This document shows positions 1 to 64,000 of a stretch of 64,000 bases of DNA, piece by piece (the first letter of the stretch is position 1; each line of letters starts with the position of its first letter). A program made the position numbers and the translations under genes. The notes under the pieces are model-generated. The model was not told where the DNA came from, ran no database searches, and worked only from the letters and a program-made list of their open reading frames with translations. Origin of the DNA: Scatophagus argus (Eukaryota; Chordata; Actinopteri; Scatophagidae); contig NC_058513.1 in the NCBI RefSeq assembly GCF_020382885.2, positions 14,905,641 through 14,969,640 on the forward strand, read 5' to 3'.

Positions 1-576
1 GAACAGTCGATGTGGGAGAGTCTTGAGAGTCAAATCGTGTCAATTGACACCAACAGTTAATTCTAATAGCTTTAACACGTTTTCTTTGCATTTTGTGTGA
101 AAATAGAAACGGTAAAAGTATGGCCAATATAGTACAATTGGTCCGACTTTTTGTTTGATTGCAGAGGCGCGGGAAGTTTGGATTGACATATACGAAAGAG
201 CATTTGAAAGCAGCACTGAGTAAATAATGCCTGGCGCAGTGCACTGGTTAGCTACACAGTCCGAACTGTGCACATAAACATCATGTACAGTCAGATACCC
301 AAGCAGCTCCGCCCGTGGAGAAACTGAAGAGCCTCGACAGGAATTTACAACCACACACAGGGTCAAGGTACCAAACATAATTTGGTTTTTGGTTTTCTTG
401 TCAAAATCAATACAAGGGTCACATGACTTTGTTCTCTTCATGTCTTTCTTCTAAAGGAAAACCAAAAAGTCATTAACCACTAAACTCAATCCACACTGGC
501 GAAACGTTTCCCCACCTTTACACATCACACCCACTACGTTATATAAATGGTCTGATGTGTTGTTGGAAAGGCGTGA
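1..576. other. Left-edge flank, no recognised gene
   Basis: No exon or repeat is recognised here. A 133-codon open frame on the minus strand (441 down to 40) resembles no family I know, has no identifiable splice context and is probably chance. Confidence 0.5.
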
Positions 577-657
577 GGTAGCGTGGCCGAGTGGTCTAAG
601 GCGCTGGATTTAGGCTCCAGTCATTTCGATGGCGTGGGTTCGAATCCCACCGCTGCC
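577..657 (+). tRNA. tRNA-Leu (anticodon TAG)
   Basis: An 81-nt cloverleaf folds completely. The acceptor stem GGTAGCG pairs with CGCTGCC at the 3' end, with one T-G pair. The D arm is GCC...GGC. The anticodon stem CTGGA/TCCAG encloses the loop TTTAGGC with anticodon TAG, which reads CUA leucine codons. The long variable arm has a small CAT/ATG stem, as expected of a type II (Leu/Ser) tRNA, and the T arm is GTGGG/CCCAC around TTCGAAT. The internal A and B box promoters are intact, and a run of five T (663-667) a few bases downstream is a normal RNA polymerase III terminator. No CCA is encoded, as is usual for eukaryotes. Confidence 0.96.
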
Positions 658-1429
658 AAACCTTTTTCATGAATCACAGGTTGCAGAGCTTGTTTGCTTC
701 ATGTTTTATTAATCCAGTGAGAGTTCAACAATATCAAACATGGAACAGGATAGAACAGAATAGAAAGAAAGACGAGACAGAAAAAAGTAACCTTTTCAGG
801 TTGCGTCTGAAGTCACCACATTGGACTGCAGTAGTGTCATCTTGTGGCTGTTTAATTATTGCAACGTAAACCCCCTTTCTTCAGATTATGCTAAATTGTA
901 GAGTGGACAGAAATATGAGATATCAACTTTTTACAATAGTGACCGACCACAAGATTACAAGAAAATGTGGTCTTGTACAACCATATCCCTCTTAATAAGA
1001 TGTTAATATTAACAATAAACTATAATTCAAATCATCAAAGTATTATCAATGTATCCCAATGAAAAATAATGGAACAGAAATGCCCTGGTTAGGGTGCAAA
1101 ACATAAGATGCAGCATCCCTGACTTGTATCAACTGAGGACCTTTATTGAATGTTCTTGCTTGTGGTCTCTCTACATTATCTCTCCAATAAAATATCCCCT
1201 CCAAAATCTTCAATAAAAGACAATGGTTCATTTAATTTAATGAATAATAACTGCAAAAAGCTGAAATGGGTGAAAATTAACAATCCTATAAAGATGTCTA
1301 CTATCCAAAGTGGTTGAAGTCGTATGTCCTATATTTAACATCCTTCAATCTTTTTCTATGTTAGACTGTGTGGATTTTCTTTGATCAGTACTGGTGGTTA
1401 GATTATATCATTTTGGGAAGTATCAGATT
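658..1429. other. Spacer with 3' UTR of tha1 copy A
   Basis: AT-rich sequence without recognised coding potential. On the minus strand it follows the stop codon of tha1 copy A. A TTTATT at 1142-1147, which is AATAAA on the minus strand, about 285 bp past the stop, is a possible polyadenylation signal. Confidence 0.45.
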
Positions 1430-3775
1430 TCACTGCTTCCCAAGTTTTTCCCTCAAGTACTGAGAAGCTACAAATTGCATTTTCTGGATGGCCAGCTGGG
1501 TATCTTCAGGGGAGATCCCAAGATGCCACACAGCCCGTATAGAACTTCCATGAAGGGGGAACATGAGAACGTGTATCCGCTGTCCCAGTGCAGCCTCCTC
1601 TCCCTCGCCAACCTGAGCCATGCGGGCACAGAACTCAGAGGGACTTAAACTGGGCTCCTGCAGATGGAAACGCACGATGTTCGTCTCCACAGAGGCCATG
1701 TCTATAGTGAACAGAGGAGGGTCACAGTCGTGCAGAGCTGGGAGAGGTGAGGAACAAAAAGGTTATGAGCAGGACAACGACAGCCTGATTTAATTTTCAC
1801 AGACAGGAATATGTGCTCCTCACCTTGAGCAAAGATTTTTGCACTGCGGTGATCTTCCTCCAGTCTTCCCACCATCTCCAGCAGTGACAGTTTCCCAGCT
1901 GCTGCTAATATGCCAGCTTGCCGCATCCCCCCACCCAGGACTTTACGGCACCGTACTGCCCTGGATATGAAGTCTTGAGGTCCAGCCAGTATGCTTCCCA
2001 CGGGGGCACCCAAACCCTGTGACACACCATAATGTCAATCTGACTTAAAGAAGTTTTATTTTGCATGCCTACAAGTTGTTGTTGTTGTTTTTTACTGACT
2101 CCGCTAACTTGTGGAATGTTATCAAAAATCTAAAATAATTCCAGGTTTTGCAGTCCCACCTTAGAGAGCGACACACTGACGGTGTGTGTGTGCTGCAGTA
2201 TGGTGGATGGAGGCACCCCCTGGGCTACAGCAGCGTTCATCACCCTGGCTCCATCCATGTGAACAGACAGACCATATCTGTCTGCTAAAGCACGAACCTT
2301 GAAGGTGGAAACAAACCATCCACAGATGATCAAACCTGCTGGACTCGCAAAATATGATGTTCCTGGCTACATACTTCAACACACACACACCTCCTGCAGG
2401 AAGGTCAGAGGTAGCACACGCCCCCCTAGTACGTTGTGCGTGTTCTCCACGCATATGAGGCGTGAGCGGGGGTAGTGTGGGTCGGGGTAACCGTGGCGGA
2501 TCTTTGATTCCAGCTGCTGCAAGTCCAATCTTCCGTCAGGGAGCGTGGTTACTAAGCTGGCATGGACACCGGCCACCTGTGTCAACACACAAATGCACAC
2601 TGACGTACAGATGAGGGGGGCAGGAGTGCAGAGATCCAGGTGGCACACTCACCTGTGCGCTCCCTCCTTGCTCGTAGATGTGCATATGGGACAGATCGCC
2701 AGCAAGCATCTCGTCGCCGCGCTCCCTGCAGTGCATCATCACTACATAATGACATGCATACACCTTTATGATCCTATAATAATAATAAAAAATTAATTTA
2801 TATATGTAATAATAAAAATAATAACAAATTGATTCAGATTCTGCCAGCGAATGCACAGCTCACCTGCGATAAGATTACTCATAGTTCCAGAGGGAACAAA
2901 CAGTGCGGCCTCCATCTGAAACATGTCAGCCGCAATCTTCTGCAACTCTGCAGAAAGCAGACGGATAATGCAAGATTGGGTGGCAGTTCTCAAGTAAAGA
3001 CGCAGCTTGACTGCAGTCATATTAAAGCAAATTCCCCCCTGACATTCAACTTGTGCAGTCAAATTCAAGGTCTAAGGACAGAGGAAAGGTATAGTACAGA
3101 TTCTAAAGCCAATTGTAACTTTAGGCTATAATAAATAAAATTAATTTTAAGCTCCTGCTGTGTCAGAATACTTAAAAATCTGCTTCTTGGACTTTACTCT
3201 TGTTGTTTACTTATTAATTAATGTTGGCAACTCGGTGGCTTCTAGGGATGATGCTCTACTTGAGGGGTCACAAAATGTACTATTTACTATTAAATGCACT
3301 AGTTTTGCAGCTGATGCAGACTTGATCACGTCTTCAACAAAATGCAGATGCACAATTCTGCAAGAATAAAGCATTACCAACTGGTTCAACAAGTTTCTAA
3401 TCAAACAGAGCAGCTCACACAGTACATAGATCATACATAAAGGCACCATAACGACGCAACCCTTCGGCTCTAACCGTTGACTGTCGGGTCTTCTCCCATC
3501 GCGTCATCTCCGACCTCAGCCTCGGCCATGGCCTGCCGCATCGCCGGCCCAGGCTTGGTCACCGTGTCGCTGCGGAGGTCCACCACCCGGGTCTGGGTCG
3601 CTCCTCCCGGTCCCGGGTAGCCATTTTTCCTCATGTTGGAGTAGTCTCTCGCGGAACTCCTTCCCAGAACGAGGGCGGTTGCTGCATGTCGAGCACCGAG
3701 CGGTTTGCTCGAAGCGACGACAACCTGGTTTAAAAGTTTGAGCATAACTCTGCAGGAGAATGTGTTCAAGTGCAT
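1430..3775 (-). CDS. tha1: L-threonine aldolase, copy A (7 exons)
   Basis: PLP-dependent enzyme that cleaves L-threonine or L-allo-threonine to glycine and acetaldehyde. Coding exons on the minus strand: 3775-3475, 2947-2864, 2741-2653, 2576-2391, 2297-2160, 2016-1824, 1737-1430. All junctions are GT-AG with matching phase, and the sum is 1299 nt, giving 432 residues. Family motifs appear in order: [48 protein letters not shown], then SLSK with the Schiff-base lysine (about Lys266), GLGAPVGS and GGGMRQAG (294-301). The N-terminal stretch of about 60 residues is basic with few acidic residues and may be a mitochondrial presequence; that is inference. The start is supported by the matching ATG in copy B. 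Human THA1P at the syntenic site is a pseudogene; this copy looks intact, with all conserved residues checked present. Confidence 0.95.
1443..2960. repeat. Near-identical duplicated block, tha1 copy A side
   Basis: This block pairs with 4942-6425 in direct orientation. It covers exon 7, up to the last few codons before the stop, through exon 2, introns included. Introns are as similar as exons, with only scattered substitutions. The main gap is an AT-rich stretch of roughly 45 bp in this copy near 2780-2830. Similarity stops sharply inside the last exon on the left and just past the exon 2 acceptor on the right. Confidence 0.93.
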
Positions 3776-3964
3776 GCTACTCCTATAATCGCTACTATGC
3801 TATGTGATTGTGTTTTAGTGTTGAACTTTGGATCGTTCAGTGTTAATCGATAATCACTGACTGCAAGGAGAGTTAATGGATGGCGGATCAGTTTGTTATC
3901 ATGCACAGAGGAGAACGAACCTAAAGGTGGCGCCATAATCCCAACAATTATACTGCATATGAGC
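3776..3964 (-). promoter_or_regulatory. 5' flank of tha1 copy A, shared with copy B
   Basis: About 120 bp here (3841-3960) is recognisably similar to 8420-8540 upstream of copy B. Shared words include cgataatcac, agttaatgga, gtgcacagag-like sequence and ggtggcgccataatc. Its position just upstream of exon 1 in both copies suggests a duplicated promoter or 5' UTR. No TATA box was identified. Confidence 0.5.
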
Positions 3965-3971
3965 ATTGACA

Positions 3972-4314
3972 GGGCGGCACGGTGGTGTAGCGATTAGCAC
4001 TGTCGCCTCATAGAAAGGTTCGAATCCCGGTCTGGGCCCTGTGTGGAGTTTGCATGTTCTCCCTGTGCCTGCGTGGGCTTTCTTCGGGTACTCCGGCTTC
4101 CTCCCACACTCCCCAAAACATGCACGTTGGGTTAATTGGCTACTCTATATTGCCCCTATAGGTGTGAGTGTGAGATTCTCTGTCTTTGTGTGTTTTCCCT
4201 GCGATTGACCGGCGACCGGTCCGGGGTGAACCCCGCCTCTCGCCCGTAGTTAGCTGGGATAGGCTCCAGCTCCCCCCGCGACCCTGACGGATAAGCGGTA
4301 TAGAAAATGGATGG
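3972..4314 (+). mobile_element. tRNA-derived SINE with target-site duplication
   Basis: A unit of about 343 bp starts GGGCGGCACGGTGGTGTAG and carries a tRNA-like head: a D-arm-like TGTAGCGATTAGCA and a B box GGTTCGAATCC near 4018-4028. It ends in an ATGGATGG-type tail. The 7-bp word ATTGACA flanks it on both sides (3965-3971 and 4315-4321) as a target-site duplication. The body (GTGTGGAGTTTGCATGTTCT and GTCAGCTGGGATAGGCTCC-like words) belongs to a repeat I remember as very common in teleost genomes; its family name is not certain to me. It sits between the two tha1 copies. Confidence 0.85.
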
Positions 4315-4321
4315 ATTGACA

Positions 4322-4931
4322 CTGACAAGTTACCAAAATTTTGTTCCACTGAATCTTATTGACAGCATAATCCAGTTTATTTTTCTCAATTTGCTTATTC
4401 TGATTTCATTCACTGATAAATTGCATACAAAATAACATCAGTTATATAGTATGTATGACAGTGTTTGTGACACAAAAAAAATCTCATAAAAATACAGTAA
4501 ACAACAAACCTTCCAATATTTTATGTAGTAACATCCTATTAGAAATAGCTACAAGAAGATAAATATCTGTGCGCAATAATATGCAAAGTCACATTAAAAT
4601 AAGTCACATGGAATAGGATGGACTTTAAACCAACATCTGTCAACACCTGGAAACTAGTAACAGTCAAAGAGATAAAAAAAATTGGAAAGAGTACCTTATA
4701 CACTGAGAAATAGAGAAGGTCTGTAAAGGAAACTGCAGAACATTGGTGACAAATAGATGGAGTGGAACAGTAAAATTACAAGTAGTGCAGAACCACTCCG
4801 CCATTTCTTCTTCATTTTTCTTTACCGTTTTATTTATTTGGGTCTGAATGTAGTAAACCCGTACTGTAAATTGTAATGTAAAATCCTGCAAAAAGTAAAA
4901 AACAATCTTTTTTGCATAGTAGGAGATTGCA
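4322..4931. other. Spacer with 3' UTR of tha1 copy B
   Basis: AT-rich sequence unrelated to the 3' flank of copy A. On the minus strand it follows the stop codon of copy B. TTTATTTATT at 4829-4838 reads AATAAATAAA on the minus strand, about 100 bp past the stop, and is a good polyadenylation signal candidate. Confidence 0.55.
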
Positions 4932-7915
4932 CTAAATCCTGAGTTTTTCCCTCAAGTACTGAGAAGCTACAAATTGCATTTTCTGGATGGCCAGCTGGGT
5001 ATCTTCAGGGGAGATCCCAAGATGCCACACAGCCCGTATAGAACTTCCATGAAGGGGGAACATGAGAACGTGTATCCGCTGTCCCAGTGCAGCCTCCTCT
5101 CCCTCGCCAACCTGAGCCATGCGGGCACAGAACTCAGAGGGACTTAAACTGGGCTCCTGCAGATGGAAACGCACGATGTTCGTCTCCACAGAGGCCATGT
5201 CTATAGTGAACAGAGGAGGGTCACAGTCGTGCAGAGCTGGGAGAGGTGAGGAACAAAAAGGTTATGAGCAGGACAACGACAGCCTGTTAGTGATTTAATT
5301 TTCACAGACAGGAATATGTGCTCCTCACCTTGAGCAAAGATTTTTGCATTGCGGTGATCTTCCTCCAGTCTTCCCACCATCTCCAGCAGTGACAGTTTTC
5401 CAGCTGCTGCTAGTAAGCCAGCATGACGTATCCCCCCACCCAGGACTTTACGGCACCGTACTGCCCTGGATATGAAGTCTTGAGGTCCAGCCAGTATGCT
5501 TCCCACGGGGGCACCCAAACCCTGTGACACACCATAATGTCAATCTGACTTAAAGAAGTTTTATTTTGCGTGCCTACAAGTTGTTGTTGTTGTTTTTTAC
5601 TGACTCAGCTAACTTGTGGAATGTTATCAAAAATCTAAAATAATTCCAGGTTTTGCAGTCCCACCTTGGAGAGCGACACACTGACGGTGTGTGTGTGCTG
5701 CAGGATGGTGGATGGAGGCACCCCCTGGGCTACAGCAGCGTTCATCAGCCTGGCTCCATCCATGTGAACGGACAGACCATATCTGTCTGCTAAAGCACGA
5801 ACCTTGAAGGTGGAAACAAACCATCCACAGATGATCAAACCTGCTGGACTCTGTGTCGCAAAATATGATGTTCCTGGCTACATACTTCAACACACACACA
5901 CCTCCTGCAGGAAGGTCAGAGGTAGCACACGCCCCCCTAGTACGTTGTGCGTGTTCTCCACGCATATGAGGCGTGAGCGGGGGTAGTGTGGGTCGGGGTA
6001 ACCGTGGCGGATCTTTGATTCCAGCTGCTGCAAGTCCAATGTTCCGTCAGGGAGTGTGGTTACTAAGCTGGCATGGACACCGGCCACCTGTGCCAACACA
6101 CAAATGCACACTGACGTACAGATGAGGGGGGCAGGAGTGCAGAGATCCAGGTGGCACACTCACCTGTGCGCTCCCTCCTTGCTCGTAGATGTGCATATGG
6201 GACAGATCGCCAGCAAGCATCTCGTCGCCGCGCTCCCTGCAGTGCACCATCACTACATAATGACATGCATACACGTTTATGACCCTATAATAATGGATTC
6301 AGACTCTGCCAACGAATGCACAGCTCACCTGCGATGAGATTACTCATGATTCCAGAGGGAACAAACAGTCCGGCCTCCATCTGAAACATGTCAGCCGCAA
6401 TCTCCTGCAACTCTGCAGAAATCAGTTCACAAAAAAATACAGATGAGCATGCACTGTCAGAACCAAATTCCTCTCAGACTTTTAAATTGCGTCATTCTTC
6501 TGTACTACTTCTCTATGCCAATAATGTGGATGAACAAATGTCCAAAAAAGGCTTTAGTTTTTGAGACACCACTAACCAAGGCCAAACAAAACACAACCAT
6601 GTTTTTACTATTTTAATGTATGACTGAATCCTACATCGACATAACCCGTTCAACAACTTTGAGGTTCGACTGCCCTGCCTCCCACTGCTGCTGCAGAGGA
6701 GTGTGTCGACACCAGATCATTTCAGATCAAAATACTTTAGATTAGAGGAACTCATGTTTATAAGTTTAAGAGTAAGAAAAATGATAAATTAAAGCTATTA
6801 TTAATTTGTATTAATATAGTATTAATAAAATGTATTAGACTAAATTTCCTGTAGACAGTCAGTGGCCCCACCTATGCCAATTTGAGGAAAAACGTGCAAA
6901 AAGTGCAGACATGTCCATGTCCATGCCAAATAAAAAAAATATGATAAAACAACCGTTACTTCTGCTTATCAACTAAAACGGGAGTCTGTTCCTGCTGCAG
7001 GTTTTCACGGTGTCAAGTCTTTCTTCAGACTCACTGACGCTCAAAAACGACCCGGCAACAGCAAAAAAAAATTTTAAGAAAACGAAAGAAAGAAAATACA
7101 GACAGGAAGCAGAGTCTCCGTAGATAAAGAAACTGCCACACACCTTACACAGTGTCACTTCCCGTTTCCGCGTATAATTATTAGGACTAAACGCATACAC
7201 GATTTAAGTCCAAAATTACATTTTGGATTACCCAAACTTGTTGGCAATTTGATCATTACGTCCAGAGACTTATCCCTTATGGACAATCCTAAATTTACAC
7301 TATTTTTGGTCTGGGGGAAAAAAATCCATCGAAATAAAATATCGTGAAATATTTTTACACAACCGTAAATATTTTTACGCAAACATAACTTCAGAAACTA
7401 CAGACGAAGTTAAGAAAACAGAGAAGTGGTTTGTAAATTGTAATTTGGACCACAAAAATAAATTTAACTTGACAATGTGGAGAACCTTTAGGCTGATGCT
7501 TTGCCAGTATACTAGTTAAAAATCTCCTGCCTGGGCCGTTCGCCTCTAATGGAGCCAGCTGGGCTGTTGTTTGCAGATGACGCATTAATTAAACTGTTTA
7601 TATAACGATATGAAACTTCGCACCAATCACTATGGGATCTTCTTCCATGCCGTCATCTCCGACTTCGGCCTCTGACATGGCCCGACGCACCGCAGGTCCA
7701 GGCTTGGCCACCGTGTCGCTCCGGAGATCAACGACACGGGAGTTAGCGGTCCCGCCCGTTGCGGGATACCTGATTTTCCAGGTGCTAGAATATCTCCGTT
7801 TCCAGGCGGCTGCGGCTGTTGTTGCTGCATCTCGTTCAGTGTGCAGTTTATTTGAAGCGACCCCGTGGTTCAAAAGTTTTTCCCAAACTCTCCAGGAAAT
7901 TTTTTTCAAATTCAT
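4932..7915 (-). CDS. tha1: L-threonine aldolase, copy B (7 exons, diverged exon 1)
   Basis: Tandem paralogue of copy A with the same predicted reaction. Exons on the minus strand: 7915-7624, 6412-6329, 6252-6164, 6087-5902, 5802-5665, 5521-5329, 5236-4932. All are GT-AG with matching phase, sum 1287 nt, 428 residues, and exons 2-6 have the same lengths as in copy A. The Schiff-base lysine (about Lys263 in SLSK), MDGAR and ENTHN are kept. Several positions that copy A shares with the family differ: TVTKP is [13 protein letters not shown] is [15 protein letters not shown] is PSGIMSN, and GGGMRQAG is GGGIRHAG. The frame is fully open, so this is not an obvious pseudogene, but activity may be changed or lost. 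Exon 1 is clearly more diverged from copy A than exons 2-7. Transcription could not be judged. Confidence 0.88.
4942..6425. repeat. Near-identical duplicated block, tha1 copy B side
   Basis: Direct-repeat partner of 1443-2960. Differences are concentrated in exon 2, with about five in 84 bp, and in a patch around 5400-5440, where the bases coding for the GGGMRQAG motif carry about six or seven substitutions. The rest, introns included, differs at only a few sites. Confidence 0.93.
6426..7623. other. Intron 1 of tha1 copy B
   Basis: About 1.2 kb, AT-rich, without recognised exons. It is not obviously similar to the 0.5-kb intron 1 of copy A (2948-3474), which contrasts with the near-identity of the other introns. 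Confidence 0.6.
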
Positions 7916-7945
7916 GATCTTAAGTAAACATGGTCAGTGCCCACA

Positions 7946-8416
7946 GGATCGTTTACGTGGTTACCATTCACTGTGTATATGAAACACAATGAATGCATTC
8001 TGGTTGCGTCCCTCGACTCATTTGCATATGTCATCTCAATGCAAATAAGCGACGTTAGGCGGGACTAGACGCCTCTCGATACTCCGGCCAAAAACGCATT
8101 AACTGATATTATCGATCTAAAATGAAGGTATATTCAGAAACTGCATAACTTATTTCTCACCTCAAATGTTTTCAGAAACACATTTCGCTGTACTGTTTTC
8201 GAGATATGAGTGAAAGTTTTCAAACCAGCCGCCATTTTGTTCTGTTTTGAAATCCCGGAGAAGACAGCCCACACGTTAAAGGGTTTAGCCAATCAGAGGC
8301 AGCCAAGAAGGATTTCCTTTGTAGATTGGTTCCCTGTTTGGAGATGTTGCCTATTGACACCGTCACGACCTCTAGCGTTGAAAAGGGGTTTCTGTTTTCA
8401 GCACCGGATCGTTTAC
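7946..8416. mobile_element. Putative insertion upstream of tha1 copy B
   Basis: The 11-bp word GGATCGTTTAC occurs at 7946-7956 and again at 8406-8416. Beyond the second copy the sequence resumes similarity to the copy A flank, where a related GGATCGTTCAG occurs once. The roughly 450 bp between could therefore be an insertion with a target duplication. The interior has no coding potential that I recognise. It reminds me of dispersed teleost repeat sequence, but I cannot name a family, and no terminal inverted repeat is obvious. Confidence 0.45.
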
Positions 8417-8419
8417 TGG

Positions 8420-8540
8420 TGTTCGATAATCACTAAGTGCAAGGAAAGTTAATGGATAACCTATATGTCCATCATTGTGCACAGAGCAGCGTGGACCTTA
8501 AGGTGGCGCCATAATCTCAGCAAAGTTAATTATACGACAT
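8420..8540 (-). promoter_or_regulatory. 5' flank of tha1 copy B, shared with copy A
   Basis: Diverged match to 3841-3960. The best preserved words are gataatcac, agttaatgga and ggtggcgccataatc. It shows that the original duplication included the upstream region, and that this part was not homogenised afterwards. Confidence 0.5.
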
Positions 8541-9509
8541 GCAACTGTCGTTTGAAACCTGTTGCGTCACTCATAACATAAACCAGGAATTTTTTTACTT
8601 CTTTACGAATTCTGATTTCTTGCACTTAGGTCCACAGATTACATGTAAAATCACAGACTTCAGTCATTACATGTAAGAAACATGTAAGATCATGTTTTTT
8701 GTAAACGTTAGTAAGCTTTGGCTGCAGTGTCTGTTGGTGTTCAGCTCGATTACATTCAAGCATTAAGAGAATTAAATCAACAGCCCTGCAAACAATGGAA
8801 ACAATCTTTTCATGTGTTTTTTTTATCATCATCGTTACTGAACATACTAATCTCATGTCACCATAACAAATGGCTCTCTGAATTCCCTGCTTTTCCCTCA
8901 AAATATTTTCAGACATATTCCTTTCTCTTTCCTCTTTAATTTAAGTCAGAAAATGTTGCATTTCATGTAGAGTGCATTCAAACTCTCATCGTGCCTTTGC
9001 ATCAATCCACTCCAGCCAGTGTGGCATGTGTCTTCCCATGCCAGTGTGTATGTTGTGTTCACAGTGTGCCGTGGTCATGAACGCTCTGAAATAACTGTGA
9101 CACCACCGGATTCTTCAGGGGTCACAGGCCTGCTTTTGGCTCGACCTTTATCCCTGTGCTGAGCCTTAAAGCTAATTCTACCTGGGTGTCACTGATCACC
9201 CTCCTATACTGTGTGGGGAGCGAGGAAGGAGGCGAAAGCGTGAAATCCCCACCTGGCGCAGACAAATGCACACACTGGTTACATCCAGCCTGTCGTCTAT
9301 TTTTATTAGCAGTGGAACTCCAAGTCCCTCAAGTCGATATTTGGAGGTGAAGCCTTGTAGGAATTTATCTGGTGTGGACTGAGATTAGTCTACGATGGAA
9401 GGTGCACTCGTTACAAAACAACTCCCTCCTCCTCCTCCTCCTCCCCCTGACACCTTTTCTTTCTGACCCACAAATGGCACAGCTGCATTCACACAAGCCA
9501 TCCGTCCTC

Positions 9510-9523
9510 TCTCTCTCTCCCTC

Positions 9524-9558
<35 letters not shown>
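9510..9558. repeat. (TC)n then (CA)n microsatellite
   Basis: A short TC run is followed by about 15 CA units; this is the first of many dinucleotide arrays in the spacer. Confidence 0.9.
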
Positions 9559-9560
<2 letters not shown>

Positions 9561-9908
9561 CGTGCTGTCTTGTCTTGTTTTAATCGCCCGGTAAAGGTCC
9601 CAGAGTGTGTTGTCAGGACCGCACCGTACTGTAGTTAAATATGATATTGCCAGTAACAGAGGCAAGTTTTATGAGCCATAACAAGTCGTCATTAAAAGTC
9701 ATTAGCAAACATCAGCGTCGTAAAAAGGCCACAGTTGGTCTCGAGAGCCCCACAAGAGCCGCGAACAGAGGGAGATAAAGATGCAACTGTGAGAGGCGGT
9801 GGATTGCAGTGATAAGATGGAGAAACTGGGAGACATTCTGAGAAGGAGTCTTTTTTTTCCAGGATCCTTGTTGGCACTGCGATCAGTAACCCTGCACTTT
9901 TGTCTATG

Positions 9909-9909
<1 letters not shown>

Positions 9910-9942
<33 letters not shown>
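9910..9942. repeat. (TG)n microsatellite
   Basis: About 16 uninterrupted TG units. Confidence 0.95.
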
Positions 9943-9946
<4 letters not shown>

Positions 9947-10246
9947 GTGCGCTCTTTGTGTTTTGTTTCTCTCAAATGCCTCCCAGCATTCCTTGCCTGT
10001 ACGTAGAGGGGAGAGTGGTGTTTTGGAGAAAATATTGAATTAGAGAAAAAGGAGGCAGAGAGGGAGAAATGAAGGAGAGGGAGAAATATTGACTCCTTCT
10101 GGGAAGGAGCGAGACGGCAACGCCTTTCCAATAACCATAAACCCACTAGGCTGAAAATAGACGGGCCGAATGAATAAACGAATGTGTTCATCCCACATGA
10201 GCTCTTCTCTTTTACAGACGGAGAGAAGTGGAGGTGACCCTCCCTG

Positions 10247-10281
10247 CTCTTCCTCCTCCTCCTTCTCCTCCTCCTCCTTGC

Positions 10282-10312
<31 letters not shown>
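10247..10312. repeat. (TCC)n then (TC)n tract
   Basis: Pyrimidine-only stretch: TCC-type trinucleotides followed by about 15 TC units. Confidence 0.9.
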
Positions 10313-10314
<2 letters not shown>

Positions 10315-11507
10315 CACAGAGGCCATCATTTCTTCACCATGACGAGAGACATTAACCGGAACAAAACAGGTGTTTATGGGAAACCTTCGCTCAAATGAGT
10401 GTCTTTTTTTTCCTCACACACACACACACACACACTTCCCTGCTGTGGAAAGGTGTCGGAATCAGTGTCTGTGAAACGAGAGTAACATCTGTTTCACATT
10501 TCATACTACAACCCACCACCACCACCACCCCTTCATATGTCACGGGCAATATGGACATGCTTTCATGGATCTCACTTCGTACAATGTGGGCTTTGGTTGT
10601 GCCAAAACAGGGAAAACATTTCCCCCAAACTGTAAGGACACTCTTAAATAGCATTGTATGTTGTGGATGGACAGAGGTGTCCATTACCCTTTGTCCATAT
10701 AAGTTTTGAGATATTCTTTCTTCTGTCGTCAAAGCCCCCCCTCCCTGTTTCAGTGGAAGCAATGAAATTCCTTTTTTTGTTTCCCTCCGAGAGCTGAAAA
10801 ACGATATTTGAAAAACTGCATCACTTGTTTCCACAGAACTTGCTGTGAACAATTTTCATTGGAACCACTTTCGGCCAAATAAACAGTCCCAACGAAAACT
10901 CCTGACGGCAAAGCCTGCGGATTATAGTAACCAGAAAATTGCTTCTGGAAAGACTTTAAAAAGCTTTGAGTGCCCAAACAAAATTTAATTCACTTCCACT
11001 GCAGCCTGACATTCGCACACCAGTATCTCATATAAATGATCTGCATGTCTTGACACGACTAGAAGCGGGGGGGAAAAAATAGTTAACTAGTTCAGCAATT
11101 TGGGCGAACTATCCCTTTAAGCATTGTGGTGAAGATAGTTGTTGTGTGACAATATGAGACAGGGTTAACCAGACCATCAAGATTAGCCACTGCAGTAATA
11201 AACTGCAACCACTGTCGCCTGTGTGCACTCATTCATTTCATCCTTCATTCATCCTCTCCTCTCAGTCATTTCTCCTTCTTCTCCTTTTGTTCATTCAGCT
11301 GTAATTATAGACCGTGACCAGCTGGTGCGATTCCACTTCCGATAACAGGGCCATCTCTTTTACCTCTCCTTTTTCTTTCTTTCTTTTTTTTTTTTTTTTA
11401 CCTCATTTCTGCTCCGTTCATTTACCAGACCTTCAGTTCACCCCTCGCAGCGATCCCATCACCCTCTTGACCCTCTTCTTCATCCTCCTTTCCTACATTG
11501 CCCACTC

Positions 11508-11523
11508 CTCTCCCTCTCTCTCT

Positions 11524-11558
<35 letters not shown>
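11508..11558. repeat. (TC)n microsatellite
   Basis: Long polypyrimidine tract, mostly TC units, preceded by a run of T at about 11383-11399. Confidence 0.9.
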
Positions 11559-12592
11559 GGAAGTCATGTGACTTCTCTGAAGCTGAGCCCTATAAACCAG
11601 CAGTACTTGGGGGGCTCAGTGTCTGTACAGCTCCCTGATTGGCTCCTGCATTCAGATGCTGCTCCACCGCTTGGTGCGCACACACACACACACAGCAGAC
11701 CCCCCTGTTTTCTGCTTTCAGGAATAAATGTGATCCCTCACATTAAAAAAAGGGAGAGGGGGTTGTGTTTGTGTGTCTAAATTCCACATTTTGCAGCAAA
11801 AGGAGTATTCAAACAGAGTAACGATTAGTCTCTAAGGGGTGGGCAGTTCTCACCGCCTGCACACACCGAGCCTGAGAAGTGGCATTTGTTTTATACTGTG
11901 CTGTGTTTATATTGTGCTGTGGCAGATCAATAGCTGAATGGACTCGGTGCAGACGGCTCAGCAGCGAGACTCGTTTAATCCAATCGGGCCCTTGTTGAGA
12001 CGAAACGGAGCCGTCTGTAAGTCGAGTGCCACTGTTCAAATGTCCAGTTTGGACTGAAGGCTTCTGATGTTTTTAATTTGCAGAGAAAAACTTGTAAGAA
12101 AAAAAAATCCAGTGTATAATTTGAAACAAAACCCAGAAAGCTGTTTTGGGATTTGACTCCTGAGATACTTTGTAATTTCCCAGTTATGGGACTAATAAAG
12201 GATTATCTTATGCAGTTTTGGAGATCTCATGTTTCTATCTGATGTTCCTGCAGGTACTGTATGTGCAGCTTCAGGGTTAATGATTTTATCCAATATGGAA
12301 ACCACCACGGAACAGTATACTGATAAAGACATTTAAGGCCAGCGAAACCACTTTGATGTCTGTCATCAATTATTATGTAACTGACTGGACAACACCCTCC
12401 CACACACTTTTCCCACTGCTGTCAATTCAGACATTCAGTAATAATGTTGACTCAGACAGTGTTGTGTGTGTGTGTGTGCGCGCGCGCTTGCAGGTAAACA
12501 GTGAGAGTAACTACCGGAAGGGCCACATAAAAGCAGCCATTTTCAACTCTTTATTGTTATATTCCTTTATTTGATACGGGAAGGTAGTTTCA

Positions 12593-12630
12593 GCGAGCAG
12601 GTCTGTGGATCAACCCACAGACCTGCTCGC
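12593..12630. repeat. Perfect 16-bp inverted repeat with 6-nt loop
   Basis: GCGAGCAGGTCTGTGG (12593-12608), loop ATCAAC, then CCACAGACCTGCTCGC (12615-12630). The arms are perfectly complementary and GC-rich, in an otherwise AT-rich spacer. The stem is shorter than a typical animal pre-miRNA and no flanking lower stem is apparent. Confidence 0.9.
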
Positions 12631-15408
12631 AGGTTCATTCAGACTGACGCCCCTCAGGGTCGATGTGCATCCATCTTCGGTTTTAGATGAATTACAATAT
12701 TTTACTTTAATTTACTTATGTGTCACTTACAGTAATGCGATGAGTTGTTGTCTTCACTTCATGTCTCTCCTCTACCCAGTTAGTTTTTCTTTCTGAACAG
12801 CCTAATTACTGAAACAGCTTTTTACCAACGTTGCAGCAGTACAATAAATACACTCAGCATCACCGTTAAATTCAGAAAAAGCACGAACCCTGGATTGGTT
12901 GTATTAGAATTCACATCATCTGTGATTTTGCACCATCAAGCAATACAAATATGGGCGAAACATGGAGTGCCATGACATCTCTGGGTGGCTGTGGCTCAGG
13001 AGGCTCAGCAGGTTGTCTGATCAGGGGGTTGGTGGCTCCACGGTTGGTCGCTCTGGCTGAATGTCAGTATGGGCGAGATACTGAATTCCAATTTGTTCCT
13101 GACATCTGGCTGATCAAGTCAGAGATTTTCCATAACAACAAAAGATGACGCATTACGAGCTGCGCCAATGGTATGAAATGGTGCCCACTTCCTGTCTCCT
13201 GAGTGAGTGTGGTTGGCCCATCCTCACTGGGAATTTTTAACACTAACACATTACTGAGGGCTCGTCCATGTCAGAACAATGCAACTCTGCTAGATGCAGT
13301 CAAAGTTCATTTTCTCCCGATTTGATAATATGAAGATATTGTTGGTGATGTATTGTTTGTATGTTGGTTGGTTGTTTCATAGCTGTTGCTGTGTCTGTCA
13401 AGGTGTTTATGGTCCACAGTCGCTGAGTCCAAGACAAATCTGCCAAAGGGGACAATAAAATATCTTATTATCTGTGCTCACATTCGCTTTTCCCATTGGT
13501 GAGAACAGACTCAGGACCTGCCGCTAGTTTCCTAAAGCAGCGGTGAAGCGGCAAACCTTCTTTCCAAGATTAAGAATGAATTTTCACATGACCTTCTTTC
13601 ATCCTTCATCCTTCTTTCTTGCATGCTACCCCAGAACCCAATTTATTCTCCACTCCTTAATTGATAACCATGCATTGCTTTTCTTCTCTTTGTTCATCAG
13701 CTGAGCTCACAGAATAAAAATTTGTCACTTTGAGCACATTTTACTGTTATTGACTGATAGCCGTTACCAGTTAAATCCTGAAGGCAGGACTTTAAGTTGC
13801 AGTGCAGAGTCTTTTCATTGTAGCACAGCTGCATTTTCTTAAAGGACTTGAGTATTTCTTTCAATCACTGAAGGTTGCCATTAATTTATGACCAAAAACC
13901 CCTTACTCACCACATATGCATGTGCATGTGCAAGTTCTCATACGCACGTGTGCTCCAGTCTCAAGTTCAAATATTATGCAGGCCTGTTAGCTGGCTGAGG
14001 GGACACAGTGACACCTGAGAGCGTTAGAGGGTTTGGTCTGAGTCCACGCTGTTACAGTAAGCCATTTGGCATCCGAGCGTCTCTGCCGCAACCCTCGCAC
14101 AGCTGTGAACAAGAGAGCAAAAGCAGCGGGATTTTAGGTGAACCAATGCAACCACATCTTCTACAACGTGCCTCACAATCTGCTTAGTACCTCGCAGGTC
14201 ATCAAAGGTTGTTTTCTTCGTTGTCTCACAGCCAGTAACACAGCACGGACGCGCCCATCCTTCAGGCTGTCCAGGTGTTACAGGAAAACCATTTCAGTGA
14301 TGACTTGAGTGAAAATGAAGTTAGTCACACAATGAGTTTCAAATGCGGTAAGGAGGGGTGGTGGGGGTAGTCAGATTAGAAAAATAACGCGGTTTGAACG
14401 TGTGTGTGGCTGAATGTGTCACAGTGAACTGGTCAGCGGTTACGGGTGAAGTCTTCACAGGCTTGTGCGCACACACACACACACACACACGAAAATATAC
14501 ACGCGCACGCACAGGTTTTTGAGTGCATTTAACTATACTTCCCATATGGTTTTTATTGATCCGTGTCCCTGTTATACCCCCGCTCCCTCTCCTCCTCTCT
14601 GTCTCCGTATGTGCGCTGATGGTGAAGGAATGATGGAATGCTGGAGGGTAAATCTCTGGTTTCCTGGAAGCTGGTCGGCTTTATCAGAAGCGGCTGTGAC
14701 AATACTGGAGCTGACGTGCCAACCAAACGTCTTTCCTATAAGCACCCGATCAGCCAACAAAAAGCCTTCCTGGAAGAAATAATCAGCAAACCGGAGGCCC
14801 TTCCTGGAAGACCACTGTGGATTGCTCGTTGCGGGGCATATGCGTAACCCTTTAATATTCTTTCCACCTTCTACACTTGACAGCGCTGACACTGGCATGA
14901 GCTCAAAAAATGAAATGCATGAAGAAAAAGAAAAAGAAACCATTAATAACACTCAGATCAGATAAACCAGACAGGACATCATTCAAACCGGCTCACGTTT
15001 TAAATATTGCTCAAACGTTGCTCGGCTTGTTTCCTCGTGCTGCGTTAAAACACAACAGTGAAGCTACAGGAAGAGGCAATGCCCAAACCTTGGTCTGAAT
15101 GTTTTGATTGTTAGCTGGATTTAAAAAAGAGAGAGAGAGAGAGAGAGAAACAACAAATCCAAAGCGAGCTCAGTTGTTTCGAGAGCCGGGAGTTGTGTTT
15201 GGCCCGGGACTCTGTTGACAACTGTTGAGCCGGACACAGCAAGTCATTACCCGAAAAAATGAATCATGGTGGAAAGACTTTCTGTGAGAGTGTGAGATTC
15301 ACGAGAGGAGCGAAGGACACAGGCAAAATATTCCAGCTCCGCTAACCAGGCAACTATGGGGAACATAAAATGAGTCATAGTGAGCTGAGCTGGCTTATTT
15401 AGACAATG

Positions 15409-15428
15409 TGTGTGTGTGTGTGTGTGTG
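15409..15428. repeat. (TG)n microsatellite
   Basis: Ten TG units. Confidence 0.9.
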
Positions 15429-15564
15429 CAAAACTGGATTATTCTGGTTGGATTTTGGGAAGGACGCTCACTCATTTCTGTTTGTCTCTTGAACTACGTC
15501 AGTTTTGTCTATAATTGCCCATTGCTCAGTCTTCCTCTCATAAACAAATAGTGTCACCCACCTA

Positions 15565-15568
<4 letters not shown>

Positions 15569-15603
<35 letters not shown>

Positions 15604-15621
15604 ACACACACACACACACAC
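15569..15621. repeat. (CA)n microsatellite, interrupted once
   Basis: About 25 CA units broken by one TA unit. Confidence 0.95.
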
Positions 15622-15759
15622 GTTTTTTCCTCAAAGTGTCATAGCAAAATAAAGAACCTAAGTTTTTGAATCACTGTAATTACCTGTACTGAGGTAACAT
15701 GTATTTGTCTCACTTGTCACTCACCCAGCGATCTGTGGCTGGCTCATATCCAGTATCCA

Positions 15760-15761
15760 GA

Positions 15762-15790
<29 letters not shown>
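15760..15790. repeat. (TG)n microsatellite
   Basis: About 15 TG units. Confidence 0.95.
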
Positions 15791-15793
<3 letters not shown>

Positions 15794-16135
15794 ATTAATG
15801 ACAAAACTGTCAACAATTCAGTTTCACATCACATTTCTGGTTGTTTTTGCCTGAACTTGATACTCTTGCTGCAAAATTTTGCTTTTTTGTAAAAAAGACG
15901 GAGTCCTCCCATCCCTCTCTCTTACGCAAACACACACACACACACACTCTCTCGCCCTCTCAGTGTCTCTCTCCCCCTCTCTTTCTCTTGCCCAGACCCA
16001 GACACCTCACTCACTCTTTCTCATACGCACACTATCACCAGTCAAGCCGTAAAAAGTCAACTCAATTAAAGTGCCTCATTTCCTGGAAGCCAGCCTCAGA
16101 CAGAACAGTAGGTATGCAGGGAATGGGAAGTCTCT

Positions 16136-16145
16136 CTGTGTGTGT

Positions 16146-16217
<72 letters not shown>
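16136..16217. repeat. Compound (TG)n(GA)n microsatellite
   Basis: About 25 TG units, with one interruption, run directly into about 15 GA units. This is an alternating purine-pyrimidine tract fused to a pure purine tract. Confidence 0.95.
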
Positions 16218-16220
<3 letters not shown>

Positions 16221-16347
16221 GAAGAAATCCACCTCTTGCTTATTTTTTACCAACAGCAAACTAACACACACTCTACTGGCTGCACACTAAAACCACAGAC
16301 CGTCATAAATCTCCTCCGCGTGGACCCTCTCACCTATTTGACCTTGC

Positions 16348-16425
16348 ACGCACACACACACACATATATATATGTATATCTACACACACACACACACACA
16401 CCACACACAATCTCTCTCTCTCTAG
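16348..16425. repeat. Compound (CA)n(TA)n(CA)n(TC)n microsatellite
   Basis: Several short dinucleotide runs in series: CA, TATATATA, CA, then TC. Confidence 0.9.
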
Positions 16426-16536
16426 AGGACACCATCCTCTCTTAGCCCCTTAGGCAGGATGTATAAAACCCTGCTGCATTCCTTTCCAGTTAAGTCCAGC
16501 CCAAAGTGAGCTTTCTACACAGTAACTGCTGTGTCA

Positions 16537-16538
<2 letters not shown>

Positions 16539-16573
<35 letters not shown>
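16539..16573. repeat. (TG)n microsatellite
   Basis: About 17 TG units. Confidence 0.95.
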
Positions 16574-16574
<1 letters not shown>

Positions 16575-17000
16575 TGTTAACACAACTGAGTGCTTCTGGG
16601 AATCCCTTTGTTATCGTGTGTTGTGTACATCTGCGGAGCATTTCTGACAAAACCGTGCCGCCGCCCCTTCCTATACATTCTCTGATGCCTATGGAATTTA
16701 CCCACAATCCCCCGGCAGAGAAAACAAGAAGTGATGATTGCAGTAGTTTTAACCCCATGATGAACGCGCACTCGTCATTGCGCTGCTCGCAGCCCGGTCC
16801 AGCTCTGTAGAGAGCCTGAATAAACCCTGCTTTGTTTGACTAGGAAATCCCATTTGTCAGTTAATAATCTGGCTTTGCAGGAATACAGACTGCCTTACAA
16901 TGAATTACGGTAAGTTCGAGCCAGTCAATATTGACTCAGTGAAGCAAGAGAGAGAAAAGAGGAGACACAAAAAAAAGTGAAGCAACACACAGGGCAAATG

Positions 17001-19145
17001 CATTGACTTTTGTAAAAATAGTGCTCTTTAATATAAATTATTGAAATATTTTAGAAATATAAATATGTGCAAGGTTCCTTTTCATTTATGTTTTGTTTTT
17101 TTTTTCTGTAATGCTTTGTCATTTCAGATATTACAGCTTGTATTGTTGCCAGACTAGTGGCCAGCCTTTTGCACTAGAGTCTTTATAAAAGACAAATGAT
17201 CGACATACACGTGCGGTCCACCGCTGCAACACATGTAAGAACTTGGTGTTGATGTGAGAAAATACAGACTGAGATTTGACAAAAAGAAAAAGTATGGATC
17301 ACTGTGGTGTATTTCAGTGCTCTTGTCTCCGGCGGCCACATGAGATCACAGCATGTTCAGGATGTGAAAAGGCTACCACTCCAATATGGATCACAGGTAA
17401 ATACGAGCACTGGTCAAACACAGTCAAGAAACAAACAGTTTTGATCAAATCCGAGTCTTGTACTTTGTTTTACAAAAGGCTTGTTTTTTGTTTTTTTGTT
17501 GTTTTTTTTGTCTTTTCTTTAAAGAATCACTTTAAAAGAAGTCTTGCGGTCCCTTGACATTCAGACAGACAAACCCAACTCCGGCTTCAGAGGTAACGAT
17601 GGAAGGTCGGTGGGGCGAGAAACCCTTTCTGAAGGTACAGGGATTAAGGAGTCCACGTAACTCCTCTCTTATCTCCTTCACGAGAGGAGGGAACAAACAG
17701 ACACTCAAACACACCAGCACAAAAAGAAATACGTTCGAGATGATAATGTAAAGAAGAAATCATTGCGAGAGGATTCAAACTCTTCGTTTTCTCTTGGGGG
17801 CTTCTGAGCAAACCTGGCTTTATATTTACAGGAGCTGCGTCCTGTTGAGCTGGACTATTTCCTCTAAGGCTGGGCCCTCAATCACATCAGTGTTTTTGTT
17901 TAGCTGTATACCAGTATGTCTCCTCCCCCTTCTCCCCCACCCGAGCCCCCCCCCCCCAGCTCTCTGTCCTCTTCAGTTTCCCTTTCCTAATCCCATTTCC
18001 CGCTCTTCTCCTTCTCCTTAGTCCTCGTTCTCACCCTCCCCCGGTCTCTTGGATCGTCGTGGTTGTCATTCCCCAAAGAGCTTTACAGTGTCGCTGACAT
18101 TTTTCCAGCCAGTCTGGATAAAAATAAGATCTGCTGTTTTGTTTGGTCCTGTGCCAGGGCTTTTGTCTCAGTATCAAGCTTTTGTCTCTGCAACAGAAGT
18201 CTGTTTTCTGTCACTGTCAAAGTGCACATGCGACTCAGAAACAAAAAAAGGGGGGGGGTTGCTAACAGAGGAGAAGCAAGAAACAAACAGGAGAAGAAGA
18301 TGCTTTGTAATGCTTCTTCTCCCCCGTCTTGTTCCCACGCTAACAGAACCTACGTGTGTGTGTGTGTGTGTGTACCTGTGTGTGTATGTGTGTGGCTGTG
18401 TGTGAGTGTGTGTGTGCACACAGCTAGCATGCATGACCACCCCACTCCCCTCTATGAGGCAACATTTGCGGGAAGCAGCAATGGAAATGTGTGCGCCACC
18501 ACAACACACACACACACACACTCTGAGACAAACAAATGCTGTACGTTCTCGGCGTCGGACTCCTGCTTTGGACTATGCCTTTTCTCTGTTACTCCTCCTG
18601 CATTCACCCCCTCTAAGCCTTTCTGTTCGTTGCCTTCTTTTCTTTCTTTCTGTCCAGTGAACCAAAGTGCTGTAAATGTCAGGCTTCCAGAGGAGACTTT
18701 TTAAGCAGATTAAACCCACGGGGATCACGGGCGGCATATTGATCAAATCGTTGCGGTCATTGTTAATATCTACCAATCAGGTTAATCTTCTACGAGGCTC
18801 TTCTCTGCGTCTGAGTCAGTCATAGGAAACCTTGACCTCTGACCTCTGGCTTCATCTGCAAGTCAGGACGGACAAAGTAATAGTTGGTTACCCAAATCAC
18901 ACTCCCCATCCCAGACCCCAGGTCAGCGGGAGACTCTAGATAGACGACGTCCATCAGTGTTGAAACAGAGCAGGGACCAGCTGATTCTGTTCTCAAAAAA
19001 AAAAAAAACTGACCTCACACTGGCATCTAAGGCTAACTCTGGTCGGTAGGTGATGGCGCACAAAATCACATGGGTGCTGAGAACTGGTCTGCGCCGTCCT
19101 CCAGGCACCCGGTCCATGTTGTGGAACGTCTGTAGTCCCTGTCAG
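17001..19145 (-). other. Probable 3' flank and UTR of socs3
   Basis: No coding exon recognised. On the minus strand this lies downstream of the socs3 stop. Around 17028-17065 the minus strand is rich in ATTTA-like and ATTAAA words, as in the unstable 3' UTRs of cytokine-response genes. Whether the socs3 transcript reaches that far (about 2.1 kb) is inference. A (TG)n tract lies at about 18353-18418 and a C run near 17947. Confidence 0.35.
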
Positions 19146-19933
19146 TCATATAGGAGCATCGTACTCCTCCAAGAAGTCTCTAAGAGTGTGCGGCAGCTGC
19201 TCGGCTCGCTCCGACGCCCCCAGGCTGTTCAGGGTCCTCCTGCACATGTGCTGCAGGGACGAGAGAGAAGTCAAGTGGGGCCGTCGCAATTCCAAGGGAA
19301 TCCTTTCTCCGCCGGTGTGGATCAGATATACGCTGCGTCCCTTCATTTCTGCCTCTCCTGAATCGCCCCCACACGCTCCATCTCTGCTCCTTCCTGCGTC
19401 CGGCCCTTTGCCCATGTAGTGCGCTATGAGCTTCAGTACGCAATCAAACTGCGGGGGCTCTTGGGTGTTTTGGGGGTCCGGCTGTAAGAAGAAGCCACCT
19501 CCTTCGCTGTGGATGCGCAGGTTCTTGGTCCCTCGGGCCGTCTGGACTGAGAGAGTGAAGAAGTGGTGGTGGTCCGAGGAGTCGCGGATCAGGAAGGTGC
19601 CGGGCGGTTCAGAGCGCAGCATGGAGCTGGCTTCCCGGCCCCCCACAGCACCCCAGTAAAACCCACTCTCCTGTAGCTTTCGCAATGCACGCATCACCTG
19701 AAACAGGTAGAAAACTCCACATCATCATGTGTTATCAGCCAGCGTGAATGAGTAGACTTCAATAATACACTCTGCTACGTCTCTAAAAACTCAGGATGAC
19801 TGACCTGCTGGTAGTGTGCATGCGATCTAAAGGGCTTGAAGTGATGCGGGGTAAAGTTCGACCCCTGAACCCTGCCCTCCGGAGGGGTCACGCTGCTCAT
19901 GGCGAGGGGGCTGCGTCCGCTGAAGGTTACCAT
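19146..19933 (-). CDS. socs3: Suppressor of cytokine signaling 3 (2 coding exons)
   Basis: Feedback inhibitor of JAK/STAT signalling that binds gp130-type receptors and JAKs and recruits an Elongin B/C-Cullin5 ubiquitin ligase. Coding exons on the minus strand: 19933-19805 and 19697-19146, 226 residues; mammalian SOCS3 has about 225. The ATG at 19933 lies in a strong context (GGCGCCATGG) and gives MVTFSG, matching the family start MVT. The short kinase-inhibitory segment (FKPFRSHAHYQ) precedes an SH2 domain with KLQESGFYWG and FLIRDSSD, containing the phosphotyrosine-binding Arg. A Gly/Asp/Arg-rich insert replaces the mammalian PEST region. The C-terminal SOCS box shows SLQHMCRRT (BC box), LPHTLRDFL and the terminal EEYDAPI. 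The frame is open for about 71 Pro/Ser-rich codons upstream of the ATG but contains no in-frame ATG there. The a or b teleost paralogue cannot be decided here. Confidence 0.93.
19698..19804 (-). other. 107-bp intron inside the socs3 coding region
   Basis: Donor CAG|GTCAGT and acceptor TTTCAG|GTGATG, phase 0, placed between the inhibitory segment (HYQQ) and the start of the extended SH2 region (VMRALRKLQ). Reading through from exon 1 meets a stop after nine codons, so removal is needed for a full-length protein. Mammalian SOCS3 coding sequence is a single exon. Confidence 0.85.
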
Positions 19934-20145
19934 GGCGCCATGGCCCCCTGCCTCTGCCCGCCGGTCGAGAGGCAGGGGGCCTGGTACAGGAGAGTCGAGG
20001 TGGACAGGTGGGAAGGAGTTTGGGGCAGAGGGAGAGGAACAAGAGGGGTGGGGGGACTGGGGTGAGGGTGGCGGGGTCACACACCGGGTCCAGGGCCCCG
20101 GGGCAGAGGAGTCTGATGCATCCAGAGAGGGGCTGGGAGAGAGCA

Positions 20146-20984
20146 CCTAAACACAGCTGAAGAGGGGGAGTACAGATTAGACCATCTATATATAGAGCGA
20201 TGCACACATGCAGAAGCGGAGCTACACCGACGCAACAGTCTGAGTCTTAGTCATTCATAAACATGGACATAAATAAATGACCACTTTGCCACACTGGTGC
20301 TCTCGGTTTACCCCCATAAAATGCAGTTATGGCGGCTGTGACAAATGCATAAGGCAAGACTGGGCAGCCAGCAGGCAGGTTATATTTAGTTCAAATGAAT
20401 CCTCTCGTACTCGCACTGAGCCTCCCGTTGCTGCTGCTGCTTCTGCACCGCGCAGCCAGACAGCAACTGGATCCTGATCGCTTTCAATTGTCTTCGATCG
20501 GGCGTACCGCAACAAGGGATTTCAGAAACGGGGTCACTGTGAAAGAGTCCGGCGCGCTTTTTCCTCCCCCCACTCTTTCACTAAATAACTCCCCTATTCC
20601 CCGCGACACAGAGGCCCCATTCTCCGGTTTCGCTGCGACTGAAAAAGGTGTCCCGTCTGGTCTGGTTTGCTCTGATCCCCTGTAGGCTTGAGAATTAGCG
20701 TCGGCTTCACCGGACAGTGCGGAATGGCGGCTGGAGCAGGACGCTTCAGAACCGCTACAGAGCCGAGTCAGTCCACTATTCACATTATAGCAAAGCTTCC
20801 TAAAAAAAAAAAAAAATTACACTTGCGTCCCGTTTGGCTGCACTGCACCAAAAAGCCCAAGCAGCTGAATAACATCTGCTGTCATTTAACCTGCACTGCA
20901 AGCCGAATCTTTTCTGTCATTTCGTCTACTTGAATGATGTTTGACAGGCCACTTTCTGTGTCTTTTCAGTCTTTTTAACTTACC
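20146..20984 (-). other. Probable 5' UTR intron of socs3
   Basis: On the minus strand a consensus donor CGCAAG|GTAAGTT sits at 20984/20983 and a possible acceptor GTGTTTAG|GTGC at 20147/20146, just upstream of the coding exon. A non-coding first exon followed by an intron is the known layout of mammalian SOCS3. The acceptor has a weak pyrimidine tract. Confidence 0.55.
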
Positions 20985-21400
20985 TTGCGGATATGTTGAG
21001 TCCCGCACCGCCGCCGCTCGTCGCCAAAGGAAAATCTATGCAAACTACCCGAGAGTAGTGCTAGATAAATTTTTAATTCAGGCATTAAAATCCAACAAAA
21101 AGTATCCAGAAATGTGTGTGGGTTTCTTTCCTGAGCGGAGGAATGTGGCGACGGTGATGTGTGCCGGGAGAAATCCCGTCCGTGTGTGGAGAGGTTATTG
21201 GAGGTTGTTTCCAGTGAGTAAAGCCGATGTTCGTAAGGCTCCGCCTCCTCCGTTCAGAGGTTCTTCCAGTAAACACACGCACGCACACTCGCGCACGCAC
21301 GCACGCACGCAGAGAACAGACGCACGTTCTCGCGCTCCCTCTTGGCAGATTGCCAATAAATAATCAGCGTGACCTTTGCCGGGCCGTTTCCTGGTACTGG
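20985..21400 (-). promoter_or_regulatory. Probable socs3 first exon and promoter
   Basis: A CpG-containing stretch upstream of the predicted 5' UTR donor. On the minus strand, TTACTGGAA (21264-21272) fits the TT-N5-AA STAT consensus and is followed by GGAGGCGG (21241-21248), a GC box. This is the order known for mammalian SOCS3 promoters. No canonical TATA box was found at the expected distance, and the start site is unknown. Confidence 0.4.
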
Positions 21401-23213
21401 TGGGTTCCCTTGTTGACAAGGTGAAACAGTTTAAAGCTCGACACACGGCACGATACGAAATTATAATCTGTGAAATTGTTAAATTTTAAGGAGGATGCAG
21501 GCGGGACTGACTGATCTATGTAATCTATAGAAGAATAACTGTATATAGTGTGGGGTAAAAGTATGCATTGATCTTTATGGGTGTCATATTAATATAGATC
21601 TATAATTTAATTATTAATGTGTAAGAAGCAATTTCATGTGCTTGTTAGTCAAAGAGGAGATATAGCCTAGTAATTTTATATACTGTTTATATAAAAACAT
21701 GTTTAATTAGGTAATAAATAAACATAGTGGGGTAAGGTACATATTTAACTCTAAGCATTACACGTGGTCAGTAATGTGCAATGTGCTGTGTATAGCTTTT
21801 GAGTGCTATAATTTTTAATTGGTTATTTCACTTAAATAGTTAATCAATTTCCTGTAGTCTCTCACTCTGTGCTGCCGTAACAAGTTAATTTATCTCGCTG
21901 AGGAGCAATAAATAAATAAATAAATAAATAAATAAATCCGTACCCGAAGAGAGTCAGAATATCCATTAAAGATCGGGGCTTCACAAGTGCAGCTCATTCA
22001 TTTCCTTCTCCCCGTCTTCGCAGCAGGATGGATGATTAACATTTTACCTACTACAGCTGGCTAATGTTTAAAGATAAAGTCCCTCAGGTCCTCGTGTCAT
22101 GTCAGGAAGCATCTGGCTTATTGTAAGTGCTCTTGAGCAATAACCAGTTATGCTAATCCACCGCCTAGAAATACTGACCTTAAATACTCTAATATATAGA
22201 AAATAAGTCCTGCACTTAAAATCAAAAGTGCGTGTGTATTATCAGTAAAAAAAGTATTTTAATGTGGTGTGTATTGTTTTGTTATTATTACTACCGGTAC
22301 ATTTAGGTGTGAGCAGTATTTTAATGTTATCTTTGGTCAAATGAGCTGCAATGAAGTACTCAGGAAGTTGAGGTAGTTTTATTATTATGCCCATTACATG
22401 TTTTCAAACTCTTAAAACTGTAGGGTAACTTTAGCTGTCAAATACAGTAAAGCATATAACAGTAAACAACACATTACCCTCTGAGATGCAGTGGCGTGTA
22501 AGTGTAGAGTTGCCACAAATGGAAGTACTCAAATGCAACACAAGCACCTCTGAATTTTACGTTTTTACTCATTTGCAACACAGGCGAAAAAAATAAAAAT
22601 TAAAATTAAATTAAATTAGCAACATAAAGTCTATCAACCCATGCTATAACTATTATCACCACCCTCTCAATAGTCTCAGCACAGAATAGCAACGAGCATC
22701 AGCTGGGTGTAATAGCAGAGAGTGCGAGAGCAGGAAATTACCTGTTGGCTGGCGCACACCTGTATACACAACAAGCTCTCTGTCGCATGACTGCAAGCCC
22801 GTGCTGACGGCTGAGGTCAGCACCTCCCTAATGTGGCGGATAAAGATCAAGCAGATGCCACGAGAAATGCACTTGGAAGGCATGACTTTATAAATCAGCG
22901 CTGGTGCTCCCTCTTATCTCTTATGCTGTGCGCCTCTGAAGAGCTGGAGGCTGACTTGTTTAGTAAGACGTTACCACAACAAGGTAGTTTTCAGGGTGAC
23001 CACTAGAGGTCATTTAAAGTAATTTTAAACATAAACAAATATGGATAAGCAGTAATATATAATTTCTCCGATTTATTTTAGTTGTTTTTGTATGCATAAT
23101 CATGCATGTGCAGCCCAAGCTTTCTCGCTCTGTCGCATACAGTAACGGTACAGTGTGCTTGTCAACGCGGGGTTGTGTCGATAAAGTTTATTCAAAATCT
23201 CCCTCCTGCAACA
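21401..23213. other. Spacer between socs3 and pgs1
   Basis: The two genes are divergent (head to head), so this AT-rich 1.8 kb carries both upstream regions. It holds an (AATA)n tract at about 21907-21937. The last 100 bp before 23214 should contain the pgs1 5' UTR. Confidence 0.6.
21907..21937. repeat. (AATA)n microsatellite
   Basis: About seven tetranucleotide units. Confidence 0.95.
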
Positions 23214-26200
23214 ATGGCGGCTCCCATGTCCTGGAGGAGGCTGGTGTACTCCGTGTACACACCGGCCATCACCGGGGTTTTTACACGAATATCTGACCGA
23301 CTCTTCCGTGCACGGGACAGAAGAGGAGGGTAAGGGACTCGGCTCACCAACGGAGACACAAACATGGCGATAGAACCGAGTTTTTCCCGTCGAGGTTTAA
23401 GCTATCCTCTCTCAAGAATCAAGAGTTAAAGATGCCCCGCTAATGTTGCCACTGCTAACGCGTCCGGTATCGGGCTTTTACCTTTAGGTTTGCCGTTAGT
23501 TTTAAAACCTGCAAAGCGCAAGCCCACGATGTTTTATCGCGTTTATCACCTAACTTATTTGGGGTGAAACTAACGTGTTTACAGCATATACTAATGGAAG
23601 TTATCGTGAGTTCTGCAAAATTGTCCCCCGCTACTGTTCCCATCCTAGCTAACAGTAGCTAATCTTCAGGGTAAGAAGAGACTTCTGTTACTGAAGGGCC
23701 GCACATGATGTTCTTTCTGAAGTTCGTTATGTAACCTGGACTGTCACCTTCACTAAGACTGAACTGTGACACCTGTCTGTTGCTCTCTGTCACTGCTGCC
23801 CCATAATGTGACGCTCAGAGTTTACGGAGCTACATTTCCGGCCAGTGGTCACTCAGGTGTTCAGTACACCTGCGGCTAACCTAGAGGGGCCCGTACAGAT
23901 TAGAAGACTTGGTCGAAAACACCTTTGTCCTCAAGCACAGCAGCAGGCTGTTTGGCTTGTTATAGCAGATGAAGCACACATGTTTGACTGATAACATTAA
24001 TGAGGGCTTTGTTCCGCTCGTGTGCCCCAGTGAGGCATGTGACAACAAGCATACTAACAGGACCCTGAAGCTGAAGCGACGAAGCGGAATTCAGTCAATA
24101 GTCATTTTATTATTTACAGCAGCGCTTTTCGTAATTGAATAAAGGTCATCTGAAAACCAAGGTTACTGCAGTTTAAGTCAGCAGAATTTAAGGTAACACC
24201 GAAGAGTCTGATGCTGTTTAGTGTAAAGCCCAGTTCCTGCATCATAAGTCTGTTTACAAAAAAAGAAGCAGCATGCAGCCTGTTTATATCGTATATGTTG
24301 ACATATTTGTTGTGTATCTTTCTTATCTTTCTCATACTTTGTCTTCCTTTCTGTTTAAGTAAAGAGTACGTTGCAAATCATACAGCAAGTATGGATTTGA
24401 TATTAGTCTTATTCATATCACTAATACTGTCAAAGGTATGTGGATGTTTTTATGCACTGTTGGCGTGTGGTTGGTTTTCATGGTTTAGGCCCCTGAGTCC
24501 TGATGAAAGATAAATCTTAATCTTTTTTTGGCAGTAGTATGCTTCCAACTTTGTGGCAACAGTTTGTGAGAAACCCTTTCTGTTTCAGCACGACAGCAAC
24601 TGTGCACAAGGCCACATCCACACACAAATGTTTTTTGTGGGCGAACTTTATTGGTCTGCACAGAGCTGTGAACTCAGCCCCATCCAGCACCTTTGCGATG
24701 AACTGGAGGTCTTATTAACCAACATCAGTCACCGATATCTCACCCAAAATATTGTGAAAAGTCTTCCTAGAAGAGGAGATGAGGCTGTTTTAGCCGAAGT
24801 TAGATGTGAGTGTCCACGTACTTTTTGGCCATGTTGTGTACATACTGGTCTTAGTTTCCCTCACCGTCTTAAAGAATGTTTGTTGCGATTATTTTAAGCT
24901 TGTACTAATATTGAATTGTTGCTTGGATCGACAGCCATGAATCCAAAAGTTGTGAGGCCGCGTGAAACATAAATAAAAACACAATTCTATCATTTGTAAA
25001 TAAACTGACAACAGGTGTACTGAAGTGTTCCTGAGCCCATCTGTTTATATCTTTTATCTGGTCGCGTGTTTCACATCCTTGCTTGTGAATGATTGAGCCT
25101 TTTGAGGATTCACCCGTTCATACCCAGTCATGACGCTCCCACCTGTTACCAGTGTACCCGTACATCTGTGGTATGTTCAAACAGGTATGCTTTTTTTTTT
25201 TTGAGCTTCCCGCTTCCCGCAACTTTCCCAGTCTGTTGTTGCTCTTGTCCCAACTTGTTTGGAATATTTTGGTGGCTTCTAATTCAGAATGAGTCGATGA
25301 GGTCAGACATTACATATATTGTCTGGGTGCCATTCTTCTTTATTTGCTTTACACACTGTGAAAGCCTTTTTTAAAATCAAAGATGATGAAGACAAGTATT
25401 TCCGGATTGGTAAATGAATCTTGAGCCGTTGAGAAGAATGAGGATCTAAATCTTTGAAAGCTACAATGAGATCACACAAGTTTCCAGTTGGGGAATTTTC
25501 AATTCAGACAGACAGACGGAGCCTTTTTTTTCCCCTTATCTCATGCTTCAAATCAGGAGGGATGTGGTGCAGTCAGAGTAAACAGCTGCTCTGTTCATTG
25601 CACTAACTAGCTGGAGCCTTACTTAATTAAATTGTCCTCTAACCTTGTTAAAGTGCATGAAATTGCTGCTCTACTGAGGTTGTCACGGTACCAGAATTTG
25701 AAACTCTGATGCAATACTAGTGTAAAAAAAAAAAAACAAAGATAAAAAGTCAGAGGCACACAACACATGATAATTTTTCATTATTATTAACTGCTAGTAG
25801 AGAAAAAGTCACTGAAAACACATGAGTGAACACACACTGGCTTGTTTATAGTAACATCTGTGCAGCCTTGGGTTGAAAATCTGATTGGAGTTCTGTTTTC
25901 TTACAGCTTCGGTATTTTTGATAGTATCAAAAGCCGACAGCGTATGGTTTTAAACCTGCTAACGATACATTCATACTTTACACAATCCTAGCATCTACAG
26001 ATACCATGTTATAGTATGCTGATACTGAGTGTAAAATATTTGAAGAACTACTTCCTTCTGTTTTTTTTCTTCAGTCTTCCTGGGGATTAAGATTATAGTT
26101 GATTTTGTTTTGCTGAAATGAAAAGCTGCAACAGTGGTGTCTGGCTTATCTCCTGTCACGTTGCCTTTATATTTTATGAGTTAGAGCCGGTTGTAAAGCC

Positions 26201-29200
26201 TCCGGGTTCAGCTGAGGGTACCATTACATTACATATTCCTGTTTTCAAGTTGGACTTGTCGGTTTGTAGATGCCGCTAATTTGCACAGTTGTAAAAGACC
26301 AAGATAGTTCCGTATTGATAAGAGGAAGTTCTCATTCTTGCTACAGTTATTTGATTGTACTGTTATTTAATCATCTAATCCTTTGAGGAATGTACATGTG
26401 ATAACATGACTTAAATCCCAAACATCGGGGGAAATCCCATCTGTGTTTGCTGAGGAACTTTGAATTCAGCACGGTGGCTTTGGAAAGAAACCCTGAGCTG
26501 TGTTTTCTCTTTTAACATGACTTTTGTGTCCTCCGAGTTCTTGGTTTTCTTGGGTTAAATCCCAACCAGAAGGTAAAACCATGTGAATATGCGTGTGTGT
26601 GTTTGGGTGAAATTTGGCCAGGGTGAATGTAAAGGAATTCAGTCAAATGACTTCTGACGATCAGTTGTGTCTGAGGTTAACTCTCCACCCTGTCTTAATT
26701 TAATGTGGTTGCATTGTCAGACCAAATAGTGAGACTGTAGTCAATAACAAAAGCACTGTGGTGATGGGGTGAATTTCAGGACACACTGTTAAATGTTCTC
26801 ATAGGTCTCTGTCTAAATGATTAAATGCAACAATCGGGTGATTAGTTGTTAGACCGAAAATGATCATCTTCAGTCATTTTTTTAGGTCAAGAAGAGCAAC
26901 AGTTTTTCAAAGCAAAAGAAAGGAAAATTTCAAAACATTTGCTTGTTTCATGAAAGCAAACTGAATATCTTTGGTTTCTTGGACTGGTGGTTGGCCAGAG
27001 ATGAAATTTCAGGACTTCATGTTGAACTATCTGAAGTTATAACTGCCATTTTTGTCTCTTTTTGCCACAAAAATAATAAATCGAGAAAACAATCAGCAGA
27101 TTAATTGTTTTTTGCAGCCCTAGTTTGAATGCACTTAAAGATATCAGCCAAGCTTTGGCGGGTGTCACCACAGACTGCAGAGCTTCCCCGCCATGCAACA
27201 TGATATGAAGTATTGTGATGTGTTCATGTGCTGTCGGGAAGCTCTGACGTCTCACACCTGAGAGTCGGCTGGCAGCTGAAAGACAGCACAAGAACAAGAT
27301 ACCTAAGAAACTGTTTTTTTTCCTGTGATGTATGGGACAGCTGGCTCGTTTTATGTGTCGTGGTCTTCCGAGGAACGTAGGAAGCAAGACACAGTCCGGA
27401 CTTCAGGCTTTCGGTGGGAAGAAATAAACAAGATAGTAAAAACATCTCTTTGGGAAGGAACATATCAATTTATAAGTATTTTAAATGCCTGTAAGGAAGT
27501 GAAGAGGACCAATAAAAAGCCAGTTATCAGCGACAAAAGAAAGTTTCAGTGTCCCTACATCAGTGAGAATATTTACAATGTATTCATCACAATCGGGTAG
27601 ATGTATGGAAAGCTGAGTAGAATAATCGTATGCGTGAGAGACTTAAAGTTTATTCCTTATCTTGGAAATGAGAGTTGGAGCAACAACCTCACGGCGAGGA
27701 AGATGTTGTGATTAGACCTTGTGGTGAAACTGTTGTGTCATCTAATCAAAATGACCGAAAACAAATGACTAATTTTGCTGTTCGAGTAACCAGTTTGGGT
27801 CACAGACTGTTGTGAAACCATAGCAAGCTATCGTGATACGTTTCCACCGAAGTCAAAACAAGATATCATCAGGTTATTGCGTAGTGCTCACCACTTATCC
27901 CACTGTCTTATTATGTATTAAAAATCCAGACATGTTGTCAAAAGAAAATTGTTTCATTTTTAGCTGAACCAACACAAAAACGATTCTTCTTCCAGGTCCT
28001 CTGTTCTGCTGCTGGCTCCCCTCCTGGCTGAAGCCGAACCGGCCCCCCGACGCGTCTCCAGGCCCACCGGGTCAGCCGGAGCTCAGGGCACAGCCGGCCT
28101 TTACACCCACTTCAGATGGATGGCTGAGCACGTGCCCGCCTTCCGGGTGCCGGGCACCCACATCCACATCCTCACCTCACCTGACCAATTCTACCAGGCC
28201 ATGAAGGTCAGTGTCATTGTGGAAATAAATGTTCTGCTACAGCTGCAAAGGAGTGATTCAACAGGGAAAACAAAACTAAGGTCAATATTGACTTCATGAC
28301 AAACGAGGCAGAGAAAGTGCTGGAGGTATTTTCCCAGCAGAGTCTCATTGTTTGAGTTGACAAAGCACCACACTGCAGTTTGCAGGAGTGAACTGCTCAG
28401 CTCTAAAGCGGCTCGGCTGGGAGCAAACCTACAGTTTCACAGCGTTGAGTTACAAACTGGAGTTAGTATGTTTTGTTTCTCTGAACGAACGCACGGCTTT
28501 TCTCTGTCGCCGCATTGGAATCCATTCATGTTTCTACCTTAAGCTTAGCTTCTATTGTGGCAGTAGCTTCTCTCACACAAAGCCATCTTTTGTCTTTGAC
28601 AGTAAGAGTTTAATAATACAAACAAGAAATGTGCTTTTCCCGGCCTTAATGTGAAAGTGTCTAACACCCTCAACACTCAGTGTGAGTCATTGTGTGTGTG
28701 TTAAAAATGTTTTATTGTCACAGGGGTGTGTGAATGGGTGTTATTTCTATGTTTTATTTTTACTGACACTTCCCCATAACTTACCGGCACTTGTATTGTT
28801 TTATTTTTAGCACACTTGTCTTTCCTTTCTCTTAATCGTCACCGGGATGATGTTTGTAGATTTATCATTTTGACACTTATGTATGCAGAGATGCCAAAAC
28901 ATTTGTAGCGGCTTGTGTAAAAATGAGAACAAAATGAAGTCATGCAATTATTTTCCTTCTTGTAGCAGGCATCGAAACAGCGGTGGAAAGTAACCGCATA
29001 CATTCAAGAGCTGTACAGTGCTTTATATACCTCACAACAGGCAATTGTGCTCTGAAGGACTGTACTTAGGTACTCTGACTTAACATGAGTGTTTCCATTT
29101 TGTTCTGCAGTCATACTTCTATAATTTTCTGCTCTCTCTGTGTCCACAAATGGCTGTCATTTAATGAAAAAGAACATTTTTCTCACTTCTACTTAATTTG

Positions 29201-32200
29201 GTTTGCGTGTGCAGACTGAGCATGTGCGCATGTGACTTGCAGGAAACGTTAACTGCTGCTTACACGTTATCATTTCTCAGTATCAGACATTTGTGACCAG
29301 ATGCCTCACACCCACACGTGTGTAATAATTCAACGTTTGCTTGTTTTCTTCTCGCTCCAGGCGCGAATCAAGACGGCGAGGAGGCGAGTGGTGATGGCCT
29401 CGTTGTATCTGGGAACAGGTCAGCTGGAGAAGGAGCTGGTGAGAAAAGTGGTGTTTTGCGTGTGCGAGAACCAAACCCCCCGTTTAGAAATTCCCTTTCA
29501 AGTATTTACGTCTTCGGTTTTGGGCAGGTGAGAACAATGCCATCCAAATACAGCCACGTGCCAAATAACTGGTCGGAGCTGCCAGAAAATGTGAGTCAGT
29601 TTCATCCTCCAAGAGAACCGCATTGTGGTTTGTTCAGAATGAAAGTGTACTCCAGGCCAACTACAAGGAATGACCCCAAAATGCAAGGGTTTATGGGAAT
29701 AAGGAGACCAGTTTTGGCATGTGATAGCCTGCTATTCTCCATGCTTGGAAAGCCTGCTATAACAACATTAACCCAGAACAAACCACAGTCTGGACTGATG
29801 CTCGCATTCAGCTGTTTTTCATGTTTTTTGTTGTTTTTTTTTTTTTTCCAACCTAGTACAAGCTGCAGAGTTACAGAAAAAAAAGACACACGCAACTCAA
29901 ACATGCTTAATTACAGTTAAAAGCATTCAAATCAGATGCCAAACTCTGTAACCTCACAGGATGATGGATTACCAGAAAGGTTGAGTCAATAAGGTACAGC
30001 GAGTCCATGTGACTTTTATTTTCAAGCTCAGGTTTGCTTTAATTTGGACAGAATGAACTGACCTCACGTCAGGACAAAAAAAATGTGAGTTTAGAGCGAA
30101 CAATCCAAACTGCAGGTGTAATTTCACCCTAAAGCCTGGATGTCCAACACGACCCTGATCCCACGCTCGGCACAAAAGGCACTTAAGTGATATCGACGGT
30201 CACACCCCTGTTGACTTATTTACATATGCGCAGGTGCAGGCAATGAGAATGATGTGAAATTTTTAAAGAAAGGCGTGTTTTTTTTTTTTTTTTTTCAGCA
30301 GACAATATGCACAGTTAATTCAGAGTGCTTTTATACCTGTGTGCAGGTGTTGGGGAGTACGACTGCATATGTGGGGGGAAAAAAAGGTTGTTTAAAGCCT
30401 TTCTTGGCTCATACGTGAGCTTGTGCCACCGTAGAATATAACAAATTACCTCAGGTGAAGCCTTGAGGCTACATTATCGGAACAAACCCAAATTCCCAGC
30501 CAAACTGTCTGTGGTGAATTGTGGGATTGTGGGTAATGTGGGCAGTGGGTTTTGACAAGACAGAAGAATGTGTAGAATGAAAAGGATGATGTTGCTGTGA
30601 AGTTTCTTTTTGAATGAAGACATTCATTAGAAATAAATCTAAAACACACAAAAACAAAACTAAGTACAGTAGAACACAACATAAACGTGGACTAAGAAGT
30701 ATCAAACTCAAATTACCTCTGAGCTGCCGGTGGCCTCTTTGTCCTCTCTCATTCTTTTGGGTTTTGGGGGTAATTTTAAACTCTGAACCATGAAATTGTC
30801 TCGCAGGAGGCCAGCAGTTTGTGACCCACAGTCTAAATACTTGACATTTAGTTAAAAGCAGCTTTTCCCCGAATTTGTAGGTGGTAAGTGTTTGTTCAGA
30901 GTTTGCTGTGTCTTTGCTTTAAAGGACAAGCACATTTTTTGGCGTCCCTCAGACCTCCTACTCGTGATCACATTTCTCCCCAGAGCAGAGCTGGAGGTGT
31001 TGGTGGTGCAAGACGTCCCCAGAGACCTCTCTACTGGGAAGAAGAAACCTTTTACTGGCATGCAAACAAGCTCTCTGGAGTGACGTATAATGAGTGCATT
31101 TGGGCACCAGATGCACAATTTAGCCGAAGTGGAAAAAGCACGCGGGTTTGATATCAGGTGGGGAACAAATGCCAGGCTCGCCACAAATGAAGACTCTACG
31201 CTGGCTACCAGTGGTGCCCTCTGAAGAGCTGCCATTTCCTCTTGAGTTAGCTGTGCTTTTCCCACGCTTGGTAAACAGATAATAAAAGGGTTGCCAGTGT
31301 CTGATAGATGTTGTCTGCTGCCAGTTAATCAATAATAGTTAATCCACGGCTTTGTTTTGTGTCTGCCCTCTTTGCATACACAAGCAGCAGGACAAAGAGT
31401 AACGTCTCCTTAGCTTTCAGAGAACAAGTAAGAACAAACATCACCTGCTGACAAGGCAGAAGAACACAAACCTTGTGGTTTGCCGAATGAGAAGTGAAAA
31501 CATGCTTACAGACGAAAGGAAACCTTGTGCTCACTCATCCTTGACAGAAGTTCACTTGAACCCAGTTGCAGATGTTTGTTTAGGGGTGAAATTGATGCAT
31601 TACTCTCTTATGAATGTTCTGATGGTCATCCACTGTTGTTTTTCTTCTTGTTCAGGTGGACTGTATGGAGGAAGCTCTGCAGCGTTCGCAGGCAAACGGT
31701 CAAGCTCCAGAGTTGAAAGTCTCCATATTGCTGGACTACACGCGCGGCTCGCGAGGTTGTTGCCGTTTTCCCCCGTGCTGAGTATCGCCGAGCGCCGCGC
31801 TCATCGTCCTGATTGTGTTTTGTGGCTCTCGTGTGCAGGACAGGTCAACTCGAGGACCATGCTGCTGCCGTTGCTGCAGCGCTTCGCCTCTCAGATGCGG
31901 GTGTCTCTGTATCACACTCCAGACCTGAGGGGGCTGCTGCGGCTGCTGGTCCCTCAGCGCTTCAACGAGACCATCGGAGTCCAGCACATCAAGGCCTACC
32001 TGTTTGACGACAGCATTATCATCAGCGGGTGCGTATAGCTTTAATGTGTTCACCTTCGTGTCAATATGGCCTCCACCCTCCTCACTCTGCGTCCACCCTT
32101 TTTTAATCTTGTTTTGGTCCATGTTCTGTTTGCATAAAGCTTTCCTAATCAAAGTGCAGGTGTTTGCCATCATTTCTAGGAAATGTTCTCAGTGTACACC

Positions 32201-33366
32201 ACTGGGTGTGCTCCAAACCCCACGGGCACGCTGCCGGGTCAGTGTGGTTTCCGCTTCATTTCAGTTCTGCACACAAAATCTGATCTGAACCGACAGCTTC
32301 TGGGGAAGCAAAACAGAATACCATATGAACAAAACAATAGACACGAGTAAACACATATATTGTGCTCAGCAGAAGATAAGACAACATCCCTTTTCCTGTT
32401 TTCGGAGAAAGACTTTAAGTAGCTACAACAGCAACACTTCAGTTTTTAGTCGCAGCCTTATTATGTTCTCAGCCTGTAAATGAGACGAGCAGCAGAAAAT
32501 ATGATATGTTAATTTACTGATGAATTCAATTAGCTGTGACCTGCTGGGCTTCACCAGCTATTTTATATCTCAAAATAATCAAAGTCTGATTCATAGCTAC
32601 TAAGTTCTATTAAAAGTTTTAAAGTTAATGAGCCACAGCTGAGCTAATCTGAAAATAAGAAGCCTGCTACCCATCAGTAAGTTTTCTGTTGCTCCTTGCT
32701 AATGAAAACCGTGAGGATTTGATAAGAGATTCATCATCAGCTGAGGTTAACAGATCCAAGTATTTTGCAGACTGGGATCTGGATCCAAAATGGAACCGGC
32801 TGTTGGAACGGATCCCTTCGTCCTTCTTTTTTCCTCTTTTCAAAACACTAGTTTCCTCTCTCTCTGTCCGTATTCCCTGGTCTCTTAAAAAACTGCCCGT
32901 CTCGCCGTCATTTTGCAGGGCCAACCTGAGCGACTCGTACTTCACCAACAGACAGGACCGCTACGTGCTGCTGGAGAACTGCAGCGAGGTCGCGGACTTC
33001 TTCTCCGACCTGGTGGAAGCCGTGGGTGACATTTCCCTGCAGCTGCAGCCTGATGACTCAGTCAGCATGATGGAGGGCATGGTGCACCCGTACAAAGGTA
33101 GGACCCAAACGCAACTGTGTGTGTGTGTGTTTACCCTCCAACATGTTTTGACACTGTTTGACACTTCATGCTCAGTTACGGTGGCACCGGCCCAGTTCTC
33201 AGCAAGAGGAGCCGATGGATTCCTGCTAATGGAGCTTGAAAGCTTAGACAGGCACATAGATGATGGTCAGTGTGTGTGTGCGCAGCGAGAAAGATGGAGA
33301 GAGCTCTTGCGGTTGGCTAACCATGCAGCCGGATGTGAAATTGTCAGATTTTTCTCTCTGTACTCT

Positions 33367-33415
<49 letters not shown>

Positions 33416-33573
33416 TGGTACTGTGTGTCCGTAACTGGAGCACAGACTGCCAGGATGTTAGTTCGAGGGGTGAATGACATCATGTCTGCAGGACTGGACC
33501 GCCGTGGTAAACGAACACCAGGAATAGAGCTGTGATGTCACAGTGTTGCTGGAAGATACGGAGCAACAACCAG

Positions 33574-33621
<48 letters not shown>

Positions 33622-36600
33622 TGAAATTCTAATAAAAGAGGCTTCTCCACGTATAAAAATAACAGGCGAGGCAAAGTCTGGCTGTAGTCGGCCAGTGAGA
33701 GTTAACTGCCTCATAATGCCGTTGCTGTGCAGTTTAAAGGCTCAGGTCACCCAAAAAACTCACGCTGGAGTCCGGCCCGATGGTCGGACTGAGCTCCGCC
33801 TGAGTGTTTCAGCCTGACGTGTACATGTCAGCTGATTCACATGCTGTTTGTTTTGTGTTCAGTCTGACCAATCAGAAGCAAGCGATGAATTCGTCCTGCT
33901 GACGTCCTTTTCAGTTGACGTGGAAGCTGTGGTTGCCAGTAGCAGTTAAAGTGACGCTTGTCCCCCCCGCACTGGTTACATCAATATGTTGATTTAAGCA
34001 TTGTTGTTTCTGTCAACATGCTGGAGGCCGAGTGCACAAGGCACAAAGCTGGTGGGACAGGAGCTTAGTGTTGACCTACAGTGTGTGTGTGTGGGGGGGG
34101 GAGGAACACAGTTACACACAAAAACGAAGTGCTGCTTGGTGCAACGTCAGGTGAATTATTCACACAGTGTTTCCTACTCTCTGATTTGTTTGCTTCCAGT
34201 GCGTCTTCTACGACGTTACTCCGAGCAAAAGCTGCTGTGAGGTGTCCTCGTGCGTTCAGTCAAGTTAGTTAGCTTGTCGTGACAAACTACTGGCACGTGG
34301 GATTTCAGGACATGCGTCTTCGAGTCTGTGAAACACACCACCACTTTATAAACTACTGCTGTTTATTTAAAATGACATATTGGAAATAATTGGTTTCAAA
34401 TGAGCTTAGCACTGAAAAGAACTGCTGCAGATCTGCTGTTTATCAGAGTTACAGGATTTCTCCTGGAAACTGGCAGCTCCAAATGTTTTTATGTGACTAA
34501 ACAAAGTGTTGTGCAGTTTCCAGTAAAAAGGGGCAAACTCATTTTCTGCATCAGTCAATAAGCACATTAAACAAATTCAGACTGACACCGCTTTCAGTTT
34601 CAGATGCGATGGCCATTAGTCAGCCAATCAGAACCAAGCATCTCCCAAAGGAACAAACCAACAACCCTTCAGCTGCGGTTGTTTTTGAATTTCCATCAGC
34701 ATCATCGTCTGTGCTTCATGTTACCAAGTGGCTGTAAACTCGCGTACACTCAGAGCACCGCGACCCAGAGATCAGACCGACCTGCCTCCCGCTGCACCCA
34801 CTCATCCTCATCTGTGTGCACGCTCATGTTTTGCATCTCCACCCAGGCAACAGACAGGAGTTCTCGGCGGTGGCGAGGTCGCGGATCATGGAGGTGCTGA
34901 ACGCAGCCCATGTGAGGCAGCAGCTGCTGAACCGGTCGGAGGACTCTGAGGACGAGGGGATGAGCGAGGGGGAGGAGGACACCTGGGTGTTTCCTCTGGT
35001 CCAGATGAAGCCTCTGGGAATCCAGGTGGACGAGCAGGTCACACAGGTGAGTCTCCACATGCAATGAAGCAGCCTCTTCTGATAATTTTAATTTGCTTTA
35101 TTGAGTTTCTGTTTGTTTCCTTGATAATAAGTAAATAACATTATTAGATGAAGGTTCCTGTTGCGACCAATAAATTATGATTATGAATAAACATTTGAGC
35201 ATTTATCTGGGGTTTATTGGTCAAATATTCTGGGAATGAACGCAATAAAGCGATCATCAGAGTAATAGACTGTAATTTGGTATAACAACAGCATTTAATG
35301 CAGTGAAGGTCCGCCATAAAAAGTTTCATCAGCATGGTCTCAGCTTTCATTTAATATTTTAAGTGTCACAGAGGGAGGACTCGTTACAGAGCTGCTGTCA
35401 GCACCCTTTGATTTAACTGACGGTGACGTGGCTTTTCACAAAATCAGCCATTTTGGTTGCATAAAGGAAAATAAAAACACTTTCTTAAAGGGAACATCAA
35501 GGTTTAAACAGATTTCCAGCCATATTTTGTGTCCTCGTGCACTCAAAAGTTGTAGTTTCCATCTGCACAGCCACAGAAAATGCTCCTGGAAGAAAGTAAA
35601 GAGACAAAAATACAGAGAGAAATAAAAATAACTATTGATTGTACTCTAGTACTCAAGTAAAATATATGAAATCATTGTTTCATGGTTTTTAAAGTCAAAT
35701 TTTTATCTCTTCGTAACATTCATAACATACATTAATCTGCTTTTATGAATGATGAAAATAACGTCAGTAAATTCAAGATTTTAAAAAGTATGAAAAGCAA
35801 CAGGAGTGAGCGAAGGCTGGACAAGAAACAAAATGTAATGTAAATCTTTTAGAGGCCTAAATTTACTCAGTTTTCAGTCCAGAGATCTCTAAGCAGAAAC
35901 AAGAAGTAAATCAGCCCCGAACTCGAGTCAAGAAGTCGTCATCAGACCCGAGCAAACATGAGGAAGGAAATCCAATGCACTGCTGCATTAAAGGCGTGTT
36001 ATCATTTCATTTATTGTAATCGACATAAATCTGACAAGTCATCCGGACAGATTTCATATTGCTCAGCTCTGTAATGAGTCCTAAGCATACAGCAGTAATA
36101 AAACACTGATAAGCAGCTCAATTAATGGCACAGCGACCAGTTTTATTTTTCACTTTGTCAGAAATTAGAATCACGGTGGCAACGTGTCCTCCTTCGCTTT
36201 CTGTTTCTTCTTAAACCTCCAGCGGCTGCTGACCGACGCCAGGCCGGACTCCACGGTGTTTCTGACATCAGGTTACTTCAACCTGACCCAGGCGTACATG
36301 CAGCTGGTGCTCGGTGCCGGAGCCAGCTACCGCATCCTCACCGCCTCCCCCGAGGTCAACGGGTTCTTCGGAGCCAAGGGCGTCGCCGGAGCTATCCCTG
36401 CGGCCTACATCCACATCGCCAGGCAGTTTTACAATCAGGTGTGCCGTCTGGGCCAGCAGGAGAGGGTACACCTGCACGAGTACCACAGATCACAGTGGAC
36501 CTTCCACGCCAAAGGTGGGACGAGACAAAAGCACACATACCTGTCGGTATCGAAACTTCCTGTTCCTTATTTTCTGCTTTTTGAATTAGTCAGTGCACAA

Positions 36601-37950
36601 AATGTCTGAATGAATAAAAGCTAGTGATGGCTTCAGATCGTTTTGTTTTGTTAATTTAGGTTAATTAAAGCATTCAACAATTCTCCATTTAAAAACAACC
36701 AAAAATAGATCTTCTTTTGGTTTTGGTTTTTTTTGCAAATCAATGTGGGATTTAGTGACCTCTAGTGGTGCGATGGCAGATTGCAACCAACTGAACATTT
36801 CTTGTCTCACCATCCACCATAGTGGCTGCAAAAATCGCCAAAAAACAAACAAACAAACAAACAAAAAAAACCCGCAAAAGCCTCCTTTTTTGTAGAGCCA
36901 GTGTTTGGTTTGTCCTTTCTGGGCTACTGTAGAAAGACGGACTGGGTTGAGGAGGACCTGCTCCCTTTGTAGGTGACGAAAGCAGATGATTTGACCTAAC
37001 ATGCACACTCATACCGATAGCGTTAGTGTTCCTCAAGGAATGAGAACATTTGATACCAAGCGAATACAAACTTGATGAAGAGATAAAAGAGATAATGTCA
37101 CATTATCTCCTGTCACAACAAGGCGATGATCTGTTTTTGTTTTGTTTTTTTTAATATATACTTTAACTTCCTTGGTTTCAGCACCAACTCCCTCTGTGAC
37201 ATGGCGTACAGGAGATTACGATCCAAGCCAGACTTCTCCGTCTGTCCAGACTCCTTTTGTTTGGCTCAGTGAAAATAATAAAACACATTACTCTCGCTGT
37301 TCGTCTCCTTGCTCTGCTGTTCTTCTTGTGGTCATGGTGGTATTTAGCGTGAGAGACGAGGGCTTGTACAGTCATTCTGCCGTAGCCTCAGGACAAGGAT
37401 GTACACTCACTCTCGCTCATACTTTGGGGTTTTGGATCGACGCTGGGGATTTCTGCATGTGCTTTCTTTTAGTTGTGGTCTGGGCCAACAGAAATCCCTG
37501 CTGGAAGCGGCTCTCTGAAGCATTACCTCCTCAGTGGTTCACTCCACTTTTCCTCTCCTACAGGTCTGTGGTATTACCTCCGGGGGCAGGATCGGCCTTG
37601 CCTCACTCTAATTGGCTCCCCTAATTTTGGTTACCGCTCGGTTCACCGTGACCTGGAGGCCCAGATTGCCATTGTAACTGAGAATGAGGAATTGCAGAGC
37701 CAGCTGCAGGAGGTCTGCCCTTTTTTTTTTTTTTTTTCCTTTGACCACAGCCAGAAATGATGATGATGATGATGATGAATGATTGTGTAACTCTTTACTG
37801 AATAGTACACACCTGTGTTTTAACTTCCAGGAGCAGGAGATGTTGTACCAGCGGTCCACTGAGGTGTCCAGCTCTACGTTTGAGCAGCCGGACCGCTACG
37901 TCCAGCTGTGGGTCAAGCTGGTCACGCCCTTCATCAAGAATTTCTTCTGA
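23214..37950 (+). CDS. pgs1: Phosphatidylglycerophosphate synthase 1 (10 exons)
   Basis: Mitochondrial CDP-diacylglycerol:glycerol-3-phosphate phosphatidyltransferase, the committed step toward phosphatidylglycerol and cardiolipin; phospholipase D superfamily. Exons: 23214-23329, 27996-28206, 29361-29438, 31656-31755, 31839-32028, 32919-33097, 34847-35046, 36223-36514, 37564-37712, 37831-37950. All are GT-AG, phases match, sum 1635 nt, 544 residues; human PGS1 is about 556. Familiar blocks appear in order: RRVVMASLYLGTG, LLDYTRGSRG, NSRTMLLPLL, the first HKD-type motif HIKAYLFD (His218, Lys220, Asp225), NLSDSYFTNRQDRY, SGYFNLTQAYM, ASPEVNGFFGAKGVAGA, the second motif FHAK (His453, Lys455) and LTLIGSPNFGYRS, ending VTPFIKNFF. 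The N terminus is basic (MAAPMSWRRL), fitting mitochondrial import. The segment encoded by exon 7 includes an acidic stretch (SEDSEDEGMSEGEEDTW). Intron 4 is only 83 bp. Confidence 0.97.
24487..24841 (+). pseudogene. Tc1/mariner transposase remnant in pgs1 intron 1
   Basis: The translated segment around 24541-24840 keeps the C-terminal half of a fish Tc1-like transposase: NFVATVCEKPFLFQHD, a degraded H-box region, WSAQSCELSPIQHLCDELE in place of the usual W-AQSPDLNPIEHLWDELE, and VKSLPRRGDEAV. It ends with tactttttggccatg, like the known 3' end of such elements. The catalytic N-terminal half and the inverted repeats are missing, and conserved residues are changed, so it is a dead fragment. 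It lies in the sense orientation of pgs1. Confidence 0.85.
33371..33411. repeat. (CA)n microsatellite in pgs1 intron 6
   Basis: About 20 CA units. Confidence 0.95.
33578..33616. repeat. (CA)n microsatellite in pgs1 intron 6
   Basis: About 18 CA units preceded by CGCG, about 170 bp after the previous array and in the same orientation. Confidence 0.95.
36751..36995. repeat. Dispersed teleost repeat in pgs1 intron 8
   Basis: From TGACCTCTAGTGGTGC through GCCAGTGTTTGGTTTGTCC and TTCTGGGCTACTGTAG to GAGGACCTGCTCCC, this matches phrases I recall from a common interspersed repeat of teleosts. It is interrupted by (AAAC)n at about 36841-36870. The class is not known to me, and no target duplication was identified. 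Confidence 0.6.
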
Positions 37951-39542
37951 GATGGTAACACGCACAAGAGAAAACAGTGATGCTTATAATCTGAAAATGC
38001 TGAATATCTGCCAATAATCAGCCTGTAAAACCATCCAAGACCCAAAGATATTCAGATCACAGTTGTGTTTAACAAAAGACAGCAACTCGTCACATTCGAG
38101 ATTCTGGAAGCCGTAAATGTTTGACGTTTTTGCTTTGAAAATGATCAAAATCATTTTCTCTGCTATGAGAACAAAGAGTCAAATCAAATTTCTCTTAACG
38201 TTATTGTGACCAATAAAACCGAAGGCCAAACCATAAAACTAAGACCCAAGTTGTAACACAGCAGAATTTTTTTTTAAAACATGTTTTTCTGTTGTTTCCC
38301 CTTTTTTTAAATCCAGAGTTTGTGTGTGATTTTTGCCTAGTAGACAAAATACAACTCTGAACATACTGTGCTGAAACACACACACACACACACACACAGA
38401 CACAGTAAAACGGGCTGTGGCTTCTTAGAAATGCCTGCAGTCATCGTGGCGAGTCCCAAATCGCAGGTCCCGTCCTCGCCTTCCCAGCAGCCCAAATCAG
38501 CAGAGTGAGAGCGGGGACAGCATGTCGGCTGATTCACTCCTGTCAAGAAGTGAGTCAGCGCGGTGTTATGGCGATGATCTGACACTGTGGTGTGTGTTAC
38601 CGGGAGTCCTGTCAGGACTTGGCGAGGTGGAGTCAGAGGACTCGTCAACCCTGAAAACGGGGTCAGTGGTGAAGATTTCAGATTCCAAAGGTTTTTGTTG
38701 GGTTTTTTTTTTGTGTGTGTGTGTGAAAATGTTTAAAAATAGGGGAGAGTGCAGGGAAGCTACACATTCAGAAGAGAGAATATGTTAAACTCAAGTTAGC
38801 CAGAGAAACCTGCTGAGATCACAGCACGAGATTGAGGGAAAGACACTCAGACTGTTTTTTTTTGTTTGATTCTCAGAAGAGGAAATGTCACAGGCTTTAC
38901 GATGATGACGGTAACTGGGTGGTGTCTTATTGTATTATCGCTACCTGGACAGCAAGTCAAGGAAAGGAAAGAAAAAAAAAACTTGAGTGATCTGCTGCCA
39001 GAAGGAAAAGGTCGTAAATAGATCACCTTTCAGCACTTACAGTATGCTTCAAAAATATGCACTCAGATGATGTGAAACCGCCTCTCAGACAACGATGTGA
39101 CCGGGAGGACTGTCAGGCCTATTGTTTGAAAATGCTGAAAAGACTTGACGAAATCCTCGGGTTACTGGCACAATGACGCAAAGAGAGAAGCAGCTGCGTT
39201 CGGCGGATTTAGACGAGAACAGGAAAGACTCTTCAGTGTCAGGATGGTCTTTAATCGCTTTAACCTGCTGCAGTCTGTCCAAACAAACAGCTTCCTGTCC
39301 GCGAGCACGGTGGATTTCATTTAAGGCTCATTTCTGATTAGTGTTTAATTTTATTCCACATAGCAAAACGTTCACTATTGGATTCTTGTGTATCGACTAC
39401 TTTAAAATGCAGATTCACAAAACCAAACAAATTTCTTTTGGCCATTTTATTCCACAGTTATTTTGCATTTGTGTGACAATTTATGCAGTATTTTTCATGT
39501 TTTTCTGCTTTTTTACCAGCACAGTAAGAGAAGCAAAAACAG

Positions 39543-39545
<3 letters not shown>

Positions 39546-39577
<32 letters not shown>
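39546..39577. repeat. (AT)n microsatellite
   Basis: About 15 AT units in the pgs1 3' flank. Confidence 0.95.
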
Positions 39578-39582
<5 letters not shown>

Positions 39583-40392
39583 AAACCACCTGCAGCTGCC
39601 TGCATGTCGTTTACAGAGCAGTTTGTGTGTAATCTGTGTACTTTACCCCTTACCTCTTTATTTCTTCTCTTTTTTTTTTGCCTGAGAGCGGAAAAAACAA
39701 AAGGCAGCCTTCCCAACAATAGCCTTACACCGTCCTTATCAGCAGGGCAGCACAGGTCTATTGTTAGAAACTCGTGACAACAGGTTGGAGCCTCTCCAGG
39801 CTCCCCTCACCTTCACGTTGACCTCACCTCAGTGTTACAGCATGATGATCCTGATGGCCCCTGGTTTGGGACAGGCCTGCCTGCCCTCTAGTGGTGAAAC
39901 TGGGACTTCCCATTGCGGTTTCACGCGGCTAACTGGCCCTTTTTAGATCCATCAACAGCAGTAAACGTCTGTATATTTCTACGTATATTGTATATTTTAT
40001 ATGTACAAGTGAAGGATAAAGGGAACATCCTGCACTTGTACTTGCGTGCCCCTTGAAGTTAATTTGTGACATTGGGCTGTAGAAATAAAACTGACATGAC
40101 GGTTTTCCGAGACACAAACTGACACTGAACAGGACTCCGAGCATATCTTTCAGCCTTCGCATCAAGTCCTTCCTGATAGTAATGGACCAGACGTTTTAGG
40201 ACACGGAGACTCCATAAATTACTGAACATGTTTCTGTTGGGTTTGTGTTTTGAACAGGAGGCAGGCGGGCAGCTGTTTTCCCGGGTCCTGAGGCTGGTGG
40301 TCTCGGTGGTGGTCGGTATGCTCCTGTGGACGGGACAGTCGGACACACTCGAGGACATTGGGAGTCACACACCAGTGTGTCCCAGGAAGTGA

Positions 40393-40404
<12 letters not shown>

Positions 40405-40450
<46 letters not shown>
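40405..40450. repeat. (CA)n microsatellite
   Basis: About 23 CA units preceded by a short TC run. Confidence 0.95.
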
Positions 40451-40452
<2 letters not shown>

Positions 40453-43400
40453 AGCAGATGGATGTGGTGCATTCAGGGACTCTCTTTATTTTTTTTTTAT
40501 TTAAACCCCAGATGCTGTGGTTTATCTGTATTTCTGTTCCTCTGTTGGATTATTGTTATATTAACACTCAGCGTCATCGCACTGTGGATTTCTGGTTTCT
40601 TAGCATCACAAACAACAAGCATTTCAAAAGACCACTTGTACTACAGCGCATACATCTCTGCAGGCGTGTGTTGCATGCATAGCAATAGACTTCATCAGTG
40701 AACGTCTCTGATGTAATGAAGACTGTGATGGTGAACAGACGGGTGTGGTGAAGAATTGCGATCCCTCGAGGAGCCTTAATGAGTTTTTATGAGTTCTTGC
40801 AGTGAGTTTACAGCTCTGTCTACAGCAGTCATTGAAGCTAACTGTACAGTGTCTTCGTGCTATTATATTTGTAAATTAAAAGGCGACGTGGCGAGTTTTT
40901 AAAAAGACTTAAAATGTGTGACCTTTTTTGTTTTGGAGCAGAGGGTGATTTTTACCCCTGGTGTCACAGCAACACGTGAAGACAATATTTTATTTTGAAA
41001 ATAAAAGGATAGCTCAATTGTTTTGATGTCACGCTAAAAGAAAAAAAACACAATCAATGCCAACAGGCAGCTGTTTTCAGTAAAAAGCCGTTGTACCTAG
41101 CAGGTAGAGACCAGAGTGGGAAGGCTTCTGAGAATGACGAGGTTATAGTCTGCTGATACCGAGAAATATTTATGAAACACAAGTAAGTTTTATTGAACCT
41201 GCAGTTATGTATTTTATGACTACTTCAGGGTCATGGAAAGATGGTGACGTCACCTTATGAGGTGGATACGGAAAACGCAGTTCTTATTTACACATCTGGC
41301 AGTTACGGAGCAAAACCCTCATTCGTTTGGAATCATGTTTCTGTCCACCAGGTGAATGGGAGTCCAGTCTGCACTCTCTTCCAGCTCTGTTTTTGGTCTC
41401 CACCAACTCCTGAGGCAAGTATGTGATTCTTTAGCTACCTACTGCTCCACTTTGTTAACCAGCTGTTTGCTAACTGAGTCTGTCTGCTGGTTGGCGCTCA
41501 GCAGGGGGTGTACAGTGAGCTGATACCTTCAGCCTGCTGACTTTCTAGGGAATTATATTCATGCCACATTTCTGAGCTCGCAAAGGGAAATTTTTGGCGC
41601 ACAAAAATACATTTTGCAAGCACACAAAAAGTATCTACCTCCTGCTGCTCGCAGTGCAACTTTCCCTCGGTCTGGAAGATAATTTTTGAGCACAGAATCA
41701 ATTTTTGTCAGCTCAACCATACGTTTTGTGCACACAATTTTAATTCTTCCTCAAAATACAAGTTGTGTGCTTGCAAAATGTATTTTTGCATGGTCAGAAA
41801 TGTGTCACGAATGTAATTCCGTAAATTTCGCCCAGGTTCCTCCGCAGTTCATACTGTTTGGCTGTTAAAACCACACGTTTCTTTGCAGGACACGGAATCT
41901 CCCCACTCAGCCCTGTTGCTAAATCTTTAATCTCCTTATTGAAGTAACAAGTTAAAACCGTCAAGACAAAAGCGTGACTGCTACTCCAAACATGGCATGA
42001 CCAGATAAGAGGAGCAGGAAATACTGTGTGGGGAAAATGCTGATGGTGTGCTACTATTCAACGCTCGAGTTGTTGCAGCTGCAGGGTTAAGCTAGAAGAG
42101 CACCTCAATGTCATATTATTTTTATTTGTGTGTCAGTATTTCAAGTCTTAAGATGTTCTTCTTAATTCAAACAACCTCAGTCTGGTCTGACAAACATGTC
42201 TTCATCACAAGGTCGACTGACAAGATGTTTCTCAAGCTTGAAAGTTGTTATGTCAAACTGTTTTCAAGGACAAGAATGAACCTTCAAGCTTGACCCAAAT
42301 CCAGATTTGTTTTCTAGAACAAGTCTGGTGAGAGACGATGAGGGCAGAAACTAATACCTCACAAAACTATAACATTTTCAACTGATACTTAGTTATTTCA
42401 CTTTTTTTTGTCTAAATTATCAAAGTAATAATTTCCCAACTCTGATTTACCTACTTCACTTTAGTTAAATGAACAGAAAAAAACCCAAATTTAATACTGA
42501 TTTGCAAACTTTTAATGAGACAAAACAGAAAACAATAAATTACAAGAAATGTGGATAAATAAATATTTAGCTGTTTATGCATTACCTTCATTTCCATTAA
42601 CAGTGCTTTGACGAAAGACCAACAGCAATAAGGAAACAGGCTGGGAAACAAAAAAAAAAGAATTTTTATGGAAAATCAGACTTAAATATGAAGTCCAGCA
42701 TCCCAGACAAGATCAGTCCTGCACTTGATTTGTTTTCCAGTGGACATTAAGCGCTTTAGTAGAGGTCTGGAAAACAGACCTCAACCAATCAAAGAAGAGA
42801 CTGTTTGTAAACTAACTAAAAGTGTTTTAGACTCTCCTTAAACCTGCAATGTGGAACTTTGTCTCCCCCCTCTGGCAGCGAGAGTCATTACATTAGCACT
42901 GCCAACTGCTGTGCTGTTGATGCCATAGACTCAACCGCTCCATCACTACGGTTGCTATCGGCGATCTTTGCTGGTTGACACACACATGACTACTGGTGTG
43001 CCAGCACAACAGACTCCAGATTTAAAAACTCCAGCATACGGCCAAACTCAGAGCGATTTATGTAACGGTTGATCATTTATGCGTAAAAGGCCCACTTTGC
43101 CGTTTTAAATTTATGTTAATCACAATAATGTAAGACGTGATTCATTCATCGGCTGTAATACAGACAGTGAGTCTGAAGTGAATCAGACATATTTTAAGAG
43201 GAGTGGGAGGCTGAACCAGCACAGCATCATCACAGGAGGGCAGTGTTCAAAAGGAGATGTTTGACTATTTAAAAAAAGAGCTCTGCGAGTGAATCATTTC
43301 ATCTCTAGATGGGAAATTAAGTTTTCAACGTAAGGTCAAACCTGCAGGGAACAGGTTGTCAGTACTGATGACGACAAAGGACGAGCTTCTTTAAAAGCTT

Positions 43401-43502
43401 GAATCCTCTGTGGTAGGTCCAGGAGTCACTGCAGCAGCAGGTTCAGGTTCACGTCCAGTCTGATGCTGTATCAAGTCAAAGCTTGTTTCAAAGTTCAATC
43501 CT

Positions 43503-46500
43503 CTAAAGCCCCTTCAGAGATGAGACCTTCTTCTTCCGAGAAGCCAGCATCTCGTAGAATGGGTCTTTACTGATGGCAGCTCTGCAGGTGGAAGATGAAG
43601 GAGGGTTAGATAATAAGACTTCCAGGAAATCATCATCATCATCATCATCACATTGATCATCTTCAGGGGGCAGAGACTTTTAATGTGGCTCACTTGATGC
43701 TGTTGATCCATTCGTCCTTCTCCTCTGCGGTGGGGGCGGAGATTCTGTAAAAAGTGTGGTTTCCCTCGACGACGCGGCCGTCGGCCTCAGTCTTGCAGGC
43801 TTTGATCACCTGATCTTTGTGGTCCGGGATGAAGAGCTCAAAGCAGTTCTGGGAGACAGCAGAACAAACAAAATGAGTCAGGAATTTATGTCAAACTGGA
43901 AACATTAGAAAAATGCAAAAAAATCCAAATGAGTTTCTGCGCTTTGTGTTTGGAGAAAATGTAAAGATTTCCTGATGACAGAAGGTCAACATCTCACTTG
44001 AAATGAATGTGGCATAGTTTAGGTATCATGAAAATACTATTTAATTTCCATTCTAACTTTCTACAGGTATTTACGCTGCCATTTTCTTTCTAAGATCAAG
44101 CAGTTTCTTACTATGGCTTCGGTTTTAGAAAATTTTGGATGTACTTATCAGAATCAGCCATTTCTAGCCCCGTTTTCTGACATAACACTAACACTAAGCT
44201 AAAGAGAGAAATACGAGAAGAAAGAGCTTACCGGCTTCTTGGAGTCGTCAACTTCTCTGATACTCAGATTCTCCAGTGGGATAATTCCCCTGGGTTCCTT
44301 ATCCTTGTAGTGAAAATAAAGTGCAGTGAGAGAGAAATTAGTTAAGTATTAATTAAGTATTTTAGCACATACCTCTTCTCTTATTCTGAAATATAGCCAA
44401 ACAGGAAACACTTACTGTCGTGTATTCAAAGTAGTAGAGGCAGTTATCTGTGAGAATAAACCAGCGTCTCTTCCAGGTCTTAACTCGTCCACCTGAGGAG
44501 ACATCACAGGTGAGCTATGACTTCAGTAAAGACAGAAGATACACTAGTTATTGGACTTTATACGACAACAGCGACACTCTGAAGCAACACCGATGGCACA
44601 AATCAGCAGGTTAAATGGGCCTGCTGATGGCAAAAGCTGAGGTTAAAACTTGTCCAGCAGTTAGAAACGGATGTGAAACAACTTTATTCTTTTCACATTG
44701 GGACGAAACAGCATACAGCGCAGGGTGAAATTAGACTGATTTGTTCTGAATCAAATAAGTGAAGCTGAATGCACACAGACAATGTGAATAAAAAATGCGG
44801 GGGAGGAGGAGGGGAGGGGAGGGACAGCAGCTCAGAAGCAAAGCAGAGCATTAAAGCTGGCGAGGGAGAGGTGAGTACATACCTCCTGATGTCATAACCC
44901 ATGGAACACAAACAAACAAGAAGAATGTCAACAAAGGAGTATTACAAACAATACTTCTCAATAAAAGTCTGTCCTGGTGCTATTACACATCCAGCCCACT
45001 AGAGGGACCTGCAGCTCACACAACAGAACTGACTAATACAGACTGAGTGATCAAATTGAAATAATCCAACTCGCACTGTGGCTGCACATACCGAGTTTCA
45101 GCAGCCAACCTTCCCTGTCGGGGTTGAAGAAGGTGTGTGTGAGGTCGTTCCCATCGTCCTCTGGGATCTTAAAGGGTTCATTTTTGATGCTGTCGTACAG
45201 GTTCTACAGATACGACGAGACAGAGAATAAGTGGGCTGCATATGAACATGAATATATGCAGGATATTTCCTGTTTAAAAAAGAAACAGCACAGAGTAAAG
45301 ACATTTGTATAAAATGTGAAATGTAAAATGTCAAGGCTGCCAACTCTTTCATAGTTCACGTCTCTCACCCGCAGCAGCTCCTCCGGCAGGTCTCCTCCGT
45401 CGTTGATGCCTCTGTTCATGGCTGTGAATCTCTGAACGGAGGGTTTGTCCTTCACGTTGGGGTTGTGTAGACTGGTGTTCAACATGATCACAGCGAACGA
45501 CAACACGTAACACGTATCTGTGAAACGAGACAAAGTGCGTGTGAGTGTGTACATCCTCAGGACTTCACCACCACAAAGGACCTTTGTGGGAAGGATTGTT
45601 TAAGCAGTGAGTGAAGTTCAATAAACTGTGACTGTTTTTTTTTTAAATTTCTGGCTGCCATGACACTGGTGTCTCCTCCTCTTCCCTGAACACATGTACG
45701 TACCTGTGCTCTGAAACACTCCTGGGTTACAGCGACAGTATCTCTGGGCGAACGCCTCCATCATGCGGTCGATCTTCTGAGCCTCGCCGGGCAGCCTGAA
45801 GCTCCACAGGAACTGCCTGAGAGCCTGAACCAGGTTCAGGTCTGTGAACTCGTGTAAATCCAGGAAGGCGTGCAGCACCTTGACGTTGAATTCATCTCTG
45901 CACGTCACACGCCATCCCACACAAACGCATACACCCACATTAGGGTGGGGATGGAGGGGGTAAACAGAACAAAGAACAAGATCAGGAACTGAATGTGGCC
46001 CTGTTCAGCTCATAATGACTTTTCAACACATCTCATCCAACAAGAGCTCATATTTATGCAGAGTAAATAAATAATAAATAAATAAATTATGGCTCAATTC
46101 CATTTAGCTGCTTCAGTTGTTCACGACCTGCAGTTTGGGGAAACGTCATAAGCATCACTTACCGCTCCCCGAGGTAGTCGCCAATAGCCGTCTTGTTAAG
46201 CCCTTCACCCTTGTAGAGAAACTTGGCGATGTCGTCACTGGTGTTCTTCAGGAGGGAGCTGTCGATCAAGAAGCGAATGCCCTGAGGGAGAACGTCAGAA
46301 CACACAACTCACATCACACGCTACAAATACAAACAGACTCAACATCACAATCAAAAGATCAGAAAGAAATGATTTTTTTAAAAATTAGTTTTCTCCATGA
46401 ATCAGTTAATCAAAACTAGATTTTCTCTTTCTGAATTAGTCACTGTGAACTGAGTATCCTCAGGTTTGGGGCTATTGGCAAGACAAAAGACGCTTCTCTG

Positions 46501-49500
46501 AAATCATTTGGTGTATAAAGCCTCAGAAAATAATAAAAATCTAAACAATGAGCAGATTGATCAACAGTGAACATACTTGCTAGTTACAGCCCTGCACTAA
46601 TCTGTTACATGAAGGAAGGAAGAGATCAACGTGGATTTATTCCCACCTTCTTGGGGTCCATGTTGAACTTCTTTCGGCCCATGGCCATCTGTTTATTCCT
46701 CTGCATACTTTTCCTAAAACCACATGCAAAAGAACAGAACTAAACACAAATCCAAAACATTCCTGTCTTAGCTTCTCAAACGTGAGCATTTGTTGCTTTT
46801 GTCTATATTATATCATTGCGCCCTTAGGGACACGTATCACATCCCACGACCTCCTTCAGCTGAAGAAGGCGAAGCGTTCAGTCTGGCTGGAAGCTCCCAG
46901 AACAGCTAAGCAAGTGGACCTTTTGGTAAGAATATTTACTGCCTAACATCCACGGGAAACAATGAAACAAATAAATGAACGTTACACCAAATATCTGATC
47001 TCTTCAGATTTTCCTCGTCATTTTCTGTCTTTCCCCATGAATGCACTTCCATTAAAACAAAGGCTGAGTGGACCACAGCTGCCCACACACAGGCACAGTA
47101 ACAGCTGTGAAGAGATACTTTACCTCTCTTCAGTCAGGCCCAGGTTTTCAATCTCATTGGTCACTTCTGCTATCTCATCCTTCAGTCTCTGAGAGCAGAC
47201 AGTGAGAGAGAGAGAGAGAGAGAGTGATGAAACAGAAAGGAGGAAACGGCATCATACATACACATGTGTTACTCTTATGATGTCTCACCCTTCACATAAA
47301 CCAATGGCAATGCTTGGATCTCAGCGACAGCACAATGCATTACACATGTTCATCTGTTCCAGATACATGTCAGTGACCAACACATCCAGACAAGCACTTC
47401 TTACTGAAGACCCGACCCAGAAAACCCCTAAAAGCGCAGACGTGATTCACTCCTCCTCAGACAGACTCATTCTTCCTCTCGGCAGGAGTTATGTGGAACA
47501 GCCGCCATTTGCAGAAAATCCTCTCTGGGAGCTGTAGCACCTGTTCTGGGGTCAATGCCGACCACCATAGCCCTGCTTCCCTCTCCCTGCTCCTCCTCTC
47601 CCCTGTGCTGACCCAGATTTATCAGCTCGCTGCCCCCTCCCACCCTGACTCCCTCCCAGGACCGTTTGAGAGGCACACTGGTGGGGAGGTGGGAAAACGC
47701 AGGATCAAAGACTTTGACTGGCTTAGCAGAGCTGCTTGTTCAGCTCAGAGGTTACGGCAAGAAAGAAGCAATGACAGAAACAGATGGAGAAACACTGAGG
47801 CCAGCAGAAAAGATAATGAAGTAAGATAAATATAGAAGAGAAAGAAGCAAGCGAGGCCGGTGTCTCAGATTAGAGCTATAATCATCTGCAGCTATCAGTG
47901 AGTGTGTGTACATGTGTAAAAACCAGGTAAACCAGGTAAATGGTTTCACGGTCACACCCCCTTACAAACGAACAGCGTCCTCTGTCTCCATTACTGGGAT
48001 ATTTCACAGCTCATTACCCATCACCCCAAAGGGGTAAGACAGGGTGGGGCTTAGGGGAGAGAAACGCCAAACGGGAGTCACCCTCTGTAATAAACTCCAT
48101 CAATCTCTTCGCGCAGCGTCGCTGCCCAGAGGCCACGTTTGTGTTTTTCTTTGTGTGTGTGTTTTGGACGCAGGATTTCGGTGGGATGGGGTTTGCTAAC
48201 ATTTCATCAAGTGTCAGCCCTTTCAAATGCCTGATTGAATCTTACTGGTTTGGTGACAAATGAGGAATACAAACGGTTTCCATCTCACTCAGCATCGTAC
48301 CAAAACCATGGAGAAGTGATCTCTTTAAAGGCTCATTCCAGTATTTTTATGTTCAGTACTTCACCTCAGAAACTGCATTGTTGTCAGGGTGGAAAACCTT
48401 GTGAAGCGGCCTTTATGGCATCACAAGGCCCTAAAACCCTAACCCTTAAGAAGAAGGACGGGTTTGAGTTTGTGTTAAAACAATACTCATATGCACATAT
48501 GTTTGTTGAAAAAGTTAACGGCCGATGCAGTCGTAAAGGCCATGAAGAGATCTGTTTGTAATGCATGACTCCAACGTGATGCGATGTGGAGGGCAAAACC
48601 CACAGTCGTCCTTTTGTGCAAAAACAAAGAATGCCGAAGCTCAGCTGAAGCTGTTAAAGTTACCTTTCTTTTGGTCTTAGTTTTCCTTGTTTTTGCAGTG
48701 TTTCTGTGCTGAGCTGCAGTGGAAATGATCATTTACTTTTCTAATTAATGTAAAACATCTAATGTTTTACATGTTTGGTGTTTAGGGCTATCTGTTATAT
48801 CACAAGTTTCTAAAGCGTATGCTGATGGAATCAAATTGCTCTACTAACAGTCCGAGATATTCACCTTATTATCAAATAAGACAAAGAAAAACAGAAAATC
48901 CTCTTCTGAAATAAGGGAATTTGGGCGATTTTTATTACTTAAATAATTAATCCATGAGTAAAATATTTCATGGTTGTTTTTTCCTGTCAGTCAGTCGTTA
49001 GCTGAAACACATTTTATTTAAAATGTTCTGGCTATTTTATTCAAACTTTAACATTTATTCATCCAGAATTTTTGCAAAACAAATGTACCAGATAAAGAGC
49101 TCACAGAGACAGCACTGCTAATGTATTTAAGGGGGGGGGCTGAGGTGGGGGTGAACCTGTTCCCCCCCGGGGCAGAGACAGCTAGAGGACACACGCATAT
49201 ACATGAGGTCCACCCCCACGAACACGTGCACCCCACACAAAGACCATCATCTATCGTGAACACATACAGTAACGCTCCGGCGCTCATATGCCTGTGCCCC
49301 CCAGCCTCCCCCCAGCCTCCACCCACACATATCTACACACACACACACACCTCCCTCGGTACACTGGTCTAGACATGGGCATACAAAATCTACTCAAGGA
49401 CGCAGAGAGAAGAATGAGCAACCTGAACAATGTGATGTCGAGACAAAGAGAACACAGAAGTAAACAACACACTTCAAATGGTTTTTAGGACAGGTCAACT

Positions 49501-52500
49501 TAAAAACCTAAAACCTCTGACGGGTGCCTGCATGAACATGTAAACAGGGTCTCAGTGGAAGTGATGGGGCACGGTCCTCATTCTGAGCAAAGATTTATTA
49601 AATAAGTGAAGTTAGACAAATGAAGTGGAGATCTTTTGTTAGTGTTTTTTTGTTCCTTCCACGGCAGCTCAACAGAGAAACACCAGGGAGTTTGATCCTG
49701 ATGTCAATTTGATTTGTCTAACTTAGACAGCCCAACCTCAGATGCATTTCTGAGTATATTTTGCAAAGATTGAGAACTTTAGGGACTAAGACAAACTTCC
49801 TTTCATGGCTGCCCTACTGAGAAAACATTTTGTCCCAGCAACAGCAGGGCCAGGAAGCTGAACTCCAGATGACTTCAGCTTGTTTTAAAGTTCAACAAAT
49901 TGATTAAAGCTGTGAAAAATGTGTGAGTGTGTGCCGTTACTTGTATGTCGTGCAGCAGCTCTTGTTTTCTGCGGCGGATGCTTTCCAGCTCCTGTTTCTC
50001 CTCTGGACTGAGGTCATCAGGCACTGAGGAGAGAGGTGCATGTAGAGCTCAGATATAAAGATCAAATATTCTCTCTCTCACACACAGGAAGGCAAGAGAC
50101 CTGACATTCCCACTGCTCTCGGTCACTATGGCAACACAATCTTTGATCCATCAAATAACCCCCCAGCGTACACACACACACACACACAGACACACAAGCT
50201 GACATAAGATGACTTCTGGTCTTCATATCACAGCCAACAATTCAGTCAGGATTAAGAAATAATAACAAAAATAAGCATTTGCTCCATTTTACATTGTAGT
50301 TCCCTCCTACAACATTCAGGCTTGGTGGAACAAAGCAGAAAGCATGAAATTTAAAACACTGAAATGTGTTGTCAAAATGTATTAAGAGACTTCTTTTGAC
50401 CTAACTTCACACTTGAATAACTGTGTACAGGAGAGTCTTGCATTTAGGTGGGAATGTTGTCTCCCTCTCTGATTGCTGAGAGGAAACCTGTAGGTGTAGG
50501 AGACACTGAACTGAAACGAATGGGAGAAACCTACGAGCGAAAAATTATCAGCACTGAGTTAACTAAACAATACAGGACATTGTTTCAGCACTCACTTCAC
50601 AATTTCAAGCGAAAAGGATGCGACACAAAGAGGCAGATTATCTCCACCATGATGCACTGCACAAACCGCGTAACAACAAATTAAAAATTGCAATGAAAAT
50701 TTGTCTCGCAATATTGAACTGATATTTTTTTGGGCTGTATAACAAACAAACTTTTCACATACATACAAGTTGTGTATAAGAAGACCTGTTGGGGAGGAAA
50801 AAAAGATGAACCACATGGGTTTTAAAACAACATGGAGGTGGAGGAAATGATGTAGCTGTCATTCAAACAAAAGCTCAAATGATGCCTTACATATACTGAC
50901 TGTTAACTGTACATGAGCTCTGTGTGATGTGATAGAACAGAAGTTCATGTGCTCACAGACACACACGACATCTGCAGAGGAACGATAAGGTAAGGAGGGA
51001 AATGTGGATCTGACAGCCGCTCACTTGTGGTTTTGCTCAAGAAAACCTGAGCGAGAGAAAACAAGGAAAGAGAACGAGTCATTTCCAGTTACTGCGCTCA
51101 TCTGCATATTTCATGTTTAATATCTAAAGAGCTTCAGACATCACTCCTCTGCTCTGCTGAATAACTGCTGTTACTCTCAGTGCTTCATCATAAAGACTCT
51201 GCAGTGGCTACTTTCTGGGGCATAAAAAATATGCTTAGCAGGTGGCACATGTGAAGAAAAGGCACAATTTTCGCCAAGTAACAAGGAGCCACAGAGGACA
51301 CATCAAGCTGTGCTGCTGCTGCCGCCGCCTGTCTGCCTCATTAGAGGAGTCATGCTGAGGATTCTAATAAACACTTACTGTAATTTCACTTTGCCATCAT
51401 GACCAAGTTACTCACTGTCAACCTCAGAACCAGCAAAGAACAGCCGACTAATTTCACCTCAATCTCAAACCATTAAAAAAATAAACATGAATTAACATTA
51501 CTATTATTACTATCATTGTTATTATTGTACAACTTCTAAAACAGAGGGTGGAGTTTATAGGGGCTACCTGTGAATGAGCTCATATAGATGGATGTAATTA
51601 ACTATTTTTTCAACAATTAAGCTGACTATCATTTTCTTGATTAATCAATTAATCGTATGGTTAACAAGCTTGCAATGAACGAACTTCATGCCGCTATTAG
51701 CAAACAACAGACCGCTCACCCAGAGGCGGTATTTGTTGTTGCGGGTGATTTTAATCTTAGTCTACCGCATTTACTGCACATATCCTGCACATATCTGTAT
51801 AATATGTTCATAGTACCCAATCTGTAAATCACTTGTAAATTATTGAAATAACATGTACATACTGTTAATTATTCATTACATCTGCATTTGCTGCTCTTGC
51901 ACTTCTGGTTAGATGGCAAACTGCATTTCGTTGCCCTGTACCTGTACATGTAATGTAAGTTGAATCTAATCTGATCTAAAACATTTGCTGTAATCGACTA
52001 AGAAAACCCGAGTTTATTAGCATAGAAACACAAAAACCAACAAATATTCGCTTGTGAGAAGCAACTTTTGCTTAAAGAATAACCGTAACTATTAACTAAT
52101 TTTCCATCACTCGTAAATCAACCGCTTAATCATTGTAATAACTCACATCGTAAGTCCATCCACTAAAAAAAATTAGATGAGGTTGAACTCTTCAGAAAAG
52201 GCTAATAAGAGGTCCTTGAGTTAAGGTTTTTTACTCTGGACATGCAGACACCTCTGACGATGTACAAGTCAAATTAAGCGAAGTCCAAGAAGGCGTGACA
52301 GGTGCCATAGTCTTGGATACTTTTGGATAGTGTTTACATATTGCCAACACACAGACAGTGACATACATGCATACATAACCACATATACCCCTCGCCCACA
52401 GAGGGAGGTTTAAGTAGGCCAGAGTAGCTCTTAATATAAACCTGAGGACAAGAATAACACTATTGTGAGCTGAAGGGTAATGAAAATGGTATTCACACTC

Positions 52501-54905
52501 ACTTCCTGTCTGGCTTTTTGTTAAGATATGAATTAAGAGCAAGTGGATTTATGAAGGCTTATGAAACTCTGTCATATGATCCTCCTCTCAAACAAAAAAA
52601 ACCCCACATATAATCTGACGTAAATAACAACAAGCACCTTCCACCAGCTGCTCGGCATAGTCTTGAGGTTGTGTGTTTTGTGCTGGTAAGTAATAGGACA
52701 CTTTGCCATAGAAATGCCCTAATGACCAGCTGCTATGGACAAACAACATCACCAGACCTAAAGTTCACTCTCTGTCCTTCCACTCTTTACTCAGCGGGTT
52801 ACGCAACACCTCATATCCTCTGAAGACACAATGATGTGAGCATCAAAAACCAAACCGCACGTACGCTCTGGCTGGGTTTCCCGCTCTCGTGAGCTTTCTG
52901 AGGAAGACGTGACAACACACACGCATACACACACTCATTCAGATAAGTTTCTGCAAAACAGCGCCAATGCAGAAGTTATGATGACGCACTGAACACCTAC
53001 ACATTTGTGTCATAATCCTGAGGTTCCTACCAGAGAAAGCTGCTGTATGCTGCGTGACTTCACCGCCCGTCCCAGTGGTCCTGCTACTTTCAGCACAGCA
53101 GAAAACACGCCGCTTTCGGTATTTTGCAGTTTGACTCTTACTCCAGTTATTTTTACAGGTCCAGAGTCCACAAGTGTAACTTGGTCACCAGTTCCAGTAC
53201 AAAACAATCTGTATCCTGCAGTCCAATATGATGTCTCCTGCAGCACAGCAATAATCTGGTCCTGCCTGAGCCCTCCAATCCCAATCCTGTGGTCCTCTAG
53301 TCCAACCTCCCTGCTTCTAAATCCTCAGGCACTCAACAGAGGGGAGAGAGGAGCTAAATGAGGATGAGGACAAGTGTGTGTGTGTGTGTGTGAGGGGAAA
53401 ACCCTTGAACTCTCATCTCTGCCCCACTCCTTCCATCCCCCCTGTCCATCTTGACTCCTCCCTCCCTCCCTCCCTCAGTGAGCATAGCATCAAACACAGG
53501 CTCCCCCACGTGGACACTGGTGTCCGAGAGAGAAAGAAGGCGAGGTGAAGTTTTGCATGTGTGTTCAGAACAGTTTTTGAAAGAAATGAGGAGCGAGCAG
53601 ACAGGAGGTTGACTCACCTCTCCTGGATACAAGCAACAACCAAACTGTGACAAATAACAAATTACTGAACAACAGCTCCGTTGTGGCAGAATTAAATCAG
53701 TCGTACACCAACAACAGCTCACACATTGGTTCGTCTCATTATTTCACCCACAGGTTGGCAGCTGACCCAGCACCCAAGGCAAAGCAGTTTGGTTATGACT
53801 AGAAAAATATCTGTGTTTTTAGAAAGAGAGTCTGGCACTGTTCATATGGCAATAATTGTCCATTTCTGTTTTCACAATGCCATAATTGTCTGTTTCAGTG
53901 CCGCCGGGCCTGAGGAGAACAAGCACAACAAAGTGATATAATCCTGCAGTTATGGTAAACTCCCTGGTGACTGATTGTATTCACACAGCCTTTAGGCTCG
54001 AAAGAAACAAATACAGCAGCAGGACGACAACCAGGGAGAACAAAATGTGCCCTGAGACGGAAAAGAAAAACATGCTCAAGTGGCAGAGAAAAGAAGTGAT
54101 GAAATTTTGGACAACCTCACTTGCTCCCTCTCTCTCAGGGTGAAGAAGTCATTTTAAGCACAGTATCTTTTGGTAAGGGGGGTGCAGAATTAAATATCTT
54201 ATTTTAAAGCACATGTGGCCATCTACTTTGTCAGTTTTTGCACTCCAGACAGAATAATATACCCAACTTTCAAGCACACCCTATAATAATGGCTAAATGT
54301 ATCGGAGGAAAGACTAGTGCATTAGTGAAGACGATTTATTTACAATCTGTGTCAACTGTTGTCCTTTTGTGGCACATCCTCCATTTGTCCTGCTATCACC
54401 ACCATTTCCAGACACATTATGGCCACAAGTTGGGGAAAATGAGCAGAAAAATGCCACCAAGACAAGTAGTCTAAAAAGGCCCGGTATATTTTAGGGTAAT
54501 TCCTTCATTTCCAACCAATACAAGAGTGCATTGATGGTGTTTATAGACAGGCGTACTATACAGTGCTTCACAATATCCCCCATGAGGTCTGGCATCAGTA
54601 CAGATTAATAATAATGGATCCCTTGTGCAAGTTAATAAGAAGTGCCAAAGAGCTTTAAAAAATCTCTTACATGAGTACTTGTTGCTTTCGCTCTGCTAAA
54701 GGAATTAAATGCCCAGACACGTCAGACTGGCTGGTACTTCTTCAGACATTTCGCAGCTACATGCTCACTGTCGTTCGATAAAGTTACGCTAGTTGCTAGT
54801 TAGCTAGCTAACCAGGTTAGCCTCTAGTTTAGCCCTGCTCCCTGTAACCTGCGTTACAGCGGGGTCAGCCAACTTACCAACTCCGTCTTCCGACTTCAAA
54901 ACCAT
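43503..54905 (-). CDS. cyth1: Cytohesin-1, ARF guanine exchange factor (12 exons)
   Basis: Activates ARF GTPases at the plasma membrane. Exons on the minus strand: 54905-54878, 50023-49941, 47188-47124, 46713-46647, 46281-46163, 45897-45704, 45517-45369, 45203-45092, 44492-44416, 44303-44232, 43848-43694, 43581-43503. All GT-AG, phases match, 1200 nt, 399 residues without the microexon; human CYTH1 is about 398. Domains: start MVLKSEDGV; coiled coil about 12-62 ([34 protein letters not shown]); Sec7 about 75-260 with FRLPGEAQ, whose Glu159 is the catalytic glutamic finger, and [17 protein letters not shown] domain about 261-378, [17 protein letters not shown] binding phosphoinositides; basic tail ending [11 protein letters not shown]. 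The SSLK tail is closest to cytohesin-1 rather than cytohesin-2 or -3. Intron 1 is 4.9 kb and holds a LINE fragment. Confidence 0.97.
44799..44825 (+). repeat. G-rich tract beside the cyth1 microexon
   Basis: The plus strand carries GGGGGAGGAGGAGGGGAGG and further G runs, a candidate G-quadruplex on the non-transcript strand. In the pre-mRNA this is a C/U-rich tract about 60 nt downstream of the microexon donor, where polypyrimidine-binding splicing factors could act. Confidence 0.6.
44883..44885 (-). other. cyth1: 3-nt alternative microexon GAG of cyth1
   Basis: Within the intron between 45092 and 44492, the minus strand reads TATGACATCAG|GAG|GTATGTACTC, with a consensus acceptor and donor around three bases. 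Upstream of the acceptor is a T-rich tract (TTCTTGTTTGTTTGTGTTCC). The flanking exon is phase 1, so inclusion turns G|GT GGA (Gly-Gly) into G|GA G|GT GGA (Gly-Gly-Gly). This is the known 2G/3G switch of cytohesins, which changes PH-domain selectivity between PIP3 and PI(4,5)P2. Confidence 0.88.
51668..51977 (+). mobile_element. Internally deleted LINE fragment in cyth1 intron 1
   Basis: A short frame at about 51673-51765 reads [10 protein letters not shown]...[13 protein letters not shown], the apurinic-endonuclease part of a LINE ORF2 (the GDFN motif). It joins almost at once to a 3'-tail-like sequence ending CTGGTTAGATGGCAAACTGC, ATTTCGTTGCCCTGTAC and TTGAATCTAATCTGATCT, as in fish L2-like elements. 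Reverse transcriptase sequence is missing. It is antisense to cyth1. Confidence 0.75.
53370..53392. repeat. (GT)n tract
   Basis: About eleven GT units in cyth1 intron 1, followed by a (CTCC)n-like stretch at about 53455-53475. Confidence 0.85.
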
Positions 54906-55110
54906 GTTCGTGCTGTCGGTCAAAGTTGGCTTAGAGAGCGGAGCTAATTTTCTTCACTTTAAAGTAACTTTGGAGCTCGAAAGGAATCTGTATTTTCTCT
55001 CTGTGTTACCGTTAGGGCAGTTAATGACAACTGTCCGTGGAGAGAGACAGCCGGTGTTGGGGCAGGATGACGTGGGCGTGGCTTTACCAGTAACAACCAA
55101 TCAGAGAGCG
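54906..55110 (-). promoter_or_regulatory. cyth1 upstream region
   Basis: Immediately 5' of the MVLKSEDGV exon on the minus strand. It contains a CCAAT word (in AACCAATCAGAG, plus-strand reading) at about 55096-55107 and no clear TATA box. The promoter role is inferred from position only. Confidence 0.35.
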
Positions 55111-55527
55111 GAAACTCTATCTATCTGTCTGTCTATCTACCGATGACACAGTTTTAAGTTATGAAATATAAAATCAGAACTTAGACTTCTGATGAAGTGT
55201 AAGGCATTTAAAGTAAGTAAAACTTACGACAAAATACGTTAAAAATGTGACTTTTAGGTCTGAATAACGGGATTTTGAGATTGTATCCCATTTCAGAGAG
55301 CCTATCTTGTCATTTTGACTTACGTTTCATAATTTTGTTGATGTTTTCATTCTTTGGCAGTTTCAGAAAGCATGTGTGTGTGTAGGGAAATGGAGAAATG
55401 AAATGGAAAAAAACGTGCTTACGTGTTTGCATGCTGAATTCTGTATATATTTGTTTTATACTTATACTGTTTTAATGTCTTTTGGGCTGTGCAAATATTA
55501 CACTTCCACAAGTTTTAGTACCACCCT

Positions 55528-55528
<1 letters not shown>

Positions 55529-55560
<32 letters not shown>
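55529..55560. repeat. (GT)n microsatellite
   Basis: About 16 GT units. Confidence 0.95.
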
Positions 55561-55562
<2 letters not shown>

Positions 55563-56766
55563 TTTTGCTAGGTGATGAAAAGTTTGGCAAAGTGACAGAA
55601 TCTTCTCTTCATTCAAGCAGGAAGAGGATACACCACTAAACGAGAAGAAAAAAACTTTGATATCTCCCCACCTGCACAAGAGGAATATAACAGGCATGTA
55701 ATATTTATCTAAATGGGCGTGAAGAATAAGAATAAGTTTGATATCAGACATAGATGTCCTGTGTGTGAGGGAAAGAGGAAGGGAGAGGAGGGGATGTAGG
55801 GAAGGATAGAGGAAAGGAGGGCAAAGGATTGCAGCTGTGTGCTTGAATCAGTGCTTTATTCGGAGTTTGGACACACCAAAAACAGGATATGCTGAGGAGG
55901 GGCAGGGAAGAACTGCTGCAGTTTAACAGTTTAAAGGGTCAACTCACACAAACACAAAAGACTTTTCTTTTTTCTTCTACAGTAGTTAATAACAAGCTGT
56001 GATCAGTTTTGATGGAGACTGTTTCTTAGCGTTTACATCCAGTGTGACATTTTTCAAAATGTCATTTTCACCACAAATAAAATTTCACATTGAGACAAAG
56101 CGAACCGAAGCTATCTGACTGACTAGATACCTGGTGAATATGAGTGAGACAATCACAATCAGAATCAGAATCGTCTTTGTTGCCATGTAAGTGAAGAGGT
56201 TTCACATTACGATGAATTAGTCTTGGTGATAATAACTCTTTAATACTTGGAAACTGAAAAGAAAACCACCACAGCCTATTGAGTAACTCTGCTTCAAAGC
56301 TGAATGGTTTACCTGTGAAATAATCACTGCTCCAGGGGCCTTAAGGCATAGAAATAATGAAGACGAAAGCAGAGGAAATTAAGAGGAAACAGAGGGGGAA
56401 GTCCAGCTATAGAAAGAAAGGTCGTGAAAGAAGCTGCGAGGCAAACGGAAATAACCTGTGTGAGTGCTGTGAGCCTGACTGAATGAACGCACCTGTGCGA
56501 CGGAGATCCCTGCCAAGACAAATCACCTTATATGTGCAAATATAAGTGCCAACAAAAGTGATCTCTGATTCTGAGATTATATCACCCCGGCGCCCACCGG
56601 AGAGGAGGATCCTGGACCAGATGATGATGGGCGTGCGTCATGTTCACGGATCATGCCCACCATCTCACGCAAACGCACACAGTTTGCCAGACTTGTGTGC
56701 ACACGAGCACAGAAATATCAAAAACACAGCATGGCGCATGCAAACACACACACTCCAGAGCACTCA

Positions 56767-56768
<2 letters not shown>

Positions 56769-56799
<31 letters not shown>
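56769..56799. repeat. (GT)n microsatellite
   Basis: About 15 GT units. Confidence 0.95.
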
Positions 56800-56800
<1 letters not shown>

Positions 56801-57098
56801 AGAGAAAAATCACCACGGCAACTGAACACTAATAGCACTTTGTGTCAGTCTTGCTCTCCACGTCTCTGCTGTGTTTGCCTCTCATTTCTTTCCTATCAAG
56901 AGTCACGCAGACGACGCGACGTTCAACCACCAAAGACCCTCAATTATAACTGTGATGTCAGCGGAGTCGCATCTCAGCACGGAGGTTGTTCATTTATCCA
57001 GCCACATCCGAGCCCGCACTAAACACTTAACAACACATTTCTATTTCAGAAAAGTGCATTTTCTTAAAACAAAAACAAACAAACAAACAAACTCTCAC

Positions 57099-57186
57099 CT
57101 GAGGCCGCAGCAGGTGCCCCTGGTCGCACAGAAGGACACAGAAACGCCTGGAAACTGGACGCACACAACTCGCTCACAGTCCCCAT
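57099..57186 (-). CDS. Possible alternative first exon of cyth1
   Basis: On the minus strand an ATG at 57186 opens 29 codons (MGTVSELCASSF...PAAAS) and ends in a consensus donor CCTCAG|GTGAGAG at 57099. The exon ends in phase 1, exactly what cyth1 exon 2 needs. It lies about 2.2 kb upstream of the MVLKSEDGV exon. The peptide is not one I recognise from other cytohesins, so this is a structural guess only. It could also be a non-coding first exon or chance. Confidence 0.3.
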
Positions 57187-57426
57187 CACAACACAGTATG
57201 TATTCAGGAGTTTTGTGACAAAGCAGGGTTCGGGTCTAACAGCGTCCTCTCAGCATCTCTTTGCTTTACTCCCGCCCTTTAAATCGGCATCTTATTTAAC
57301 TCATACGAGGTTAAATCAGCAGCAGGCTAAAGCTCTGAAGCCCATGAAAAAGCCGGGATTTTAGTGTTTTCGCTGCCGGCTGCCACCAGACTCTGACAGG
57401 CTCTCAGAGAAACACTCTCTGCTCTC

Positions 57427-57531
57427 ACTCTCTCTCTCTCTCTCTCTCTCCTCCCTGCTCGCTCTTGTTCACACACACACACACACACTTGACCTCCTGA
57501 ATTCAGCCTCACACACACACACACACACACA
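57427..57531. repeat. (TC)n and (CA)n microsatellite cluster
   Basis: A TC run of about 12 units, then two CA runs at about 57471-57489 and 57510-57531. Confidence 0.9.
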
Positions 57532-60500
57532 CTCCACCCTTACACTACTACCACGACTAAACACACAGCAGAAACCTGCCTCATGACAACACACGCTGAT
57601 GGGTTTTCAGAGATGTGATCCTCGCATACAAGCAAAGGGACACACATGCAGTACAAGCGTGTGCAGACAACACACCCACTGCTGTGTCACTTTGAACAGT
57701 TGTTAAAGTATTCTTGGAAGTGATGACAAATGTGCACATACACACACACGCACACACATGCACACACAACCTCGAGTATCCTCCTGTTTCCCTCCCACAC
57801 ACACACACACACATCAGAGTCCGGTTTAGTTTAGTCAGAGCTGAGTAAACACACGCAGACACATACATTATGGTAGGTGTCAGTGGTGGAAGATATATTA
57901 ATACACTTTATTTGAGTGGTGGAAGGAAAAAAAATAATCCTTGTTATATAAAAGTCCTGCGTTCAAAATCTAAGCACACGTTTCAAAAGTGTATTAAAGT
58001 AAGTCTTCCAGTAAAAACAATATTTATATACAAAAAAATACTTGAATCCCAATGTTGCATAAAGATGATTTAATTCCATGTCTGTATTATGGTCTGTATG
58101 CATTGCCGGGAGTCTTGATGCACATGTGTTTTGAGTGTGTTTTAGAGAATTTCTATTTAGAGGAGTAACTTGGAGATCTTCTGGCAGGCAAAGATTATTT
58201 TATCCATAATTTAAATAAAAATGATGGGGAAAAAATGCATTAAGGTATCTGCATGTAAAGTGTTCTATTCTATTCTTCTTATTCAATCACAATACATCAT
58301 ATTTTATAAACTGATATGTTTGGCATAAAACAACCTTTAATTAAACCTGTAATTAGTGCTGCCAAATTTGCATGGTGATGATGAAAGCACAACACGTGAA
58401 TCTGGCAATAAAGTAGTAAAAAACAGAAATAAAGCTGGTAAAGTACTTCAAAATTGTACTAAAAACACAAAGTAAAGTGTCTGCCAAATGAATTTTATAC
58501 GTCATAATAATGCTTGCAGAAGCAGCTATGGCAGAAGTAACAGTATTTGTTGTAGTAGTGAGTAGTACGGTGCAGCAGTGTGATAAACAGCTATGAAGGT
58601 TCGAGCAGTGGCAGCGACTGCTAACCTTCAAACTGTGAAATGGCAAAAGGACTGTTTTCTGTGCCTATGGATGGAGTTCATGTTACTCAATCAAGCTGTT
58701 CCTGGAGCTCAGACAAAAAAAACTAGAAGAAATTACAATCTACCACTGATCACCTTGAGAAGAGCTGTTTCCCCGCTAGCTGCTGGCACGGAAACCTTAA
58801 ATATCAGTACAAACACGTAGTGATGGTAACCTCATTAATACTGGAAGGAACCTGTGCTGGCGGCAGTAGAATCGCTAGGCCTTCATCACAGAATGAAGTC
58901 TGTATTAAAACTTAGGTGAGAAATGCCAGCAGTTGTTGCAGCTCTTATGTTGGAGCAGCTATTTATAAACTGCATCTGCCATAAAGGACCAGTGCTACTA
59001 TTTAGGTGCACAGAGTGTGAGAGAATGTGATATCTCTGACCTTCAAGGCTGTCTCTGAGTTTTATTTTTGCTCTTTTGATACACATTATACTTTGCCATT
59101 TTACTCCACTGGTCCCACACATTCACTCGCATTACATTTCTCTCTCTTTCTCTCATTAAATCTCATTTATTTCTCCTCTCTCTCTGCAGACTTGACCTCT
59201 TTCAGTTGCACTTGACCTCATCATCCAGTCGCTCCAAACGCCCCTGAAAAGCAAGAGTTACTTATGTGTTCGACTTAGTCAACTTTGACAGGATTTTGTG
59301 AATTCAAACTCACAAAATACAGCATGTATATGGACATCTAGTGCTAGAAATCAGACGTCACAGGTGGCTACTGACAAACAGAGAAAGAGTAGGTGGTGAG
59401 ACGTAATCAGCCCCGTTGAACTTCTATGTGATTTGCATATAAAATAAAGAAAAAAGCAGAGAGAGTCTGGTTCCACAGCATCAGGCTTCATCACTCAACG
59501 ATGCTGATGAACTGCATTCAAATGGACCTTTCTATATATAGATGATGTGTGCAGTTTGGTTCCTTGTGTTTCACTGCCTGCTGCTGTGTGTCATTGAAAC
59601 CATGCAGCTATAGTGAACAGCACAAACTCAACAGCATCAGGACCAGTACCAATAAGAAGAACACATGTATTCCCAATAAAATGTACACAGGGTATCAAAA
59701 GTACTCACAATTCAGAGCTCCATATTTATCATATTATTGTAATTTTACGACTGATTCATTAAGGCTTTAGCAGCCTTTTAATGTTGTACATGTGGTTTGG
59801 TAGTTTGACCCATAACAATACACGTTTTTGTAAGGTCATTAATGGTTTTACATGTAAAATCTTGATCTGCAAAGTAACTTTAAATATGAAAAAAAAATAA
59901 AAATTCTACAATGTCATGAAATAGAAATACTCAAGTGTGCAGCACTTGAGCAAACCAGTGAAAATATTGGTGTTGATATGAAAGCAGTCAAAGTTTCCTG
60001 TTGACGAGCGATTCATGTTTTTTTCCTTCTGGCAGGTTATGTGGTATAAAAGATCACTGTCATCTCATAATGTGCTTTCTGTCTCACTCTGAGTGGGGCC
60101 TGACCTGATGACAACACCTCTACACTCCAACAAGTCAGGAAAACGCATGAAGCACAATAACACGATCCAAATTTCAGTACCTTCAGATGCTTTCAATTTG
60201 TGAGCCTCCTGATGGAAAAAAAAAAGAAAATCGCCACCATTCTCAGATATGCTTACTCCATCTCCACTTCCTTTCTCAGCACAGCTGTCCGTGACTCCAA
60301 ATGCATCAGGTTGCCATGAGAGCAAGGAAGTGCAATGGCCACCTTTCCACCTCCTCAGAGGTAGCACTAAGAAACAAAAACATTCATAATTTTCATTCTC
60401 CATCTCTGACAGTGCTGTCAAGGTCTGGTCATGTGAGACCCCTTTCTTGAGCAAAATGTTACCGGAGATGTTTTAAGCCTAAAAACACACTTGTCTCCCC

Positions 60501-63500
60501 TAGTTATTGGTCTCTCATGCATACATTCAGATAACAGAGATAACCATCAATTCCTATCTAAAATAATTCACTTCTCATGTCTGAAAACCCCAGAACGTCA
60601 CTTAAAATACCTTCATCAATTGTGGTATTTACAGTTTTTTTTATTGCTCAACATCAGCTCCCATCCACTCCAGTGGTTGCTAAACTAAATAACACTCATG
60701 ATCACAACCTAAAAAATAAGATTTAAAACAAACTTTAAAACAAAATAACAGAATAAACATGTGCAAAAAAGTTCACAAATCGAAATCAGTAACTTCTGTA
60801 GAGCTATGATAGCAGCTAAACGCTGTAGCATCAGGTGTGCTCAGTCACATTTCTTTCAACTATAGCTAAATCAGCGTCAATATGCTAACACAGTGATGTT
60901 TACTGTCTATTATATATGCAGGCTCTTAGTTTAACACATTAGCACACTAACATTTGCTGATTAACACAATACACAAAACACAGATGAAGGTAACGGGAAT
61001 GTCCTTAGCTAGCTTTGCAGGTATTCATAAACCAAACATACTGTGCAATTTATGTCCAGGTGGTGGCGCTAGATGAAAAGTTAAGGGATCACCAACGTTG
61101 CTACAGTTCATCCTAAGAGCATCATGAATCTTCACAGCAATCCATCCAATGGCTGCTGAAACATTTCACTCAAAACAACACAGATGTCAGTGTGAGTTTT
61201 AGCTGCTAGCTTTGGCTAAAACGTATTGGATAACAGGCCATGTCCCATGGAGTCTGCTGAGAGGAATTCAGACGAGGTCGACTCAAAACCATTATGACCA
61301 TTATATAACACTAAAAGAATGCCGAACATGATCTGAATTTTCTCAAGCTTAAGGGAACATATTAGCCTAATTTTCAGACCTCTGAGCTGCTGCCCACACT
61401 TCATATTTTCTCAGCAATTCAAATAAATTAAATTTTAAATTAAATAAAAAAAAAGAGGCAATTCAGACAGATATTTCCCCAAGCCACTGAGAAAGTGTGT
61501 GGGTGTTGCAGCTCAATTAAACTGCCCATCTACATTATGTTGCACAGGAAAAAGACAGAGCTTTAGGTTAAGCTGCGTTCAAATTCATCCTCTTAAGAGG
61601 GCGCTGAGTTCAGTTATATGAGCTACAATCTGAGGAAAGGGTTTGGAAAGAATCTTTCACGACACATTTCTGCTTTGAGTCGGTGTGACATTATATGGCA
61701 ACTTGTCAAGGCATATTTCAGATAACCTTGCTTTAGTTATGTGAGCTCTGTCGACTTTTTAAAATTGTCAAACACTTACAGATGATTTTTGAGTGTTTAA
61801 GGGAGCACATTTCAAACTTTAAAAGTGTCAGGAGCTTCTGGAAAAACGCACAGCATTCAAGGCAGCAGTAACCTGACATGAATGCATCTTAAGAAAATGG
61901 CCTTCGGTGTGTAAAACACCCAAAGCAGTTTACCAGAAGAGACACAGCAGTTATTGCTGAAAAGGTGTTGGTGAAACATCTTAAGAGCATATCAGTTTCC
62001 ACATTCACCTGGAAAGCTCAAACAATCCTCTCTTTGTCACAGACCCCTTATTTAATCCTCTGAGAGGAAATATGTGAGTGTTAACATGATAATATGCATC
62101 ATCAACTGGTTATTAATCTCAATATAATATTTTTACAAACTAATTATTAATTCATCTGTGCTTACATGACTTGTTGAAGTCGTCTGTTGAACATGAAGAG
62201 GCTGCTGTGTCCTCTGGTGGCCACTGGGTGGCATCACAACTACAAGGGTCAATGTTTATGTGTGAATTGTTTGAATTATTTACACCACACTGCAAAGTGC
62301 TGCTTTATCAAAATGCATTAATGCATATCTGATATTCATTTAATTGATGTGATTTCATCAGGTGAAATTAGCTGCTTCCTGATTTATTTGTGAAATCATT
62401 TGAGAAAACAAGTTAGACAGGACAGAAAGATAACCTTGTACTGTGTGAATTACGTCCTTTTAAAGTGAATATGTGTTTTTATTTTCATTTGTTGGATGAA
62501 TAAAAATAGTTCAGTTAAGTACATCAAAACTGTACCTCAAAGTCTTCACAAGTAGCATAACCACACAATGTTGCCACAGTTTAGACATGTATATGTAAAA
62601 ATAAAATGTGTCTTTAGCTGTTGTTACTAAAGACAGTTGTTAGATTTTTCCAAATAACTTAACTTGATTTAAATGTGTTCAATAGCTTATATACAGTTGT
62701 GGCACTGCTTTCTGGAAGTGTTTTTCCATCCTAAAATATAACACAAGAGATTCACACCAGCTCATCATTTGAGAGTAAAATATTTTGAAATGGGAGGGAC
62801 TGGAGGTAGATGGACTTTCTGTTGACCTTAGGTAAACAGTATGTAAAATATTTAGTTTGTATTCTGTGATTTGTGGTCATCTGTTTGTGCTTGTTTGGAC
62901 AAAAGCTTCAGTATTTGGCAAATCTTTTCCTGTTTGTCCTCAACATCTTGAGTAACCAGAATTGCGAGGCAAAGGTTACAGCAACAAATCACATGTCAAT
63001 TATGTCAAAAGCAAATGCAGTTTCAAGAGAAATGATGGAGAACAGTCATGAGCACCCTGCATTAGTCCACTATACTTAGCAATTTACACCATCTCTCCGA
63101 CACACCAGCCTGACCTCTGAGTGTCCCGATAAAAGCTCTGTGTCGGAAGAAATCCGCCCCGACACTGGATGATTATTACTATCCTGTTTGACATTACTGA
63201 AGAGAGAATGAACAGAGATGACAAAACCACTCATTCTGGGCTCAGCCTGAGCATTTTTCAAATATTTTCCTAGTTGAGTCGATTACCACATCTCTTTGAG
63301 CGTATTTGTCCGCCCTTGTCGCGGCACAGGCTCTCCACTGTGCTCTCATATCTGAGAGCCAAATGAAGGCCAAGTTCGACTGCTCGATATACCAGTATTA
63401 CAAATGTTTGGAGGTTAAATTTACACTTCAGGGTAATCTGTAGGACTGACATTATCTTTTTGGGGCAGAAATGTTGTACCCTGAAGGCTGTAGATATTCT

Positions 63501-64000
63501 AGTGGTTCTAGAGAAAATCCAATAAATGAGATATTGAATAAGGGAATAACAGCTACAGAAAAAAAAATGGAAAACACATTGATGATGAAATATTGAATAG
63601 TTCAACATTTTTTAAAAACCTAGCTCATTATTATGAAGTGCTATTTCACCTTATCTCTTTCCACAATAACAAGAGTTTATTTTTGGTCTTCTTTTTTAGC
63701 TTCAGTTTAGCACTAATGATGGAAATATTTGAACAGCTTGTTGTTAAATTTGCTTGACATTGGTGGCCTCCATAAGGGTAAGCCAGTCAAAATTTGAATT
63801 CATCTAATACTTGAGTTTATGATCATATACCAGCAGAACTGATATTCCCGTTAGCCTCAGCTCTACTTTGTCTTTATTGCTAATTAGCGAACACCAGAAT
63901 GCTAGACATGCTAGATTAAAAGGTTTTTCCATGACAGCAGGAGTTATAGATGGAAAATTACTGTCCATTTACACAAACCATGAGCTTTGCAGTATTTCAC

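Follow-up and report, generated by a model that had tools for sequence, protein, structure and literature searches.

Two tandem copies of the L-threonine aldolase gene (Tha1) in Scatophagus argus are nearly identical from exon 2 to exon 7, introns included, and strongly diverged in exon 1 and its surroundings. We attribute this pattern to an old tandem duplication of the whole gene, followed by non-crossover interlocus gene conversion over exons 2-7, in more than one event and most likely from copy A to copy B, a reading to which we assign a probability of about 0.87. It starts from four direct observations: the contrast in divergence along the gene, residual homology on both flanks of the homogenised block, the number of copies in the genome, and the patchiness of the differences within the block.

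The Tha1 locus and its two genes

The sequence analysed, called the window in the following, is a stretch of 64,000 nt from the forward strand of S. argus contig NC_058513.1 (assembly GCF_020382885.2, positions 14,905,641-14,969,640). It harbours two tandem Tha1 genes of seven exons each, both on the minus strand. Copy A spans positions 3775-1430 and has an open frame of 432 residues, copy B spans 7915-4932 with an open frame of 428 residues, and the introns of both are of the GT-AG type. The exon boundaries of both copies (Table 1) were placed by hand from motifs, without transcripts. Intron 1 measures 527 bp in copy A and 1211 bp in copy B; introns 2-6 are small (76-143 bp). Both proteins match the PF01212 profile at positions 1-284 of 288, copy A with 330 and copy B with 306 bits at a cut-off of 27. 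The best match of copy A among solved structures is 8pum, which is an entry of mouse Tha1, and this mouse enzyme is described as a hydroxytrimethyllysine aldolase (PMC11016064).

Mouse Tha1 is reported to lie between Birc5 and Socs3 and to have seven exons, and for pufferfish one single seven-exon Tha1 gene is given (PMC555945). In the window a SOCS3-like frame with an SH2 domain and SOCS3 matches is found at 19149-19721 (minus strand). Because the seven exons and the SOCS3-like neighbour are as at mouse Tha1, the window most likely contains the ancestral Tha1 locus, carrying a tandem duplicate. The agreement of the seven-exon structure with the mouse and pufferfish genes further points to a whole gene as the ancestor of each copy. 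Both share with the vertebrate Tha1/GLY1 genes, as far as these are described in PMC555945 and PMC11016064, the seven exons, the N-terminal leader, the PF01212 domain and the SOCS3 neighbour. They differ from the single pufferfish gene (PMC555945) in forming a tandem pair, of which copy B is altered at conserved sites.

At the gathering threshold, an Rfam search of the whole window found nothing besides the tRNA gene listed in Table 1. Beyond position 9000 there are 55 frames with a length of 110 residues or more, and Pfam was applied to 10 of them; it found the SH2 domain of the SOCS3-like frame and no domain in the other nine. Between the two Tha1 genes (3970-4319) lies a very common dispersed repeat, with at least 39 other places at 86-89% identity when 40 out of 2072 first-look candidates were scored. 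A second dispersed repeat is located upstream of exon 1 of copy B; 39 of its 43 genome matches are other places overlapping the range, at 72-97% identity.

Table 1. Positions of the Tha1 copies and associated features in the window.
Feature	Position	Strand	Remarks
Copy A, exon 1 (leader and N-terminus of the enzyme)	3475..3775	-	splice sites, open frame
Copy A, exons 2-7 with introns 2-6	2864-2947, 2653-2741, 2391-2576, 2160-2297, 1824-2016, 1430-1737	-	
Copy B, exon 1	7624..7915	-	splice sites, open frame
Copy B, exons 2-7 with introns 2-6	6329-6412, 6164-6252, 5902-6087, 5665-5802, 5329-5521, 4932-5236	-	
Homogenised block, A side	1443..2960	-	98.1% identity to 4942-6425
Homogenised block, B side	4942..6425	-	98.1% identity to 1443-2960
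Least diverged sub-tract (intron 6 and exon 7)	1443..1823; partner 4942-5328	-	0/381 differences, one 6-bp indel
Exon 6 divergence pocket	1894..1924; partner 5399-5429	-	GGGMRQAG (A), GGGIRHAG (B); 6 differences in 31 bp
Most diverged sub-tract (exon 2 and intron 2)	2742..2947; partner 6253-6412	-	10/160 differences, 46-bp indel
Old diverged 3' end and flank of copy A	1383..1442	-	in register with 4882-4941 of copy B
Copy A upstream block	3812..3947	-	putative promoter, by position
Copy B upstream block	8388..8523	-	putative promoter, by position
Dispersed repeat between upstream block and exon 1 of copy B	8022..8362	.	36 bp at this place in copy A
tRNA-Leu	577-658	+	downstream of copy A

A near-identical body behind diverged first exons

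The two sides of the block differ at 28 of 1472 aligned columns and by three indels (46, 6 and 6 bp). There is no contrast between exons, with 19 differences in 985 columns, and introns, with 9 in 487 (Fisher P=1.0). For the 328 codons of exons 2-7 we obtained a dS of 0.043, a dN of 0.014 and a synonymous difference of 4.2% (Nei-Gojobori). The right edge of the block is situated 13 bp upstream of exon 2, the left edge inside exon 7, where 13 bases (copy A) or 10 bases (copy B) remain up to the end of the stop codon. Only copy A contains, at 2785-2830 in intron 2, an A/T-rich stretch of 46 bp.

Exon 1 differs between the copies at 93 of 292 positions (31.9%). Its 97 codons give a dN of 0.30, a synonymous difference of 59% and a dS of 1.17, a value so near to saturation that it reads as "old" and no more (Nei-Gojobori). 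Neutral divergence therefore changes in a sharp step between adjoining parts of the two paralogs, from a dS of 1.17 to one of 0.043, and the synonymous contrast between exon 1 and exons 2-7 is highly significant (Fisher P about 8e-23, from rounded counts). A forced alignment of the introns 1 shows differences at 283 of its 511 columns, which is near random; a single weak local match (48 columns at 75%) was equalled in one out of 150 shuffles. The upstream blocks share 73.5% identity over 136 bp, a value reached in none of 150 shuffles. A preliminary description of this DNA had called the two blocks nearly identical including their introns, had placed the left edge of identity within the last exon, and had considered exon 1, intron 1 and the promoters to be older and more diverged. 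The figures given here agree with all of these points.

Old homology on both flanks and the number of copies

Beyond the 3' edge of the block the two copies stay in register. Among the first 30 bases 19 match (shuffle mean 7.7, P 5e-5) and among the first 60 bases 28 (shuffle mean 15.8, P 1.5e-4), and a local comparison of 1 kb of 3' flank yielded nothing beyond chance, 59 of 150 shuffles being as good. Just past the edge on the intron 1 side the matches are at shuffle level (4/20, 8/30, 11/40), which is why the start of the block is set 13 bp before exon 2; on this side the old flanking homology resumes only at exon 1. Older collinear homology thus flanks the block on both sides, although on the 3' side it extends over only about 30-60 bp.

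To count the copies, the S. argus assembly (570.67 Mb, 48 contigs) was searched. The body (exons 2-7) gave two matches, all 14 matches of a protein search fell inside copies A and B, and the matches of exon 1 with its upstream block were the query copy A and, in two pieces, copy B. Within the window, further remnants of exons 2-7 are at chance level (best stray hits tblastn E 0.08 and blastn E 0.28). Two bodies and two first exons are found in the genome, and so there is no gain or loss of copies. A body replaced between old collinear flanks without gain of a copy argues for conversion rather than for a re-duplication or a crossover with one edge.

A partial re-duplication, in which exons 2-7 of copy A were inserted into intron 1 of copy B and the old exons 2-7 of copy B were lost, would account for the identity with its sharp edges as well as for the edge on the intron 1 side, which has no adjoining old homology. 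However, it requires two steps, an insertion and the removal of the old body, and a remnant of a second body is not above chance in the window and was not found in the genome. The homology past the 3' edge, which continues in register through the stop codon (19/30), would not be expected at an insertion junction. We therefore consider a partial re-duplication improbable, and of the two explanations offered by the preliminary description, conversion or partial re-duplication, the results support the former and not the latter.

Unequal crossing-over is common in tandem arrays. Growth to three genes and subsequent contraction, leaving a fused B/A gene beside copy A, would yield identical bodies behind differing first exons. 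As this process leaves one edge, copy B should then possess the 3' UTR and the downstream sequence of copy A, whereas the two copies already part just before the stop codon and their 3' flanks are old and different, which makes this origin quite improbable. Near-identical tandem blocks can also arise from assembly errors, here either haplotypes placed one after the other or a contig entered more than once. Such an artefact is very improbable, because there are strong differences in the flanks (32% in exon 1), both copies carry indels of their own, copy B has a repeat of its own, and the assembly comprises 571 Mb in 48 contigs. Purifying selection that holds exons 2-7 alike while exon 1 drifts would fit the conservation of the catalytic body across the family, but the introns and the synonymous sites of the body are alike too while those of exon 1 are not, so that this can practically be dismissed, and the earlier argument that intron identity excludes selection holds for selection on the protein.

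Patchiness within the block

The differences within the block are not spread evenly. Exon 2 and intron 2 contain 10 in 160 columns, exons 3-5 together with introns 3-5 contain 10 in 725, exon 6 contains 7 in 193, the stretch from intron 6 to exon 7 none in 381, and one more is found in the 13 bp of intron 1. Local divergence within the block thus ranges from 0 to 6%. Compared with permutations the differences are clustered (dispersion 2.35, P=0.0018); the longest run free of substitutions comprises 401 columns (P=0.003), and five differences fall within 30 columns (P=0.035). Because of this heterogeneity we speak of more than one tract. Moreover, most estimates of mean tract length in interlocus conversion given in PMC3924818 are between 50 and several hundred bp, and the 1.5-kb block exceeds most of them, which is a further reason to propose several tracts. 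Several conversion tracts likely make up the block, of which the intron 6-exon 7 sub-tract would be the youngest. The preliminary description had assumed a recent conversion tract; conversion is retained, but the heterogeneous divergence makes more than one tract likely.

The events may be pictured as follows. The whole Tha1 gene would have been duplicated in tandem long ago, and the resulting copies A and B would have diverged along their full length. Later conversion would have replaced exons 2-7, most likely by copying A onto B. Strand invasion would begin in the conserved exons and carry along the small introns 2-6, and the tracts would end where homology has been lost, namely at the unrelated large introns 1 and, at the opposite end, at the 3' UTR. 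Lying outside the tracts, exon 1 with the leader and the promoter would retain the old divergence. That exon 1 escaped although it is 68% alike may be due to its position as an island isolated by introns of 527 and 1211 bp. The exon 6 pocket and the exon 2 edge would then represent older or less recently converted sequence.

Candidate donor of the proposed conversion and state of copy B

For a comparison the best 80, all bacterial, of at least 576 confirmed relatives were used. The relatives were found via two exon 1 motifs, at residues 63-71 and 82-90, and conservation at the motifs is therefore partly by choice; the sites named below lie outside both. Over residues 63-409, with at least 60 sequences per column, 86 columns are at least 90% conserved among these 80 relatives. 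Copy A alone deviates at none of these columns, copy B alone at six (T73A, M79V, T98I, T122I, M297I and Q299H, in the numbering of copy A) and both copies at eight. Copy B also carries G94E (G in 69/80) and N100I (N in 57/80), at columns below the 90% threshold. Like T73A, M79V and T98I, these two changes fall in exon 1. At residues 81, 104, 174, 239 and 324 it is copy B which agrees with mouse, and copy A differs. Depending on the criterion, the donor tests gave a binomial P of 0.012 or 0.055, and Fisher tests gave P values of 0.15 and 0.45. By these weak tests the shared body looks A-like, which suggests copy A as the donor.

In mouse Tha1, Thr98, Asp211, Arg214, Lys267 and Arg274 are reported to contact PLP (PMC11016064). 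An alignment gives a constant offset of +24 from mouse to copy A numbering, so that the catalytic lysine and the PLP-contact set of mouse (Lys242, Asp211, Arg214, Thr98, Lys267, Arg274 and His123) correspond to residues 266, 235, 238, 122, 291, 298 and 147 of copy A. Copy A has kept all seven. Copy B has kept six including the catalytic lysine; at the place of Thr98 it has an isoleucine, as does one of the 80 bacterial relatives. At residue 299 of the copy A numbering, copy B has a histidine instead of a glutamine which is found in 80 out of 80 bacterial relatives. This histidine and the isoleucine at the PLP-contact threonine are encoded in 5329-5521 and 6329-6412, respectively, the two most diverged parts of the block.

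Copy B may be decaying or functionally altered. Simple decay is disfavoured, because in exon 1 the 38 codons of the catalytic part show 8 nonsynonymous versus 16 synonymous differences, corresponding to a dN/dS of 0.09 as an average of the two copies, and the frame of copy B is open over its full length. Under a bolder and rather doubtful idea, copy B would represent an ancient paralog that has a promoter and a leader of its own and an altered PLP pocket, and its catalytic body would repeatedly have been re-supplied from copy A.

Known cases and significance

The Tha1 pair is a new instance of a known process, an ordinary kind of event with close precedents. As in the interlocus conversion between paralogs treated in PMC3924818, homogenisation is non-reciprocal and partial and diverged flanks are retained. 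Mammalian CYP1A1 and CYP1A2 are likewise converted in part (the first 500 bp of exon 2, and exon 5) with the rest old; there this was shown by four-sequence trees across species (PMC3199271), whereas our case is built on the divergence contrast and the introns of one genome. The hybrid LWS opsin gene A180 of the guppy is also a fish duplicate whose ends match different paralogs, introns included, but it has one junction, the last intron and exon being carried along with the 3' UTR (PMC2527612), in contrast to the two edges and two old ends found here. In the chimaeric BEX/WEX/GASP genes conversion also keeps parts of a gene with separate histories; in those genes homogenisation affects the 5' UTR, and it is the coding part that has diverged (PMC1274310), the reverse of the situation in Tha1. 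Among the matches listed for threonine aldolase and for gene conversion in teleost tandem duplicates there was no earlier report of this Tha1 pair.

The S. argus genes are a clean case of tandem paralogs with a two-edged conversion tract that would end, on either side, where homology had been lost. The pair also offers a natural system for testing if a diverging enzyme copy can be kept alive by conversion. If the body of copy B is indeed re-supplied from copy A, a gene tree of the body would date the duplication as recent, while exon 1 would show it to be old. Conversion would then keep the core of the enzyme unified, whereas targeting, regulation and a few active-site residues (T122I, M297I, Q299H) would stay different, and these differences would either be kept by selection, or copy B would decay and get patched.
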